Below, one piece after another: positions 1 to 64,000 of a DNA stretch of 64,000 bases (positions within the stretch are counted from its first letter, which is position 1; the number at the start of each line of letters is the position of its first letter). Under the pieces are notes generated by a model that saw only the letters and a program-made list of their open reading frames with translations, ran no database searches and had not been told where the DNA came from. The DNA lies in NCBI RefSeq assembly GCF_014207845.1, contig NZ_JACHLC010000002.1, positions 186,001 to 250,000 of the forward strand. Direction: 5' to 3'. This DNA is from Chryseobacterium shigense (lineage in GTDB: Bacteria > Bacteroidota > Bacteroidia > Flavobacteriales > Weeksellaceae). The position numbers and the translations under genes are program-made.

Positions 1-13
1 ATAAATTTTTATT

Positions 14-193
14 ATGAACAATTTAAATGAAAAATTAGCAAAATTTTCAATCGAAAAACTTGAAGAGCGTAAAGAATTTACATTCTACTGCAATCCAGCT
101 CCGTGTGAGCCAAAACCATGTAATCCAAAACCAACATGTGGCGGAACAACTCCAACTGATCCAGGAACAACTAACCCGGGAACATTCAGATAA
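14..193 (+). CDS. Candidate RiPP precursor peptide, 59 aa
   Basis: This 59-codon ORF starts at an ATG 13 bases into the window and is too short for usual ORF cut-offs. The first half (residues 1-24) is charged and leader-like, with the pattern K-L-A-K-F-S-I-E-K-L-E. The second half has four cysteines at residues 26, 31, 36 and 42 separated by Pro-x-Pro units, then Gly-Gly and a Thr/Pro/Gly tail ending T-F-R. A leader plus a short Cys-rich core, directly upstream of a PqqD-like/M50 metallopeptidase gene, is what ribosomally made, modified peptides look like in Bacteroidota. No signal peptide is visible. The product and its modification are unknown; the precursor role is inferred from composition and neighbours. 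It could instead be an unrelated small Cys-rich protein. Confidence 0.6.
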   Translation: MNNLNEKLAKFSIEKLEERKEFTFYCNPAPCEPKPCNPKPTCGGTTPTDPGTTNPGTFR

Positions 194-218
194 TTGGTTT
201 TGACTTTAAGTTAATTAC

Positions 219-246
219 AAAGTACCTGATTACAGTCAGGTACTTT
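219..246 (+). terminator. Strong hairpin between precursor and enzyme genes
   Basis: A perfect 11-bp stem (AAAGTACCTGA / TCAGGTACTTT) with a 6-nt loop runs into T residues. It lies 26 nt after the stop of the small peptide gene and 20 nt before the next start. It is probably a partial terminator that leaves the peptide transcript in excess over the enzyme transcript, a common arrangement for peptide precursors. Confidence 0.7.
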
Positions 247-265
247 TGAATTTAAATAAACAGCT

Positions 266-1078
266 ATGGCAGATACGCAACCTCAGCTATATTTCTTTAG
301 AAATCAAGCTTATTTTTTAAAGGAAAATTTCATTATTAATGATGAAGAGCTTCTTCAAAAGTTTACCACTTCAATAGAGCATCTTTGTTATTTTACTCTT
401 GAAATGGATAAAATTATAGACGGAGATTATAAAGTTAACAGCATTGAGGTTAAGAATTATGACTTTTATTCAGCTGTAAAAAGCCATCAGGAATCGGTAA
501 GAATCATGACGGAAATTTTCCCAAAAGATCATGGATTCTGGGATCATCTTGATGAAAATAATCTTCAATATTACACTACTCTTTCGAGAGAAAAGCATAA
601 TACCCTTATTAAACCGATTCTTACCCTGAAAGAATTTGAGGAATATGCCGTTGCAAAACACGCTCTTGCTTTCATTCCCATTATTGGTCTGAATTATATT
701 TTTTCGTCACGAGGTAACACTGAGAAACTGAAGGAAGTTTACACTTTTATTTTCAAAGGAATACAAATGAATGATGATATAGAAGATTTATCTGCAGATA
801 TTCAAAACGACCAATGGACTTATGTGAGGTCACGTGTAGAAGAGTTTATAAAAGAAAACAATCTTGATAACGAATCCGGTCTCGACAAATTTGAAGAAAG
901 GGTATTTTATGTTTCAGGAATTGCCGAAGAGCTTATAGCCTACAGCAAAGAACAGTTTATCAATGCAAGAAATATAGCCTTAGAAAATGATTATAAGGAG
1001 ATCGTGCGATGGCTTGATGAAACTATTTCTGACCTTAGTAACAATGAAGAGCTTGTTTCAGATCTTGTAAATAATTAA
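266..1078 (+). CDS. Class 1 isoprenoid-synthase-fold protein, 270 aa
   Basis: No signal peptide or membrane segment is obvious and the protein reads as mostly helical. Two Asp-rich motifs stand out: D48-x-x-x-D52 within EMDKIIDGD, and D170-D171-I-E-D174 within NDDIEDLSAD. Their spacing and the flanking helices resemble the two metal-binding motifs of polyprenyl-diphosphate-synthase-like (class 1 isoprenoid) enzymes. Such enzymes bind a prenyl diphosphate through magnesium. The gene sits between a Cys-rich peptide gene and a PqqD/M50 gene whose start is 2 nt after its stop, so it is probably translated with the latter. A role in prenylating the peptide or making its lipid donor is speculation. 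It could also be a catalytically altered scaffold. The fold assignment is by eye and moderate. Confidence 0.55.
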   Translation: MADTQPQLYFFRNQAYFLKENFIINDEELLQKFTTSIEHLCYFTLEMDKIIDGDYKVNSIEVKNYDFYSAVKSHQESVRIMTEIFPKDHGFWDHLDENNLQYYTTLSREKHNTLIKPILTLKEFEEYAVAKHALAFIPIIGLNYIFSSRGNTEKLKEVYTFIFKGIQMNDDIEDLSADIQNDQWTYVRSRVEEFIKENNLDNESGLDKFEERVFYVSGIAEELIAYSKEQFINARNIALENDYKEIVRWLDETISDLSNNEELVSDLVNN

Positions 1079-1080
1079 TT

Positions 1081-2250
1081 ATGTCTTTGATCCGAACAGA
1101 TTATTTTTTATCGCCATATCAAACCGGGAAATGGGTGCTGGAAGTTTCCGGGACACATTTTATCATCAATGATGATACAAAAAAATTAATCGACATTCTT
1201 TCTACATCACAAAATTATAAAGAAGCTGCCACACACTTTAATTCTGATTTTGAAAGCAATGACTTCAGCGAAATAGAGTTCGCGGGTTTTACCGAAAAAG
1301 TTTTCGAAGAAATTCCTATTTTCAATCATTCTGTTACGGAAACAAAAGAGCCGAAAAGCTTTATTAAATTTCAAAAGGAACTCCTAAAACCTTCTGTTGC
1401 CGGAAAAACAGCTTCATTTATCACTTTCCTGTTCAATAAAAAACTGTTCTGGATTACCTTTTCACTGCTTGTTGTACTGCAGGTTATCATAATGATAAAC
1501 ACCCCATTATCATCTTTTACAAACATTTCACCTGTCTGGGTTGTTGTGATCTATACCTCAACCATGTTCCTACATGAGCTGGGCCATATTGCCGCCTGCA
1601 GGAAGTTTACCGGAAAGAACGGGGAAATAGGCTTCGGGATTTATTTTATATTTCCGGTTTTATATTCAAATATTTCCTCTGTATGGCATGCCGATAAGCA
1701 AGAAAGAGTGATTACCAATCTGGCAGGAATTTATATGCAGCTATTATGTATGCTGATTTTATACGGTATTTATTTACTCACCCATGATGCATCTTCGCTT
1801 TATCTGGCCTATTTTATTGCCTGCTATTGCCTTTTACAGGTTTTTCCTTTCATAAGATCTGATGGGTATTGGTTGCTATCCGATCTTACTTCTACGTCCA
1901 ATCTTCTTCAAAAGTCCGAATCCGAGGTTAAACGTTTTATTACAAAACCCTTTAGCTGGCTAAAAGAAAAGAGGGAGAAAAAAGGGTTTCTTTTGGGCTA
2001 TGGCTTTTTCAATTATGCCATTCTGATCTACTTCATTACTACCCAACTTATTTTTAACTGGGAAAAAATTTTATATTTTCCTGTGTATATCATAAACACT
2101 ATTAAGCAGATTTTTACCTTCCAGTTTGATAAAATAACTTTTGATAGCGGATTGATTACTGTTATTATATTCTATATTCTTGTGTTTAATTATGCAAACA
2201 ACTTTATAAAAAACATTTCTGCATCACCGGATAAAAAAAGAGGCCACTAA
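1081..2250 (+). CDS. PqqD-like/M50 membrane zinc metallopeptidase, 389 aa
   Basis: The N-terminal ~90 residues resemble the PqqD-like peptide-recognition domain of RiPP enzymes. The remainder is a multi-pass membrane domain with the zinc motif HELGH at residues 165-169 and the second M50 motif SDGYWLLSD with Asp261 (third metal ligand type). This pairing is typical of M50 peptidases in peptide natural-product loci (the YydH/SkfC type) rather than of RseP; no PDZ domain is seen. It likely binds the leader of the precursor and cleaves at or in the inner membrane, or serves in immunity or export. It is the last gene of the cassette on this strand and converges on the amylase gene. Confidence 0.75.
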   Translation: MSLIRTDYFLSPYQTGKWVLEVSGTHFIINDDTKKLIDILSTSQNYKEAATHFNSDFESNDFSEIEFAGFTEKVFEEIPIFNHSVTETKEPKSFIKFQKELLKPSVAGKTASFITFLFNKKLFWITFSLLVVLQVIIMINTPLSSFTNISPVWVVVIYTSTMFLHELGHIAACRKFTGKNGEIGFGIYFIFPVLYSNISSVWHADKQERVITNLAGIYMQLLCMLILYGIYLLTHDASSLYLAYFIACYCLLQVFPFIRSDGYWLLSDLTSTSNLLQKSESEVKRFITKPFSWLKEKREKKGFLLGYGFFNYAILIYFITTQLIFNWEKILYFPVYIINTIKQIFTFQFDKITFDSGLITVIIFYILVFNYANNFIKNISASPDKKRGH

Positions 2251-2261
2251 AAGCAGCCTCT
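2239..2261 (+). terminator. Weak hairpin at end of M50 gene
   Basis: Six-base inverted repeat AGAGGC / GCCTCT spanning the stop codon, preceded by an A-run. It may end transcription of both this gene and the converging amylase gene. The stem is short, so support is modest. Confidence 0.4.
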
Positions 2262-2286
2262 GTTACTATTTAAATTCAAATTCAAT

Positions 2287-5121
2287 TTATTTGATAATCA
2301 TTTTCTGAATTGCCATTCCGTTTTCAGCTTTAAGGTGAACCAGATAGGTTCCAGCCGGGTAATTCGCCTTCAGTTCATAGGTTCCGTTCTCTGCATTTAG
2401 TTTAAACGAATCCATTTTTTTACCGCTCATATCAAAAATAAAGATCTCTCCGTTTTTAGCTTTGCTATAAACCAATTTTGCCAGACCGTTCTTCACAGGG
2501 TTATCTGCAATCTGAAGTGACAGTTTATTAGCCGCATTCACATCCATTGTAGATAATGCTCCGGCATAGTTTCCGAAAATTCTGAATTCTCCCGGCTGTA
2601 AAGTAATAGGAGCCGTTGTAGAAGCAATATTCGAAACAGAGTTATCCATCAGATTCTGCCATTGGCCTGTATAAGGGAAGTAAGGAACCACATTCTGGGA
2701 TGAAGTAGTATAGTTAGCCAGAACCACTACGTTTTTCACTCCTGCTACTGAATTATCATATACATAAATTCTTGTGATTAACCCATCAGGATCATTGGTC
2801 AGATTATTAGATTCGATTGAATAGGTCTTCGATTTGAAAACCGGATAAGTATTTCTGATATTGATGATTTTAGCCCAGGTATCATATACTGATTTTCTGT
2901 TTGCATTCGTATCATATCCTAGTGTAAAAGCAATAGGTTTTTCATCCGTTCTGCATCCGCTGTTTATGGAACCGTCTGCACATCTGTTGATACTGAATTC
3001 ATAACCCAATTCACCAAACTGCCAGATCATTTTCGGGCCGGGAATTGTGAAAAATGTCGCTCCGAAAGTTTTCATTCTTTCAAGTGCCGTATTAAGGTTA
3101 GTTACATTGTACCCTCCGTTAACCGCTCCGTAAGCAAGGTTTTTAAACATTAATCTTTCTTCATCATGGCTTTCTCCGTAACCTACAGCAGACATATTTG
3201 TGAAGCCGTGAAGACTGTGATTCATCCTGTCGTAGTCACTGTTTTCTTTATAACCCATTGTATTCTGGTTGTAAGGATCGGTTTGCTTATTCCAAAGCAT
3301 TACTCCTTTTCCTTCAGCAATTCTGTAGTTGGCCCATTGCTGTTCTTCTGCGTCTGTCCCCAGGTGTTCGAAGATCATATAAGAATTCGGATCAATTGCC
3401 CACTGCTTATCGGCATAGTTTTTCATAATATCCACTCTGTCCTGCTGGTAAGCATTGGTACAGGTTTCATCATTTTCAGAGCAGCTTTGTGTAAATCCTT
3501 TGGTAAGGTCCCAACGGAATCCGTCAATATGATATTCAGTAAGCCACTGCTGAAGACTTCTTTCAACGTAATACTGAGTTGAAGGACTTGTATGGTTGAA
3601 ATCATTAAATACATTATAGGAATGCTTCGGAACCTGGTTAAAATAAGGGTTATTGGCTGCGATATCACCATAACCGTCTCCATCCGGGTCAATATTCCAA
3701 AGTCTTGCCAATGGTGAACGGCCTGTTGCATGGTTAAATGCAATGTCCAGAATAACCGCTATTCCATTCTGATGGCACAGATCAACAAATTCTTTGAATT
3801 TTTCAGGAGTTCCATATGCTTTATCCAAGGCATAGTGGAAAGAAGTATTGTAGCCCCAGGAAAGGTTTCCTTCAAACTCCATAATAGGAAGGAGCTCAAT
3901 AGCATTAATATTTAAATTCTTTAAGTATGGTATCTTATTGATTAATGACTGCCAGTTTTTTTCCTGTGTAAAATCTCTCAGAAGTAATTCATACACCATC
4001 AGGTTTTCCTTAGCAGGTCTTTGGAAATTGGTTACCTGCCAGTTATAAGGAGTTTGTCCTGTTTTGAACGTAGATACCTCAAAGTTCTGCCCAGCCGGGA
4101 ATGCCGGTAAATTCGGGTAAGTAGCAGCTGAGATCCACTGGTCATCATAAGAAGACAGGATTTGTGGTGAGAACGGATCAGCCACAATTTTCATATCATT
4201 TGTTCTGTACTGGAAAGTATACAGCTGCTGTGGAGTAAGTCCCGTTAGCTCAATCCAGTAAAGATCAGGGTTTGTTGTATCCCTTTTCATTAAATACGTG
4301 TCGTTCACGGTCCAGTTATTAAAACTTCCGATAACGTGCACGAAGTTTTTATATGGAGCATACAGGGCAAGTCCTACTTTCGTCTGATCTGTAGGGCTGT
4401 AATTAATTCCCTGTCTGATCCATCCTGGAATTGCTTCAGAAACTACATTTCTGGGAACCTGCAGCATGAAAGTGGCATTCTTGGTATTTGAATTGGTGTC
4501 TGTTGCAATCAGTTCCATGTTCGCATCCTGAGTCACCGTATAACTGTAATTGTAAGATTGTGAAGGTGTAGAAGTAGAATTTACAACTGCTCCGTTTGCC
4601 TTTAACTGAAATGTTGCTGCGACATTGGTTGTTGCAGTTATATTAATTGAGTTTCCTGCCGGAACTGTCGTTAAGCTATTGGCTGCCGGATTGGTCAGGC
4701 TTAAATTTAAAATTCCAACATTCACAAAGGTATCCGGAGTTTGGTGAGATCCGGTTTTATCTTTTAATAAAAATCCAAATCTTCCGATTCCTGTTCTTCC
4801 ATAAAAAGTAGTTGGAGTAAAGGTCATGGAATAAGTATCGGTTCCTGAATTATAAGTAAGTTTATTCAGTTCATTGGAATTATTCCAGCTCCCGTTTGTA
4901 GGGCAATCCTGGCTGTTCTGGTAATTGGTATCCAGAGACCACGACCAGATATAAACGGCATTATTCGAAACGCCCCACGCTGTTTCATCAATCTGATCTC
5001 CCGGAACTGTTAAAGTAACAGTATTTGTTTCATTGAACGGATTGGGAGTAACTGTATAGTTAATCTGTCCAAAAACAAAAGCTGTAATAAACAGGTAAAT
5101 AAGGGAATAAAATTTTCTCAT
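2287..5121 (-). CDS. Secreted GH13 alpha-amylase-family protein with T9SS sorting domain, 944 aa
   Basis: Residues 1-18 form a Sec signal peptide (ending FVFGQ). The middle carries a starch-binding/CBM48-like stretch (IGSFNNWTVND) followed by a GH13 catalytic barrel. The three catalytic acids are visible: Asp538 in GFRWD (nucleophile), Glu585 in MIFEH (acid/base) and Asp653 in GESHDEE (stabiliser). The last ~75 residues are a T9SS type A sorting domain ending in MAIQKMIIK. The protein therefore should hydrolyse alpha-1,4 glucans at the cell surface or outside. It stands alone; the upstream secreted FISUMP gene is on the same strand but is separated by terminators. Exact substrate (starch, pullulan, glycogen) cannot be told. 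Confidence 0.92.
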   Translation of the reverse strand: MRKFYSLIYLFITAFVFGQINYTVTPNPFNETNTVTLTVPGDQIDETAWGVSNNAVYIWSWSLDTNYQNSQDCPTNGSWNNSNELNKLTYNSGTDTYSMTFTPTTFYGRTGIGRFGFLLKDKTGSHQTPDTFVNVGILNLSLTNPAANSLTTVPAGNSINITATTNVAATFQLKANGAVVNSTSTPSQSYNYSYTVTQDANMELIATDTNSNTKNATFMLQVPRNVVSEAIPGWIRQGINYSPTDQTKVGLALYAPYKNFVHVIGSFNNWTVNDTYLMKRDTTNPDLYWIELTGLTPQQLYTFQYRTNDMKIVADPFSPQILSSYDDQWISAATYPNLPAFPAGQNFEVSTFKTGQTPYNWQVTNFQRPAKENLMVYELLLRDFTQEKNWQSLINKIPYLKNLNINAIELLPIMEFEGNLSWGYNTSFHYALDKAYGTPEKFKEFVDLCHQNGIAVILDIAFNHATGRSPLARLWNIDPDGDGYGDIAANNPYFNQVPKHSYNVFNDFNHTSPSTQYYVERSLQQWLTEYHIDGFRWDLTKGFTQSCSENDETCTNAYQQDRVDIMKNYADKQWAIDPNSYMIFEHLGTDAEEQQWANYRIAEGKGVMLWNKQTDPYNQNTMGYKENSDYDRMNHSLHGFTNMSAVGYGESHDEERLMFKNLAYGAVNGGYNVTNLNTALERMKTFGATFFTIPGPKMIWQFGELGYEFSINRCADGSINSGCRTDEKPIAFTLGYDTNANRKSVYDTWAKIINIRNTYPVFKSKTYSIESNNLTNDPDGLITRIYVYDNSVAGVKNVVVLANYTTSSQNVVPYFPYTGQWQNLMDNSVSNIASTTAPITLQPGEFRIFGNYAGALSTMDVNAANKLSLQIADNPVKNGLAKLVYSKAKNGEIFIFDMSGKKMDSFKLNAENGTYELKANYPAGTYLVHLKAENGMAIQKMIIK

Positions 5122-5198
5122 TTTATTATTTTTTTATCGAATATAGGATTTATTTTTCTTTAAGCCGTTCATTTTTTTATTGAAAAGATGCCACAAAA

Positions 5199-5229
5199 AA
5201 AGACCCGTGGAAAAAAATCACGAGTCTTT
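5199..5229 (-). terminator. Second hairpin between the two secreted-protein genes
   Basis: Inverted repeat AAAGACCCGTG / CACGAGTCTTT with one mismatch and a 9-nt A-rich loop, flanked by A/T runs. It is a backup terminator for the upstream FISUMP gene, or a hairpin in the 5' region before the amylase promoter. Confidence 0.5.
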
Positions 5230-5291
5230 GTAATAAAACCAATTGTAATGAACTATGTTTTAAAATAAATCAATCTGTGTATTTCATAACA

Positions 5292-5315
5292 AAAGGCTTT
5301 CCTGAAAAAGCCTTT
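5292..5315 (-). terminator. Terminator of FISUMP-domain gene
   Basis: Perfect 9-bp stem AAAGGCTTT / AAAGCCTTT with a 6-nt loop, followed on the minus strand by TTG and T-rich sequence, starting 26 nt after the stop codon. Confidence 0.7.
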
Positions 5316-5340
5316 GTCAATCAATCAAACGTATCAGGAC

Positions 5341-7419
5341 CTAATTTTTAATAATTTTCTTAGAAAAGCTCTGTCCGTTCTTTAATTTTAATTCTACAAT
5401 ATAAATTCCATTCGGAAGACCGTTCAAATTGATTTGGTTGTTGTTGAACTGCACGTTATTAAGTCTTTGTCCAACCATATTGATAATATTCACGCTTTCA
5501 ATCAGTGAATCTGCTTTGATGTTAAGAATACCATTGGTAGGATTAGGATATATCCCTGCTGTTTCAGTATTTTTAATGATATCTGATGTTCCCAGTGCGG
5601 AAGCCGTTTTAATACATCTCACTGCAGATCCCTGCCCTCTCATAGCTCCGGATGAAGGATTGGCAATGGTAGAACCTATATACAGATACTTCCCTCCTGA
5701 GTTTGATGTATCCGAGCTCCAGAAATATCCTCTCTGCCCTGTAAAAGTAAGAGCTCCGGATGAAGAACTTCTGTAACCGGATGCCGGAAGTTTCAGGCGG
5801 CTGTTGTAAGCTGTTCCCGGATTGTCCATATTTTCTGCGTTAACAATATCCGTCCATTCAGCCTGGGACGGCATTTTCCAGCCTGATCCTACGGCACGGC
5901 ACGGATCTGCTCCGGCAGTACCGGAAACATTGGCAGGATTTGAAGCCGTCCATTTATCGGTAGCCGCAAATGTTCCCCACCATGAAGGAGATCCGATGAT
6001 AAAGGCATTAAGACCGTTTAATCCGTCCGGTGAATTAGGTGATGTTGGAGCAGCCGTAGCTGAATTTCTAAGCTGATGCCCGTCATCCCATCTTCCCCAT
6101 TGGAAAAGGTCTCCGTATGATGCCTCATCCCCCATTGCAGAAGCAACCTGAGAACTTCCGAGATTTTGCTGAAGCCATATTTTTCCGTCACCTCCTCTTA
6201 CAGTTGCATAAGTAACCTGCTGTCCGCGGTAAGTAAAGGTAACACAGCCTGTATCTCCCGGATTACTTCCCGGATCTGTATTGGTACAACCCGGCGGAAC
6301 TCCGTCCAAAGAAATCCTTTTCACTTTGGTAAGACCCTCTGAATAAGCCAGTACCAGATAATTATTTACCCTGTCTATAGCCAGGTCATTGTATCTTGCT
6401 TCTCCGGCAGAAATAAAATCTCCACCAAGATTTACCCAATTCTGTACGGCTGCATCAAATTTATAAACTGTATTTCTCAACAGATTATCATTTTCAAAGC
6501 GGCTGGCAACAACATAAGGCTGTCCCGAAGAAGTAACCGCTATAGCCACATGCTGTACCTTGCCATTTGAAAAGTTGGCTTCACCAAGCTGTACCCACGC
6601 ATTTCCTTCAAACTTTTTCACATTTAATTTTTGGCCGTTGTCTGAACTGGAAACATAAGCTACATAAAGATTGTTATTCCCGTCTATAGCAATATCTGAT
6701 GTGTACTGTTCCGAAGAGGAAGCAGCATCAACAATACTTCCTCCAACCAAATCCCATGTATCTGTAGCCGAAGCAGAGGTACTGTTCTGATACACCCTTA
6801 CTCCCGCAGATACATTACAGGTATATACTTTCTGATCAGATCCTATAACCATTTCTGCAAACGAGGCTCCGTTGGAAAATCCTGTATTTCCTACCTGTTC
6901 CCACGCTCCGTTCACATAACGCTGCACTGTTCCTGAATTTTGCCCTCCAAATGTAAACAGCACATTGGATGGAGATACGGCTGAGGCATGATAATTAGCT
7001 GCTGATGCTGTAACATTGGGAAGCGATGACCATGAAGTCCCGTTAAACTGCTGTACCGCAATTCCTGACCCGGGATAACCAATCTGGTTGGTGTAAAAAA
7101 TATTTCCGGCAGCATCAACTGATAATGAATTAAAGGTTGCTGTTCCTTCTGTAATTCCTGCATTTCCTCCGACATAAGACCATGAAGTTCCGTTAAATTT
7201 CTGCACAGAGCCTTTGGCAACGGAAGTATCGTAATAGGAAAGGTAATAATTTCCGGTTTGATCTACTACCAGATTATTATAACTGCTTCCTGATGCTGAA
7301 ACTCCTGTTACACCTCCTACATCCTCCCATTGCTGGGCATATAGATAACTTCCTGCAATGATTAGCACAGTCAGACCTGCTCTTATTTTACGTATTGCAA
7401 AATGTAAATTTTGAAACAT
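5341..7419 (-). CDS. Secreted FISUMP-domain protein with T9SS sorting domain, 692 aa
   Basis: A signal peptide occupies about residues 1-28 (hydrophobic LTVLIIAGSYLYAQ). Residues ~30-380 are repeated blocks of about 45-60 residues with motifs such as FNGTSWS and VDAAGN, suggesting a beta-propeller. Then comes a Fibrobacter succinogenes major paralogous (FISUMP) domain: KIWLQQNLG, LFQWGR, GWKMPSQAEW and the closing AVRCIK. The C-terminal ~75 residues (IYPNPTNGILNI ... SFSKKIIKN) are a T9SS type A sorting domain. A surface or secreted binding protein is likely. Ligand unknown. The 1906-aa protein near 50 kb carries two related FISUMP-like modules. Confidence 0.85.
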   Translation of the reverse strand: MFQNLHFAIRKIRAGLTVLIIAGSYLYAQQWEDVGGVTGVSASGSSYNNLVVDQTGNYYLSYYDTSVAKGSVQKFNGTSWSYVGGNAGITEGTATFNSLSVDAAGNIFYTNQIGYPGSGIAVQQFNGTSWSSLPNVTASAANYHASAVSPSNVLFTFGGQNSGTVQRYVNGAWEQVGNTGFSNGASFAEMVIGSDQKVYTCNVSAGVRVYQNSTSASATDTWDLVGGSIVDAASSSEQYTSDIAIDGNNNLYVAYVSSSDNGQKLNVKKFEGNAWVQLGEANFSNGKVQHVAIAVTSSGQPYVVASRFENDNLLRNTVYKFDAAVQNWVNLGGDFISAGEARYNDLAIDRVNNYLVLAYSEGLTKVKRISLDGVPPGCTNTDPGSNPGDTGCVTFTYRGQQVTYATVRGGDGKIWLQQNLGSSQVASAMGDEASYGDLFQWGRWDDGHQLRNSATAAPTSPNSPDGLNGLNAFIIGSPSWWGTFAATDKWTASNPANVSGTAGADPCRAVGSGWKMPSQAEWTDIVNAENMDNPGTAYNSRLKLPASGYRSSSSGALTFTGQRGYFWSSDTSNSGGKYLYIGSTIANPSSGAMRGQGSAVRCIKTASALGTSDIIKNTETAGIYPNPTNGILNIKADSLIESVNIINMVGQRLNNVQFNNNQINLNGLPNGIYIVELKLKNGQSFSKKIIKN

Positions 7420-7464
7420 ATTAAATATTATTTTTAATTATTCTAAATTTAATTTAATTTTGCG

Positions 7465-7472
7465 CAAAATTA
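7465..7472 (-). promoter_or_regulatory. Promoter -7 box for FISUMP-domain gene
   Basis: On the minus strand the box reads TAATTTTG, matching the Bacteroidota -7 consensus TAnnTTTG, 46 nt upstream of the start. I see no good -33 element at the expected distance. Confidence 0.45.
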
Positions 7473-7569
7473 CCTTACATTCTTAACGCCGAGTTATCAT
7501 TACCAAACTTTCTGTTATCCTGTGTAAAGGTTTTATTTCAAATTGTACCATCCTGTAAAACGATTTCAT

Positions 7570-8439
7570 ATGAAGAATCTATCCAAGAACGGATTACTGT
7601 TCAGCTCCGAAAACATCAAGATTGTGATGCAGGAAGATCAACAGCCTGAAAAATTTTCAAGGTTGCATATGATTGAAAGTAAGGCCAGTTTCAGCCTCCT
7701 TTTTCTGCTGAGTCCCAATATCCGGCTGGAAGCTAATGACTGTGATACAAAATTCCTGTTCAGAAAAAACCAGTATATTCTTCACTATTCTTCCCGGGAA
7801 AGCACAACGGAACTCTGGACAGAAAACCAGGAAACAATAAAATATTTCCAGATACAGATTAATTACCAATATATCTTTAATCTGATTGACCCGGAATCCA
7901 GTAAGGAAAATGCTGAAATTCTTGAAAACATGATCAGGAACAATTATATTTTCCTGCATAAAAGAACACCTCCGTATATGACTGTGGAAATGCATATGAT
8001 TGTAAAAGAGTTAATCGGCTATTCAAAAAAAGGGATGATGCAGAGATTGTTTGTTGAAGCCAAAATCATTAAGCTTCTCATCCTTATTTTTGAGCAGTTC
8101 AATGAAAAAAATAAAATGGAGGAGGAACCGGGAGTTTCTTTTGCCGTTAAAAAGTTCATTGATGAAAACTACCATAAAAATATCAGAGCAGAAGATATCG
8201 GAAAATTAACAGGTATCAGCCAGAATAAGATCAGAAAAGAATTTAAGGCTCAATATAGTATGACTGTGACAGATTATATTTCGGAATTGAGAATGCTTAA
8301 GGCAAAGAAAATGATTATTGATAAGGATATTATGATCAAAGAAATTGCTATAGAATGCGGCTATGAATATGTGCAGAATTTCACCCGCGCATTCAAGAAG
8401 AAATTTGGAGTTTCCCCTGAGAAACTGAGAAACGGATAA
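7570..8439 (+). CDS. AraC-family transcriptional regulator, 289 aa
   Basis: The C-terminal ~100 residues hold a double helix-turn-helix of the AraC/XylS type: the first helix pair near EDIGKLTGISQNKIRKEFKA and the second near IKEIAIECGYEYVQNFTRAFKKKFGVSPEKLR. The N-terminal ~180 residues are an unrecognised sensory part. I start at the ATG at 7570 (MKNLSKNG); an in-frame TTG at 7543 would add nine residues and is less likely. It is divergent from the secreted FISUMP gene, which it may control, and is followed by its own terminator. The effector is unknown. Confidence 0.85.
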   Translation: MKNLSKNGLLFSSENIKIVMQEDQQPEKFSRLHMIESKASFSLLFLLSPNIRLEANDCDTKFLFRKNQYILHYSSRESTTELWTENQETIKYFQIQINYQYIFNLIDPESSKENAEILENMIRNNYIFLHKRTPPYMTVEMHMIVKELIGYSKKGMMQRLFVEAKIIKLLILIFEQFNEKNKMEEEPGVSFAVKKFIDENYHKNIRAEDIGKLTGISQNKIRKEFKAQYSMTVTDYISELRMLKAKKMIIDKDIMIKEIAIECGYEYVQNFTRAFKKKFGVSPEKLRNG

Positions 8440-8447
8440 AAATAAAA

Positions 8448-8473
8448 AAACCGCCTAAAAAATTAAGCGGTTT
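8448..8473 (+). terminator. Terminator of AraC-family gene
   Basis: An 11-bp stem with one mismatch, AAACCGCCTAA / TTAAGCGGTTT, and a 4-nt loop, nine bases after the stop codon, with flanking A and T runs. Confidence 0.8.
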
Positions 8474-8537
8474 ATATATGTTGTTTTGCTTTGATATTAC
8501 TTTTTCAGAATTCATGTGAAAAAGCAATGACAATCAA

Positions 8538-8822
8538 TTAATGATGATGTCCGTGATCGTGGATGAAAGGTCCGTTCCCTTTAGGATTACTGAAGATTAC
8601 TTCTACACCTTCCTGCTCATTAAGCTCTTTTCTTCTGATATCTTCAGGATCGAAAGGCTTTACTTTTCCAAAATATTCTTTCAGGCCTTCAGTTAACCAC
8701 ATTGGGATTACCAAACCGAAGAACATGAAGATACACCAGAACCCAACCAGGAACATAGTAATAAAGAATATGGTCCAAAGGAACTGGTAGAACGGCCAAA
8801 ATGCTGATAAAATCGTTATCAT
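8538..8822 (-). CDS. Small membrane protein with His-rich tail, 94 aa
   Basis: I do not recognise a family. Residues ~5-42 form one long or two short hydrophobic segments (FWPFYQFLWTIFFITMFLVGFWCIFMFFGLVIP), followed by a charged cytoplasmic-type tail that ends in a His-rich run (HDHGHHH), which could bind metal. I start at the ATG at 8822; a TTG at 8843 is also in frame and would add MPKIFKR. It lies just downstream of the class I fumarase gene on the same strand, so it may share that transcript. Confidence 0.7.
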   Translation of the reverse strand: MITILSAFWPFYQFLWTIFFITMFLVGFWCIFMFFGLVIPMWLTEGLKEYFGKVKPFDPEDIRRKELNEQEGVEVIFSNPKGNGPFIHDHGHHH

Positions 8823-8915
8823 TCTCTTAAAGATTTTAGGCAAAAATAGGACTTTTTTGTGGTGTATACAAAAGATACAAGCCCTATTTTATAATTTATT
8901 TTGATTTTAAACTAA

Positions 8916-10523
8916 TTAATGAGCAAGATCAGCAAAGAAATCGTTGCCTTTATCGTCGGTAATAATAAACGCAGGGAAATCTTTTACCTCGATTTTTCTT
9001 ACTGCTTCCATTCCTAATTCCGGGAAATCCACAACGTCTACGGAAACGATATTGTCTTTGGCAAGAATAGCAGCCGGTCCTCCGATAGATCCAAGATAAA
9101 AGCCTCCGTATTTACCGCACGCATTGGTTACGTCCTTACTTCTGTTTCCTTTGGCAAGCATGATCATACTTCCCCCGTGGCTCTGGAATTCATCCACATA
9201 CACATCCATTCTTCCGGCAGTTGTCGGTCCGAAACTTCCCGAGGCCATTCCTTCCGGAGTTTTCGCTGGTCCTGCATAATAGATAGGATGATTTTTGAAA
9301 TATTCAGGCATTGGTTTTCCACTGTCGATGATCTCTTTGATCTTTGCATGGGCAATATCTCTGGCAACAATCAAGGTTCCGTTTAATTTCAACCTTGTTT
9401 TGATAGGATATTTTGATAGTTCTGCCAAAATTTCGGGCATCGGCTTATTCAGATCAATTGCAACAGCTTCTTCGAGATGCGGAGGTGTATCCGGTAAAAA
9501 TCTTTTTGGATCCTGTTCAAGCTGCTCAAGGAAAATCCCCTCTTTGGTAATCTTTCCTTTGATATTCCTGTCTGCAGAGCATGAAACTCCCATTCCAACC
9601 GGGCAGGAAGCAGCGTGACGCGGAAGTCTGATTACTCTTACGTCATGGGTAAGGTATTTTCCTCCGAACTGTGCCCCGATTGCACTTTCCTGGCAGATTT
9701 TCTGAACTTTGGCTTCCCATTCAAGGTCTCTGAAGGCCTGTCCTGCCTCACTTCCTTCTGTCGGAAGATGGTCATAATATTTTGCTGATGCTTTTTTCAC
9801 GGCAGCAAGATTCGCTTCAGCAGAAGTTCCCCCGATTACAAGTGCAAGGTGATATGGCGGGCATGCAGCCGTTCCAAGATCGGATATTCTTTCTTTAACG
9901 AATTCTTCAAGAGACTTTTCATTTAATAATGATTTGGTCTTCTGATATAAGAATGTTTTGTTAGCGGAACCTCCTCCTTTCGTTAAAAATAAAAATTCAT
10001 AATAATCTCCTTTTTTGGCATAGATATCAATCTGTGCCGGAAGGTTTGATCCTGAATTTTTTTCATCAAACATGGTTAAAGGCACTACCTGGGAATATCT
10101 GAGGTTTCTTTTCTGATAGGTATTGTAAATCCCTTTGCTCAGATACTCGCCGTCATCAACTCCGGTATAAACATTTTCCCCTTTTTTTCCCATAACAATA
10201 GCCGTTCCTGTATCCTGACATGAAGGAAGAGCTCCTTCAACAGCAACCGCGGCATTCTGTAACAGGTTATAAGCCACGAATCTGTCATTATCAGTAGCTT
10301 CCGGATCATCGATGATTCTTCTGAGACTTTCAAGGTGTGAAGAACGGAGCATGAAAGAAACATCAGCCATAGCTTCTTCAGCAAGAAGTTCAAGCCCTTT
10401 CGGATCAACCGTTAAAATTTCCCTGTCTCCTAACATTTCAACCTTTACATAATCTGATGTAAGCTTTTTATACACCGTATCATCTTTCTGGATCGGATAC
10501 GGATCCTGATATCTAAAATCCAT
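8916..10523 (-). CDS. Class I (iron-sulfur) fumarate hydratase, 535 aa
   Basis: This is the full-length two-domain class I enzyme (FumA/FumB type), which interconverts fumarate and malate using a [4Fe-4S] cluster. Cluster-type cysteines are visible at Cys102 ([17 protein letters not shown]), in [16 protein letters not shown] and in [14 protein letters not shown]. The C-terminal beta domain contains the conserved GPTTAGRMD. It is cytoplasmic and works in the TCA cycle. It is divergently transcribed from a class II fumarase 137 nt away, so the cell has an oxygen-sensitive and an oxygen-stable version side by side. Confidence 0.93.
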
Positions 10524-10541
10524 TCTACTTTTTCTTTAATG

Positions 10542-10549
10542 CAAAAATA
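10542..10549 (-). promoter_or_regulatory. Promoter -7 box for class I fumarase
   Basis: Minus-strand TATTTTTG, a match to TAnnTTTG, 18 nt upstream of the start codon. No clear -33 element. Confidence 0.5.
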
Positions 10550-10582
10550 CGTCATCCTTAAAAAACATGAGTAAAATCAGTC

Positions 10583-10620
10583 ACCCGCATTGATATTTAT
10601 AATGATTATAAATTGCGGGT
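10583..10620. promoter_or_regulatory. Bulged hairpin in the fumarase intergenic region
   Basis: Outer arms ACCCGCA / TGCGGGT enclose a nested inverted repeat TTTATAAT / ATTATAAA, followed by a T-rich stretch on the plus strand. It sits between the two divergent fumarase genes, upstream of fumC. It could be a 5'-UTR structure or an operator; its role is not known. Confidence 0.4.
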
Positions 10621-10660
10621 TTCTTCGTTTATGATTAACTTTATAAAAATTTCAATCACA

Positions 10661-12055
10661 ATGAATTACAGAATCGAAAAGGATACTATGGGAGATGTTC
10701 AGGTGCCCGCAGACAAGTTTTGGGGAGCACAGACTGAACGTTCAAGAAATAATTTTAAGATCGGACCGGAAGGTTCTATGCCGCATGAGATCATTGAAGC
10801 TTTTGCTTATTTAAAGAAAGCTGCAGCCTATACCAATACTGATCTTGGAGTTCTTTCGGCAGAAAAAAGAGATATGATTGGTAAAGTGTGTGATGAGATT
10901 CTTAACGGAAAGCTAAATGATCAGTTTCCATTAGTGATCTGGCAGACCGGTTCGGGAACCCAGTCGAATATGAATGTTAATGAAGTAATCTCAAACAGGG
11001 CACACGTTAATAACGGCGGAACTTTAGGTGACCAATCTGAAATTCATCCGAATGATGATGTGAATAAATCCCAGTCTTCCAATGATACTTATCCCACAGC
11101 GATGCATATTGCCGCTTATAAAAAGGTGGTTGAAGTAACAATTCCGGCCGTTGAAAAACTAAAGAATACGCTTGCTGAAAAAGCAGAAGCTTTCAAAGAT
11201 ATCGTAAAAATAGGGAGAACCCACCTTATGGACGCCACTCCACTTACATTGGGACAGGAGTTTTCAGGATATAAAGCCCAGCTTGAATTCGGGTTGAGAG
11301 CTTTAAAAAATACATTACCTCATCTTTCTGAACTTGCCTTAGGCGGAACTGCTGTAGGTACAGGTCTTAATACCCCGAACGGTTATGATGTGAAGGTTGC
11401 AGAATACATTGCCAAATTTACCCATCATCCATTTATCACGGCTGAGAATAAGTTTGAAGCTTTAGCCGCTCACGATGCGATTGTAGAGTCTCATGGAGCT
11501 TTAAAACAATTGGCTGTATCTTTATTTAAGATTGCCCAGGATATCAGGTTACTGGCTTCAGGACCGCGTTCAGGAATTGGTGAAATTCACATTCCGGAAA
11601 ACGAGCCGGGGTCCTCAATTATGCCGGGAAAGGTAAATCCTACACAAAATGAGGCAATGACTATGGTTTGCGCCCAGGTTCTCGGAAATGATACTACGAT
11701 TTCTTTTGCAGGAACACAGGGAAATTATGAGCTGAATGTTTTCAAGCCTGTGATGGCTTACAATTTCCTTCAATCTGCCCAGTTGATTGCGGATGCATGT
11801 ATTTCCTTCAATGATCATTGTGCTGAAGGTATTGAACCTAACCACGAGAGAATTAAAGAGCTTGTAGACAAATCATTAATGCTTGTTACGGCCCTAAATA
11901 CCCATATCGGCTATGAAAATGCTGCAAAAATTGCAAAAACAGCCCACAAGAACGGAACTACCTTAAAAGAAGAGGCTGTTAACCTGGGACTTTTAACTGC
12001 CGAACAGTTTGATGAATGGGTGAAGCCTGAAGATATGGTAGGAAGCCTGAAATAA
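10661..12055 (+). CDS. fumC: Class II fumarate hydratase, 464 aa
   Basis: Cluster-free fumarase of the aspartase/fumarase superfamily, a cytoplasmic tetramer converting fumarate and malate in the TCA cycle. The superfamily signature [15 protein letters not shown] lies at about residues 317-331, and the substrate-binding segments [12 protein letters not shown] and [14 protein letters not shown] are intact. I choose the ATG at 10661 ([11 protein letters not shown]): it gives the usual length of about 464 residues, whereas the upstream in-frame start at 10613 would add 16 residues that do not fit the family. Confidence 0.95.
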
Positions 12056-12083
12056 ATTGCTGGAATTACAGACTAAATAGCAG

Positions 12084-12110
12084 AAAAGCCTCAGAAATTC
12101 TGAGGCTTTT
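12084..12110. terminator. Bidirectional terminator between fumC and peroxidase gene
   Basis: Perfect stem AGCCTCAGA / TCTGAGGCT with a 3-nt loop, flanked by AAAA on the left and TTTT on the right, so it can end both converging transcripts. Confidence 0.88.
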
Positions 12111-12142
12111 ATTTTTGGTAATACTTGTCCGGCATTTTTTAA

Positions 12143-13078
12143 CTATCCGGAAAATTCATCCAGCATATTCTTGGTAGGAACAAAGAAAAGTGTTCCGGTA
12201 ACTGCTGTACTGAAATCTAAAATCCTGTCGTAATTTCCGGGCGGATCACCGATAAACATATTTGTCAGCATTTTCTTCGTTGTGGTGAATGTATTTGAAT
12301 AAGCAATGAAATAAGTCCCGAATTCATTGGAAGACGGGCTTCCGAAAGGCATATTATCTCTGACAATTTTAAGTTCTTCCCCATTTTCATCTTCAATATT
12401 GGCTAAGGCGATATGGGAGTTGGAAGGCTTGACATCATCAGACATTTCAATATCATTTTCTTTTGATCTTCCTATCACTTTTTCCTGTTCTTCTGTGGAA
12501 AGCCCTTTCCAGGCATTCATATTGTGAAGGTATTTCTGGACAAATAAATAGCTTCCGCCTTTATAATGAGAATCTTCATCCCCTATTTTTGCAAAATAAT
12601 CACGATTCTCCCCGTGCGGGTTTTCTGTTCCATCCACAAAACCGAGAATAGAACGTGCATCCCAATATTTAAATCCATGAATTTCAAGAATACTTTCAGC
12701 AACTGGGGTCAGAAGCTTTGAAATCTCGATGGCCATATCGAAAATAAGACTCTTGTTATCTGCTCTCAAATGGAAATGAAGATCTCCCGGTGTGGAGACG
12801 ACGGTATGCTTTATTCCTTTAATTTCCTCAAAATTAGTCAGTTCTTTAGGCAAAGGCGTTGGAAGGTCCAGTTTTTTCCAGGCTTCAAAACCGATTCCCA
12901 TGACACAGCTTGCCCGGCTGTCCGGAAACCTGTTGAAGACCGAATTATTAAGGTTGAGAACCAAAGCACAAAGCTGTTGAAAAATACTTTTCAGCTGGGG
13001 ACTTTCATTAAGCTTCCATACCATAAAAATGGTATTGGTGTTAGGATAGTCTGTAACGTTTTGTGATTCTATGCTCAT
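12143..13078 (-). CDS. Dyp-type heme peroxidase, 311 aa
   Basis: The family motif GxxDG is present as GFVDGTENP with the distal Asp at residue 149. Length matches bacterial DyP peroxidases, which use hydrogen peroxide to oxidise dyes, phenolics or metals. I start at the ATG at 13078 (MSIESQNVTDY); a longer in-frame start at 13141 would overlap the ABC ATPase gene and adds 21 unrelated residues. It is the last gene of a three-gene minus-strand unit behind the ABC ATPase, 16 nt apart. No Tat or Sec signal and no encapsulin cargo-like C-terminal tail is evident, so it is probably cytoplasmic. Confidence 0.9.
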   Translation of the reverse strand: MSIESQNVTDYPNTNTIFMVWKLNESPQLKSIFQQLCALVLNLNNSVFNRFPDSRASCVMGIGFEAWKKLDLPTPLPKELTNFEEIKGIKHTVVSTPGDLHFHLRADNKSLIFDMAIEISKLLTPVAESILEIHGFKYWDARSILGFVDGTENPHGENRDYFAKIGDEDSHYKGGSYLFVQKYLHNMNAWKGLSTEEQEKVIGRSKENDIEMSDDVKPSNSHIALANIEDENGEELKIVRDNMPFGSPSSNEFGTYFIAYSNTFTTTKKMLTNMFIGDPPGNYDRILDFSTAVTGTLFFVPTKNMLDEFSG

Positions 13079-13094
13079 TACTTTTTGATCTGAA

Positions 13095-13814
13095 TTAAAC
13101 CATTGGAGAAGAAGAAACCTGATCTGCAAAGTACTGTTCAAGATCCCGTAATGTCTCCGGATTGGTCTGGATATCTTTTACAAGCTGCCCTTTGTTAACC
13201 ACAACTATTCTGTTGCATACTTCCGTAGTATGGGAAAGATCGTGGCTTGAAATCAGGAAAGTAACCCCGTCCTGCTTTGAAAGTTCTTTGATCAGGTTTT
13301 TAAGCTTGATCTGGGTAGAAGGATCCAGATTGGCAAAAGGTTCATCAAGGATAATGATATCCGGATTTCCGATAACTGCACCTACAATTCCAACTTTTTT
13401 CTGGTTTCCTTTTGACAGGTCACGGACATACTTTCCCGAATTAAGGATCTCGCCATTAAAAAAATCATGGAAAGGCTTTAAAAATTCATCTATGGAAGCT
13501 TTATTCTGGCCTCTCAGTTCCCCGATGAAATAGAAATATTCTTCAGGGGTAAGATAACCGATCAGGAAAGTATCATCCACGAAAGCTGACACTTTATTTT
13601 TCCAGGCTTCTGATTCATTCACTTTGATATCTTCGATGCTTACAAAACCTGTTGTAGGCTGGATCAGGTCAAGCATAAGACTGAAAAGCGTTGTTTTTCC
13701 CGCACCATTATTTCCTACAAGGCCAAATGTTTCCCCGTTTGGAATTTCAAGATGCTCAATATTAAGAACTGTAGCAGTTCCGTATGTTTTGGATAAGTTA
13801 TTGATAGTAATCAT
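13095..13814 (-). CDS. ABC transporter ATP-binding protein, 239 aa
   Basis: Complete nucleotide-binding domain: Walker A GNNGAGKTT near residue 34, signature LSKGNQKKVG, Walker B IIILDEPFANLDP and the switch His in ISSHDLS. The variant signature and overall sequence fit the CcmA/NatA-like exporter class. It starts 3 nt after the stop of the DUF5687 permease gene, so the two should form one transporter. The substrate is unknown. Confidence 0.93.
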   Translation of the reverse strand: MITINNLSKTYGTATVLNIEHLEIPNGETFGLVGNNGAGKTTLFSLMLDLIQPTTGFVSIEDIKVNESEAWKNKVSAFVDDTFLIGYLTPEEYFYFIGELRGQNKASIDEFLKPFHDFFNGEILNSGKYVRDLSKGNQKKVGIVGAVIGNPDIIILDEPFANLDPSTQIKLKNLIKELSKQDGVTFLISSHDLSHTTEVCNRIVVVNKGQLVKDIQTNPETLRDLEQYFADQVSSSPMV

Positions 13815-13817
13815 AGG

Positions 13818-15284
13818 TTAACCTTTGTTTTTAAATGCGTCCAGCGTACTGTACTTTTCTCTTTTATATTGTTTGACGATGATATTGAATATTTTTTCCC
13901 TGAACAGGAACCCTGCAAGTCCTAAAACTGCAATACTTACAACTCCGGCCGTAATTCCAAAGAAGTATTTCGTAAGGGCAAAAACACCCATCGGAAGTAA
14001 CATTTTCGGAATCAGAAGAAGCATGGATTTAAGATTAAAACTGTTTTTCTGTCCTATTCTTTTTTCTTTTGAATTCAGATCAATCTGGTTTTTGTTAAAT
14101 GCTCCCGACCAAAGTGTAAGTTGTGAGTTCACCCCGATATTATATAATCCCGCTGCAAAAAACGTTATATAAACTTCCCAGCCGAAATAAGCGTAAAATA
14201 GTGCTATAATAATTGAAGCCGCCGTCACGATATTAATCAGCCACCATTTTGCTTTGAGATATTCTTTGTAAGGTACATTCAGTGTCATCATCAGGGGGTA
14301 ATAGGAACTGTCGAAAGCAGGAACCCTCTGCCCGAAAAGAAACTGGAAACCTCCTGTTACAAAGAGTCCCATAAACATCATCATCGCAGGTCTTTTATAT
14401 GTTGTAGAGGTATACATCAGCAATCCATAGAAAAGAAATAAGAAACTTCCGATCAGGATTCCTTTTGCTACTTTATTGCGCCTCAGCATTTTAATATCAT
14501 TATTGATAAATGTTCCTATTACTCCGTATTTATTCAGGAAAGCAATATTTTCTGTTTTTCCGAACTGTTTTTTAGCTTCCAATCCCTGATCGAGGTAAAA
14601 TTCCTTACGTACATGCTTGAAACAGATTATCCAAAGCACAGAAAACAGGATAACCGGAACTGCAATGAAGTAAGGACTGTGATAAAACCCGTCTATAAAT
14701 TGCTCTGAGTAAGACAGTACCGGTACAATATTATAATACCCAAGCCCGGCAACCGCAGCCAATATACAACCTATGACAATAACAATAGTTTCTTTGTCAT
14801 TAAACAGGATATTGATAAAATTATTAAGATAAAACAGCAGAGAAATTCCTATAAACCAGGCAAGAATACCTATAACGCTGTACCCGTTGAATAATGCAAT
14901 GACTGAAAATGTAATAAAGAACAGCGAATTCAGCCAGCTTAATGCGGAAAGAAAGGTTTTCACCAGCATATAATTCACCAGTGTATTCTTCGGAATATTC
15001 TGAGTAAGAAACGGTTTGATATTCTGGGTGGGCATTTCCTGCCAGATGTATTTCAGGATAAGATCTGCCGCCCAGACGATAACCAGGAATTTTGAAACTA
15101 CTTTCACAGGATCCTGATGCATCTCGTCGCGTACATAGAAGAACGCGGCAAAAGCACCTCCTGCCAAACATGCCATAAAATAGAGGATTGCTATAAAACG
15201 AAGGATCTTCATGGCAAGATTCACGCCTAAAGAAGTGCCTCTGAAAAAGCTTTTGAATTCAAGCTTCAGGAACTTTAGAAACAT
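13818..15284 (-). CDS. DUF5687-family ABC permease-like membrane protein, 488 aa
   Basis: A multi-pass protein with about 10-12 hydrophobic segments and the N-terminal signature MFLKFLKLEFKSFFRG typical of the flavobacterial DUF5687 family. Tight coupling to an ABC ATPase gene marks it as the membrane half of an exporter. I infer inner-membrane location. No substrate can be read from the sequence. Confidence 0.82.
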   Translation of the reverse strand: MFLKFLKLEFKSFFRGTSLGVNLAMKILRFIAILYFMACLAGGAFAAFFYVRDEMHQDPVKVVSKFLVIVWAADLILKYIWQEMPTQNIKPFLTQNIPKNTLVNYMLVKTFLSALSWLNSLFFITFSVIALFNGYSVIGILAWFIGISLLFYLNNFINILFNDKETIVIVIGCILAAVAGLGYYNIVPVLSYSEQFIDGFYHSPYFIAVPVILFSVLWIICFKHVRKEFYLDQGLEAKKQFGKTENIAFLNKYGVIGTFINNDIKMLRRNKVAKGILIGSFLFLFYGLLMYTSTTYKRPAMMMFMGLFVTGGFQFLFGQRVPAFDSSYYPLMMTLNVPYKEYLKAKWWLINIVTAASIIIALFYAYFGWEVYITFFAAGLYNIGVNSQLTLWSGAFNKNQIDLNSKEKRIGQKNSFNLKSMLLLIPKMLLPMGVFALTKYFFGITAGVVSIAVLGLAGFLFREKIFNIIVKQYKREKYSTLDAFKNKG

Positions 15285-15333
15285 ATTTTAGTTTTTATAT
15301 TAGTAAATATAATGTAAAATATGTTACAGTTTT

Positions 15334-16983
15334 TTAGCCTATTAATTCTTTCGCCTGTGCCAGTGCTGCTTCGGTGATTTTACTTCCTGAGAGAAGCTGG
15401 GCAATTTCATTCAGTTTTTCTTCGGTATTCAGAGGAATAATGGTAGACTGCGTTTTCCCGGAAATATCGCGTTTTACAACTTTGTAATTATCATTTCCTT
15501 TCGCGGCAACCTGTGCCAGGTGGGAAATAACAATAAGCTGCATATCCGTAGCCATTTCTCTCATCAGGTTTCCGATCTCTTCTGCTACTTTTCCTGAAAC
15601 TCCGGTATCAATCTCATCCAGAATAAGGGTTGGAAGCTCATCACTTTCGGCAATGATCTTTTTCACGGCAAGCATTACCCTGGATCTTTCACCACCGGAA
15701 ATAGCTGTCTGGATAGGCTTTAAAGGGAAACCGGAATTGGCCTGGAAAAGCAGCTGGATATTTTCTTTCCCGAATGCGTTAAACTCCTGTGTATCCTGAA
15801 GTTCAATATCCACTCTGGCTTTTTCGAGGCCGAGCTTTTTAAGAAGTCCTTCCGCTTTTTTTACAAAGAGAGGAACTGATTTCTTCCTGTTCTTGGAAAG
15901 TTTTTCCGCAAGAGACTGAAGTATTTTTTCTTTTTTAGAGATAGTATCCTGAATTTCTGCAATATGATCTTCAAGTTCAGAGGCTCCTTTCTGCTCTCCT
16001 GCAAGCTGGTCTCTGAGCTCTTTCAGTTCATTGATGTCCGAAACGTTATGCTTCAGAAACAGGGAATTGATTTTATTATTAAGATCAACAAGAATGGCAA
16101 GGCTTGCGGGGTTGATCTCTATTTTCCCGGCTTCGTTTTCAAGCTCGGAAATAATGTCTTTTATTTCTACAAAAGAGGTTTCCAGCCTTTCATCAAGTTC
16201 GGAAAAGCTGTTTGAAACTTCTGATATTTTTGACAGTTTATTTTTAGCTTCATTAAAAAAGGACAGAATCCCAACTTCTTCCTGGTGGAATCTTGAAAGG
16301 ATCTGCACAAGATTTTCGGAGATCATTTCTGCATTTTCCTGAATGGAAAGCTGGTTCTGCAGATCTTCATAATCTACATCATCCAGTTTCAGCTCTTCCA
16401 GTTCGTTCAGCAGAAATTCTTTGTAATCGCTTTCTTTTCTGTTTTCGGAAAGTTGGGTCTGAAGTTTTTTTAGCTGTATTTTTAAGCTCTGGAAATCTGA
16501 AAATTCATTCTGATAGTCTTCTATTGCTTTTTTATTTTCGGAAAGTCCGTCAATAATTTTAAACTGGTATTCCGGTGTAAAGAGATTGGACGTTTCAAAC
16601 TGGGAATGGATATCAATCAGCTGTGAAGACAGCTCTTTAAGAACATCAAGCGTTACAGGTACATCGTTAATAAAAGCCCTGGATTTTCCTGAAGGAAGTA
16701 TTTCTCGTCTGATGATAGTCTGGTGTTCATAATCCAGATCATTTTCAATGAAGAATTTCTTGAACTGGTTATTCAAAGCAAACTCGGTTTCCACAATGCT
16801 TTTTTCTTCTGCACTGGAAATAGATTTTACATCTGCCCTTTCACCCAAGATCAGCCTCAAAGCACCTAAAATAATAGATTTCCCTGCTCCTGTTTCTCCG
16901 GTGATCACCTGCAAACCGTTATGTAATGATACTTCCAGGGTATCAATCAGGGCAAAATTTTTAATATAAATTCTCGAAAGCAT
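15334..16983 (-). CDS. recN: DNA repair protein RecN, 549 aa
   Basis: SMC-like ATPase for double-strand-break repair. N-terminal Walker A GETGAGKS is at residues 28-35. A long coiled-coil region runs about residues 150-370 with many Glu/Lys/Leu residues, and the C-terminal lobe has SGGERSR, Walker B LILDEIDTGVSG and the H-loop ISHLAQVA. Length is standard. It has its own promoter (17012-17042) downstream of the porD-like gene. Confidence 0.96.
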   Translation of the reverse strand: MLSRIYIKNFALIDTLEVSLHNGLQVITGETGAGKSIILGALRLILGERADVKSISSAEEKSIVETEFALNNQFKKFFIENDLDYEHQTIIRREILPSGKSRAFINDVPVTLDVLKELSSQLIDIHSQFETSNLFTPEYQFKIIDGLSENKKAIEDYQNEFSDFQSLKIQLKKLQTQLSENRKESDYKEFLLNELEELKLDDVDYEDLQNQLSIQENAEMISENLVQILSRFHQEEVGILSFFNEAKNKLSKISEVSNSFSELDERLETSFVEIKDIISELENEAGKIEINPASLAILVDLNNKINSLFLKHNVSDINELKELRDQLAGEQKGASELEDHIAEIQDTISKKEKILQSLAEKLSKNRKKSVPLFVKKAEGLLKKLGLEKARVDIELQDTQEFNAFGKENIQLLFQANSGFPLKPIQTAISGGERSRVMLAVKKIIAESDELPTLILDEIDTGVSGKVAEEIGNLMREMATDMQLIVISHLAQVAAKGNDNYKVVKRDISGKTQSTIIPLNTEEKLNEIAQLLSGSKITEAALAQAKELIG

Positions 16984-17011
16984 GGATAATGGCTGATTAC
17001 TTTAAGTAATG

Positions 17012-17042
17012 CAAATATAGAATATAGAATTAAGTATTCAAT
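17012..17042 (-). promoter_or_regulatory. recN promoter
   Basis: Minus-strand ATTG, a 19-nt spacer and TATATTTG, a good match to the Bacteroidota -33/-7 consensus. The -7 box is 28 nt upstream of the recN start. Confidence 0.7.
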
Positions 17043-17061
17043 AACTTAAAGTGAAGGATCT

Positions 17062-17964
17062 TTATTTCCATTTACTCCATTTGCTCTCAGAATTTTTCGG
17101 AGAAAGAGTCATCATCAGCTGTTTAAGGTCGTTCATAACAATACCTCCGTTGTTCCCGGAATTGAAAACATTGAAGATTTCGTCACTTTTATTATCCAGA
17201 AACAGATTGAAATAATAAGATTGCTGGAATGAGTTTTCATATCTTTTTAACTGCAATAAAGCATCAAAAATTACTTTTTTTGCGGCAGTCTGATCCTGAT
17301 TGAATAAATTATCCAGTCCCGCTCTGTGATAGGTATACATTGTGGAACGCAACTGGCTCCAGTTCGGGTTGATGATCTCATTGATCAGTATGGTACGGCT
17401 TCGGGGCTCATTAATGACATTCCAGCCTTCATAGTTTCTGTTCTGGGAGTTTTGTGCAATCTGCTGGGCTTTTGCAAACCACTGTGTTCCGCCCATAGAC
17501 TGGAAGCTGTCTGCATCATACCCCAGAATAACGTACACATAAAAGCTTATCACATCAATCAGGTTCTTCCCTGAGAACTGTCTTTCATTGAAAACGAGAT
17601 TCTCGTTCTCTATATATTCAAAGGCAAATCTCTGATCCTGAAGGTTAATCAGCGGAGATTCGTAACTGGTATTGTACACCGGACGTACAGCCTGTATTAC
17701 AATGCTTCCTTTGAATCTGTTTCCGTCTCTTTCAGAAATAACGACTGCAAAATTACATTTGACCTTCTCAAAATTCTGAAGTTTTTTCCCTGTCCAGCTG
17801 GTATTATTGATAAAGTCCCTGAGACTCTTTTCCAGCGCTTTATAGGCCTGCTGGTTACTTCCCCCCAACTGCTGGGAGTTGATCTGCACGGTAGCAAGCA
17901 GTTCCTGGGAAAAACTCAGGTTGTATATAAAAAGCAGCAAGAATAGGCTTATGATTTTTTTCAT
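17062..17964 (-). CDS. PorD-like (DUF4835) T9SS-associated protein, 300 aa
   Basis: Signal peptide at residues 1-19 (LFLLLFIYNLSFSQ). The body matches the DUF4835 family, whose members include PorD-type T9SS components: start ELLATVQINSQQLGG and inner motif DPV-free segment NPNWSQLRSTMYTYHRAGLDNL. It is periplasmic or outer-membrane associated. Its usual flavobacterial neighbours coaBC and recN are present on the same strand; an opposing gene (18144-19589) separates it from coaBC here. Family assignment is from memory and good; the exact T9SS function is not proven. Confidence 0.8.
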   Translation of the reverse strand: MKKIISLFLLLFIYNLSFSQELLATVQINSQQLGGSNQQAYKALEKSLRDFINNTSWTGKKLQNFEKVKCNFAVVISERDGNRFKGSIVIQAVRPVYNTSYESPLINLQDQRFAFEYIENENLVFNERQFSGKNLIDVISFYVYVILGYDADSFQSMGGTQWFAKAQQIAQNSQNRNYEGWNVINEPRSRTILINEIINPNWSQLRSTMYTYHRAGLDNLFNQDQTAAKKVIFDALLQLKRYENSFQQSYYFNLFLDNKSDEIFNVFNSGNNGGIVMNDLKQLMMTLSPKNSESKWSKWK

Positions 17965-18143
17965 TATCTAATTAAAAATTGAGAACGGAAATTTATTAAA
18001 ATTATTCTTAGTACCCTAAAAATATCCGGTATTAATCTAAAGGACTTTTAAATTTATTTTTATCACAATTTTATGAAAAATTGCAAACCAAGTGTAACAA
18101 TATCAAACTGAAGTATGTCTAATCCTTTAAATACAACTAAAAA

Positions 18144-19589
18144 ATGAAGCCATATTTTCTATTCATCATATTTACTGCCTTTTCATTTTTAGGATATGGC
18201 CAAAAATCAAAACAAATAAATTCAATTGATAATTATATTCAAAATGTTATCAAAATGAACGAAATTCCTGGTTTAGCTTTAGGAATAGTAAAAAACAATC
18301 AGATAATATTTGAAAAATATTACGGTGTTGAGGATTTGGACAGCCCTAAAAAGGTTGATAAAAATTCAATGTTCAGGATTTATTCCACCACCAAACTGAT
18401 TTCCAATGTTGCCGTTTTTCAACTTATTGAAAATGGGAAAATATCTTTGGAGGACAGCATCTCAATGTATTTGGAAAATTTGCCAACAGAGTGGCAAAAT
18501 GTCAAGATAAAAAACCTTTTATCCCATTCTTCAGGAATCCCCGATTTCATTCAATATAATGACATCTCAACTCTTGGAAGTAACCAGAAAATCATTGACC
18601 GTTTGGCAAAAGAAAAAATGGAATTTGAAACGGGTAATGAATACCGCTATAATCAAACAAACTATTGGCTATTGGCAATGATTGTCGAAAAGATCACCCA
18701 ACAATCTTTTGAAGATTTTATTTTGAAAAATCAATTTTCAGATGCTCAGAACCAGGCAATTCTTTCTTCAAATTCTCTGGAAAAAATTCCTAATCGTGTT
18801 CAGAAATATAACCGTTATGATGATGCCACAAAAAAATACACAAGAGATTTGACGGATGAAGGCAAAAGATCGGTTGCAGCCAATGGATTGGCTATAACCT
18901 TGCCTGCTTTTTTGAAATGGAGTATTCATTTCAGCAAAAATGATTTTCTGAAATCTGAAACAAAAAGAATGATGTGGAAACCATTTGAGTATAAAAACAG
19001 GACTGATTTTTTCGGATATGGCTGGGAAATTTCAAGGGTGAATAATATATATTCTTATGGGTTTTCAGGCGGAAATGTAAGTGCTTTTAAAATATTTCCT
19101 GATAATGACTTAACCATTATTATCATGTATAATGGTAATAAATCGTTTCCTGTACAATATCAGGCAATCAATCACATTGCCGGGTTAATTGATCCTAAAC
19201 TGCGGGACCCTTACCTGTTTACCGAAGAAGCAATCACCTCCGGAAACCTGATTCACTCCAACGCAAAAAAAGAAACGTATGGATATAGAATTGAAAATGG
19301 TACAATTATTTTTTCCTATCAATTACCTGGTTCTTTAAAAACCAGTGAGATTAACAGTTTTTCGGTTGCGGGCTCATTCAATAACTGGAATCCGGAAAAC
19401 CAGTCCTATCAAATGGCTGCGAAAAAAGGAAATACTTTTGAACTGGCATTGCCTGAATCACAATTCGAAAAAGGGAAAACATACTTATTTAAATTTGTGA
19501 TGAACAAAACAGGCTGGCTTCCAACACCCAATAATGTTATTAATACGGACGGGACACCTGATAATAATCTTACATTAAGAATAGACTAA
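18144..19589 (+). CDS. Beta-lactamase-family serine hydrolase with C-terminal CBM48-like domain, 481 aa
   Basis: Signal peptide residues 1-19 (ending FLGYGQ). The serine hydrolase fold has the SxxK motif S81-T-T-K84. The second motif, normally Y-x-N, reads Y169-N-Q171, so the usual Asn is not in place. A motif HSSGIP follows the family pattern. Residues ~390-481 resemble a glycogen-binding/CBM48-type domain (VAGSFNNWNPENQSY ... YLFKFVMN), an unusual appendix. It is an opposing insertion in the block porD-coaBC. Possible activity: peptidase, esterase or beta-lactam hydrolysis in the periplasm or outside; none can be chosen. Confidence 0.85.
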   Translation: MKPYFLFIIFTAFSFLGYGQKSKQINSIDNYIQNVIKMNEIPGLALGIVKNNQIIFEKYYGVEDLDSPKKVDKNSMFRIYSTTKLISNVAVFQLIENGKISLEDSISMYLENLPTEWQNVKIKNLLSHSSGIPDFIQYNDISTLGSNQKIIDRLAKEKMEFETGNEYRYNQTNYWLLAMIVEKITQQSFEDFILKNQFSDAQNQAILSSNSLEKIPNRVQKYNRYDDATKKYTRDLTDEGKRSVAANGLAITLPAFLKWSIHFSKNDFLKSETKRMMWKPFEYKNRTDFFGYGWEISRVNNIYSYGFSGGNVSAFKIFPDNDLTIIIMYNGNKSFPVQYQAINHIAGLIDPKLRDPYLFTEEAITSGNLIHSNAKKETYGYRIENGTIIFSYQLPGSLKTSEINSFSVAGSFNNWNPENQSYQMAAKKGNTFELALPESQFEKGKTYLFKFVMNKTGWLPTPNNVINTDGTPDNNLTLRID

Positions 19590-19600
19590 ACTCTGCAAGA

Positions 19601-19666
19601 TATTGCCAAAAGTGCGACTGATAGCTAAGACTGAATTTCAGCACTACAATCCCGCCTTTGGCAATA
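19601..19666. repeat. Long-range inverted repeat after serine hydrolase gene
   Basis: A perfect 10-bp inverted repeat TATTGCCAAA / TTTGGCAATA encloses 46 nt, with a nested AGTGC / GCACT pair. It lies between the convergent serine hydrolase and coaBC stops, where it could act as a terminator, or mark the edge of an inserted segment. Confidence 0.6.
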
Positions 19667-19670
19667 CTAA

Positions 19671-20876
19671 TTATTTTAAAAGTTGAGCTTCAACAAAATC
19701 CAGGATGTCTGCAGCTACTTCATCTTTAGATTTGAGGTCAAATTCTTTTTTTTCTGTTTTGGTAAATATCCTGATTTTATTGGTATCATTTTTAAAGCCC
19801 GCCCCTTCGTCACGGAGGGAATTCAGAACGATCATATCCAGGTTTTTCTTTTCCAGCTTTCCTTTGGCATTTTCTTCTTCATTCTGGGTTTCCAGTGCAA
19901 AACCTACGAGAAACTGATGGGTTTTCTTTTCGCCCATTGTTTTAAGAATATCGGGATTTTTAACCAGTTCAATCGTTAAACTATCATCATTCTTTTTAAT
20001 TTTCTCCTTTGCGACTTCTTTAGGAGCATAGTCTGCCACGGCAGCACTGGCAATACCGATATCCACGCGGTCATAAAATTCAAAAACTTTATTCAGCATC
20101 TCTTTGGCGGAGGTTACTTTATGAAGCTGGATATTTCTATCATCTGTTTGCTGCGAGCTTGGCCCGGAGATCAGGATAACTTTCGCTCCTCTTTTTGAGG
20201 CTTCTTCTGCCAGGGAAAAGCCCATTTTACCGGAAGAATGGTTTCCTATAAATCTTACAGGATCAATAGCTTCATAAGTAGGACCAGCGGTTATCAGAAC
20301 CGTTTTTCCTTCAAGGCTTCTGATCTGATTTTTAGACGTAAAGAAGTTTTCAACGGTTTTGAAAATCGTCTCCGGTTCTGCCATTCTTCCCTGTCCGATC
20401 AGTCCACTGGCCAGCTCTCCGGTTTCAGCGGGAATAATGATGTGTCCGTAGTCTTCTGCCAAATCAATATTCTGCCTGGTGGAAGGATGGGCATACATAT
20501 CAAGGTCCATTGCCGGAGCAATAAATACAGGACATTTCGCAGACATATAAGTGGCAATCACCAGATTATCACACATTCCGTGAGTCATCTTGGCTAATGT
20601 ATTGGCTGTACATGGGGCTATAATCATTACATCTGCCCACAAAGCCATTTCCACGTGGCTGTTCCATGTTCCGTTATCGCCATAAAAATCTGAATATACA
20701 GGTTTTTTAGAAAGGGTTGAAAGGCTTAATCTGGTTACAAACTGCTCTGCATCAGGGGTCATAATTACCTGAATTTCGGCTCCTTTCTTTACAAAATCCC
20801 GGATCAGGAAATGAATTTTATAGGCTGCAATTCCTCCAGAAACAGCGATAAGTATCTTTTTACCGGAAACACTCAT
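19671..20876 (-). CDS. coaBC: Bifunctional phosphopantothenoylcysteine decarboxylase/synthetase, 401 aa
   Basis: Two steps of coenzyme A synthesis: CTP-dependent ligation of cysteine to 4'-phosphopantothenate, then FMN-dependent decarboxylation. The N-terminal CoaC part (1-190) has SGGIAAYK, the active-site His in NSHVEMALWAD, and PAMDLDMY. The C-terminal CoaB part has TAGPTYEAIDPVRFIGNHSSGKMG and the catalytic-lysine region KIKKNDD. Length is normal. It follows rpoZ on the same strand after a hairpin. Confidence 0.96.
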   Translation of the reverse strand: MSVSGKKILIAVSGGIAAYKIHFLIRDFVKKGAEIQVIMTPDAEQFVTRLSLSTLSKKPVYSDFYGDNGTWNSHVEMALWADVMIIAPCTANTLAKMTHGMCDNLVIATYMSAKCPVFIAPAMDLDMYAHPSTRQNIDLAEDYGHIIIPAETGELASGLIGQGRMAEPETIFKTVENFFTSKNQIRSLEGKTVLITAGPTYEAIDPVRFIGNHSSGKMGFSLAEEASKRGAKVILISGPSSQQTDDRNIQLHKVTSAKEMLNKVFEFYDRVDIGIASAAVADYAPKEVAKEKIKKNDDSLTIELVKNPDILKTMGEKKTHQFLVGFALETQNEEENAKGKLEKKNLDMIVLNSLRDEGAGFKNDTNKIRIFTKTEKKEFDLKSKDEVAADILDFVEAQLLK

Positions 20877-20941
20877 TTAGTTTTAATTTTTGAAGTACTA
20901 AATTACTTATTTTTTCGCACAAAGACAGGTATAAACAGACA

Positions 20942-20976
20942 AAGGTCATAAAAGAACCGAATTCCCTTATGACCTT
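20942..20976 (-). terminator. Hairpin between rpoZ and coaBC
   Basis: Perfect 10-bp stem AAGGTCATAA / TTATGACCTT with a 15-nt loop in the 121-nt gap. On the minus strand only three T follow it, so it is a partial terminator or processing hairpin rather than a strong stop. Confidence 0.5.
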
Positions 20977-20997
20977 CATATATAAAAACACAAATGC

Positions 20998-21321
20998 TTA
21001 TTTTCTGTCTTCTGTCTTTCTGAAATAGATATCTTCATTCAGCCATTCTTCGATAGCAATGGAAGTAGGCTTAGGAAGTTTTTCGTAATGCTTGGAGATT
21101 TCAATCTGCTCTCTGTTTTCGAAAACTTCTTCCAATGTAGAATTGTGCACAGCAAATTCGTCTAATTTATTGTGAAGCTCCGTACGGATCTCCGCATTAA
21201 CCTGCTCTGCTCTCTTTCCCATGATAACAATAGCTTCATAGATTGAACCTACTTTATCTTCAATCTTGTCTTTATCGTAAGTAATAGTATTTACTTCTGC
21301 TTTTGTATCTTTTACACTCAT
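20998..21321 (-). CDS. rpoZ: RNA polymerase omega subunit family protein, 107 aa
   Basis: Small acidic protein of the flavobacterial omega type: EDKVGSIYEAIVIMGKRAEQVNAE is the core omega helix region that packs on the beta-prime subunit. It aids RNA polymerase assembly. Position between bamD and coaBC is the usual one in flavobacteria and supports the call. Confidence 0.85.
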   Translation of the reverse strand: MSVKDTKAEVNTITYDKDKIEDKVGSIYEAIVIMGKRAEQVNAEIRTELHNKLDEFAVHNSTLEEVFENREQIEISKHYEKLPKPTSIAIEEWLNEDIYFRKTEDRK

Positions 21322-21361
21322 TTTGAGAAAATTATTTTATTTAAGATGGCAAATTTACGAA

Positions 21362-22357
21362 TTATCTTTGAATTTTGAAAGTGGCTGCCGGCGGAGGGGT
21401 CTGAAGCGCTGCACTATCCCTCTGGATCTGCATTGCTTTCTTTTCATTACTGATCTGATCCTTGATCTGCTGGTCAGCTTTATTCTTTTCAGCTAATTTA
21501 TCAGCTTCTTTTTTCTGTCTTGCCGTTAATGCTGTAATTCTTGCTTCTGTCTGCTTTTTAACGACTGCAAAGTTTTCTTTTTCTTTTGTCAGCTTCGCTT
21601 TAAGATCGGTTGCAGTTTTAGAATATTCTGTATTTGGAAGTTCTCTTTCTACAAGCTTTGTATAGGCAAGAGCGCTTTCTATACGTTCATCTTTAAGATC
21701 ATATACAGATTTCAAAGCCAGCTCATAACGGGATTTCATGATAAAATCATAGATCTTCGGACGAAGTTTCGTACTTGGAAAGTCTTCCAGTACGTTTTCA
21801 AAAGCCACATTAGCTGCTTTGTACTCACCCATTTTGAAATACTGTCTGGCATTTTCGTATGCCTTGAATTCTAATTTATAAGACAGTTCATCAATTAGCT
21901 GACTGATATTTTTAGATCTTTCAGAGTTCGGATAATTGGTCAGGAAATCCTGAAGTTCATTAATCGCCGTTTCTGTGGTAGACTGGTCCAGGTTGTAATC
22001 CATAGAACCTTCATAGTAGCATAATGCAGACATATAGGCTGCTTCTTCTGCTCTCGGGTCTTTAGGGAAGTTTACCGCAAAGTTTTTAAACTGATGCCCT
22101 GCCAGTTTATAGCTTTTGTCATAATAATTCGCATAAGCCGTATTGAAACCTACATTAGGGAAATCATCTGTTCCGGCTACAAGGTTAGTAAGCCTGTCAT
22201 ATAAAGCCAATGCGTTCTTCCACTTCTTTTTGGCAAAGTTTTCGTTAGCTGCCTTTAAGATAAAATTCTTGTCCGCACTCTTCATTGCTTTCTCCTGCTG
22301 GCTTACGCATGAGGAAACAACCGCTACTGCAAAAAGACCTAAAATATATTTTTTCAT
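21362..22357 (-). CDS. bamD: Outer membrane protein assembly factor BamD, 331 aa
   Basis: Lipoprotein signal with lipobox VVSSC (Cys at about residue 17), then about five TPR-type repeats typical of BamD/YfiO (for example FPNVGFNTAYANYYDKSYKLAGHQFKNFAVNFPKDPRAEEAAY). The C-terminal ~80 residues form a charged Lys/Glu/Ala/Gln coiled coil with many KEK repeats, longer than the enterobacterial protein, as in many Bacteroidota. It anchors the Bam complex at the inner leaflet of the outer membrane. First gene of the bamD-rpoZ-coaBC run. Confidence 0.9.
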   Translation of the reverse strand: MKKYILGLFAVAVVSSCVSQQEKAMKSADKNFILKAANENFAKKKWKNALALYDRLTNLVAGTDDFPNVGFNTAYANYYDKSYKLAGHQFKNFAVNFPKDPRAEEAAYMSALCYYEGSMDYNLDQSTTETAINELQDFLTNYPNSERSKNISQLIDELSYKLEFKAYENARQYFKMGEYKAANVAFENVLEDFPSTKLRPKIYDFIMKSRYELALKSVYDLKDERIESALAYTKLVERELPNTEYSKTATDLKAKLTKEKENFAVVKKQTEARITALTARQKKEADKLAEKNKADQQIKDQISNEKKAMQIQRDSAALQTPPPAATFKIQR

Positions 22358-22405
22358 ATAAAAAATTCAACAGTTTTCGGATTATATGGCCGATTTACTA
22401 ATTTG

Positions 22406-22413
22406 CAAAAATA
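22406..22413 (-). promoter_or_regulatory. Promoter -7 box for bamD operon
   Basis: Minus-strand TATTTTTG, 48 nt upstream of the bamD start. A TTG lies only 12 nt further upstream, too close for the usual spacing, so only the -7 box is supported. Confidence 0.45.
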
Positions 22414-22460
22414 TAACTTTTTTGTCAATAGATTTTTTTTTATGAATATTTAACGTAAAA

Positions 22461-23090
22461 TTAGTCTGCAGCGTATCCCAAAATCGCAAAAACGCTCACC
22501 AAAAGATTCATTCTTACTTTTTTCTCGGCTTCTTTGGTATATGCTTCCTCATTTTTGCTGGGCACATACAGCTCATAGAAATTTTTATTCCTGATAACGA
22601 ATAATGTGGAACCGAGAATCATGGTAAGGATGTCTTCGGGTTTGGGGGTAAAGGTAAATATTCCGGAGGCGACTCCTTTTTTAATTACATCATCCAGCTT
22701 CTTCACAAACAGCTGATAGAAGTCCAGAAGCTCATCTTTCAAGTTTTCCGTATGCCTCAGCTCCTGCGTTACGAATCCGTGGAAATAATTGTATTTGAAT
22801 AACTGAGAGACAATGTATTTTATAATTTCCCTAAGCTGCATTTCCGGCTTACCATCCTTAATAGTATCTGCAAATTCGGAAAAGTTTTCTCTTGTTTTCA
22901 GTACGCGGTACTGATATAGATACGACATCATTTTTTCCTTGGAACCGAAATAATAGGAAATCATCGCTACATTAATGTTTGCCTTGGAGCAGATATCTCT
23001 TACTGAGGTACCTTCGTACCCTTTTTTGGCAATAAGCTCCTCAGCAATATCCAAAATATGGATCTGTTTTTCTGTAAATTTTTTTCTCAT
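22461..23090 (-). CDS. TetR-family transcriptional regulator, 209 aa
   Basis: N-terminal helix-turn-helix of the TetR type: ILDIAEELIAKKGYEGTSVRDICSKANINVAMISYYFGSKEKMMSYLY, residues ~10-57. The C-terminal helical part is an unrecognised ligand-binding domain. It is divergent from the tatD-like gene, with a 14-bp palindrome between them that is a likely operator, so it probably represses itself and perhaps the divergent operon. The ligand is unknown. Confidence 0.9.
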   Translation of the reverse strand: MRKKFTEKQIHILDIAEELIAKKGYEGTSVRDICSKANINVAMISYYFGSKEKMMSYLYQYRVLKTRENFSEFADTIKDGKPEMQLREIIKYIVSQLFKYNYFHGFVTQELRHTENLKDELLDFYQLFVKKLDDVIKKGVASGIFTFTPKPEDILTMILGSTLFVIRNKNFYELYVPSKNEEAYTKEAEKKVRMNLLVSVFAILGYAAD

Positions 23091-23133
23091 GAAGTGTACT
23101 TTGAGTAAAGTTAAGAAATTTTTAACACAATTA

Positions 23134-23147
23134 TAAACGTTCGTTTA
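23134..23147. promoter_or_regulatory. Palindromic operator, probably for the TetR regulator
   Basis: TAAACG-TT-CGTTTA is a perfect 6+2+6 palindrome 44 nt upstream of the TetR start and 42 nt upstream of the tatD-like start. Position and symmetry fit a TetR-type binding site. Confidence 0.6.
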
Positions 23148-23188
23148 ATAAATTTCAATTAATTTTCTGGATAATTGTATTTTTGTGA

Positions 23189-23815
23189 ATGGATTTTTTT
23201 GATTTTCACCATCATAAGAAGAATAGCCTGTACGGGATCTATAATGTAGATTTTGGTGCCGTTCCGCCGGACTCCCTGTATTCTATAGGCATACATCCTA
23301 AAGATATTGTTATAGGTTCTGTAGACGAGCAATTCAATTGGCTGGAATCCAATATTACAGAAAACTGCCTGGCTATCGGTGAATGCGGCCTGGATTCCAT
23401 GGTTCCAATATCTCAGAATATCCAGGAGCAGGTTTTCCTGAGACAAATCCTAGTTTCAAATGAGGTGAAAAAACCTATGATTATCCACTGTGTAAGAAAA
23501 TTTTATGAAGTGATTTCTTTTAAAAAGAAAGCGGAACAGGCGGTTATCATTCATGGTTTTAATAAAAAGCAGCGCATTGCGGAAGACCTGCAGAAAAATA
23601 ATTTTTATTTGAGTTTTGGAAAAGCTGTTTTGTATCATCTATCTTTGCAGGATATTGTAAGGAACACACCTTTAGACAGAATGTTTTTAGAAACTGACAA
23701 TGAGAACTTTAACATTGAAGAATTATATTCAAAAGTTTCCGAGTTAAAGGGGATTTCTTCAGAAAAACTGAACGAACAGATTTTAGAAAATTTAGACACT
23801 ATAAAGAATGGATAA
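23189..23815 (+). CDS. TatD-family metal-dependent hydrolase, 208 aa
   Basis: TIM-barrel TatD-like protein. The metal-ligand region near the start reads FFDFHHH, followed by GIHPKDI, IGECGLD, IHCVRKF and the late acidic LETDNE. It is shorter than the ~260-residue enterobacterial TatD but matches the short flavobacterial form. Nuclease or amidohydrolase activity is expected, with substrate undetermined. It overlaps the following tcdA gene by 8 nt, so translation is coupled. A TATTTTTG box sits four bases before the start, which leaves little or no leader. Confidence 0.85.
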   Translation: MDFFDFHHHKKNSLYGIYNVDFGAVPPDSLYSIGIHPKDIVIGSVDEQFNWLESNITENCLAIGECGLDSMVPISQNIQEQVFLRQILVSNEVKKPMIIHCVRKFYEVISFKKKAEQAVIIHGFNKKQRIAEDLQKNNFYLSFGKAVLYHLSLQDIVRNTPLDRMFLETDNENFNIEELYSKVSELKGISSEKLNEQILENLDTIKNG

Positions 23816-24533
23816 GTATTGGCTGGAGAGAACGGAACTCCTGATCAAAGAAGAAGGACTGGAAAAGCTTAACAAGGCAAAGGTATTGGTAATAGGCTTA
23901 GGAGGTGTAGGCTCTTTTGCTGCAGAATTTTTAGCCAGAGCAGGTGTAGGAAATATGACGATTATAGATGGAGACACAGTGGACATCACCAATATCAACA
24001 GGCAGCTTCCTGCACTGCATTCCACGGTAGGAAAACACAAAGTGGAAGTGGTTGCTGAAAGGCTTATTGACATTAATCCTGAACTTAATCTCACCAAAAT
24101 CAATGAATTCCTGAATCCGGAAAGAATGGACGAAGTTCTTGATTCCGATAAATTTGATTATATCCTGGACTGTATCGACAGCGTAACTCCAAAATTGTGT
24201 CTAATTAAAGCCGCCAAAAGAAGAAAAATAAAACTGGTAAGCTCTATGGGGGCCGGCGGAAAAACCGATCCCAGCAAAGTGATGGTAAGGGATATCAGCA
24301 AAACCCAGAACTGTTTTCTTGCCAGACAGATCAGAAAAAGACTTAAAAAGGAAAAGATCAATAAAGGTTTCAGATGTGTATTCTCTAATGAACTTCAGCA
24401 GGAGGAAAGCCTGAAAATGACGGACGGAGCAAATTATAAAAGGTCTTTCTACGGTACTATCAGCTATATTCCTGCAATCTTCGGATTGTATGCAGCTGCT
24501 GAAGTGATTAATTATTTAGTGAAAAAAGATTAA
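23808..24533 (+). CDS. tcdA: tRNA threonylcarbamoyladenosine dehydratase, 241 aa
   Basis: E1-like ThiF/MoeB-fold ATPase that converts t6A37 of ANN-decoding tRNAs to the cyclic form. The nucleotide-binding loop GLGGVGSFAAEFLARAGVG lies at residues ~30-48, with D-I-T-N-I-N-R-Q-L and the D-C-I-D-S motif that follow in the family. The motif YGTISYIPAIFGLYAAAEVINYL closes the protein. It overlaps the tatD-like gene by 8 nt and its last base is the first base of rnpA, so all three are coupled. Confidence 0.93.
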   Translation: MDKYWLERTELLIKEEGLEKLNKAKVLVIGLGGVGSFAAEFLARAGVGNMTIIDGDTVDITNINRQLPALHSTVGKHKVEVVAERLIDINPELNLTKINEFLNPERMDEVLDSDKFDYILDCIDSVTPKLCLIKAAKRRKIKLVSSMGAGGKTDPSKVMVRDISKTQNCFLARQIRKRLKKEKINKGFRCVFSNELQQEESLKMTDGANYKRSFYGTISYIPAIFGLYAAAEVINYLVKKD

Positions 24534-24907
24534 TGCAGAATTTCAAATACTCCAGGGAAGAAAAACTCAAAAAAAATACTGAGATTGCTTTACTTTTTGA
24601 GAAAGGTAAATGGAGAACCTGCGGAAACCTGAGAATCATTATCCTGAAAGACAAACCTAATTTAACTGTAGAAACACATAAGTTTGGAGTTTCTGTTTCT
24701 AAGCGATATTTTAAAAAAGCAGTACACAGAAACCGCCTGAAAAGACTTTTAAGGGAGTGTTTCCGTCTGAATAAGGATCTGTTTAAAGAAGCTTTTGGGG
24801 GAAAAACACTGGCCATGCTGTTTTGGGTTTCTCCTGAAATGCCTGCTAAGTTCCAGGACGTGGAAGAGCAGTTTATTAAACTCTGCCAGATGCAGAAAAG
24901 ACCTTAA
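24533..24907 (+). CDS. rnpA: Ribonuclease P protein component, 124 aa
   Basis: Small basic protein that binds RNase P RNA for 5' maturation of tRNA. The family signature is present: VSVSKRYFKKAVHRNRLKRLLRE, with RNR motif near residues 69-75. Start ATG shares its A with the final base of the tcdA stop. rnpA is not next to rpmH here, in contrast to the common oriC arrangement. Confidence 0.93.
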   Translation: MQNFKYSREEKLKKNTEIALLFEKGKWRTCGNLRIIILKDKPNLTVETHKFGVSVSKRYFKKAVHRNRLKRLLRECFRLNKDLFKEAFGGKTLAMLFWVSPEMPAKFQDVEEQFIKLCQMQKRP

Positions 24908-24982
24908 TAATGTAACAGTATAAAAGTGTGGTAATGTACCAATGAAATTATCTTATTAAACTAATTGCCAGGTTCTTTTGTC

Positions 24983-25008
24983 CACAGATCACACAGATTT
25001 GCACAGAT
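24983..25008. repeat. CACAGAT short-repeat relic
   Basis: Three near-copies of CACAGAT (ccACAGATcACACAGATttgCACAGATga) in the 248-nt gap after rnpA. I recall similar CACAGAT-rich intergenic repeats in Bacteroidota genomes; the remaining gap shows no ORF. A run of seven C residues follows at about 25021. Confidence 0.4.
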
Positions 25009-25155
25009 GATTGGTGATATCCCCCCCTATTGAACACTTAATTTATTTTCCATATCCCGAAAGTTTTTGTTATAAAATCTATGAGCATTTAATTTTTTGC
25101 AAAATCTTGCATAGTTTTTGTAATTTTAGAGGAAACAATAAATCTGAAAATTAAA

Positions 25156-25764
25156 ATGTTAGATCATGTTCCCTATTTTTCTTACATCATCAGTGCCTTT
25201 ATTGGCATAGGACTGGCTGCAGCCACGGGCTTCAGGGTTTTTCTGCCGATGTTTGCGGTAAGCCTTGCCTCTTATTTTCACTGGATCCCGATGAATGAGC
25301 ATTTTGAATGGCTTTCCGGTCTTCCGGCACTCATTACCACCGGGATTGCCACTATCGCTGAAATTTTAGCATATTATATTCCTTTTGTAGATCATCTGCT
25401 GGATACTATTTCTGTACCATTGGCTACAGTGGCGGGTTCTGTCCTGTTTGCCAGTCAGTTTGCCGATCTCGGAACATTTCCGCAATGGGGTCTTGCTCTA
25501 ATTGCGGGAGGAGGTACAGCAGCTACCATCAGTTCCGGTTTTGCGGGAATCCGGGCAGCTTCTACTGCAACTACAGGAGGACTGGGAAATTCTGTAGTAG
25601 GAACCACTGAAACTGCCGGAGCAGGCGTTATGTCTATATTGGCAATGGCTGCACCCGTTATTGCGGCTGTTTTTGCAATCATTCTGATTATTCTTGTCAT
25701 TATCTTTGGACGGAAAGCATGGCGGAAACTGCGTGGCAGGAAAAATGCTACTGATAATACATAA
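25156..25764 (+). CDS. DUF4126 membrane protein, 202 aa
   Basis: Four to five hydrophobic segments with Gly/Ala-rich stretches, including the family-like N-terminus IGLAAATGFRVFLPMF and the central AGGGTAATISSGFAGIRAASTATTGGLGNS. Function of DUF4126 is unknown; an inner membrane location is inferred. The C-terminus is a positively charged tail (GRKAWRKLRGRK). It stands alone, with a terminator directly after the stop. Confidence 0.85.
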   Translation: MLDHVPYFSYIISAFIGIGLAAATGFRVFLPMFAVSLASYFHWIPMNEHFEWLSGLPALITTGIATIAEILAYYIPFVDHLLDTISVPLATVAGSVLFASQFADLGTFPQWGLALIAGGGTAATISSGFAGIRAASTATTGGLGNSVVGTTETAGAGVMSILAMAAPVIAAVFAIILIILVIIFGRKAWRKLRGRKNATDNT

Positions 25765-25768
25765 AAAT

Positions 25769-25800
25769 AAAGGCTGAACATATTTATGATCAGCCTTTTT
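25769..25800 (+). terminator. Terminator of DUF4126 gene
   Basis: Perfect 9-bp stem AAAGGCTGA / TCAGCCTTT with a 12-nt loop and a T-run, 4 nt after the stop. It can serve both strands because the next gene converges. Confidence 0.88.
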
Positions 25801-25854
25801 ATATTGAATTTGTTTAAATTTTTATTTTTAAACAGATTTATCTTTCTAATTTAC

Positions 25855-27906
25855 TTAGCTTTTACTTCTGAAGTCTTTTATTTCCTGGATTTTAGACTGG
25901 AAATATTCTTTTTTCTCAGGAGTTTTATTAATCAGGATCTCAAATGCCCTGATGGCTTTTGTATAAAGCTTCTGCTCGAAATAAAGATTGGCGAGTGTTT
26001 CCGTCATTAAATGGGAAATATCGTCATTCTTTTCTTTCACCACGTAAGTACTTTCTTCTTTTAACTGGCTGATCCTCGGATTGTTTTCAATAAAGGCTTC
26101 AATTACCTTTTCCTGAACAGGTTTTTTCTCTTTTTCAACGGTTTCTTCTGCAGATCTGTCGATTTTAAGCCAGCTTTGCCATGTATTGATAAATCCGGGA
26201 ACATTACTGTCAATTACCGGTTTATTTTCTTCAGTCTTCATTTCCTGAGCAGGTTCTTCTCTCACTACATTTTCTACTGACAGGCTCGAAATATCTGTCC
26301 CAAAGAAAGAGACATTCATAACCGGAACTTCTTCTTTTGGTATTTTAGTTTCAGTTGCTTCTTCTGAATTTTCAACTTCTTTATCTTTTTCATCTGCAAT
26401 TTCAGGTATATCTGCTTCAACAGCCGGGAGATTTTCTTCTGAAACTGTTTCAGAATTTTCGTGGAGTTCTTCAGCCGCCGGTGTAATTATTTCACTTTTT
26501 CTGTCTTCTGAAGGTGGTATTTCTGCCTTAGGTGCAGGTATTGTATTTCCATTAGTAATCATGGAATCCGGCAGGCTGGGATCCAGACTCATAGGTTTCC
26601 ATGCGGAAGTTTCCTGTACAACCGTTTCCTGCTCCTGGTGGCCTTCCTGAACCTCAACAACAGGTTCTTCGTTCTGTACCGCTTGTTCTATGGTTTGCTC
26701 CTTTTCAGGGGCTTGTTCTTCTGCTTTTGGCTCTTCTTTTTCGGTGGACCAGAAATGGAAGCTTTGTGTTTCAGCGAAACTTATTTCATGATCAGCGGTT
26801 TCCGGCTCTTCGGTTTCAACTTTTGGAGCTGGGTGTGCCTCTTTCATTTTTTTCTCCACTTCTTCAATCAGGCGCCTCATTTCTTCTTCATGCTTATTAA
26901 CATTCGGCCTGGAAATTTCCGGAGCTGCAGCTGTATCATCACTGTTTCCCTGGATCTTAACTTCGGGCAGGAACTCATCCATTCCATGGAAGCTGATTTC
27001 AGCATCCGGTTCATCCGCATCTTCATTTTCATTAATAATTTCTTCAGTTGTCTCTATTTCGACAGCTGGTATTTTCTCTTCTGAACCTGCTTCAAAATCT
27101 ATCTGAGGTTCTTCAATAATTTCTTTTTCTCCTGTATTTTCAGCCTCTCCTGTTTCCGGATCTAAAGTTTCTACTTCATGAAAACTTACTTCATTTTCGG
27201 CATTGATTTCCAGCTCTTCCGCAGGATTTTCTATTGCATTCTCTTCAATAATCAATTTTGGAGCGAATTCTGCCCCGGCTTCTGATTCTTCCTTCTGTTC
27301 TTCTTTTTCAGCTTCTGCTTCCTGTATGATTTCTTTATCCTGATTGTCTGTAACAGGTTCCGTTTTGTGGGTTACTATTACACCGGATTCCAGGGTAGAT
27401 TCAAGGTCAATTACTTCGGAATTGGTTTCATCAAGGAAGTTTTCTTCTCCTTCAAAAAGAATCCTGTTTCTTTCACCATTGATATAAATATGCTTGATCT
27501 CCTGGGCAGGCTTTATCATACATGCCGCTTCTTCGTATCTGTCTTCTTTTTTATCTGCAGGTGATTCTTCCCTTTTTATTGGGAAAGTCTGGTTTTTATA
27601 GGAATATGCAGCTGGTTTTTCAAGTGGCTTTGAAGGTTCCTTATTTTCTGCCACCTCCGGTTTTGGCTCCCGCTGGATTTTACCGTTAATCAGCTGATAA
27701 AGAAGTTTTTTATCCGTGGTATAAGCCGCAGTTGTAGAAAGCTCTTTCTGATAGTTTTCTTTATCATAAAGGTGTACTCCAAACAAGTGAAGTGCCCTGA
27801 TATTCTGAACATAGGGAAAAGCATTAATTTCTTCTTTCAAAAGACCAAGGTCTTCCGATTGTATATTTTTAGGGCTCTTTAATAATTCTAAAACTCTGGG
27901 ATTCAT
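25855..27906 (-). CDS. Acidic linker protein with N- and C-terminal helical ends, 683 aa
   Basis: The N-terminal ~85 residues (MNPRVLELLKSPKNIQSEDLGLLKEEINAFPYVQNIRALHLFGVHLYDKENYQKELS) look like a conserved flavobacterial TPR-type domain. The centre (about 90-560) is very rich in Glu, Pro and Thr/Ser with many EE/EEP/EKE repeats and looks disordered. The C-terminal ~80 residues (ISHLMTETLANLYFEQKLYTKAIRAFEILINKTPEKKEYFQSKIQEI) form one or two TPR-type repeats. No signal peptide. It starts 1 nt after the lptE stop, so it is part of that transcript. Function unknown. Confidence 0.8.
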   Translation of the reverse strand: MNPRVLELLKSPKNIQSEDLGLLKEEINAFPYVQNIRALHLFGVHLYDKENYQKELSTTAAYTTDKKLLYQLINGKIQREPKPEVAENKEPSKPLEKPAAYSYKNQTFPIKREESPADKKEDRYEEAACMIKPAQEIKHIYINGERNRILFEGEENFLDETNSEVIDLESTLESGVIVTHKTEPVTDNQDKEIIQEAEAEKEEQKEESEAGAEFAPKLIIEENAIENPAEELEINAENEVSFHEVETLDPETGEAENTGEKEIIEEPQIDFEAGSEEKIPAVEIETTEEIINENEDADEPDAEISFHGMDEFLPEVKIQGNSDDTAAAPEISRPNVNKHEEEMRRLIEEVEKKMKEAHPAPKVETEEPETADHEISFAETQSFHFWSTEKEEPKAEEQAPEKEQTIEQAVQNEEPVVEVQEGHQEQETVVQETSAWKPMSLDPSLPDSMITNGNTIPAPKAEIPPSEDRKSEIITPAAEELHENSETVSEENLPAVEADIPEIADEKDKEVENSEEATETKIPKEEVPVMNVSFFGTDISSLSVENVVREEPAQEMKTEENKPVIDSNVPGFINTWQSWLKIDRSAEETVEKEKKPVQEKVIEAFIENNPRISQLKEESTYVVKEKNDDISHLMTETLANLYFEQKLYTKAIRAFEILINKTPEKKEYFQSKIQEIKDFRSKS

Positions 27907-27907
27907 C

Positions 27908-28429
27908 TTACCAATTGGCTACAATATCGTTAAATATCTTATTAATAATTCTGTCTGTCACAAGTTTTACCTGGGACGTTTCTATCTGACTCTGACTCAG
28001 GTCACTATTGTAAACTACTTCATCCGTATAAGTTCTGTCGAAGCTGGAATCCGGATGTATTTTGTTTTCGTAATGTACTTTCACACTGATCGTCAGTTTG
28101 CTCTGTGCCTGCTGTACTACACCTCCCGAAGGGTTTGTTGTTGTATTGGAGCTTATTGTAGTAGGTGAAAAGTTATAATCGGAGATTTCACCTTCTATCA
28201 GAATATCAGGGTTTGATTTTGTTCCTTTTAATGTAGTTCTCTGCAAAAACCTGTTTTGGATATCTGTAGAAAACTGTTGGGAAAGGGTGGGATTCACCAG
28301 CGCTGCATTATTCGGAAATTCATTGATCTGCACGGTTTTTTCATCCGTCAATGATGATCCGGTAAAAGAGTAACACTGCTGAAACAGCGAAAGAATTACA
28401 AACCCAAATATTATTTTTAATTTACTCAT
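27908..28429 (-). CDS. lptE: LPS-assembly lipoprotein LptE, 173 aa
   Basis: Lipoprotein signal with Cys at about residue 19 (SLFQQC). The body matches the flavobacterial LptE family: VQINEFPNNAALVNPTLSQQFSTDIQNRFLQRT and the closing TDRIINKIFNDIVANW. LptE plugs the LptD barrel to place LPS in the outer leaflet. It lies between the sigma-54 activator gene and the acidic protein gene, a familiar order in flavobacteria. Confidence 0.88.
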   Translation of the reverse strand: MSKLKIIFGFVILSLFQQCYSFTGSSLTDEKTVQINEFPNNAALVNPTLSQQFSTDIQNRFLQRTTLKGTKSNPDILIEGEISDYNFSPTTISSNTTTNPSGGVVQQAQSKLTISVKVHYENKIHPDSSFDRTYTDEVVYNSDLSQSQIETSQVKLVTDRIINKIFNDIVANW

Positions 28430-28468
28430 ACCATTTATTATTTACAGGCCACATATTTCATCCCCGTT

Positions 28469-29755
28469 TTAATCTTCTAAATTATATTGTTTTATTTTCC
28501 TGTATAAAGTTCTCTGGGAAATACCCAGTTCATCTGCCGCCCTGTTCCTGCGTCCTTTATGTTTCTCTAATGCTTTGATTATCAAATCTTTTTCATTATT
28601 CTGAAGCGATAAAGATTCAGGTCTGTTTTCTTCAATTTCTATGTCTTCAATATCTTCATAGCTGTCATCAGCATTTGAAATAATGGTAGGCGCAGACTGT
28701 ACCACCGGCGATTTGTCCTCAAAATAAAGCAATGAGTTCTGAGCAACGGGCTGAGCCTGTTCCGCGGAGTAGATTCTGTTGATCAGATTTTTTTCCTGAT
28801 TGCTCAGATCGGCTGTACCTCTGTTTTTAATCAGTTCTGAAGTTAAAGATTTTAAATCATTGATATCGCTTCTCATATCGAAGAGAATCTTATACATAAT
28901 TTCTCTTTCGTTTCCGAAATCATTCTGCTTTTGGGCGTTCTGATTATTCACCACCATCGGAAGGTGGGTTTCCATAGGAATGTATTCCGCAAGCTTTTCA
29001 ACTGTTACCTGTCTGTTTCTTTCAACAACAGTCATCTGTTCAACCAGGTTTCTCAGCTGGCGTACGTTTCCCGGGAAAGTATAGTTTTCAATATAATGAA
29101 CGGCACTTGGTTCCAGTTCCAGCTCCGGCATTCTGTACTTTTCTGCAAAATCTATAGAGAATTTCCTGAACAGCAAATGGATATCTCCTTTTCTTTCTCT
29201 TAAAGGCGGCATATCGATCTGTACGGTATTCAGACGGTAATATAAATCCTCACGGAATCTTCCGTCGTGAATGGCTTTCATCATATTCACATTGGTAGCT
29301 GCCACAATTCTCACATTGGTTTTCTGAACCTGTGAAGATCCTACTTTCATGAATTCACCGCTTTCCAGTACTCTCAAAAGACGTACCTGGGTTTGCAGGG
29401 GAAGCTCTCCTACCTCATCAAGAAAGATTGTTCCGCCATCTGCTACTTCAAAATATCCTTTTCTGGTGGCTGTAGCTCCGGTAAACGCTCCTTTTTCGTG
29501 TCCAAACAGCTCTGAATCAATGGTTCCTTCCGGAATCGCCCCACAATTGACCACAATATAGGGCTGATGTTTTCTTTTTGATTCTGAATGGATGATTTTC
29601 GGGATAAATTCTTTTCCAACCCCACTTTCCCCGATGACGAGAACGGAAATGTCGGTAGGAGCCACCTGGATTGCCTTTTCTAAAGCGCGGTTGAGTGCCG
29701 GAAAGTTCCCGATAATTCCAAAGCGGTTTTTTATGTTTTGTAAGTCGTTGCTCAT
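28469..29755 (-). CDS. Sigma-54-dependent transcriptional activator, 428 aa
   Basis: AAA+ activator lacking an N-terminal receiver domain. Walker A GESGVGKE lies at about residues 43-50, the sigma-54 contact loop GAFTGA near residue 91, and Walker B TIFLDEVGELP. A linker of about 110 residues leads to a Fis-type helix-turn-helix at the C terminus (RNRAADELGISQRTLYRKIKQYNLED). It therefore drives RpoN-dependent promoters; targets are not visible. Neighbours miaB and lptE are the usual ones in flavobacteria. Confidence 0.95.
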   Translation of the reverse strand: MSNDLQNIKNRFGIIGNFPALNRALEKAIQVAPTDISVLVIGESGVGKEFIPKIIHSESKRKHQPYIVVNCGAIPEGTIDSELFGHEKGAFTGATATRKGYFEVADGGTIFLDEVGELPLQTQVRLLRVLESGEFMKVGSSQVQKTNVRIVAATNVNMMKAIHDGRFREDLYYRLNTVQIDMPPLRERKGDIHLLFRKFSIDFAEKYRMPELELEPSAVHYIENYTFPGNVRQLRNLVEQMTVVERNRQVTVEKLAEYIPMETHLPMVVNNQNAQKQNDFGNEREIMYKILFDMRSDINDLKSLTSELIKNRGTADLSNQEKNLINRIYSAEQAQPVAQNSLLYFEDKSPVVQSAPTIISNADDSYEDIEDIEIEENRPESLSLQNNEKDLIIKALEKHKGRRNRAADELGISQRTLYRKIKQYNLED

Positions 29756-29785
29756 AAGTAAATTTTTGATTATTGATTTAATAAT

Positions 29786-30589
29786 CTACAGTTCCTCGAT
29801 CTGTTTCCTGTAGATTTTGTTGAAGTGATGGGTGTAGACATCTTTCATGGTCTTTCCTTCATCATACGTTTTCAATGCTAACGTTTTTAAATCCAAATAA
29901 TCTTTGTTTCTGATTTTAGAAACTTTACTTTTAAAATATATATTCTCGGCAAAGTTGTATTCTTTGCTCTGCTTTTCAAAATTTTCTAAGGCTTTTTCAT
30001 ATCTGCCCAGCTCAAAATAGGTTACTCCCAGCTGGTAGTGGTCGTACATTCCTTTAAAATATCCTTTGGAGGCCAGAAGATTTTCAATAATCCCGGCAGC
30101 TTTTTCTTTCTGCCCTAAAGCGCTGTAAGACATGGCTCTCACCACATCCAGATGATAATCTCCGTTTAAGGACCTTCCGAGATCTTCAGGATAGTATTTT
30201 TTTAATTCTTCCAAATCCTGAACGGCACCATTATAATCTCTCAGGAACTGGAATTTGCACCATCCTCTGTAGCCTAAATGCATTTTAGGATTTAATGCTA
30301 CGGCTTTATCTATAAGTATTTTCCAGGTTACGAAGTCTCCGTTTTTAAGATATGGAACGGCTTTTTCCATATAGGAGTTGGAGAAATCGGGGCAGAGATC
30401 AATAGATTTGTCAAAAGCTTCCTGGGATTCCCGGCTGCCCTGCCTGTCTGAAGCCCAGTTGTATAACTCACAAGCTTTATTGCAGTTCTCCCCCTCTACT
30501 GCATTACAGTTAACCTGCGCAATAGTATTGGTGTAAACGATAAGCAATAAAAAGCTAAGGTAATACCTCTGAAACTTTTCCATTTTCAA
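29786..30589 (-). CDS. Secreted/periplasmic TPR protein, 267 aa
   Basis: Signal peptide residues ~1-24 (YLSFLLLIVYTNTIAQ). It then has several TPR-like repeats (DFSNSYMEKAVPYLKNGDFVTW; HYQLGVTYFELGRYEKALENFEKQ). A Cys cluster follows the signal (CNAVEGENCNKAC). It overlaps the upstream lipoprotein gene by 35 nt. Function unknown; location is inferred as periplasm. Confidence 0.75.
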   Translation of the reverse strand: MKMEKFQRYYLSFLLLIVYTNTIAQVNCNAVEGENCNKACELYNWASDRQGSRESQEAFDKSIDLCPDFSNSYMEKAVPYLKNGDFVTWKILIDKAVALNPKMHLGYRGWCKFQFLRDYNGAVQDLEELKKYYPEDLGRSLNGDYHLDVVRAMSYSALGQKEKAAGIIENLLASKGYFKGMYDHYQLGVTYFELGRYEKALENFEKQSKEYNFAENIYFKSKVSKIRNKDYLDLKTLALKTYDEGKTMKDVYTHHFNKIYRKQIEEL

Positions 30590-31067
30590 TTTTATAGGTT
30601 AAATACTGATAATAGCCTGCTTTAAAACCTTTTATCTCTTTGGGAATCCAGCCGTCCAGCGATTTTGTAAATCTCAGCAGCTTTTCTCCCAGTTCTTTAT
30701 CCGGAGCTGTTTCTTTCAGATCTGCATTCATCTGCTGAACTCTGAACAGTCCTGTTTTTCCTTCACAATTTACTAAAAATCTTACGGTAATATACCCGTT
30801 CATTTTACTTTCGGAGGATATTTTTTCTTTCTGCAGTTTTTCAATGATGGCTAATTTCTCGCCTTTATAGTCAAACTCCTTTGTTCCGTAATAATACTGA
30901 ATGCTAATCAGTTTTTCAGGTGTACATTTTTTAAAGGCAGGGTCGTCCAGTTTTTCATCAAATTCAATATCTCCTACCGTTACGGGATATTTACTCATGC
31001 TTTTCTCTGTCTGACAGGATATCAGTGTAAAAGAAAATAATGCAAGAAAATAAACCGCTTTTATCAA
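30555..31067 (-). CDS. Lipoprotein with TonB-C-like module, 170 aa
   Basis: Lipobox LISC at about residues 15-18 (ALFSFTLISCQ). Residues 85-160 resemble the TonB C-terminal fold: MNGYITVRFLVNCEGKTGLFRVQQMNADLKE and GWIPKEIKGFKAGYYQYLTYKIENGK. It starts 10 nt after the miaB stop and overlaps the TPR gene by 35 nt. It may dock to or mimic a TonB-type partner; function is unknown. Confidence 0.7.
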   Translation of the reverse strand: MIKAVYFLALFSFTLISCQTEKSMSKYPVTVGDIEFDEKLDDPAFKKCTPEKLISIQYYYGTKEFDYKGEKLAIIEKLQKEKISSESKMNGYITVRFLVNCEGKTGLFRVQQMNADLKETAPDKELGEKLLRFTKSLDGWIPKEIKGFKAGYYQYLTYKIENGKVSEVLP

Positions 31068-31077
31068 GACTTTAAAA

Positions 31078-32535
31078 TTATTCAGCGGTTCTCCCTAAAA
31101 GTGTGCCCTGGGTGTTATCATAGACAAAAACGTCCACAATGTCACCAATTTTCTGTCCTTCAAGCATATCGAAAACGCAAACTGCATTCTGGGAATTTCT
31201 TCCTTTCCACTGGTTTTTGTTCTTTTTCGAGATTCCTTCAATAAGAATCTGGTGCATTCTTCCTACGTAAGACTGCATTCTTTTTCTGGACAGCTCTCCC
31301 TGAAGCGCAATTACCTCAGCCAGACGTCTTTGCTTCACATCGGCAGGGATATTGTCATCCATTTTTTTGTGGGCCGGTGTTCCGGGTCTTTCTGAATAGG
31401 CAAACATATAGCCGTAATCATATTCCACTTCTTTCATCAGGCTCAGTGTATCCTGGTGATCTTCTTCTGTTTCATTACAGAAACCGATGATCATGTCCTG
31501 TGAGAAAGCAATATCAGGAACAATTTCTTTTGCTTTTTTAATTAAATCCAGATATTCTTCGCGGGTATGCTGTCTGTTCATCGCCAGAAGCATGTTGTTG
31601 CTGCCACTTTGTACAGGAAGGTGAACGTATTTACAGATATTGTCATGCTTCGCAATCATTCTGAATACATCAAGGCTCATATCCTGAGGGTTTGAGGTAG
31701 AGAATCTGATTCTCATTTCAGGAACGGCTTTAGCTACCAGATCAAGCAGTTGTGTAAAATTAACTGCCGTTGCTTTCTGCATTTCAGAGGCTTTGGCAAA
31801 GTCTTTTTTAGGACCTCCTCCATACCATAAGTAAGAGTCTACATTCTGTCCTAAAAGGGTTATTTCTTTATATCCGTTATTTAAAAGGTCTTTACATTCT
31901 TCAATGATAGAGTGCGGATCGCGGCTTCTTTCTCTTCCTCTGGTAAAGGGAACTACGCAGAAGGTACACATATTATCGCAGCCCCTGGTAATGGTTACAT
32001 AAGCTGTCACCCCGTTTCCGCCTAAACGTACAGGATTGATATCTGCATAGGTTTCTTCTTTTGAAAGGATTACGTTGATGGCATCTCTTCCGTCTTCAGT
32101 TTCTTTAAGTAGGTTGGGAAGGTCTCTGTAGGCATCAGGACCTACTACAAGATCAACAAGCTGCTCTTCTTCTAAGAATTTGGTTTTCAATCTTTCTGCC
32201 ATACATCCCAAAACGCCAACAGTCATGCTCGGCTTTCCTTTTTTCAGGTTTTTGAACTGGGAAAGGCGCATTCTTACGGTTTGCTCTGCTTTTTCACGGA
32301 TGGAACATGTATTTAAAAGAATAAGGTCTGCTTCTTCTACTTTCAGGGTGGTATTGTATCCCTGTTCATTAAGAATAGATGCAACAATCTCGGAATCAGA
32401 AAAGTTCATCTGACAGCCATAGCTTTCCAAAAAGAGTTTTTTAGAATTCTCCGGTCTTTCAGCAATAGCAAAAGCTTCTCCCTGTTTTGTTTCGTCTATA
32501 TATTTTTCCTGCACAATAATCGTTTTAAAGTTCAA
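31078..32535 (-). CDS. miaB: tRNA-2-methylthio-N6-dimethylallyladenosine synthase, 485 aa
   Basis: Radical SAM methylthiotransferase that adds a methylthio group to i6A37 in tRNA. N-terminal MTTase domain cysteines are in LESYGCQMN, LLNTCSIRE and GVLGCMAERL; the radical SAM motif is CDNMCTFC (ITRGCDNMCTFCVVPFTRGRE). The C-terminal TRAM domain is present (about 415-480). Full length. It is the first gene of a reverse-strand run that includes lipoprotein, TPR, sigma-54 activator and lptE genes. Confidence 0.96.
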   Translation of the reverse strand: MNFKTIIVQEKYIDETKQGEAFAIAERPENSKKLFLESYGCQMNFSDSEIVASILNEQGYNTTLKVEEADLILLNTCSIREKAEQTVRMRLSQFKNLKKGKPSMTVGVLGCMAERLKTKFLEEEQLVDLVVGPDAYRDLPNLLKETEDGRDAINVILSKEETYADINPVRLGGNGVTAYVTITRGCDNMCTFCVVPFTRGRERSRDPHSIIEECKDLLNNGYKEITLLGQNVDSYLWYGGGPKKDFAKASEMQKATAVNFTQLLDLVAKAVPEMRIRFSTSNPQDMSLDVFRMIAKHDNICKYVHLPVQSGSNNMLLAMNRQHTREEYLDLIKKAKEIVPDIAFSQDMIIGFCNETEEDHQDTLSLMKEVEYDYGYMFAYSERPGTPAHKKMDDNIPADVKQRRLAEVIALQGELSRKRMQSYVGRMHQILIEGISKKNKNQWKGRNSQNAVCVFDMLEGQKIGDIVDVFVYDNTQGTLLGRTAE

Positions 32536-32596
32536 TGTTCAGCATTTAAATTTCAAGACTCCACAATGAATTTTAAATCCTAAACAGATTAGTCTG

Positions 32597-32604
32597 CAAA
32601 GATA
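32597..32604 (-). promoter_or_regulatory. miaB promoter -7 box
   Basis: Minus-strand TATCTTTG, fitting TAnnTTTG, 61 nt upstream of the miaB start. A palindrome TGACA-N3-TGTCA covers the adjacent upstream bases. Confidence 0.55.
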
Positions 32605-32614
32605 CAAAATATTG

Positions 32615-32627
32615 TGACAGAATGTCA
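32615..32627. promoter_or_regulatory. Palindrome next to the miaB promoter
   Basis: Perfect TGACA-GAA-TGTCA palindrome about 10 nt upstream of the -7 box on the minus strand, where a repressor or activator could bind. The binding protein is unknown. Confidence 0.4.
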
Positions 32628-32673
32628 GGAGATTATTTTGGAGGATAGAAAGTCATTGGAGGTCTGAAAAAGT

Positions 32674-33438
32674 CTATCGAAAATGCCTGATCTGAGAATT
32701 ATTTCTTTCTATTTCTAACTGTACATCAAAATTTTGAGATATCAGTTGCTTTATATAAACTTTTCGTGGCATTCCATTAAAGGTTCCCGGTTCCCATTTT
32801 CCTTTCAGTCGCGAAAAACGATCAATCATTCGTTTCCTCTCAGTGTCTGAATAATCACCTTCTATTTCAAAATCCTGCATTACTCCCTCTTCATTAACCA
32901 CAAAAGTAAGATATGTCCGACGGTCTTCGTTCCTCTTTATAAAATCTTGCATAATTTTCTCAACATCTTCTGCAAAATCACTTAACCCTCTTTTATAATA
33001 AGGATCTATAATTTTATTATCCTTTGGGTCCTCTTTAGAATAATAAAGGATAAAGGGCTGTATAGAAACCTTCGCAATAGCCCCTATAAACTTTCCATTT
33101 TCCTTTGCAGGAAGCCATTTTTTCAAATATGGTATTACTTGGCGGCTAAAATCGTAAGCACATTTATTTTTATTGATATTGACTGTGTCAAAATCTTTTA
33201 TATAATTAATTGATGAATCTGCATAGACCAGAATATTTACGGTATAATTTTCTTCTGTATTTGCACACGGAAGAAGTCCTTCTTTCTTAACTATTGCAAC
33301 CATCTCTTTTACTAATGCCTTTCTTCCGCCGACATAGAAGTCCTGCCCAACAGGATAACTATCTAAAACATCAATCTGTGCATATAATTGAAAAGGAATA
33401 GTGAGAATAAATACAAAAAATATTCTAATTATGGTCAT
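32674..33438 (-). CDS. Secreted TonB-C-like hypothetical protein, 254 aa
   Basis: Signal peptide residues 1-20 (IIRIFFVFILTIPFQLYAQ). Two segments look like the TonB C-terminal fold: NYTVNILVYADSSINYIKDFDTVN ... PYLKKWLPAKENGKFIGAIAKVSI and TYLTFVVNEEGVMQDFEIEGDYSD ... GKWEPGTFNGMPRKVYIKQ. No TonB membrane anchor or Pro-rich linker. Probably periplasmic; function unknown. Similar in build to the neighbouring 165-aa protein. Confidence 0.65.
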   Translation of the reverse strand: MTIIRIFFVFILTIPFQLYAQIDVLDSYPVGQDFYVGGRKALVKEMVAIVKKEGLLPCANTEENYTVNILVYADSSINYIKDFDTVNINKNKCAYDFSRQVIPYLKKWLPAKENGKFIGAIAKVSIQPFILYYSKEDPKDNKIIDPYYKRGLSDFAEDVEKIMQDFIKRNEDRRTYLTFVVNEEGVMQDFEIEGDYSDTERKRMIDRFSRLKGKWEPGTFNGMPRKVYIKQLISQNFDVQLEIERNNSQIRHFR

Positions 33439-33585
33439 ATATTGGTACTGAAACTGATTTTAACAATTACTTTAGGGTTAATAGATGTAGCCCATTTTAC
33501 GACTTCTGCGGTTATTGTATTCTGAGAGAAATCTTTAATTCAAATGAACAGTAAAGTTAATAATAATGGGATTTTTATTTTTTGT

Positions 33586-34083
33586 TTACAGATCTGTTGC
33601 GATTGAAGAAAAGTTCATTTTAAGCTTGATCTGTGAAGTAACAGGTTTTCCATCGCATGAAGCCGGAATCCAGTTCTTTTTAATACGTCTTACCACATAT
33701 TTCATATCATCAAAGAAATAAGTACTGTTGGCGACTTTCGGTGTTCCTTCGATATTGGTTACTTTCCCTGTCTGATCAACAGTAAGTGTGAATGTAAAAT
33801 CCCCGTTCAGCACATAGAAATCTGAGTTCAGATAATCGTACATGAATTTTTGCAGCGTTTCTTTATAAGTTGCCACGCCTCCTTCAAATGCTGCCGGCCT
33901 GAAATCTGTACAGTTTTTAACAGCTACCTGCAAAAGGGGCTCCCTGATATCTATCTTTAAAAGATTTTTATTGGTTTCCGTAATCTGATTGTCATCTCTA
34001 TCTTCAACATCCTGCTGCGCAAATGTAAAATTTGCCACAAGAAGTGCTATAAATAATGTAAAAGCTTTCATAGAACTATTCAT
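33586..34083 (-). CDS. Secreted TonB-C-like small protein, 165 aa
   Basis: Signal peptide (MKAFTLFIALLVANFTFAQQ). The C-terminal ~80 residues resemble the TonB C-terminal domain: FTFTLTVDQTGKVTNIEGTPKV ... VRRIKKNWIPASCDGKPVTSQIKLKMNF. No anchor or Pro-rich spacer, so not a classical energy transducer. The ATG at 34071 (MKAF) is an alternative start. A -7 box TAACTTTG lies at 34103-34110. Function unknown. Confidence 0.7.
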   Translation of the reverse strand: MNSSMKAFTLFIALLVANFTFAQQDVEDRDDNQITETNKNLLKIDIREPLLQVAVKNCTDFRPAAFEGGVATYKETLQKFMYDYLNSDFYVLNGDFTFTLTVDQTGKVTNIEGTPKVANSTYFFDDMKYVVRRIKKNWIPASCDGKPVTSQIKLKMNFSSIATDL

Positions 34084-34102
34084 GAGTTATTTAAATGCTT
34101 AA

Positions 34103-34110
34103 CAAAGTTA
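34103..34110 (-). promoter_or_regulatory. Promoter -7 box for 165-aa TonB-C-like protein gene
   Basis: Minus-strand TAACTTTG, 19 nt upstream of the start, matching TAnnTTTG. No -33 element recognised. Confidence 0.45.
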
Positions 34111-34274
34111 GGTATTTTAATGTTTTATTAAAAAGAAAAACTTCAGTCTTTATGTGAAGCTTTTCATCAATTCTGAAATTAATCTGATCCTTTTTATGCT
34201 ATAATTGCCTGGAAAATCATTGCAAGAGTACTTTTACATGTTCATCCTTTAAAATATTCCCTGTATTTCACCAA

Positions 34275-34301
34275 TAAAAAACTCCACAGTAATCTGCGGA
34301 G
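34275..34301 (-). terminator. lysA terminator
   Basis: Minus-strand stem CTCCGCAG / CTGTGGAG (7 Watson-Crick pairs plus one G-U), 4-nt loop, then seven T. It starts 22 nt after the lysA stop codon. Confidence 0.88.
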
Positions 34302-34323
34302 CCTGTATGCTATATACTTTCTT

Positions 34324-35523
34324 TTAAATGACTTCTATCTGGTTTCTGAGAAGATCTTCAAATTCATCTCTTTTACGGATCAGGTGCGCTTTTCCGTCTA
34401 AGAATAAGACTTCTGCAGGTTTTAATCTTGAGTTGAAGTTTGAACTCATTTCGAAACCATAAGCTCCTGCATTATGAAAGGCAAGGATATCTCCTTCTCT
34501 TACTTCATTCAGCTTTCTGTCCCAGGCGAATGTATCTGTTTCACAAATGTTTCCTACTACGGTGTAGATTCTTTCTGCTCCTTTTGGATTGGATAAGTTC
34601 TCGATCATATGATAAGAATCGTAGAACATAGGACGGATCAAATGATTGAATCCTGAATTTACACCTACAAAAACCGTAGCGGTTGTCTGCTTGATTACAT
34701 TAGCTTTAACCAATAAATATCCGCTTTTCCCAACCAGGAATTTTCCCGGCTCAAACCATAATTCGAATTTTTTCCCTGTAGATTTTGAGAACTCAGAAAT
34801 TACTTTTTCCACTTTTTTACCTAATGTCTTTACATCCGTCTCTTCTTCACTGTCCTGATACGGAATTTTGAAGCCACTTCCCATATCCAGGTATTTCAGG
34901 TTCGGGAAATGCTCGGAAAGATCCAGCATTATTTCTAAAGCCTGCAGAAATACATCCGGATCTTTGATTTCGCTTCCTGTATGCATGTGAAGTCCTTCCA
35001 CATTCAGGTTTGTACTCTTCATCACTCTTTCGATGTGGCGAACCTGGTGAATTGAGATCCCAAACTTGCTGTCGATATGTCCCGTTGAAATTTTATAGTT
35101 TCCGCCTGCAAAAATATGCGGATTGATTCTTACAAGAATTGGATATGAATTCCCGTATTTATTCCCGAATTGTTCAAGAATAGAAATGTTATCAATGTTA
35201 ATATGAACTCCAAAAGTCATTGCTTCCTCTATTTCAGCCAAGTCAACACAATTTGGGGTAAACAGTATTTTTTCTTTCGGAAATCCTGCCTTTAATCCAA
35301 GTTTAACCTCATTAATAGATACACAATCCAAAGAAGCACCCAGATTCCTGACATACTTAAGGATATTGATGTTTGTCAACGCCTTCGCTGCATAGAAAAA
35401 CTTTGTGTGTTTTAAAAAAGAAGATGTAAGTTTCTCGTATTGACCTTTAATAGATTCAGCATCATAAACATACACCGGTGTGCCAAACTCATTGGCAATC
35501 TTTAATAATTCTTTTGAATTCAT
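34324..35523 (-). CDS. lysA: Diaminopimelate decarboxylase, 399 aa
   Basis: PLP-dependent alanine-racemase-fold enzyme that makes L-lysine from meso-diaminopimelate, the last step of lysine synthesis. The PLP lysine is in FFYAAKALTN (about residue 47). Substrate and PLP-binding motifs HTGSEI, GSGFKIPY, EPGKFLV, GNICETDTF and GAYGFEMSSNFNS are intact. Length is standard. The upstream region holds a promoter, a Lys-rich 23-codon ORF and a terminator hairpin, so attenuation by lysyl-tRNA supply is likely. Confidence 0.95.
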   Translation of the reverse strand: MNSKELLKIANEFGTPVYVYDAESIKGQYEKLTSSFLKHTKFFYAAKALTNINILKYVRNLGASLDCVSINEVKLGLKAGFPKEKILFTPNCVDLAEIEEAMTFGVHINIDNISILEQFGNKYGNSYPILVRINPHIFAGGNYKISTGHIDSKFGISIHQVRHIERVMKSTNLNVEGLHMHTGSEIKDPDVFLQALEIMLDLSEHFPNLKYLDMGSGFKIPYQDSEEETDVKTLGKKVEKVISEFSKSTGKKFELWFEPGKFLVGKSGYLLVKANVIKQTTATVFVGVNSGFNHLIRPMFYDSYHMIENLSNPKGAERIYTVVGNICETDTFAWDRKLNEVREGDILAFHNAGAYGFEMSSNFNSRLKPAEVLFLDGKAHLIRKRDEFEDLLRNQIEVI

Positions 35524-35539
35524 AATTTCATTTTAACAT

Positions 35540-35573
35540 AAAAAAAGGCAGATTCTTATAAAAAGAGCCTGCC
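35540..35573 (-). terminator. Attenuator-type terminator in the lysA leader
   Basis: On the minus strand GGCAG...CTGCC with an inner TCTT / AAGA pairing, followed by seven T, ending 16 nt before the lysA ATG. The 5' arm CTCTTTT can alternatively pair with AAAAGAG (35600-35606) and, with two G-U pairs, with AAAGGGAGC inside the leader ORF, an antiterminator-like choice. A simpler reading is that it only terminates the exonuclease transcript. Confidence 0.7.
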
Positions 35574-35604
35574 ACATTAATTATTTTTATGCAAGACAAC
35601 TCTT

Positions 35605-35676
35605 TTAAATATTCCAAACCTTAGAGAACTTTACAGCTCCCTTTTTTCCGGTTTTAATTTGTTTAAAATTTTGCAT
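35605..35676 (-). CDS. Lys-rich leader peptide of lysA, 23 aa
   Basis: Short ORF from ATG at 35676 to TAA at 35605. Six of 23 residues are lysine (5, 8, 11, 12, 16, 19), against a much lower expected share, including a Lys-Lys pair. It lies between a TAnnTTTG-type promoter and a terminator before lysA, the layout of a ribosome-mediated attenuator in which stalling at Lys codons would free the downstream gene. Translation is not proven and no clear SD site is seen. Confidence 0.55.
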   Translation of the reverse strand: MQNFKQIKTGKKGAVKFSKVWNI

Positions 35677-35695
35677 TGCTTCTATTTATTTTTTG

Positions 35696-35703
35696 CAAAA
35701 ATA
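35696..35703 (-). promoter_or_regulatory. lysA leader promoter -7 box
   Basis: Minus-strand TATTTTTG, fitting TAnnTTTG, 19 nt upstream of the leader ATG. The nearest -33-like element is CTG at about 17 nt spacing, so weak. Confidence 0.55.
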
Positions 35704-35783
35704 CTATTTATTTTTTATTTCAGGAAAACTGATTTTAAAAGCACTTTCTTCCTGATAAAACTTAATAAGACATAAATCCTCTA

Positions 35784-37007
35784 TCATTTTGGCAGTGGCA
35801 ATGTCTCAAAATCACCACGAAGAAGGGCGAGCTGGAGATCATTATGCAAATCTGCAGAAGACAAAGGAAGATCAATTTTCAGCTTGGCCAGCTTACTTAA
35901 GGTCTGGATCTGTGTAAACAGTTCATAAAAACCATATGAAACTACTTTTCCGTTTTCAATGATCAGGAACAGCTTTTCACCCAGTTTTCTTCCCTGTCCG
36001 AGCCAAAGTTCATTTCTTTTTCTGAAATCTATTTTTTTAAGGAAAATACTGACATCTTTAAATTCTTCCTGCGCGCTTATAAACTGAACTGCTTTTGTAC
36101 CCTGGGTAAATGATCTGAATTTCAGGAGCGGTTTTTCGGTTTTATTCAGCTTATTCTTTTCGACAATGTATTTATTATTTCTGAAGTAAAGCCCGAACGG
36201 AAAAGCTTCTCTTTTTTTGATATTTTTGGAATTGAGGATCAGTTTTGCAATAATATCTGTTCCTGTGAGCTCATAATTGATCTGTTCAACATCTTTCTGG
36301 ATCTGTTCCCACTTTTTGGACTTGGAATTGAAGACCTTTTTCGAGAACTTATTGATATCCTGAACGTAATCTGATAATATAATTTTCCCTTCTTCATTCT
36401 GGAAATACACAAACCCTCTTTCATTGGGAAGATCCTGCGTAAGAACTTTGATCTTATTGATATAGGTTTTTGCATTGGTTTCATCATGCTGCTTTTGGAT
36501 GATCTCATTTTCAGTATCTTTTGAAATGAGAAGTTTGAACAGTTCCAATGTTGCTCTTGCATCGCCTTCAGCCCTGTGATGGTTTGTCAACGGAATTCCA
36601 AGCGATTTCACGAGTTTGCCCAATGAGTAGCTTACCTCATCCGGAATCATCTTTTTAGCTAAAGGAATGGTATCCAGAGTGTTGATCTGAAAGTCATACC
36701 CCAGTCTTTTGAAGGACTGGCGCAGCATTCTGTAATCAAAATCAATATTATGACCTACCAAGGTGGTATTCCGGGTAATTTCAATGACTCTTTTTGCTAT
36801 TTCATGGAATTTCGGAGCAGTTTTCACCATTTTAGGGGTGATGCTTGTCAGTTTCTGTACAAAGGGAGTGATATCACTTTCCGGATTGACAAGGGATATG
36901 AACTGGTCAGTAATTTTCTGACCATCGTATCTGTAGATGGCTATATCTATAATGCATTCATTCCTGTAACCTGCACCATTACTTTCTATATCAATTATGG
37001 AGTACAA
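35784..37007 (-). CDS. DnaQ-like 3'-5' exonuclease with degenerate GIY-YIG-like domain, 407 aa
   Basis: N-terminal DEDDh exonuclease: D6-I-E8 near the start, HNIDFDYRM in the middle and HHRAEGDARAT near residue 140-150. The C-terminal half (from about 195) has the outline of a UvrC/Cho-type GIY-YIG domain (RGFVYFQNEEGKIIL, INYELTGTDIIAKLILNSKNIKK), but the expected YVGKS-type segment reads SDYVQD, so nuclease activity there is doubtful. Family members join proofreading-type exonucleases to UvrC-like modules. Role in DNA repair is inferred. Confidence 0.8.
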   Translation of the reverse strand: MYSIIDIESNGAGYRNECIIDIAIYRYDGQKITDQFISLVNPESDITPFVQKLTSITPKMVKTAPKFHEIAKRVIEITRNTTLVGHNIDFDYRMLRQSFKRLGYDFQINTLDTIPLAKKMIPDEVSYSLGKLVKSLGIPLTNHHRAEGDARATLELFKLLISKDTENEIIQKQHDETNAKTYINKIKVLTQDLPNERGFVYFQNEEGKIILSDYVQDINKFSKKVFNSKSKKWEQIQKDVEQINYELTGTDIIAKLILNSKNIKKREAFPFGLYFRNNKYIVEKNKLNKTEKPLLKFRSFTQGTKAVQFISAQEEFKDVSIFLKKIDFRKRNELWLGQGRKLGEKLFLIIENGKVVSYGFYELFTQIQTLSKLAKLKIDLPLSSADLHNDLQLALLRGDFETLPLPK

Positions 37008-37461
37008 TTTCTTTAATTAAAATCAAATTATAAAATCAGGGTATAAATTAATGGAATATTTTCATCCCATCCCAATTTTTCCCATTAATATTAGTTTTCT
37101 TACTGATATTCAATAATAAAAATATTTCAAAACTGGAAAATGCTATGTAAACAATCTTAAACAATAATTTTGTTTTCAAACTGTTACACAGCATTCCCCA
37201 TTATTTGGAAATCAGAGACGGTAGCTCAAAAAGCTTACCATTCTGAAAGTACTAATATATAAATTTATTATGATTATTTCAATCTTTTGATTTTGGTGGT
37301 ATAAGTTATACATTTCCGGCGCCTTTGGAGTTGTTCAATCTACCGGAAATCAGTTTACTATATCCAGAAATCAAAGTTTGTAAGAAATCTGCCTATGCAA
37401 CATGAGCATAATAGACAATTGCACTCTCGCGTGCGTTTTTGTTTTAGAAGTAATTTTATAC
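37008..37461. other. Intergenic stretch without recognised gene
   Basis: About 450 nt between the exonuclease start and the terminator of the HerA-like gene. It is AT-rich. I see only short imperfect inverted repeats (TTTCCGG near 37313 and CCGGAAA near 37344) and no credible ORF, promoter or RNA gene. Confidence 0.5.
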
Positions 37462-37492
37462 AAAAAAAGGGAAATTTAACTTCCCCTTTTTT
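37462..37492 (-). terminator. Terminator of HerA-like gene
   Basis: A-run plus GGGAA / TTCCCC imperfect stem with a 7-nt loop and T-run on the other arm, 9 nt below the stop of the HerA-like gene. The A and T arms can lengthen the stem. Confidence 0.7.
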
Positions 37493-37501
37493 ATCTGTTC
37501 T

Positions 37502-39028
37502 TTATCTCCTTCTTCCGCCCAAACCGAACATTCCCAGAATGGCTTTTGCTCCTTCCCGCATCAAAGTGCTGGTAAAAGTTCTTCCTGCTTTACTCTGTAA
37601 CACCTGTTCAAACATTCCCGGCTCTTCTTTCACCGGTTTTGTTTTCTGTGTTGGAACCGGATTCTGTGCTGCCTGCTCCATTCTGTTGGTCAGTATTTCA
37701 TATGCGGATTCCTTATCAACCGGCTGTTCATATTTTGCGACTAAAGAGGAATTTCCTGTTAATTCCGAAATTTCAGCATCGTTCAGAACATCCATTCTCG
37801 ATTCCGGAGAAATCAGGTAGGTATGAACAAGCGGTGTAGGAATTCCTTTTTCATCCAAAGCAGTTACAAAAGCTTCTCCAATACCCAGGTTCTGAATAAG
37901 GTTTGAGGCATCATAAAATTCTGTTATAGGATAATTTTCAACAGCTTTGCTGATCTCTTTTTTGTCTTTTGCGGTAAATCCTCTTAAAGCGTGCTGTATT
38001 TTCAGACCAAGCTGTGACAGTACATTTTCAGGAACATCACCGGGAATCTGTGTAATAAAATAGATCCCGACTCCTTTGGAACGGATCAGTTTTACCATGG
38101 TTTCTATCTGTGAAAGCAGGGCTTTTGAAGATTCATCGAATATCAGGTGAGCTTCATCTATGAAAAGAACCAGCTTAGGTTTCCCGCTGTCTCCTTCTTC
38201 AGGAAAGGTCATATAAATTTCGGCAAAAAGCGAAAGCATAAACGTGGAGAACAACTGTGGCTTGTTCTGGATTTCTGCTACTCTTAAAATATTCACCACT
38301 CCTTTTCCGTCTCTTGTTTCAAGAAGATCATGAACATCAAAGCTCAGTTCGCCAAAGAAATCTGATGCTCCCTGTTGTTCCAGTGCAACAATAGATCTCA
38401 GGATCGCTCCCAGAGAGGCCGGAGCAATAGATCCGTAGTTCGCTGCCAGTTCAGCTTTTCCCTGAGCATTATCCGTAACATACTGAAGAACTTTCTTTAA
38501 ATCATTAAGATCAATTAACGGAAGACCTTTATCATCACAATATTTAAAAACGATAGACATGATACTTTGCTGAGTATCATTAAGTTCAAGGATTTTACTT
38601 AATAAAACAGGCCCGAATTCTGTAACCGTAGCTCTCAATTTCACTCCCTTCCCGCCGGAAATGGTCATCAATTCTACAGGGAAAGCCTGTGGATTGTATG
38701 GAAGCTGTGTTTTGGCATATCTTTCTTCTATCACCGGATTCATTTGTCCGGCTTCTGCTATTCCGGAAAAGTCACCTTTAATATCCAGAACCAGAGAAGG
38801 TATTCCCGCATGGGAAAGCTGTTCTGCAAATACCTGAAGTGTTTTTGTTTTACCTGTTCCCGTTGCCCCGGCAATAAGGCCGTGGCGGTTGATGGTTTTC
38901 AAAGGAATCGTAACGTTGACTTCCGGCACTACTTCCCCGTCCAGCATTCCTTTTCCCAGTATAATATGTTCTCCTTTCGGAGTGTATTTTGCATTCAGTT
39001 CTTCAATAAATTGTGTTTTATCTGCCAT
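37502..39028 (-). CDS. HerA-like (DUF853) P-loop ATPase, 508 aa
   Basis: Walker A GATGTGKTKTLQ lies near residue 40; Walker B LVLFIDEAHLIFDE lies in the middle and the sensor-type YFITQIPGDVPENVL follows. These fit the DUF853/HerA-helicase-like bacterial family, an uncharacterised P-loop NTPase (YjgR-like). I start at the ATG at 39028 (MADKTQFIEEL); the longer in-frame start at 39157 adds 43 residues that look non-coding. Function in DNA processing is assumed from HerA similarity only. Confidence 0.85.
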   Translation of the reverse strand: MADKTQFIEELNAKYTPKGEHIILGKGMLDGEVVPEVNVTIPLKTINRHGLIAGATGTGKTKTLQVFAEQLSHAGIPSLVLDIKGDFSGIAEAGQMNPVIEERYAKTQLPYNPQAFPVELMTISGGKGVKLRATVTEFGPVLLSKILELNDTQQSIMSIVFKYCDDKGLPLIDLNDLKKVLQYVTDNAQGKAELAANYGSIAPASLGAILRSIVALEQQGASDFFGELSFDVHDLLETRDGKGVVNILRVAEIQNKPQLFSTFMLSLFAEIYMTFPEEGDSGKPKLVLFIDEAHLIFDESSKALLSQIETMVKLIRSKGVGIYFITQIPGDVPENVLSQLGLKIQHALRGFTAKDKKEISKAVENYPITEFYDASNLIQNLGIGEAFVTALDEKGIPTPLVHTYLISPESRMDVLNDAEISELTGNSSLVAKYEQPVDKESAYEILTNRMEQAAQNPVPTQKTKPVKEEPGMFEQVLQSKAGRTFTSTLMREGAKAILGMFGLGGRRR

Positions 39029-39405
39029 GTGGTCTTTTTTTAACTTATAAATATAAAATTTTTTGTAAAATATCTGGTTGCTAAAGTAATAATAGAAAAT
39101 AATATTCGTGGTATATCTGGTGGGAAAACTTTCCGAACCGTTACCTGCAAATTTCAAACCTTGAAATGAGAAAAGAAGAGAATGTCTGTATTATCAGCGC
39201 TACGTAATTATTTTCATTTCCTGAACATGATAAAAAACAGCCTCCGGAATCACACTTCACCACCTCACGTTTATCATTCGAAAAATAAAGGGTTTTAGAG
39301 CTAATACCCCCTGAATATTGAAAGAAACTATCGTCCGGATTTAACAATTCATTTACATTTCATCTAATACTTCGTATCTTTATCTAAAATTTAAAAAAGA
39401 CCCCA
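39029..39405. other. Divergent intergenic region of HerA-like and MBL/rhodanese genes
   Basis: About 375 nt. It contains the start regions of both genes. A TATCTTTA element near 39377 resembles a -7 box for the MBL/rhodanese gene. I see no other ORF, RNA or operator of note. Confidence 0.4.
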
Positions 39406-40815
39406 ATGAAAATTGAACAAATATATACGGGCTGTCTGGCTCAGGGTGCCTATTATATTGTATCAGAAAATGAAGCAGTCATTATTGATCCGTTGAGAGA
39501 AGTAAAACCTTATCTGGATCGCCTTGAAAAAGACAATGTTACCCTAAAATATATTTTTGAAACTCATTTCCATGCCGATTTTGTTTCGGGACACCTGGAC
39601 CTAAGCAAAAAAACCGGAGCTCCTATTGTTTACGGACCTACAGCCCAACCTGCTTTTGAAGCTATTATTGCTGAAGACAACCAGATCTTTGAGATTGGAA
39701 AAATAAAAATAAAGACGTTACACACTCCGGGGCATACGATGGAAAGTACAACTTATCTTTTAATTGACGAAAATGGTACGGAAACGGCTATTTTTACCGG
39801 AGATACCTTGTTTTTAGGAGATGTGGGAAGACCTGATCTTGCACAAAAAGCCACCAATCTTACCCAGGAAGATCTTGCAGGAATTCTGTACGACAGTCTT
39901 CAGAACAAGATTATGCCATTGGATGACAGCATCACTGTTTATCCGGCACATGGTGCGGGTTCAGCGTGTGGAAAAAATATGCAGAAAGAAACGGTAGATA
40001 TTTTAGGTAATCAGAAGAAAACCAATTACGCGCTTAATCAGCCGGACAGGGAGTCTTTCATCAGAGAAGTTCTTGACGGTCTTACCGCTCCTCCGAAATA
40101 TTTCGGGATGAATGTAGCAATGAACAAAGGAGGATATGAAAGCCTGGATGCAGTAATGAATAAAGGCCTGAATCCGGTTAACACAGAAGATTTCGAAGCT
40201 TTCGCAGAAGAGACAGGAGCTTTAATTCTTGATACGAGAAGCCCTGCGGAATTCCATAAAGGGTTTATTCCGAACTCTATCAACATCGGTCTTAAAGGAG
40301 ATTTTGCTCCGTGGGTAGGAAATATGATTGTAGATGTAAAACACCCTATTCTTCTTGTAAGTGATGAAGGTACCGAAGAAGAAGTTATTACAAGATTAAG
40401 CAGGGTAGGTTTTGATAATGTTCTGGGATACCTGGACGGCAGCTTCAATGCCTGGAAAAATGCAGGGAAAGAAACGGATGAGATCAAAAGGATTTCTCCT
40501 GCTGAATTTGCAGAACAGTTTACAGAGAATTCTACAGTAGTTGATGTGAGAAAATTAAGTGAATATTCTGCGGAACATGTTGATAATGCATTCAATAAGC
40601 CTCTTGATACAATCAGCGACTGGGTAAAAAATATTGATGATTCTGAACACTTCTTCCTTCATTGTGCGGGAGGATACAGAAGCATGATTGCAGCAAGCGT
40701 TCTTAACTCGCACGGAATCAGAAATTTTACCGAAATAGAAGGCGGTTTCAACGGAATCAAAAAGACGGAAAAATTCCCTACAACAGACTTTGTGTGCCAG
40801 TCAAAAACCTTGTAG
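39406..40815 (+). CDS. Metallo-beta-lactamase-rhodanese fusion (persulfide dioxygenase-like), 469 aa
   Basis: The N-terminal metallo-beta-lactamase domain has THFHADFVSGH (zinc/iron ligands, about residues 52-62), HTPGHT and FTGDTLFLGDVGRPD, the ETHE1/CstB pattern of persulfide dioxygenases. Two rhodanese domains follow. In the second the active-site loop HCAGGYRS is intact with its Cys; in the first the loop reads LVSDEGTEEEV without Cys, so only the second should be active. It likely oxidises glutathione or low-molecular-weight persulfide and handles sulfane sulfur. It is followed immediately (no gap) by a rhodanese lipoprotein and a thioredoxin. Confidence 0.9.
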   Translation: MKIEQIYTGCLAQGAYYIVSENEAVIIDPLREVKPYLDRLEKDNVTLKYIFETHFHADFVSGHLDLSKKTGAPIVYGPTAQPAFEAIIAEDNQIFEIGKIKIKTLHTPGHTMESTTYLLIDENGTETAIFTGDTLFLGDVGRPDLAQKATNLTQEDLAGILYDSLQNKIMPLDDSITVYPAHGAGSACGKNMQKETVDILGNQKKTNYALNQPDRESFIREVLDGLTAPPKYFGMNVAMNKGGYESLDAVMNKGLNPVNTEDFEAFAEETGALILDTRSPAEFHKGFIPNSINIGLKGDFAPWVGNMIVDVKHPILLVSDEGTEEEVITRLSRVGFDNVLGYLDGSFNAWKNAGKETDEIKRISPAEFAEQFTENSTVVDVRKLSEYSAEHVDNAFNKPLDTISDWVKNIDDSEHFFLHCAGGYRSMIAASVLNSHGIRNFTEIEGGFNGIKKTEKFPTTDFVCQSKTL

Positions 40816-41193
40816 ATGATAAAAGGAAAAATTTTCGGATATTTTTTCGTTATAACTTTAGTGTTAACATCCTGTAAAACAGCAAGTATAAATCCAGTTT
40901 CCAAGACAGACATCAGGGAAATAATCAACAGTTCGGAGGTTATATTGGTTGATGTAAGGATTCCCGAACAATATGAAGCCGGAACCGCAAAAGGAGCTAT
41001 CAATATTCCACTGGCGGAGATACAAAGCAATCTTGATTCTTTAAAGGGGAAAAAAGTAGTTGTTTTCTGCAATAAAGGAATTCAGGCTGATCAGGCTATG
41101 GAAATATTAAAGAAAAACGGTGTGGAAGCTTATGACGGAACCAGCCTGCAAAACGTGAAAGCCATCCAGAATGAAAAACCGTCCGGAAAATAA
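40816..41193 (+). CDS. Rhodanese-domain lipoprotein, 125 aa
   Basis: Lipobox LTSC at about residues 17-20. One rhodanese domain with the active-site Cys in VVVFCNKGIQADQA. Membrane-anchored in the periplasm or outer membrane. It starts at the base after the upstream stop, so is translated with the MBL/rhodanese gene. Sulfurtransfer to or from an extracytoplasmic acceptor is likely. Confidence 0.88.
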   Translation: MIKGKIFGYFFVITLVLTSCKTASINPVSKTDIREIINSSEVILVDVRIPEQYEAGTAKGAINIPLAEIQSNLDSLKGKKVVVFCNKGIQADQAMEILKKNGVEAYDGTSLQNVKAIQNEKPSGK

Positions 41194-41253
41194 AAAGTAA
41201 AATTATATCATTATGATTGATGAATTTTAATGATTTAAACAAAAAACAAAACT

Positions 41254-41553
41254 ATGTCACAAAAATTTCAGGAAATCATTAATTCGGAAAGACCGGTACT
41301 TATTGATTTTTTTGCCACCTGGTGCCAGCCTTGTAAAGTACAGTCGTCCGTTCTGAATACGGTAAAGGAACATGTGGGGGAAGGAGCAAGAATCATCAAA
41401 GTAGATGTAGACCAATATCCGGCCCTGGCTGCTCAATATGGTGTACGTGGAGTTCCTACCCTCGCCATCTTTAAAGACGGAGAGCTTTTATGGAAAGAAA
41501 GTGGCGTGCATGATGTGAATACGCTCACGGAACTGCTTAAACAGTATTCTTAA
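41254..41553 (+). CDS. Thioredoxin-family protein, 99 aa
   Basis: Single thioredoxin domain without signal peptide. The active site reads WCQPC (residues about 24-28) instead of the common WCGPC. The cis-Pro motif GVPTLAIF is intact. It sits 60 nt downstream of the rhodanese lipoprotein, so may reduce persulfide or disulfide intermediates made by the two upstream genes. Confidence 0.9.
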   Translation: MSQKFQEIINSERPVLIDFFATWCQPCKVQSSVLNTVKEHVGEGARIIKVDVDQYPALAAQYGVRGVPTLAIFKDGELLWKESGVHDVNTLTELLKQYS

Positions 41554-41562
41554 AAATATTTT

Positions 41563-41616
41563 AAGGCTGAGAGTAAGGAGAGGGGATTATTCCATTGAGC
41601 CTTAGTCTCAGCTTTT
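41563..41616. terminator. Terminator region between thioredoxin and nitrilase genes
   Basis: GCTGAGA / TCTCAGC inverted repeat with a 33-nt loop, plus AAGGCT / AGCCTT as a competing pairing, and flanking A/T runs. It lies between converging genes. Confidence 0.55.
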
Positions 41617-41622
41617 ATCTAT

Positions 41623-42375
41623 TTACAAATCAATTGTAAAGCGATCCCTGTCATTCAGGAACTGAAAATGCTGTCTGAAATCTTTCAGCTCATCCATATT
41701 AAGTTCCGCAGAAACAATATTTCCGTTCTTTTGTGAAATTTCCGTTCCATCTGCAAAGAAACAGTGAGAGCTTTCCTGATAAAAAAGGTTATTTCCATCC
41801 GTCCCAATTCTATTAAGCCCGAACACAAAAGACAGGTTTTCTATTGCTCTGGCTTTTAACAGGTGCTCCCAGGCTCCTACTCTTTTTTCCGGCCAGTTGG
41901 CAACATAAAGCACAGCATCATAATCATCATTATTCCTTGCAAAAATAGGAAAACGAAGATCGTAGCAGACTTGCAGCAAGATCCGGAATCCTTTATAATT
42001 CACAATCACTCTCTTATTTCCGGGAGTATAGACTTTATCTTCTCCTGAAAAGGAAAACAGATGTCTTTTATCATAAAAAACAGTTTCAGAATCTGGCTGT
42101 ACGAAATACATCCTGTTATAAAATTTTCCATCCTGTTCTACCGGAGCACTTCCACAAATGGCGGCATTTTTTTCTTCCGATATTTTTTTCAGGAACTCCA
42201 GGGATTCTTCATTTCTGTCGGAAACCTCAGCTGCATCCATACAGAAACCTGTGGAGAACATTTCCGGGAGCAGGAAAATATCGGCCTGTTGATCTTTAAG
42301 CTGTTCCTCAATCAGTTGAAAATTCCTGTCTTTATTTTTCCAGACAATATCCAAATTAAGCCCTGCAATTCTCAT
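41623..42375 (-). CDS. Nitrilase-family omega-amidase-like hydrolase, 250 aa
   Basis: Carbon-nitrogen hydrolase with the Glu-Lys-Cys triad: E in LLPEMFSTGF, K in YDKRHLF, C in QVCYDLRFP. The pattern is that of YafV/NIT2 omega-amidases, which hydrolyse alpha-ketoglutaramate or alpha-ketosuccinamate. Cytoplasmic. Single gene, minus strand, converging with the thioredoxin gene. Confidence 0.9.
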   Translation of the reverse strand: MRIAGLNLDIVWKNKDRNFQLIEEQLKDQQADIFLLPEMFSTGFCMDAAEVSDRNEESLEFLKKISEEKNAAICGSAPVEQDGKFYNRMYFVQPDSETVFYDKRHLFSFSGEDKVYTPGNKRVIVNYKGFRILLQVCYDLRFPIFARNNDDYDAVLYVANWPEKRVGAWEHLLKARAIENLSFVFGLNRIGTDGNNLFYQESSHCFFADGTEISQKNGNIVSAELNMDELKDFRQHFQFLNDRDRFTIDL

Positions 42376-42479
42376 AAACTTTGTTAAATAATGTCACTAA
42401 AAATACGATTTTTCAATGATTTCGGTTCTATTTTTGATGGGATTTCATCTATATTTATCATTTAATAAAAGTAAAGTTT

Positions 42480-42920
42480 ATGAAGAAATTGTTTTTTGTG
42501 CTGATGATCGCTTTTTTCGGGACTGCAGCCCATGCACAGGCATACACAGGTAAAGGCGACCAAAAAGTTCAGGCAGGATTAAGTGCCTGGGGATATGGAA
42601 CCGGAGTTACAGGAACCTATGATTACGGATTAAATAAACTTATATCCGTTGGAGCAGGTCTTAATGTTTATTTTGACAATTATAAAGATCATGATAAAGA
42701 CAACCGTGTTTTCGCGTTCGGAAGACTGAACTTTCATCTTCAGGAGACACTTGATTTACCTTCAAAGTGGGATATTTATCCCGGCGTAGATGTTGGAGTG
42801 CTGGGTAAAGATTTCGGGATCGGGGCACATATTGGAGCCCGTTACTTTTTCACAGAGAAAGTGGGCGTTTTTGCAGAAGTAGGCAACAACGGCAGTATCG
42901 GTGTTTCTTTCAACCTGTAG
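42480..42920 (+). CDS. Small outer-membrane beta-barrel-like protein, 146 aa
   Basis: Signal peptide residues 1-20 (ALMIAFFGTAAHAQ-type). The rest is alternating strands rich in Gly and aromatic residues (GLSAWGYGTGVTGTYDYGL, GIGAHIGARYFFTEKVGVFAEVG) ending in a terminal Leu after FNL, as in outer-membrane barrels (DUF6646-like). Function unknown. A terminator follows. Confidence 0.75.
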   Translation: MKKLFFVLMIAFFGTAAHAQAYTGKGDQKVQAGLSAWGYGTGVTGTYDYGLNKLISVGAGLNVYFDNYKDHDKDNRVFAFGRLNFHLQETLDLPSKWDIYPGVDVGVLGKDFGIGAHIGARYFFTEKVGVFAEVGNNGSIGVSFNL

Positions 42921-42939
42921 AATTCGCAAAATATATGAC

Positions 42940-42968
42940 AAAGCTTCTCATTTAGAGGGGCTTTTTTT
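42940..42968 (+). terminator. Terminator after small beta-barrel gene
   Basis: Stem AAAGCTTCTC / GAGGGGCTTT (ten pairs, two of them G-U), 5-nt loop and seven T. Confidence 0.85.
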
Positions 42969-42969
42969 A

Positions 42970-43000
42970 TTTGGCATAGTTTTGATAATTGTTACCTTTG
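42970..43000 (+). promoter_or_regulatory. rseP promoter
   Basis: TTTG at 42970-42973, a 19-nt spacer and TACCTTTG at 42993-43000, a near-ideal Bacteroidota -33/-7 pair, 24 nt before the rseP start. Confidence 0.8.
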
Positions 43001-43024
43001 CAAATTAAAATCTAAAATTTATTA

Positions 43025-44506
43025 ATGGAATTAGCAATCAAGATTTTCCAGTTCATACTAAGTATTTCTATTTTAGTGGTTCTTCATGAGCTTGGACACT
43101 TTTTACCGGCAAAATGGTTTAAGACCAGAGCTGAGAAATTCTTCCTGTTTTTCGATCCGTGGTTTTCCATCTTTTCAATGAAGAAGATCAATGGAAAATG
43201 GCAATATAAAATTCTTTCCAAAAACCTTCCGGATACGGAAACTATTGTAGTAGACGGAAAAGAAACTGAAGTTCCTATCGATACCTCAAAACTTCCGGAC
43301 AATGACTGGAGAAAGCATCCCGAGCAGACCAAATACGGAATCGGATGGCTTCCTTTCGGCGGCTATGTGAAAATTGCCGGGATGATCGATGAGAGCATGG
43401 ATAAGGAGCAGATGAAAAAACCTGCACAACCATGGGAATTCAGATCTAAGCCGGCATGGCAGCGACTTATTATTATGCTGGGGGGAGTTACCGTTAACTT
43501 TTTCCTTGCATGGATTATTTTCGGATGCCTTTCCTATTTTAACGGTGAAACTTCTTTTGATACCACCAAAGTGGAAACGCCGATGCATTATACCAGTACT
43601 GCAAAAGCAATGGGTTTTGAAGATGGTGATAAGATCTTAAAAGTGGATGGAAAAATTCAGAATAATCTGGACAAACTGTCTTTAGATATTTTATTAAGCG
43701 ATCAGGTAACAGTTCTAAGAAAAGGGCAAGAGGTTACTTTCAACACTAATGATGACGGGAAAGCAATGGCTTTCAAAGATGAGAACCCAAGAGCGTTTCT
43801 TACACCAAGATATACACCTGTAATTGATACAATTGTAAACCCTAAAACAGCTGCAGCCGGGTTAAAAATTGGTGATCAGGTAGTATCTGTAAACGGTGAG
43901 AAGATTAATTATTATGATGAATTACAAGGCGCTGTTGTAAAAAATGCGGGCAAAACAATTAATATGGAAGTAGTAAGAGCCGGTGCACTGCAACCCTTAC
44001 ATCTTGAAGTTTCCAAAGAAGGAACCTTAGGAATTGCGTCTTACAAACAACTGGAAAAGTTTGCCAATACACAGCATTTCAATTTTGTAGAATCTATCGG
44101 AAGAGGGTTTACAAGAAGTATTGAAAGTTTAACGTACCAGGTTAAACAGTTTAAACTGGTATTCAATAAAAAAGTTCAGGGTTATAAGAAAGTGGGAGGT
44201 CCGCTGGCAATTATCAAGAATATGCCGGTAGAAAAGTCTAAAGACGGGGCTGTATCTGTTAACTGGAGTATGTTCTGGAGCTTTACGGCAATGTTCTCCG
44301 TTTGGCTGGCATTCCTGAACCTTATTCCTATTCCGGGGCTTGACGGCGGGCACGTTCTTTTTACTTTGTGGGAAGTGATTACAGGAAAACCTGTTCCTCA
44401 GAAAGTACTGGAAAATGCACAGACGATTGGGGTTATTTTCCTGCTAGGATTAATGTTGCTGATCTTCGGAAGTGATATTTTCAAGGCACTTACAGGCAGC
44501 TTATAA
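43025..44506 (+). CDS. rseP: RseP-family site-2 protease, 493 aa
   Basis: Inner-membrane zinc protease for regulated intramembrane proteolysis. HELGH lies near residue 21-25 in the first membrane segment. The second motif NLIPIPGLDGGH is close to the C terminus. Between them is a long insertion after the first segment (typical of Bacteroidota), GGYVKIAGMID, and two PDZ-type segments (residues about 180-335). Complete. Confidence 0.93.
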   Translation: MELAIKIFQFILSISILVVLHELGHFLPAKWFKTRAEKFFLFFDPWFSIFSMKKINGKWQYKILSKNLPDTETIVVDGKETEVPIDTSKLPDNDWRKHPEQTKYGIGWLPFGGYVKIAGMIDESMDKEQMKKPAQPWEFRSKPAWQRLIIMLGGVTVNFFLAWIIFGCLSYFNGETSFDTTKVETPMHYTSTAKAMGFEDGDKILKVDGKIQNNLDKLSLDILLSDQVTVLRKGQEVTFNTNDDGKAMAFKDENPRAFLTPRYTPVIDTIVNPKTAAAGLKIGDQVVSVNGEKINYYDELQGAVVKNAGKTINMEVVRAGALQPLHLEVSKEGTLGIASYKQLEKFANTQHFNFVESIGRGFTRSIESLTYQVKQFKLVFNKKVQGYKKVGGPLAIIKNMPVEKSKDGAVSVNWSMFWSFTAMFSVWLAFLNLIPIPGLDGGHVLFTLWEVITGKPVPQKVLENAQTIGVIFLLGLMLLIFGSDIFKALTGSL

Positions 44507-44532
44507 TTTTTTTGAATTTTTTCTAAAAAATA

Positions 44533-44564
44533 TTTGTAGGGTATAAATATTCGTCCTATATTTG
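44533..44564 (+). promoter_or_regulatory. Promoter of first tRNA-Asn
   Basis: TTTG (44533-44536), 20-nt spacer and TATATTTG (44557-44564), 22 nt before the mature tRNA. Confidence 0.75.
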
Positions 44565-44586
44565 CACCACTTAAAACAAAGGACAT

Positions 44587-44663
44587 TCCTCCTTAGCTCA
44601 GTTGGTTAGAGCATCTGACTGTTAATCAGAGGGTCGCTGGTTCGAGCCCAGCAGGAGGAGCCA
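44587..44663 (+). tRNA. tRNA-Asn(GTT), copy 1
   Basis: Cloverleaf with acceptor TCCTCCT / AGGAGGA, D-loop AGCTCAGTTGGTTAGAGC, anticodon stem CTGAC-T-GTT-AA-TCAG, T-arm CTGGTTCGAGCCCAG and an encoded CCA end (77 nt). Identical over its full length to the copy at 53075. Confidence 0.97.
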
Positions 44664-44670
44664 AAAGAAA

Positions 44671-44697
44671 AAAGTCGCCAAATTGGCGACTTTTTTC
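44671..44697 (+). terminator. Terminator of tRNA-Asn copy 1
   Basis: Perfect 10-bp stem AAAGTCGCCA / TGGCGACTTT, 3-nt loop, T-run. Confidence 0.9.
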
Positions 44698-44819
44698 TTT
44701 TGAATGATATTTCAAATTTTTCATTATTAATATTTTTCTGAATTCCATTATGTTCCAGGCAGGTCTTGATTTAGGTGATCTTTTCGAGTTTCCGGAAAAT
44801 AATGATTCCTTTGAAAATA

Positions 44820-46532
44820 TTATCCCTCAAAGGAATTTTTTTCCAGCTGTCTGATATAATCGGAAGGAGTCATTCCCGTTCTTTCCTTAAATGCCTTAGT
44901 AAATGTTGTAGAGCTTTTATACCCTATCTCTTCAGATATTGTCTGGATGGTATACTTGCGGAGCTGCGGGTTCATTTCCAGCTCGTTCAGAATATAATTA
45001 ATACGGAGGTTATTTACATATTCAGAAAACGACACCTCTTTATGCTGATTGATGATCTGGGACAGGTAGGCCGTGTTCGTATTCAGCTGTTTGGCTATAT
45101 TTACGAGTTTAAAATTATTGGATAAAAATCTTTTTTTTGATTCCAGAGATTCCAGTTTTACAAGAATATTACTAATAAGCTCATCTTCTATTACCGGTAC
45201 AGCGACAGATTTTTTGCCGGCTACCGGCAAGATATCCATATTTTTATCATTCTCCCGAATACCTAAAACACCCTTCTTTTTTCTGTTATAGCTATAGACA
45301 ACATAGAAAATGATTCCCATGAACAACAAACATGCAATTATCAAGAAATTCTTTTTATTATTTCTTGTGAGCATTTCTTCAGAAATATTTTTTATTTCCT
45401 GCTGTTCATAGATTCCAAGGAAAACATTACCCGAATTTTTCTGGATGTTTTCTTTTTCTATTTCGGACAAACTTAGTTTTGCGTATTTATAAGCTTCTTT
45501 GCTGTTTCCAAGATTTTCATAATTGATGCTTAATAAATGATATACCTTCAGTTTTGTTTCATATGTACATTTTGCATCTTTTATAACATTGTCAAGCTTT
45601 TTCAGGTATTGAAAAGCGGAATCATTTTTTTTAAGAAATGTATACACCTCAGCTTTTCCCAGCCATACTGCTTCTCTTGAAAAATTTTTCTGCATCAGAA
45701 CCGGATCTTTTTCACATTCATTAAAGAGAGACAGTGAGAGGGCATACTGCTTTTTCAGCAATGTTGTATTGGCCTTTCTGCATGTATGCAAAGCTCTGGA
45801 ATATGCCGAAAAAGCCGGAGAATCTTTCATTAACTGATAAGCTTTTTCATAATTGTACTGGGCCGAATCCAGAAATTTTGTTTCCCCTGTATCTTTATAC
45901 CATTTGATGAATGCATCACTTTTTGTATTATATGTTGTTGCAATTTCCTTTACCTTTAAAAACTTTGCATACAGGATATTGTCCGTATCATTGCGGATGT
46001 CATTCAGACGGGTATTCAGTAAATCAATTCCCTTTTTGTAGTTTCTCAGCTCTATGTATGCGACTGCAAAAAAGATTTCCTGCTTCTTTTTATAGACAGG
46101 GCTCATTCCTTTCGACAGATCATTCAGATACTTTAATCCCTGTGTAATATTTCCTTTCCTTTTTTCAACATAAAACAATCTGGTTATTGCAATATGCCTG
46201 AGAGCTTCATAATAGGAAAAATCCAAATTCTTCTTATTCTCCTGTATCAGCTCCAGGGAATGAAGAACAGACCTTTCCGCTTCTGCAAATTCTCCTTTCT
46301 GATACAATACAGATGCAGAATCAAGTTTAATTAATAAATCGTATTTTAAATTATACTTTGAAATCCTTTTGAAGTTTATATTTTCATTGCCTAATCTAAA
46401 ATCTACAAGGTCCCATTGGTCTTTTTTTATTAAGCTGTCTATCTCCTGTGAAGCCTTCAGATCAGGGTTCTTTTGGGAATATACTTTTAAGGATACGAAA
46501 AAAAATACAATCAGTATATTTTTTAAAATCAT
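44820..46532 (-). CDS. TPR-AraC-type membrane regulator, 570 aa
   Basis: N-terminal signal/anchor region, then about 350 residues of TPR-like helical repeats, a membrane segment near residues 395-415 (NFLIIACLLFMGIIFYVVYSY) and a cytoplasmic C-terminal AraC-type double helix-turn-helix (LVNIAKQLNTNTAYLSQIINQHKEVSFSEYVN ... IGYKSSTTFTKAFKERTGMTPSDYIRQ). This family, common in flavobacteria, has an extracytoplasmic TPR sensor. It lies between the two tRNA-Asn copies and is divergent from the 1906-aa secreted protein gene. Confidence 0.88.
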   Translation of the reverse strand: MILKNILIVFFFVSLKVYSQKNPDLKASQEIDSLIKKDQWDLVDFRLGNENINFKRISKYNLKYDLLIKLDSASVLYQKGEFAEAERSVLHSLELIQENKKNLDFSYYEALRHIAITRLFYVEKRKGNITQGLKYLNDLSKGMSPVYKKKQEIFFAVAYIELRNYKKGIDLLNTRLNDIRNDTDNILYAKFLKVKEIATTYNTKSDAFIKWYKDTGETKFLDSAQYNYEKAYQLMKDSPAFSAYSRALHTCRKANTTLLKKQYALSLSLFNECEKDPVLMQKNFSREAVWLGKAEVYTFLKKNDSAFQYLKKLDNVIKDAKCTYETKLKVYHLLSINYENLGNSKEAYKYAKLSLSEIEKENIQKNSGNVFLGIYEQQEIKNISEEMLTRNNKKNFLIIACLLFMGIIFYVVYSYNRKKKGVLGIRENDKNMDILPVAGKKSVAVPVIEDELISNILVKLESLESKKRFLSNNFKLVNIAKQLNTNTAYLSQIINQHKEVSFSEYVNNLRINYILNELEMNPQLRKYTIQTISEEIGYKSSTTFTKAFKERTGMTPSDYIRQLEKNSFEG

Positions 46533-47050
46533 GTGTGTTTATGTTTCCCAAATCTACTTAATAATCAAAAATGTTTGAAATAAAATCTGCACTTTTTATT
46601 TCAAAAAATGCTTTCATGAGGAAAACCAGTAAATACCTTCCAATAAATAAAATAACATTTTAAATATCAATAGATTACATTTTAACTGATTTCTGAAAAT
46701 GAATTGAAAATTTATAAATCTGATGAACGTTTTATTTTATAATGACTGGGGTTTAAATAAGTTTGAGGTTAAAATTTAAAAAAACTAAGATGAAAAAAAA
46801 CTCTTTTATCCTCAACATACCTTGAATTCACGGATTCACACAAAGTCTATTACCCAAGTTCTGTCTTGGTGTAAGTGTTTTCCCATTGAAATACAATGAT
46901 TCCTTTGTTCTCGGTAAATACTCGGAAATCATTCATCCTTTTCAGTTAATACAGGAGATTCCTCATATCATACATTGAACCATTACAATTAAAAACACAG
47001 GAGTTAACGAAAATCCTTTAACAGAGTAGTATCAACTAACAAACTTCAAA
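46533..47050. other. Intergenic region upstream of the 1906-aa protein gene
   Basis: About 518 nt, AT-rich, between two divergent genes. I find no ORF, tRNA or strong -33/-7 pair. It should hold promoters and possibly the binding site of the divergent AraC-type regulator. Confidence 0.45.
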
Positions 47051-50000
47051 ATGAAAATTAAATTATTTTTGTTGTCATTATTGTTATTGTCCGGCTTTCT
47101 CCAGTCTCAAACAGTAACAATTGATTTAAGTACCGGAAAAAACAGTGACGGTACTTTAATGAATGCTCCACCACCGGACGTGACCGGCGGAACTTCTGAA
47201 GCAGATCCTGACTGGTCTGTAACTCGTCCCGGCGAAATAGCTCAGGTAGGGACCAAGACCAGGCATACTTACACAGGATGGTCATTTCCTGCTTTAGGAA
47301 TAACAGCAAACGCCCTGCAAAGCCGTTGGATTACAGATAAAGATGGCTGGGCTAACGTTGGTGACGGTTACTACAATTATTACAGTAAAAGTTTTACCGT
47401 ACCTAATGGATCAACTGATATAACGCTTAATATCAGATCATTAAGCTTTGTAAGAAACTGGACCTATCTTGTAAGAACGGATGTAGTCCCCAACACCGAA
47501 GAGTTAATTACCCAAACAACATGGATGAGTGACGGAGCCAAAGGCTGGCTGAACTCCAGAAGTCCGGAGGTCATCAATAAATCTATTACTCCCGGAACTT
47601 ACATCATAAAAGTAAAATTATACACTAATAATGGTGGGGTAACAAACGCCTTAAATGTACATGGTTTAGTAAGCTATACACCACAAACATGTACAGCCCC
47701 TGCTCCATCGGTAAGCACCCCAGTTGTCTACTGTCAAAATGCTGCTGCATCTCAACTTTCAGCTACAGGAACAGGATTATTATGGTACACCGAAGCTACA
47801 GGAGGAACGGGAAGCTCTACTGCTCCAACGCCTTCAACAAACAATGCAGGCACTACTTCTTATTATGTCAGCCAAACCCTTAATGGATGTGAAGGGCCAA
47901 GAGAGAAAATAGATGTAACAGTAAATGCTGTCCCTGGCTCTCCGGGTGTAAATACTCCTGTTGTTTATTGCCAAAATACTACATCATCACCACTTTCTGC
48001 AACAGGAACAGGGTTATTGTGGTATACTGCAGCTACAGGAGGAACAGGAAATACAACCGCCCCCGTTCCTACTACAGGCAGTGCAGGTACAACTTCCTAT
48101 TATGTAAGCCAAACTGTAAACGGCTGCGAAAGTACCCGTTCTTTAATTGATGTAATTGTAAATACACCTCCGGGCTTACCTGGTGTAACCTCTCCGGTTA
48201 TTTACTGCCAGAATGATACCGCGTCTCCTCTGTCTGCAACAGGAACAGGATTATTATGGTATGCTACGGCTACAGGAGGAACAGGAAATACGGTTGCTCC
48301 AACACCAGATACTACCATAGCAGGAAGCACAGACTATTGGGTAAGCCAAACTGCAAATGGCTGTGAAGGTTCAAGGGCAAAAATAACCGTTACCGTTAAT
48401 GCAGGCCCTGATGCTCCTACAGTTGGCGTTATTACTCAACCTTCATGCTCTGTATCCACAGGGTCAGTGGTATTAAGCGGACTACCCGCAGGAAACTGGA
48501 CCATCACGGCCAATCCCGGAGGTGCTACTCTGACAGGAAACACATCAACAGCAACCTTCACTAATCTGGCTCCGGGAACCAGCTATTACTTTAATGTTAA
48601 AACCGGTACAGGATGTAACTCTGCATTGTCAGATGAAGTAGTAATCAGTTCTGTATCCGGCATTACCGGAAATGATAAGGTATGTAAAGGAAGCACTATC
48701 ACACTGTCAGTTCCTTCCAACATACTGGGCGCAGGTACAAATCCGTGGAGTTTAAGTTCTGCTGTAAGCGGGGTAACTCTTACTAAAGACGCAACCAACC
48801 CCAATGTGGCGACTTTGGCAGCAAATACTTCCGTAACCGCTACTTCCGTAACGGTTAAGTTTACAACAAGTACAGGCTGTATACTCACAAAAACAGTCAG
48901 TATAGGAACCGTTGTAACTCCTACATTCAGTATATCTTCTTCTATCTGTTTTGGTCAGAATTATACACTTCCTGCCACTGCAAACAATACCGTTACAGTT
49001 AATGGAACAGCAACGCCTATCACAGGAACGTGGTCTCCGGCAATAGTAGATAATACGGTAAAAGGGATATATACTTTTACCCCTAATCAGCTTCCGGGAT
49101 ATTGCATTAATTCTACTTCTGTTACCATTAATATCAGCAACAGTTTAGAAAAATACAGTGGAGATGCTTATCAAACAGTAAATGCAGGTACAGCCATCCA
49201 TAATATTTTTTACAGAATTATTGGCGGAACAACAGCTACTGTAACAGGTTTGCCAACTGGCGTTACTTCTACGGTTGTAACAGGAGGAGCCGGTCTTAAG
49301 GAAGTCCGAATTTCAGGAACCCCAACAACACCGGGAACATATAACTTTACCGTTACCGTACCAAATGCTTCCTGCCCGGCAACAGCAACAGGTAAAATTA
49401 TTGTAAATCCTACAGGAACTGTGGACTGGACTCTCGCTCCTAACAGCTACATTTTTACAGGTAAAGATGATAACGACACTACAAAAGATGTGGATGGTAT
49501 AAAAATTCCGGTAAAAAAAGCATTCTCTGTCTGGAAGGATGATCGCGACCCTGTTCTTTCATTCAATACACCAGTTCCTGCGGGAAGTCAGTTATCCGCT
49601 TATGTGTACTGGGAAGATGTTTCCGGGATCATAAAAAGCGATAGCTCTTATAAATTAATTTTAGACGGAAGCGGAGAAGATGCTAAAATTCTGGTTCCTG
49701 TAAATAAAACCAGAGGCGAAGGAAATGCCGTAATAGCATTGCATGCAGGAACCAATGGCAATAGTAGTGACCCGATATACTGGACATGGCATGTCTGGGT
49801 AACCGATGATCCACGTACCAATGGTTCAACCTATAATCAGGGATATGAAAAAGATAAGAAGGGGGTAAATGCATTTGCCAACTGGAAATGGATGGACAGA
49901 AACCTTGGTGCTACCAATGCCCAGTTTTTAGGAAACGACTGGAATAAATCTGCCGGTCTAATGTACCAATGGGGAAGAAAGGACGCAATTCCTCCAATGA

Positions 50001-52771
50001 TCTATAAGGATGGTACTAAGTACGAAATACATGGAGAAATAGGAAAAGGAAGAAAATTCAATCCTTTTGCTCCGGTTGCATCCGATGACAAATTTGAGTT
50101 TGGCTGGAAGCTAAGACCTAATAATGCAGGCACTTTAAATGACCACAGCGAAGTGGTTAAGAATTTAAAATATGCTGCCACTCACCCGTTACAATTAATC
50201 ACCTATACTAATTTCCTTGGCGAAACATGGTTCTCGGATCAGGAATACAGGGTAACAGGATTAATGGACGGCGCTTATTACAGTAACAGGATTTCGTGGG
50301 ATCTGTGGTCTGACAACAGAGGAGGAATGTTCTCTCAATCAGGATCAAGCGATGCAGAAACTGATACTGACAGTAAGACTTATGAATTAAAATCTTCTTA
50401 CGACCCTTGCCCTTGCGGATGGAGAATTCCGTCTCATTACGGAGGAAGTTTAGGCGGCGCAACGGGAAATAACAACACCAGCCCATGGGGAAGAGGTGGC
50501 GGAGGAAATGATGATGTATATAATAACTGGAAAACAGCATCCGTTTTAAACAATCTGGGTATTCCGAATTCAAATGGTTTTTACTTGGATACATATACCA
50601 CTGATGGAGACCCTATAGTTAATGAAGGAAAATCTTTATCATATATCAGTTTAAAAACTACCAATTCAATGTTGCCTAACATTAAGGTTTATCCGTCCTT
50701 AGGTTTTGATTTTAGCGGACAGACAGATAGAAAGCTAGATTATTTCCCATTAACAGGAGGTTATGTATATTTCGGGCCACAAGAAAAAGTAGATTACTAC
50801 CGTGCATCAGAAGGAGTTTCGTATGTTAACTGGCTGGCTACTGCCGGGTTTGCAACATCTACATATTCTCCGTGGAACGGAGTTCGCGGTATGGGTATTG
50901 TTGCAGATTATAAAACCACTCCGGACAAATTAAACCTCAGCTACAGTATTGCTCAGACTGCAAGGGTTAAAGGAGCGGGAACTGTAAGATGTATCAAAGA
51001 TCCTAATGATATTTATATGCCTTCAGTATTCAAAACAGAGTATATATACCCTTCTGTAAGTCCTCAATATACTTTGGAAAACCTGAAAACCTGGGCTAAG
51101 GAGCCTAACAGTTATGTTATTTTGCCTGCCGCTACATCTAAAACATTCAGCATTAAGAAGGCTGTAGCAATGCACAAGCTTTATTTAACAGACAATGAAG
51201 CTTTCCCTGCAAATGTCAGCGTAAGTGTATATTGGACTACTAAAAAAAATAATGTAGATCCTATCAATGCTACTTATTCACCTGGCTCTAATTCTGAGGA
51301 TGGCAGTATCACGATAGACCGTACAGCAGGGCAATATGGTAATGCTGTGGTAGCGCTTCACAATGGTCTTACCCAGTCTTCTCCGGTTATATGGAGCTGG
51401 CATATCTGGTTACCGGAAACAGAGCCTGTAGGTATTCAGGAGTATTTAACTGAAATTCCTTATGACATCACGGCAAACGGTGCTACAAGCGGGGTTTCAC
51501 CTAGCGGACATGTTATTAACAATTCGTACAGTCTTGTATTGCCTCCTTTAAAGACTGTTTTTATGGACAGAAACCTGGGAGCCTTAATAGCTTTCCCAAC
51601 AACTACAACACCTATAGACAGTGATGAGTATAAAAAAACAATGGGACTTCACTATCAGTTTGGTAGAAAAGATCCGTTACCAAGCTTTTTAGATGGAAAT
51701 ATATACAGAAACAGCCAGCTGATAGGGGCTGCTCAATATAACAGCACAGCAGGAGGATACATATCGAACTATTCTCAATATGCCAGTAATATTACCCCTG
51801 CAGACAAACGCGAAGCTGCTGTAAGAAAAGTATTGAAATATTCCTCTGAAAACCCTCTTACTTATCTGAACCAGGATATTACAAAAACCGGCACATTGGG
51901 AGGTGCTCCATATGAAAAGCCTAAAGACTGGATCAGTGAAGACCAAGGTATCGCTTTTGAGCGTTGGGGACACGCAGGTGAGAAATCTCCTTTCGACCCA
52001 TGCCCTGAAGGATGGAGGGTTCCTGATACTTCCTACTCATTTGCAAGCAGCTATACCGGAGACGGAGTGAAAGGTAATTCTCCGTGGTATCTGGGCGGTA
52101 AAGCAGTTACAGATCCCGCTCCTAACAGTGTAAGCAAGATAGGGATAGGACAGACATATAGAGCATCCGCTGCAAACAATTATAAAGGAGTTCTGGTAAA
52201 TTCTACTTCAGGAAATAATGCTGGATGGGTATTTAACGGAAACAACAATGGTAAACCTTATAATATAGGAAATTATCCTATTGCGGGAATCAGAAACGGA
52301 AGTTCTGTTACTACAAATGAAATTGGAGTATGGTCTGCATCTATGGACGACAATATGTTTGGAAATGCCCTTGGCCTGAATATAAAATCAGGATTAATGA
52401 CCACAGGTATAGGAATGAACCCTTACGCCGCTATGTCCTGCCGTTGTGCAAAAGATGAACCAAGATATCTTGGAATTCCTGTAACCAATAATTCAGGAGC
52501 ACAGGCGAAAACAGTACTGGCGTCTAAAGAAGTACAGGAAAAAGTAAAAGCAGAAAAGCTTGTTCTTTATCCGATTCCTGTAAGCAATACATTAAACATC
52601 AGTGCAACTGACAGCAAGGATTATTATTATGAAATTTATAATATGTCCGGCCAGCTGGTGAAGAAAGGCAAGTTTGAAAACAGGCAGACAGATGTTTCTT
52701 CTTTAGTTTCAGGAGCTTATCTGGTAAGAATCAATGATTCTGATACTATTGTTAAAATAATTAAAAAATAA
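47051..52771 (+). CDS. Giant secreted Ig/FISUMP-domain protein with T9SS sorting domain, 1906 aa
   Basis: Signal peptide residues 1-19. Residues ~210-460 are three tandem Ig-like repeats of about 79 residues with the cores LSATGTGLLWY and YYVSQT-NGCE. More Ig-like and fibronectin-like segments follow. Two FISUMP-like modules come next: the first with WMDRNLGATNAQF, MYQWGRKDA, CPCGWRIPSH and TVRCIKD; the second with FMDRNLGALIAFP, HYQFGRKDP, CPEGWRVPD and CRCAKDE. The C-terminus (LVLYPIPVSNTLNI ... SDTIVKIIKK) is a T9SS type A sorting domain. A surface adhesin or large matrix protein is likely. It lies between the two tRNA-Asn copies. Confidence 0.88.
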   Translation: MKIKLFLLSLLLLSGFLQSQTVTIDLSTGKNSDGTLMNAPPPDVTGGTSEADPDWSVTRPGEIAQVGTKTRHTYTGWSFPALGITANALQSRWITDKDGWANVGDGYYNYYSKSFTVPNGSTDITLNIRSLSFVRNWTYLVRTDVVPNTEELITQTTWMSDGAKGWLNSRSPEVINKSITPGTYIIKVKLYTNNGGVTNALNVHGLVSYTPQTCTAPAPSVSTPVVYCQNAAASQLSATGTGLLWYTEATGGTGSSTAPTPSTNNAGTTSYYVSQTLNGCEGPREKIDVTVNAVPGSPGVNTPVVYCQNTTSSPLSATGTGLLWYTAATGGTGNTTAPVPTTGSAGTTSYYVSQTVNGCESTRSLIDVIVNTPPGLPGVTSPVIYCQNDTASPLSATGTGLLWYATATGGTGNTVAPTPDTTIAGSTDYWVSQTANGCEGSRAKITVTVNAGPDAPTVGVITQPSCSVSTGSVVLSGLPAGNWTITANPGGATLTGNTSTATFTNLAPGTSYYFNVKTGTGCNSALSDEVVISSVSGITGNDKVCKGSTITLSVPSNILGAGTNPWSLSSAVSGVTLTKDATNPNVATLAANTSVTATSVTVKFTTSTGCILTKTVSIGTVVTPTFSISSSICFGQNYTLPATANNTVTVNGTATPITGTWSPAIVDNTVKGIYTFTPNQLPGYCINSTSVTINISNSLEKYSGDAYQTVNAGTAIHNIFYRIIGGTTATVTGLPTGVTSTVVTGGAGLKEVRISGTPTTPGTYNFTVTVPNASCPATATGKIIVNPTGTVDWTLAPNSYIFTGKDDNDTTKDVDGIKIPVKKAFSVWKDDRDPVLSFNTPVPAGSQLSAYVYWEDVSGIIKSDSSYKLILDGSGEDAKILVPVNKTRGEGNAVIALHAGTNGNSSDPIYWTWHVWVTDDPRTNGSTYNQGYEKDKKGVNAFANWKWMDRNLGATNAQFLGNDWNKSAGLMYQWGRKDAIPPMIYKDGTKYEIHGEIGKGRKFNPFAPVASDDKFEFGWKLRPNNAGTLNDHSEVVKNLKYAATHPLQLITYTNFLGETWFSDQEYRVTGLMDGAYYSNRISWDLWSDNRGGMFSQSGSSDAETDTDSKTYELKSSYDPCPCGWRIPSHYGGSLGGATGNNNTSPWGRGGGGNDDVYNNWKTASVLNNLGIPNSNGFYLDTYTTDGDPIVNEGKSLSYISLKTTNSMLPNIKVYPSLGFDFSGQTDRKLDYFPLTGGYVYFGPQEKVDYYRASEGVSYVNWLATAGFATSTYSPWNGVRGMGIVADYKTTPDKLNLSYSIAQTARVKGAGTVRCIKDPNDIYMPSVFKTEYIYPSVSPQYTLENLKTWAKEPNSYVILPAATSKTFSIKKAVAMHKLYLTDNEAFPANVSVSVYWTTKKNNVDPINATYSPGSNSEDGSITIDRTAGQYGNAVVALHNGLTQSSPVIWSWHIWLPETEPVGIQEYLTEIPYDITANGATSGVSPSGHVINNSYSLVLPPLKTVFMDRNLGALIAFPTTTTPIDSDEYKKTMGLHYQFGRKDPLPSFLDGNIYRNSQLIGAAQYNSTAGGYISNYSQYASNITPADKREAAVRKVLKYSSENPLTYLNQDITKTGTLGGAPYEKPKDWISEDQGIAFERWGHAGEKSPFDPCPEGWRVPDTSYSFASSYTGDGVKGNSPWYLGGKAVTDPAPNSVSKIGIGQTYRASAANNYKGVLVNSTSGNNAGWVFNGNNNGKPYNIGNYPIAGIRNGSSVTTNEIGVWSASMDDNMFGNALGLNIKSGLMTTGIGMNPYAAMSCRCAKDEPRYLGIPVTNNSGAQAKTVLASKEVQEKVKAEKLVLYPIPVSNTLNISATDSKDYYYEIYNMSGQLVKKGKFENRQTDVSSLVSGAYLVRINDSDTIVKIIKK
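47701..48420 (+). repeat. Three tandem ~237-240-bp coding repeats
   Basis: Each unit begins near ...P-V-V/I-Y-C-Q-N and ends near V-N-A/T-x-P-G. DNA is highly similar between units (for example the segment coding GTGLLWY). They are Ig-like domains within the 1906-aa protein and can recombine to change repeat number. Confidence 0.85.
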
Positions 52772-52842
52772 AATAACTAAGCATTTTAACAAATAATATA
52801 CACCATACTTTTATCCGGACCCCGGATGAAATATGAAATTTT

Positions 52843-52868
52843 AACCACGCTTTCGGGCGTGGTTTTTA
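52843..52868 (+). terminator. Terminator of the 1906-aa protein gene
   Basis: Perfect 8-bp GC-rich stem AACCACGC / GCGTGGTT with a 6-nt loop and T-run, 72 nt after the stop. A second small hairpin ATCCGG / CCGGAT is at 52813-52827. Confidence 0.88.
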
Positions 52869-53019
52869 TTATTGCCAATAAGCTGGGAATTTTTTAGAAT
52901 TTCACCCGTAATTTCCGGCATTTATCTGAAGATGATTGGAGCTAATGAAAAAGGTATAAAATATTTCTTACTGAAATTCAATATTTTTAATCAAAAATCA
53001 GCGTTAATTAGGGATAAAA

Positions 53020-53051
53020 TTTGCCTGATATGAATATTCCTTTTATATTTG
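53020..53051 (+). promoter_or_regulatory. Promoter of second tRNA-Asn
   Basis: TTTG (53020-53023), 20-nt spacer and TATATTTG (53044-53051), the same spacing and -7 box as copy 1. The following bases up to the tRNA are also alike between the two copies. Confidence 0.78.
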
Positions 53052-53074
53052 CAACACCTTAAACAAAGGAAAAT

Positions 53075-53151
53075 TCCTCCTTAGCTCAGTTGGTTAGAGC
53101 ATCTGACTGTTAATCAGAGGGTCGCTGGTTCGAGCCCAGCAGGAGGAGCCA
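53075..53151 (+). tRNA. tRNA-Asn(GTT), copy 2
   Basis: Full cloverleaf with encoded CCA, identical to copy 1 at 44587. It is followed by a different terminator and, 138 nt on, by a recombinase pseudogene, the usual setting of an integration site at a tRNA 3' end. Confidence 0.97.
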
Positions 53152-53158
53152 GAAAACG

Positions 53159-53190
53159 AAACACTTACAACAATGTAAGTGTTTTTTTTA
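53159..53190 (+). terminator. Terminator of tRNA-Asn copy 2
   Basis: Stem ACACTTACA / TGTAAGTGT extended by A-T pairs, 4-nt loop, T-run. Sequence unlike that after copy 1. Confidence 0.88.
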
Positions 53191-53195
53191 TTCCT

Positions 53196-53214
53196 CTTGC
53201 AAGAACATTGCAAG
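53196..53214. repeat. Inverted repeat next to tRNA-Asn copy 2
   Basis: CTTGCAA-GAACA-TTGCAAG, 7-bp arms and 5-nt centre, between the tRNA and the recombinase relic. It has the form of a tyrosine-recombinase core or accessory site, but is too short to be sure. Confidence 0.4.
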
Positions 53215-53288
53215 GACTTTTTCAAAAACGACCTTTATTTTGTATGATGAAAAGTCACTTTTGGTTATCACTTTTATTTTTTAGTAAT

Positions 53289-54100
53289 TTAAATCAAATG
53301 ACTGTTGATTTCAAAAACAGTATCCAAATCCATTGAATCTAATGCTGAGTGGTTGGTATTGGAATGGGACAATATTTCAGATATTTTATCAATAGACACA
53401 CCACTTCTTTTTAGAACTGAGGCATAAGAATCTCTTGCAGTCTTGAGTTTCAAAGGAACGGAAAGTTCTAATTTTTCTGATAATTCTGATAGTGAATAAT
53501 TGATCTGTTTCCGAAGTTTCCGATTGTAATAATCAAAATTCTGTTCTGAATATCCTTCTTTTAGAATATCCAAAACAAACTTACTTTTTCTATCTCCCAC
53601 TTTTTGCAACAACAACTCCAGTTTCCTATCAATTGGAACAACAACATCCTTTTTCAAATTTTTTTGTGTTTTTTCGGTTTTTTTCCTGAAAAACACAAAA
53701 CATCTCCCATTTTGTTGTTCCCATCTTAATCTCAGCAAATCGACAAAATTAATTCCATTACAACGATATAGAAGTTCCCAAATATCTCTTGCAAATTCTT
53801 CTTCTGAACTTGCAAAATTTTTTAAATTTACAATTCTTTCTATTTCTTTATTTGACAACACATATTTTTTGGGAATATATTCTGTAATCTTATATCCTTC
53901 TATTGAAAAAGGATAAACATATTATTTTGGTACTATTTTCTTTTTATTGCAAAAGTAATTGATGACAGTTCTCAGATCTCGTAAATTAGAATTAATGGAT
54001 GATATAGATGTACCCTTTCTGAGTCTCTCTTTCTCATTGGTTTAGGATTTGAAATTAAAACCACAAAATATTTTGTAAACGAATCTTTATCACCTTTCCA
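53289..54100 (-). pseudogene. Decayed tyrosine recombinase/integrase
   Basis: The longest intact part (53289-53861, 190 aa) corresponds to a tyrosine-recombinase catalytic domain: YRCNGINFVDLLRLRW, KTARDSYASVLKRSGVSIDKISEILSHSNTNHS. The nucleophile tyrosine expected shortly after ILSHSN is missing (SALDSMD), and the first catalytic Arg position reads CNGINF. Upstream on the same strand the sequence continues in frame as the core-binding domain (SNLRDLRTVINYF ... YVYPFSIEGYKI) but is broken by TAA stops at 53922-53924 and 54042-54044, with shifted-frame similarity beyond. It is a relic of an integrative element next to tRNA-Asn. Confidence 0.8.
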
Positions 54101-54259
54101 AGATAAAATTCAGCAAGTTCTTTTACAAGAATATCCCCAATACATCCTTTAGATTGATGTTAAATTCCTATCCTACACTATGTAAAATGCGATAAATAAT
54201 CAATTTTTAACTTTTTTTATAAAATTTAATATTTTTTTAAGATTTATTGTTTTTTTTCA

Positions 54260-54267
54260 TAAGTTTG
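54260..54267 (+). promoter_or_regulatory. Promoter -7 box for the T9SS/RHS gene pair
   Basis: TAAGTTTG, fitting TAnnTTTG, about 134 nt upstream of the chosen start of the 460-aa protein. No good -33 element; the region is T-rich. Confidence 0.4.
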
Positions 54268-54400
54268 TGAGTACCAAATAAAAACTTAAATCCAAAAAAA
54301 CTCATAATATGAAGAACTTATTCCTCGAAATTCCATAGTTTTCTAAATTTTCGTGACTTCAAGTATCACTGAACCTTACTTAAAACTATACTATTTTCAC

Positions 54401-55783
54401 ATGATTTTCAAAAACACATACTGCAAGATTGCAGCAGGTATTGCTGTTTTCTGCTCTGCTCAATTCTATTCACAATTAGTTGGCTCAGATCCTCAGATCT
54501 GGGAAAAAGCAAACACCTCAATTAGAGAAGCTTCCAATGTAAAAGATGACCATTTACTTAATTTCCATGACGGAATAAAAAACCGTTTTCTCAAAAAGTA
54601 TATAAGACATAGTCGTGATAAAAGCCATACGCTAAGTCTTGTCCATACTTCCAGAGAAGAAGAAAAAATATGGGAGAACGATTCTAAAAAGATTATTCTC
54701 AATAATAATGTTTTTGAGAAAGGAGATCAAACAAAGATCAAGCTTCGGAAAAAACCGAGTATTTTCACTTATGCAGGTGTGGGCGATTTAAAATCCGGTA
54801 AGCCGGACAGCATCAAAATTAAATTTGATGATCAGAATCTTTATGAGATGATATTCATTTCTAAGAAAGCAACAAAGACGGATATCAGTAAAATTCACAG
54901 TTATCTTTCCATCAAATACGGAATATCTCTTACCAAAGGAAAATATATTTCTTCTGACGGGACACTGATTTGGGATCCTGAAAAACACAAAGATTTTAAA
55001 TACAGACCAACAGGGTTAGGTAGGGATGACGGCAATGAATTGTATCAGAAACAGTCTTCCAATCAGGAAGATCAATTTTTGACTATTGGGAAAGGAAATA
55101 TTTTTAAAATGAATATTGAGAACCCAACCTTGTTCGATCAAAATAATTTCGTGATATGGTCGGATGACAATAAGGAAATGGGGTTCAGAAATGAAGAAAA
55201 CTTAAGAGTTCTTGAAAGAAACTGGGAAATCAACTTTATAGGTTCTACTATTCCAAAGAAAGATTATCAGGTTCGTATTGATAAAAATAAAATGAATCCT
55301 GATTCGCTTCCTTTAGTATATTGGATGTTACTAAAAGACTCAGCAGGAGAAATTATAAAAATTCAGGGCGTAGAAAATGAAAACTTTATTTTTTTCAATA
55401 AAGTTGATTTTATAAATAATAAGAGCAATGACCTCTTTGAACGATTTACATTTGCAACGGGACCTATACCAAAAACCCGAGAGGATGAGACAAGTCAATC
55501 CCAATCCAATTCTCTAAACAATGAAGTAATTTCCTTGAACCTTGAAGATATTAAACTCTATCCAAACCCAGTTAAAAAAGGACAGGAGTTTACTGTAACT
55601 TTTCCTGCAATGGAAAGCCTGAGCATTTCTATTTATGATGGAGGCGGAAGATTGGTTAAGATGGAGAAGATTGATCATAAATCCAAATCATATCACGGAA
55701 CACTTAATATTCAGAGTTCATACTTAGTGTCTTTAACACTCAATGGGAAAGTAATCAAAACCTTTAAATTAATCGTAGACTAA
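54401..55783 (+). CDS. Secreted T9SS-sorted partner protein, 460 aa
   Basis: I choose the ATG at 54401 because it gives a good signal peptide (IFKNTYCKIAAGIAVFCSAQFYSQ); the upstream in-frame start at 54353 adds 16 residues before it. The body has a concanavalin/DUF8202-like flavour with ISKKATKTDISKIHSYLSIKYGISL and YRPTGLGRDDGNELYQKQS. The last ~70 residues (LYPNPVKKGQEFTVTF ... GKVIKTFKLIVD) are a T9SS type A sorting domain. It lies 10 nt before the giant SpvB/RHS gene, so the two are co-transcribed and may act as cargo and partner. Function unknown. Confidence 0.8.
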   Translation: MIFKNTYCKIAAGIAVFCSAQFYSQLVGSDPQIWEKANTSIREASNVKDDHLLNFHDGIKNRFLKKYIRHSRDKSHTLSLVHTSREEEKIWENDSKKIILNNNVFEKGDQTKIKLRKKPSIFTYAGVGDLKSGKPDSIKIKFDDQNLYEMIFISKKATKTDISKIHSYLSIKYGISLTKGKYISSDGTLIWDPEKHKDFKYRPTGLGRDDGNELYQKQSSNQEDQFLTIGKGNIFKMNIENPTLFDQNNFVIWSDDNKEMGFRNEENLRVLERNWEINFIGSTIPKKDYQVRIDKNKMNPDSLPLVYWMLLKDSAGEIIKIQGVENENFIFFNKVDFINNKSNDLFERFTFATGPIPKTREDETSQSQSNSLNNEVISLNLEDIKLYPNPVKKGQEFTVTFPAMESLSISIYDGGGRLVKMEKIDHKSKSYHGTLNIQSSYLVSLTLNGKVIKTFKLIVD

Positions 55784-55793
55784 AAACCTGATC

Positions 55794-58700
55794 ATGAAAA
55801 TAAAATCTATAAAACTTCCTTTTACAAAGAAGTCAGCACTACTCGTGTGCTTCTTTGCATGTATGTTTATTTTTGCGTCTTTCACAAAAAAAGACATTCT
55901 CAAAATCAGGAAATGGAAGACAAGCTGGAATAAGGAAAAGAATCAAAAATCTGATAATTATTTGGATCAACCGATGTATTTCCCTTTATTGAATGGTTTA
56001 TCCAATGGAAATTCTGCTTTAGTAACAAACCCGACAATTAATGATGGTTTAAATTTAAACCCGGAATTGGTTACTGATAAGAACTTTAATCTTAAGGAAA
56101 ATGATGATAACAGCATAATTGACTTAGTAAATAATACAGGAGAAAACAGCAATTCTTTTTCAGCAATAGAAAAAGAGGGTACGATTGGAATTTTTTCTGA
56201 TCGGGAAGAAGACCGTGCTAAAGATAATTTCTTTACGGTAAACCTTCCAAAGGTAAATGATGATTCCCGTGTATTTTTGATGTACGAACTATACGGGTTA
56301 GCTTCACATCAATCAGTATCACGATCAGTAAACCATCAGCCTTCCATGGGTGGTGAGATTATCATGTCGTCTGCGGTATGGAGTTTACAAAAAGAAGAAC
56401 TGGGATCTTCAGTTCTAAAAGAAGGAGCAAATACAATCCTTTTCACCTCACCTTCTTCGGGAATAAAATATAAAGTCAGAAACTTAAAAATTGTTTTTGA
56501 AAAAAACAGAAAAGAAAACGATTTTAAAATCACCTCAATACTTTCCGGAGATTATCTTTATGTAAAAGGCATAAGTAAAGATAAAAATGTAAGAATTAAT
56601 AATTCTGATACTGCGTGGAATAACGGAGAATTTGAAAAGATTATTAAATTATCTGCAGAAGAAAAAGCATCCGGTCATTTTTCAGTTTCACATAATGGCA
56701 ATAATCAGCTTTTTAAATTACCTTCTGATGAAAAATCATTTAAAGTAATTGGAAACAACGTTTATAATTTCAAAACAATTGATATCATTAAAGATCAGGA
56801 AGCTGATATTAATTATGAGGATTTAAATCTAAAGGTTGAAAAAGATGCGACAGAATCAGCATCTACATCTATTGAAATCATAAAATTAAGAGAAAAAGAC
56901 ATCCCTTCAGTATCTGGTGGTCTTAAGAATATTACTTTGAACAATTCAGGGTACAGATTCTCTCTAAAATCAGGAAAACTTAATAAAAAAGTAAAAATTA
57001 CGATTCCATATGATGATAAGAAGTTAGGTCTTTTCTCTCCAAAAAACATTAAAGTTTTTTCTTTTGACTATTCCATAAAACAGTGGAAGGTTGTTGGAGC
57101 GACCCATGTAGATGAGAAAAATAAAACCGTAACATTTGAAGGAGATAAGGACGGAGATTATATCAATGGTGTTATTTCCCTGCCGGAATCACCACAACTT
57201 AATTCTTTTACGCCTACAACAATCAGCGGATTAAAAGCGGCCAATCCTGTTAGCGCTCCTTTGATGCAGGCTCCAACGGCAACCCAGACGGGAGATGCCA
57301 ATATCAATTATCCATTGATGTTACCGGCAGGCACCTCCGATATGCAGCCTTCATTATCTGTAACTTACAGTAGTGATAGTGGAAATGGCTGGATGGGAGA
57401 AGGCTGGAACATTGGAGGCTTATCTTCCATTTCTGTAGATACAAGATGGGGAACTCCTACTTTTACAGCGGGTCAGGAAACTGAACTCTATTCATTGGAT
57501 GGCGAAATGCTGGTGTATCCTGATGGTTATTTGCCTCACAGACATAATAAAGTTAATGCCAATGGTACATTTGATACTTCTCGACAGCCGAGAAACGGAT
57601 CTGGTGTCAAAACTTTTTATCTGAGAAAAAACCACGATTTCACTAAAATTGAGCGATACGGATCGGGTACAACGGATTACCGATGGGTTATAACCTCTAC
57701 AAACGGTACAAAAGCATATTATGGAGGCGATCAGTCTACGTTTGTTCCTAATGCTGTCCTTAAAAATAATAATGGAAACATTATTCAGTGGGGAGTATGG
57801 AAAGTAGAAGATGTTCATGGAAATAATATGATTTACGAATACAAAAATCAATCCATCAATAGCTTTGCAGGAGATGATCAGAATCTTAATGCCGGCTGGG
57901 TATTCCATGTTGATAAAATTTTCTATTCCGGAAGGAATGGACAGAAAGGTCCTTATATTGTAACATTCTTCAATGATACTCCAAGACCTGATAAACAAAT
58001 TAATGTTAAGGGTGTTCTCAAAAGAATTGAGCCTTACTTACTCACCAAAATAAATATTGATTTTAAGAACGGAAGCAATCAGCTCCAAAATATACGGTCT
58101 TATAATTTCACCTATACCTCAGGGATATTTCAAAAAAGTCTTCTGACCAAAATGAAAATGAAAGTACTTAATCCACGTACGGATGGTGCTGCTTTTGACT
58201 ATAATTTTGAATACTATGATAATGGTACGGTCTTCGGAACCGCTACCAATATTGCAACGCCGGGTACTGATGCTTTTTCCGATGTGGTAAGTTCCATCAC
58301 CTCTCCTTCCAAAATAAGTGCAGACAATAATTTTGAATGGGGATGGTCTTTAAGAACAGGAGGAGGTTTGGCATTATTCAGGCCTCAATTGGGAGGTGTA
58401 AAAAACTTTATGCTGTCTCTTTTTGGGGGAGCTTCTTATCCACGAATGAAAAGAGGGCAAGAGCTGGTAGACTTCAATGGTGACGGAATAGCAGATATTT
58501 TATACCGTAAGAGAAATGGAGACAATGGAATTAAGTTGATTCCTGGAAGTGTTGATAATAATGGACAGCTAGTATTCAATACCTCACAACAATCGGTAGG
58601 AAACCTGAACAGTAATTTTTCACATTCAAAGGGAACAACTTGGAATTTGGGTGGAAGCGTTGTATTTAATTGGTTCAAAATAGGATTTGATTTTTCATAT

Positions 58701-61700
58701 ATCAACTCCGAGAGTGAAAATGAAACACCTATTTATATGATGGATGCCAATTCTGACGGATTACCGGATGTTATCAAAGATGATAAAGTATGGTTTAACC
58801 GAAGAAACGGAAATATGCAGGAAATGGTGATCACCAGTGATTTAACTGAAAATATGGTTATAACGGATAATGATCCTCAACCTTACACTGAACCCGAAGA
58901 TCCCGATGACATAGATCCTGTAAAGCCCAAAAATGATGTGGTGAAGGTTTGGATTGCTCCGAAAAACGGATTTATAGAAATTTCGGATCAAATAGGCATT
59001 GAGCCAGGTCAGGATAATCCTGCAAAAGCGGTCTATTCCATAGAGATTAAAAACCCGAATGATATTTCAAAAAATTGCCGATTATTTTTAACGGAACTTA
59101 ACGGCACGGCAACCCAAAGTGTAGGAATCCGTCATTATAACGATTATTCCGGAACTCCACTTGGGGTCAACAGTTCTTCAAGGCTTTATGTAAAGTCAGG
59201 GGAGAAAGTATATTTCAGGCTGCACAAAAGGTCAGGTACCAATTTTATTGTGAATACCAATCCTTTGGTCATTTATACCGACCATACCGGAAGCCCGCTT
59301 CCTGATAAATTCGTTGAGGAACAGGATGGATATATGCCTAATCAAACCAATTATGACGACAAGTTCTTTTTGAATAACCTGACGAAGTCATTAAAAATTA
59401 CGGAACCAGCTAATATACATATCACGATTCCTGAATTTACAATACCTGCGCTGTCTGACAGAGTAAAATATTCTATTGTCCTTATCAAGGAAGATACCAG
59501 TGTGGCACAGAATCAACAGACAAACGTCAACCTTATTTATGAAGAAGTTGTTGGTCCTTCTCCCGGACAGCCTGTAACGGTTTCACCAATAGATATTAAC
59601 TATGCTGTTCCTGCTCTTAACGATCCTAGTGAATCATGGCATCTTAAGTTTTTAGTAGAAACAGACTCCCACATCAACAAAGAAATTGAGTGGAATAATA
59701 TTCTGGTAGAAGGGTATCCAAATGCTTCCCACAGACATTATGCTGTGGCTCAGTATCCTTCTTACCATATCAGAGACTTTAAAAGTAAATTTGACATTTC
59801 GACACTGAATAATTTGCCTTCGGGTAATGATGATTATTCTATTTCTATCAATAAGAACTTTAGTTTCACGCCTTCTGTTCCTGGTAGATTTATGTACGTT
59901 ATTAAGAAAAAGGGATTATTTCTTGATAAAAGAATTGTAGAAATATCCAACGGTACATTAAAAGAATATACCATAGATTATAATCTTATTAGTGGAAATG
60001 ATCCGATTCTTTTCTATCATGGAGATCCTACAGCCGGTGTTATTGATGATGCGGAAAAACTCAATATTTTGATTTTCTGTGATACCAATAAAGACAGACT
60101 TGCATATGAAGCTCTTAAGTTACAGCTCAACAATAATATATTTAATATTTATAATCAGTCAGGCGGTTCTCTTTTGGATCATACCACTGAAACATCTATA
60201 AACACAGGTGAATACAACGGAGTAAGTGCCGTTTATCATAACTGGGGACAGTTCCTTTATAATGAAGCTCGAGATATTGTTCCAGCAGCAGGCAGTACAA
60301 ATCAGCAGCCTCCATTGGTTCCCGGATGTGAGCCGCGTAAGGAAAACGACTGTATCATTATCCCATCAGGACCTAGTGGAAGCAATGCTCCGGCATATAC
60401 TACCAATCCAAATACTCCGAAAGATCAATACGGTGCATTAATTAATGATGCAACTCTTGAAAACCCTTTCCAGTTTAATTTAAATTTTTCAGGCTGTGCA
60501 GGGATTACCAACTCCCAACAATATGGAGAATGTGTAGGAGATCAGCTTGCAAATGATTTTCAGAACAATTATGCCAACAATCAGGTATTTGGTGCCGCAT
60601 CTCCTTTCACTCCGCTAAATCCTTATAAAACAGATAAAGTCAGAGAACATAAATGGATTAACCAGATGTTCCATGAGCAATATTCCAAAATAGGCAGTTT
60701 TAGAGATGATGAAACTCCAACTTCCCCTTTTGTAGATAGTGATACCGATGAAGATGATATTGAAGTGGCCAATAATCCTAATACAAGAATGTTTGCTATT
60801 TCCAAAAAACAGAAAAGCAAATCGAAAACAAAAAATGCAGGAATCGGGATTGGTCTTTCTTTCACGAACTCTACTTCCGAGCTGAGAAACATCGGCAACA
60901 TTCAGACTCAGGACTTTTTTGATGTGAATGGTGATGGTTATCCGGACATGTTATATCGTACCCAATCTCAGCAAACCAGTATTCTGGGAGGTTTGAAGGG
61001 TGCACAGAGCGGTATTGAAGGAACAGACAAAGTGATCACAAGAACTGATGATTTCATGAATACCAAATCTATAGCATTTGGCCCTTCAGGAAGTAAATCA
61101 GTAGGAAGGCAAGCCAATAATAGCGATACAAACGCAACAGGAGATACTTCTGTTTCATGGTCTATGAGTGTAGGCACATCCAACTATCCGAACTCGTTCA
61201 ATAAAACAACAGAATATTGGATGGATATCAATGGCGATGGTCTGGCTGATAAAATTGAAGGAAATTATTATAAACTCAACTTTGGAACCGGATTGGTGAA
61301 TGGAAATATCGCAGGATCAACAGGAACTTTTGCAGGATTTGAAGGGCCGGTATCCAAACCCGTGTATTCTTCCTCTTTTGGAATCGGAGGAGGTATAAAC
61401 TCTGTGATCGATGCCGTTCAGGGCGTTGAATTAGGCATCGCTATTTCCGGTGGTGTTGGTGGTGGATCATCTACGGCTACTTCAAAAAGATCATTCCTGG
61501 ATGTGAATGGTGACGGCCTTGTAGATATTGTTCAGGTAGATGAAAATACCGGACAAACCAATGTAAAATACAACTTAGGGAACCGTTTTGCTAATCCGTT
61601 GAGTTTGAATGTCAGCATGGCTGAAGAAACAAAAACTCATAGCGGATATGCCAATTTAAATGGTGGATATTATATCAATATACCTTGTATCGTCATTTTT

Positions 61701-64000
61701 GGTATTCCTATTTTATACGTAAAACCTTTCGGTGCAGACCTTTCTGCCAATGTGGGATTATCTGTATCTGAAATCAATAAAGGTTTAAGAGATGTTAACG
61801 GTGATGGTCTTCCTGATCTGGTGGTTAATACCAATAACGGTTTAAGAATACATTATTCACAAATTGGTAAAACCAATAAGCTTAAAAAAGTTTCTTATGC
61901 TGAATCCTATGGTGGTGATGCTCCTAAAAATCTTGGTGCTGCATTTACCATTAATTATGGATTCTCTAAACCATCTTACAACGATCCTAAGGCAAAACTA
62001 GTGATGTCTGAGGTGGTTGTACCGAATCCTGATGCCTTTTCAGGAACATATACTTTGAGTACCAACGACAAAGATATGATTGCCAGATTTGAGTATGAAA
62101 ATTCAAGATATGACAGAAGAGAGCGTGCGAAATATGGATTCGCAAAAGTGAAGACTTACGAAATGTCTAATAGCTCTACTATTTATCGTACTACCATACA
62201 AAATTATTATAATCAGAATTATTTTATCCGAGGTTTATTAAAATCTGAAGAAATGTATGGCGGAACAGGAACATCAAATCTTCTGTCTTCTACCGTAAAC
62301 AGTTATAAACTGTATCAGTTTAATCAGACTGTTAGTGAATTGGTAGAATTGCCTGCTGCCCAGTTTGAAACGTATGACGTAGGAGGTACAGAAGGGAAAA
62401 AGATGGCACGTGTATTAATGTCTGGTACTACTAAAACCAATTATGAAAACGGAAACTCAATTTCTATCCAAAATCAGTTATTTTATAATAATAAAGGACT
62501 GCTTACCAAGTATCAGTATATAAGTCCGTCTGCAAGCTATAACAGTGTAATCTCTTATCATACGAATCTTTATAATAATATTCTGAATGTTCCGAGTATG
62601 ATTACGGTTTATCCTGGTACAGGTGCTATGAATCCACTTCGTAAACGTGCTACAGAAATTACCAATTTCAACACCGGAGATATTTCCAAGTATAAAGTAT
62701 GGCTTACTTCATCGGAAATAGCAGAAACAGATTTCACCTACGATATTTTTGGAAACATTAAAACCGTTACATCTCCTCCGAATGAATTTAATGAAAGATC
62801 AGAGTTAGAATATTTCTATGATCCGATGGGTAAATATGTAATCCAGGTACAAGATCTTATCTTTAATCTATCTTCTTATGCTACCTATGATCCTTTAAAA
62901 GACACTGTTTTACAAACTACAGATATTACAGGGAATAAAATGGATTTTGAACATGACGGGTATGGAAGACCACTTAGAATAGTGAGCCCTAACGACTGGC
63001 AGTCACAGGCAAATACCATCAATTATGATTACTTTAATACCCCGGTAACACTTAGTAATGGGAACAAATTATATCTGTTTACCGCAAGAACAGCGCATCT
63101 TGATCCTTATCATCCGGGGAACGATATTGAAACCATTTCTTTTGCTGATATTACGGGCCAGGTAATACAGGTGAAAAAAGATATTGAGATGGATAATGAA
63201 GAAAAAATGTCGGTTTCAGGAAGAGTAATCAATGACAATTTGGGAAGAGAAACAGTACAGTTCCATCCTGTTTTTGAAAATAAAGATGCTGCAATCAACA
63301 ATAAGCTTACTCTCACTCTGTCTCAATACAATACTTCTGCAGGCTATGATTATAAAGACAGAAATGTATCTTCTACCGACGAGGTTGGAAATTCTGTGGA
63401 TAACAAGTTCTTTATAGAAAATGGCAATTTTAAAACAGAAACAACCCAAATGCAGAACGCTTCGGAACAGCTGAGAACAGAAGTTTTTGCCAATGCCGAA
63501 GGAAAGACCGTGGAAACAAGAAACTTTTTGCCGGGACAGGTGTTAAATACCCGCTACTTATACAACTCAATAGGAGAAATCATGAATGTGATTGATCCAG
63601 AAGATTTGCAAACCAGCTTTAGCTATGATATGGGTGGCAGAAGAACTGCTCAGTGGCATCCTGACCGCGGTAAAACACTATACACCTATAGCAAAGTAGG
63701 GCAACTAACACATATTCTAACCAGCAATCTTAATGTTACTGGCAGTGAGCCAATTCATTATGTGTACTCCTATAACCGATTGACTAATATCAATTTGCCG
63801 GATATTCCATCCGGCCCAAATCCGGCCAATGTAGGCTACCTGTATGGTACTTCAGGAAACGGTGCCGGCAGAATCCTAAAAAAACTAGACGGTACTGGCG
63901 TAACCAATTATCAATATGGGAATATGGGAGAAGTGATCAATGAAAGCCGTTACATATATGGATTCTATATGCCTACTCTAAGCTTTAATACATCTTATGA
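55794..64000 (+). CDS. Giant SpvB/FG-GAP/RHS-repeat protein, 5' part (>2735 aa)
   Basis: ATG at 55794 opens a frame with no stop to the window edge (checked in frame at several points including the last codons). Residues ~9-27 are a hydrophobic signal or anchor. Residues ~500-560 match the SpvB N-terminal domain (INYPLMLPAGTSDMQPSLSVTYSSD-type, GWMGEGWNIGG). FG-GAP/VCBS calcium-binding-like repeats follow with D-x-N-G-D-G cores at about residues 893, 1710, 1811, 1903 and 2000. RHS/YD repeats begin near residue 2310 (YDIFGN, DGYGRP, YDMGGRRTAQWHP). This is the shell of Rhs/TcaC-type polymorphic toxins, whose variable C-terminal effector would be beyond the window. Secretion by T9SS or another route is inferred from the neighbour. 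Confidence 0.85.
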   Translation, partial: MKIKSIKLPFTKKSALLVCFFACMFIFASFTKKDILKIRKWKTSWNKEKNQKSDNYLDQPMYFPLLNGLSNGNSALVTNPTINDGLNLNPELVTDKNFNLKENDDNSIIDLVNNTGENSNSFSAIEKEGTIGIFSDREEDRAKDNFFTVNLPKVNDDSRVFLMYELYGLASHQSVSRSVNHQPSMGGEIIMSSAVWSLQKEELGSSVLKEGANTILFTSPSSGIKYKVRNLKIVFEKNRKENDFKITSILSGDYLYVKGISKDKNVRINNSDTAWNNGEFEKIIKLSAEEKASGHFSVSHNGNNQLFKLPSDEKSFKVIGNNVYNFKTIDIIKDQEADINYEDLNLKVEKDATESASTSIEIIKLREKDIPSVSGGLKNITLNNSGYRFSLKSGKLNKKVKITIPYDDKKLGLFSPKNIKVFSFDYSIKQWKVVGATHVDEKNKTVTFEGDKDGDYINGVISLPESPQLNSFTPTTISGLKAANPVSAPLMQAPTATQTGDANINYPLMLPAGTSDMQPSLSVTYSSDSGNGWMGEGWNIGGLSSISVDTRWGTPTFTAGQETELYSLDGEMLVYPDGYLPHRHNKVNANGTFDTSRQPRNGSGVKTFYLRKNHDFTKIERYGSGTTDYRWVITSTNGTKAYYGGDQSTFVPNAVLKNNNGNIIQWGVWKVEDVHGNNMIYEYKNQSINSFAGDDQNLNAGWVFHVDKIFYSGRNGQKGPYIVTFFNDTPRPDKQINVKGVLKRIEPYLLTKINIDFKNGSNQLQNIRSYNFTYTSGIFQKSLLTKMKMKVLNPRTDGAAFDYNFEYYDNGTVFGTATNIATPGTDAFSDVVSSITSPSKISADNNFEWGWSLRTGGGLALFRPQLGGVKNFMLSLFGGASYPRMKRGQELVDFNGDGIADILYRKRNGDNGIKLIPGSVDNNGQLVFNTSQQSVGNLNSNFSHSKGTTWNLGGSVVFNWFKIGFDFSYINSESENETPIYMMDANSDGLPDVIKDDKVWFNRRNGNMQEMVITSDLTENMVITDNDPQPYTEPEDPDDIDPVKPKNDVVKVWIAPKNGFIEISDQIGIEPGQDNPAKAVYSIEIKNPNDISKNCRLFLTELNGTATQSVGIRHYNDYSGTPLGVNSSSRLYVKSGEKVYFRLHKRSGTNFIVNTNPLVIYTDHTGSPLPDKFVEEQDGYMPNQTNYDDKFFLNNLTKSLKITEPANIHITIPEFTIPALSDRVKYSIVLIKEDTSVAQNQQTNVNLIYEEVVGPSPGQPVTVSPIDINYAVPALNDPSESWHLKFLVETDSHINKEIEWNNILVEGYPNASHRHYAVAQYPSYHIRDFKSKFDISTLNNLPSGNDDYSISINKNFSFTPSVPGRFMYVIKKKGLFLDKRIVEISNGTLKEYTIDYNLISGNDPILFYHGDPTAGVIDDAEKLNILIFCDTNKDRLAYEALKLQLNNNIFNIYNQSGGSLLDHTTETSINTGEYNGVSAVYHNWGQFLYNEARDIVPAAGSTNQQPPLVPGCEPRKENDCIIIPSGPSGSNAPAYTTNPNTPKDQYGALINDATLENPFQFNLNFSGCAGITNSQQYGECVGDQLANDFQNNYANNQVFGAASPFTPLNPYKTDKVREHKWINQMFHEQYSKIGSFRDDETPTSPFVDSDTDEDDIEVANNPNTRMFAISKKQKSKSKTKNAGIGIGLSFTNSTSELRNIGNIQTQDFFDVNGDGYPDMLYRTQSQQTSILGGLKGAQSGIEGTDKVITRTDDFMNTKSIAFGPSGSKSVGRQANNSDTNATGDTSVSWSMSVGTSNYPNSFNKTTEYWMDINGDGLADKIEGNYYKLNFGTGLVNGNIAGSTGTFAGFEGPVSKPVYSSSFGIGGGINSVIDAVQGVELGIAISGGVGGGSSTATSKRSFLDVNGDGLVDIVQVDENTGQTNVKYNLGNRFANPLSLNVSMAEETKTHSGYANLNGGYYINIPCIVIFGIPILYVKPFGADLSANVGLSVSEINKGLRDVNGDGLPDLVVNTNNGLRIHYSQIGKTNKLKKVSYAESYGGDAPKNLGAAFTINYGFSKPSYNDPKAKLVMSEVVVPNPDAFSGTYTLSTNDKDMIARFEYENSRYDRRERAKYGFAKVKTYEMSNSSTIYRTTIQNYYNQNYFIRGLLKSEEMYGGTGTSNLLSSTVNSYKLYQFNQTVSELVELPAAQFETYDVGGTEGKKMARVLMSGTTKTNYENGNSISIQNQLFYNNKGLLTKYQYISPSASYNSVISYHTNLYNNILNVPSMITVYPGTGAMNPLRKRATEITNFNTGDISKYKVWLTSSEIAETDFTYDIFGNIKTVTSPPNEFNERSELEYFYDPMGKYVIQVQDLIFNLSSYATYDPLKDTVLQTTDITGNKMDFEHDGYGRPLRIVSPNDWQSQANTINYDYFNTPVTLSNGNKLYLFTARTAHLDPYHPGNDIETISFADITGQVIQVKKDIEMDNEEKMSVSGRVINDNLGRETVQFHPVFENKDAAINNKLTLTLSQYNTSAGYDYKDRNVSSTDEVGNSVDNKFFIENGNFKTETTQMQNASEQLRTEVFANAEGKTVETRNFLPGQVLNTRYLYNSIGEIMNVIDPEDLQTSFSYDMGGRRTAQWHPDRGKTLYTYSKVGQLTHILTSNLNVTGSEPIHYVYSYNRLTNINLPDIPSGPNPANVGYLYGTSGNGAGRILKKLDGTGVTNYQYGNMGEVINESRYIYGFYMPTLSFNTSY

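Follow-up and report, generated by a model that had tools for sequence, protein, structure and literature searches.

Organization of the locus

At the start of the window (the whole stretch of 64,000 nucleotides that was analysed) three open reading frames follow one another on one strand, at 14-193 (59 aa), 266-1078 (270 aa) and 1081-2250 (389 aa). The precursor peptide, 270-aa protein and M50 peptidase that they encode form a conserved three-gene cassette in this Chryseobacterium-type bacterium. The original prediction had described just such a run of a precursor, a protein with Asp-rich motifs and an M50 peptidase, and the reading frames lie where it placed them. The features are as follows.

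14..193, forward strand: precursor peptide, 59 aa (open reading frame; leader found in 18 clade loci and under purifying selection; co-occurrence with the enzyme)
within 14..193, forward strand: leader, approximately residues 1-22 (..FSIEKLEERKEF), and core from T23 (TFYCNPAPCEPKPCNPKPTCGG...)
86..88, forward strand: Tyr25 codon, core position 3, predicted prenyl acceptor (Tyr in 27/27 clade precursors)
89..91, forward strand: Cys26 codon, core position 4, rival acceptor (Cys in 19/27 clade precursors)
266..1078, forward strand: predicted peptide prenyltransferase of 270 aa, trans-IDS-like (isoprenoid synthase superfamily) and stand-alone (hhalign to fusion P domains)
407..421, forward strand: first Asp-rich motif, D48-K-I-I-D52 (neither Asp varies among 29 homologues)
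764..787, forward strand: second Asp-rich motif, Q167-M-N-D170-D-I-E-D174 (Q167, D170, D171, D174 and D178 invariant in 29 homologues)
1081..2250, forward strand: predicted leader peptidase of 389 aa, an intramembrane M50 metallopeptidase (HExxH and DG motifs) that may carry a PqqD-like (RRE) domain at its N-terminus

The earlier assignment to a RiPP-type cassette is borne out by a conserved leader, a variable core, an isoprenoid-synthase-superfamily enzyme and an M50 peptidase. It had also suggested extending leftward in search of genes such as radical SAM, YcaO or transporter genes, and none of these three kinds was seen when the translated reading frames of the 10 kb upstream were inspected by eye. 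Nor was an exporter seen beside the cassette among the neighbouring translations, likewise by eye. Upstream, three secreted-looking, co-directional paralogues are present in eight distinct loci.

Precursor conservation and gene linkage

The precursor has the four cysteines in C-x-P-x-P-C spacing that were first noted in it (Cys26, Cys31, Cys36 and Cys42, with C-N-P-A-P-C and C-E-P-K-P-C). Across the window's clade, sampled as 18 loci with 27 precursors and 25 distinct cores, the leader is conserved while the Pro/Cys/Gly-rich core varies. Codon differences among 11 leaders of the window's group, counted over all 55 pairs, were synonymous in 452 cases and non-synonymous in 99, and the leader is under purifying selection. 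Of 173 genomes of the genus, 13 contain the leader pattern, and these are the very 13 in which searches turned up the stand-alone enzyme; the pattern is in 0 of the 160 others. Such genome-search counts are lower bounds, because searches with alignments scored no more than a handful of top candidates per genome (3 in the fused-alignment search of the class; at most 8, and twice 6, in the others). As leader codons differ mostly by synonymous changes, and as leader pattern and enzyme occur in the same 13 genomes, we conclude that the cassette is not a product of chance.

Linkage of the three genes is close. The enzyme and M50 genes are separated by at most 27 bases or overlap in all 18 clade loci, and in 15 of these loci no more than 100 bases separate the enzyme from the nearest precursor ahead of it. 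Thus, relatives do keep a conserved precursor beside or near both other genes, a point on which the original prediction had staked itself. All of the first 29 loci retrieved for the enzyme (28 distinct) contained the M50 family. The named genome collection contributed only two loci. Two observations count against our preferred explanation: in three clade loci (L057, L058 and L064) the precursor lies approximately 3 kb before the enzyme, and at one locus with a fused enzyme (L069) a precursor was sought and not found.

The Pro/Cys/Gly-rich cores, and the secreted-looking paralogues upstream in eight loci, would also suit a Cys-rich surface peptide whose four cysteines form disulfides or thioethers or bind metal, with prenylation secondary or lost. 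We regard this as very improbable, since the number of Cys per clade precursor ranges from 0 to 5, and the enzyme gives no impression of decay, its Asp/Gln motifs being unchanged across 29 homologues.

The 270-aa enzyme

Both Asp-rich motifs originally read from the 270-aa protein are present, as D48xxxD52 and Q167-M-N-D-D-I-E-D174, and their key residues are invariant. Pfam and NCBIfam gave no credible match for the protein, and a sequence search of PDB chains with its family returned 0 matches up to an E value of 10. Along its length, however, the family is homologous to the P (prenyltransferase) domain of ChrPC-like prenyltransferase-cyclase fusions (hhalign probability 99.3, E 8.4e-21, 252 columns, 26 aligned fusions), D48 and D52 falling on fusion residues D54 and D58, which are themselves invariant in the 26 fusions. 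A squalene-hopene-cyclase C-terminal domain is found in all 26 fusions and a PF00348 match in 15. When 395 genomes of the class were searched with the alignment of fused proteins (E 1e-60), at least 2 were detected, one of which matched through the cyclase half alone. No class II terpene cyclase domain was matched in the 270-aa protein, and none was recognized by eye in the neighbouring reading frames.

Compared with canonical trans-IDS profiles, the fusion P domains gave a probability of 83.5, and the joint family (the window's and the fusions) gave 79.2, with a score of 44.4 where none of 30 shuffles exceeded 20.5. For the window's family by itself the match was weak (probability 4.8 over 67 columns), though it scored above all 30 shuffles. 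These profile comparisons link the 270-aa protein to the isoprenoid synthase superfamily, as had been proposed, by way of the ChrPC-like fusions. Two PF00348 trans-IDS genes lie elsewhere in the source genome, which is why the reading of the 270-aa protein as a canonical housekeeping prenyl synthase was rejected.

The M50 peptidase

The 389-aa protein carries H165-E-L-G-H169 and D261-G262; an alignment of 22 relatives shows no variation at H165, E166, G168, H169, D261 or G262. Its best Pfam family is M50 (E 2.3e-5; 24.3 bits, under the cut-off of 27.2), and M50 is matched at E of at most 1 by 21 of the 22 relatives. The best NCBIfam matches are the named RiPP maturation peptidases daptide_HExxH (NF041824; 96.4 bits versus a cut-off of 300) and the epipeptide peptidase YydH/LiaK (NF058609; 67.2 bits versus 225). 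Scores for the window's M50 fall below these cut-offs, and no other daptide or epipeptide gene was recognized in the cassette.

The protein had been described as a PqqD-like M50 membrane peptidase. Motifs and best Pfam family uphold the M50 part, but the PqqD-like part is weak: Pfam PqqD matched none of the 22 M50 relatives, and a profile comparison supported it for all 22 together (probability 77; 90 for the seven M50s of fused loci) but not when the window's clade was taken alone (15 M50s, 12.6) (shuffle controls covered the set of 22 and the fused-loci set).

The predicted acceptor residue

Tyrosine occupies core position 3 in all 27 clade precursors, which do not amount to 27 independent observations because they share descent; its codon was TAC in 15 and TAT in 10 of the 25 precursors in which it was inspected. 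Precursors of the fusion enzymes have a related leader and contain Trp in 21 of 21 cases, at core position 2 or 3 in 16. The window's precursor has no Trp, and the same holds for 21 of the 27 in its clade. Counted by locus, any Trp occurs in 10/10 fused versus 5/18 clade loci (Fisher p 0.00025, not corrected for kinship).

Several loci were inspected after the idea of a Tyr acceptor had formed. One from another family of the order has Tyr at core position 3, as do both precursors of a remote stand-alone enzyme (G1189), in which Tyr is followed by Cys, and four further fusions all pair with Trp precursors. In the tree the two Tyr lineages stand apart and a single clade is rejected (p-AU 0.00098), although the place of G1189 is unsure because its branch is long. 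A simple rule by which absence of the cyclase half means Tyr was rejected: two stand-alone enzymes on Hymenobacter plasmids pair with Trp precursors (cores AWSMG.. and WSKD..), and being stand-alone therefore does not by itself imply Tyr. Two further observations count against a Tyr acceptor. Trp is present in 6 of the 27 clade precursors (as a C-terminal GGGW in four loci and as KPW in both precursors of L055), and the window's enzyme, despite a partner precursor free of Trp, keeps as Q167 the Gln that is thought to read the indole NH of Trp.

The same cassette could instead modify Cys, by S-prenylation of Cys26 and perhaps of further cysteines of the C-x-P-x-P-C repeat, a reading that overlaps with ours. 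At least one Cys is present in 26 of the 27 clade precursors and Cys stands at core position 4 in 19, the remote G1189 precursors are also Tyr-Cys, and a thiol is the classical eukaryotic prenyl acceptor in the available text of PMC10853753. However, one of six tandem precursors in one genome (G003) is entirely free of Cys, four loci of the L018 type have Thr at position 4, and it is Tyr that recurs at position 3 throughout. Additionally, in the fusion relatives this position or one close to it is taken by an aromatic residue, Trp, and ChrPC acts on Trp according to the available parts of PMC13290415. We thus consider Cys an unlikely acceptor, though one to be taken seriously. A prenyl or lipid group on Cys is the less well supported part of the original prediction.

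The conserved Tyr could instead serve binding or cleavage. If it marked a leader or protease site, the enzyme might be terpene synthase-like and make or bind a free isoprenoid, leaving the peptide unmodified or modified by an enzyme encoded elsewhere; retention of Q167 beside mostly Trp-free precursors would be consistent with this. We find it improbable, given that leader pattern and enzyme share the same 13 genomes, that the enzyme shares Asp/Gln positions with PalQ and the fusion P domains, and that the genome already has its two PF00348 genes elsewhere.

A proposed pathway

The analysis establishes the conserved gene set, the homology of the enzyme, the conservation of its motifs, its co-occurrence with the precursor and the invariance of Tyr, and a prenylated-RiPP cassette explains these best. 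We judge it probable that such a cassette attaches a linear prenyl group to Tyr25, or less likely to the adjacent Cys26, and that the M50 peptidase then removes the leader. The 59-aa peptide would be produced with its leader (residues 1 to approximately 22). The 270-aa enzyme would bind an allylic diphosphate through metal held on the two Asp motifs, with a C10-C20 donor predicted by analogy, ionize it and pass the prenyl cation to a nucleophile just past the leader. As there is no cyclase half of the kind found in ChrPC-type fusions, the prenyl group should stay linear. In the predicted order of steps, the M50 membrane peptidase would act next, possibly after binding the leader through its N-terminal domain, at a putative cleavage site after the leader. 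As for the presumed location and role of the product, the Cys/Pro/Gly-rich prenylated tail may be released or kept at the membrane.

Comparison with known systems

ChrPC (Hubrich et al. 2024) is a prenyltransferase-cyclase that prenylates Trp of a ribosomal peptide and cyclizes the prenyl group, as described in the available parts of a review (PMC13290415). According to the same parts, all characterized trans-IDS-like peptide prenyltransferases target Trp, a preference to which a conserved Gln is believed to contribute strongly. The cassette had been called new. That appears right for the variant and not for the kind, because the fusion architecture is reported for ChrPC, and ComQ, PalQ and ChrPC are known peptide prenyltransferases of the superfamily (PMC13290415, in its available parts). 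No Tyr-type member was found in the open-access literature, and the ChrPC paper itself could describe one.

We see an even chance that these are the first isoprenoid-synthase-superfamily enzymes to prenylate a ribosomal peptide on Tyr (or Cys) and not Trp, the acceptor having switched at one core position twice by the tree, each time in an enzyme without a cyclase half, to give a lipidated Cys/Pro-rich peptide in Bacteroidota. The clade retains the Gln yet pairs with mostly Trp-free precursors that have Tyr at one place in all 27. The pairing of Trp and Tyr homologues whose leaders are related makes acceptor choice in the isoprenoid synthase fold directly testable, and the clade would also contribute a tool for lipidation and, in Bacteroidota, a lipidated peptide family.

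By its described architecture, the ChrPC type resembles the cassette in having a trans-IDS-like prenyltransferase domain beside a ribosomal precursor, and the fusions of this architecture examined here have homologous enzymes, a related leader and the same M50 family (29-locus set). Unlike them, the window's enzyme has no cyclase half, and its precursor has Tyr (and Cys), not Trp, at the core start. Compared by description, ComQ/ComX of Bacillus and PalQ/PalX of Paenibacillus also combine a stand-alone superfamily enzyme with a precursor peptide, and PalQ spaces its Asp pairs and Gln as the 270-aa enzyme does, with D89/D93 corresponding to D48/D52 and Q197/D200/D204 having the Q-x-x-D-x-x-x-D spacing of Q167/D170/D174 (PMC10853753, available text). 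These enzymes act on Trp, however, and no M50 partner is described for them in the available parts of the sources. The cyanobactin prenyltransferases LynF and LimF prenylate Tyr in ribosomal peptides, as our proposal would have it here, but have an unrelated alpha-beta-beta-alpha fold and are leader-independent, as given in the available portions of PMC11002830 and PMC12715784.

A conserved cassette and its distribution

We conclude that the window holds a real, conserved cassette, probably of the prenyl-RiPP type. The kind of system is already known; the variant looks new, and its predicted switch of acceptor residue is the feature of interest. The host genome belongs to the Chryseobacterium group (G000:C2:186001-250000), and its close relatives bear the name Chryseobacterium. 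The cassette lies at the left edge of the window, with gaps of 72 bases between the first two genes below and 2 bases between the second and third:

14-193, + strand: precursor ORF (59 aa), left edge of the window
266-1078, + strand: ORF of the 270-aa protein, left edge of the window
1081-2250, + strand: ORF of the 389-aa M50 protein, left edge of the window
L001 17623-19987 (C2:183623-185987), in the cassette's direction: three secreted-looking paralogues of ~249-264 aa, immediately left of the window

The paralogues stand upstream of the precursor at spacings of 12-28 bases, and none of the three matches a Pfam domain above cut-off. Such trios are present at 8 distinct loci of the window's clade (the stand-alone enzymes grouping with the 270-aa protein), and we thus take precursor, enzyme and M50 peptidase as the core cassette. 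At a guess, the product may act on the secreted paralogues beside these eight loci.

A search of 5.8 billion proteins gave 12 and later 29 homologues of the 270-aa protein, none with a listed Pfam domain. Within the family, an alignment search scoring up to 8 candidates per genome found matches at E ≤0.001 in at least 31 of 320 genomes, the weakest of which (G290, E 9.6e-4) is doubtful. These include 13 strong stand-alone members within the genus, three in another genus (G210, G215 and G216) plus one broken (G204), and 13 genomes whose frame length or score indicates fusion to a terpene cyclase half, although the frames are shortened in a few. Surroundings fetched for 27 of the 31 genomes, plus the named copy of one, gave 29 loci (28 distinct, as L012 and L053 are one place), and the M50 family was present in all 29. 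Across the 18 loci of the window's clade, which include the later-added L104, enzyme and M50 genes are always within 27 bases or overlapping, and the nearest precursor precedes the enzyme by no more than 100 bases in 15; in L057, L058 and L064 it lies ~3 kb before it. Gene spacing is looser in fused loci than in the window's clade, and gene order differs in fused locus L063. At L064, precursor and M50 gene are present and the enzyme gene is broken by stops.

The precursor

A degenerate DNA pattern for the leader occurred at 22 sites in 13 of 173 genus genomes, the same 13 that yielded the stand-alone enzyme, and its reversed control at no site across the 173. For 11 leaders from the window's group, the 55 pairs, which are not independent of one another, differ by 452 synonymous vs 99 non-synonymous codon changes, and 503 of the 659 base differences across all pairs fall at third positions. 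By both measures, the precursor is a real gene. Precursors can be multiple: at L017 (6615-7872) one enzyme gene is preceded by six in tandem, five with nearly identical cores, and at L063 (7578-13178) a fused enzyme has four Gly-rich precursors beside it, each 80-104 aa long and with a core of the form GSW...

The enzyme and the peptidase

When the profile of the 29 homologues was compared with that of 26 fusions, 252 columns of the 270-aa family aligned (probability 99.3, E 8.4e-21); in the first fusion, the aligned region is residues 8-261. The squalene-hopene cyclase C-terminal domain was recognised in every one of the 26 fusions, and polyprenyl synthetase PF00348 in 15 of them at E up to 0.01. 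Against solved structures, the second half of the fusion profile matched squalene-hopene cyclases and MstE, and the first half weakly matched two trans-prenyltransferases (E 0.0065 and 0.45). Bacteroidota supplied 26 canonical trans-isoprenyl diphosphate synthases for a further comparison. The fusions' prenyltransferase (P) domains matched these with probability 83.5, a figure without shuffle control. For the joint family the probability was 79.2, its score of 44.4 standing against at most 20.5 in 30 shuffles; for the window's family taken by itself it was just 4.8, with a score of 26.3 against at most 16.8 in 30 shuffles. These latter two alignments cover 67 columns around the second motif. 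Because the match of the window's family alone is weak, it is by way of the fusions that we infer an isoprenoid synthase fold for the 270-aa protein.

Residues D48, D52, Q167, D170, D171, D174 and D178 are invariant in the 29 homologues. PalQ has D89/D93 and Q197/D200/D204, with spacing within each Asp motif equal to that of the 270-aa protein, and Q197 is modelled as holding the Trp indole NH (PMC10853753). A review groups ComQ, PalQ and the ChrPC P domain as trans-IDS-like prenyltransferases and states that every characterised member targets Trp; in ChrPC, by its account, an internal Trp is modified by the P domain, which uses C10-C20 donors, and the C domain cyclises the prenyl group (PMC13290415). 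Our fusions share the architecture described there, a likeness drawn from the description rather than from the ChrPC sequence (PMC13290415).

In the M50 protein, HExxH and DG residues are invariant across 22 relatives. The PqqD-like domain of the original prediction gave no Pfam PqqD match in this protein or its relatives (n=22). When the N-terminal region (94 residues long in the protein of the window) was compared with 30 Bacteroidota PqqD domains, all 22 M50s gave probability 77 (score 29.4 vs at most 17.1 in 30 shuffles), the 7 from fused loci 90 (score 35.6 vs at most 14.5 in 30 shuffles), and the 15 from the window's clade 12.6, a figure without shuffle control. A leader-binding RRE is thus likely in the M50 family on profile evidence, and unproven in the window's protein.

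The predicted acceptor residue

Precursors were collected with a leader expression or leader profile, both ending before the core; that of L104 was collected via its ORF and profile match. The 18 clade loci yielded 27 precursors (25 distinct cores), every one with Tyr at core position 3 (Tyr25 in the window). Cys occupies position 4 (Cys26) in 19 and occurs somewhere in 26; Trp occurs in 6, never at position 2 or 3. Ten fused loci yielded 21 precursors (17 distinct cores), all containing Trp, at position 2 or 3 in 16; at fused locus L069 a precursor was sought and none found. Counted by locus, any Trp is present in 10/10 fused vs 5/18 clade loci (Fisher p 0.00025, with kinship within both groups: several of the fused loci are almost identical, and clade loci share descent). 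Where the original prediction guessed at Cys, the most likely mechanism is that the 270-aa enzyme would prenylate Tyr25 or Cys26, directly behind the leader of the peptide, and that the M50 protein would take off the leader.

Remote loci and phylogeny

The remote loci were examined once the Tyr/Trp contrast had been proposed. In another family of the order, genome G987 carries precursor, enzyme and M50 in that order, with core TFYYSS. A phylum search of 395 genomes found matches in at least 7, including 5 new ones. Four of the new loci are fusions, all with Trp precursors (SAWDQ, AEWCEF, AEAAPWICVG and KPWICG); one of these, G1027, matches the cyclase weakly (27.5 bits against a cut-off of 26.1), lacks the DxDD motif, and showed by eye no recognisable M50 gene near the enzyme. 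The remaining new locus, G1189, combines a stand-alone enzyme of 316 aa with two precursors, taken from the ORF list as the leader profile reported neither; their cores, SCYCAINLC and SSYCLVNYC, lack Trp and carry Tyr at position 3.

A 63-row tree without the remote loci puts stand-alone and fused enzymes on opposite sides of one branch (100/100). With them, a 31-row tree places G1189 among Trp-type enzymes, and a constraint of the Tyr rows to one group is rejected (p-AU 0.00098; G1189 is a long branch). The 31-row tree thus suggests that Tyr arose twice, to be read with caution given that long branch.

Absence of the cyclase half alone does not mean Tyr: that rule is ruled out by two Hymenobacter plasmids, L126 (NZ_CP040937.1) and L127 (NZ_CP053909.1), where a stand-alone enzyme with an M50 neighbour pairs with small annotated downstream genes reading FQVEALDQRLETAWSMG and FQAEALAPRTEIWSKD, that is, Trp by eye. 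On both plasmids, enzyme, M50 peptidase and Trp precursor are all annotated as hypothetical.

L066-L070 carry the same fused locus, 99.8-100% identical in pieces totalling ~5.6-7.1 kb, in three genera, a near-identity that points to recent transfer; in L070 the reading frame of the fused enzyme is split. In the remote fused loci L123, L124 and L125, a radical SAM protein (Pfam PF04055) lies near the precursor, and further modifications are therefore likely there.
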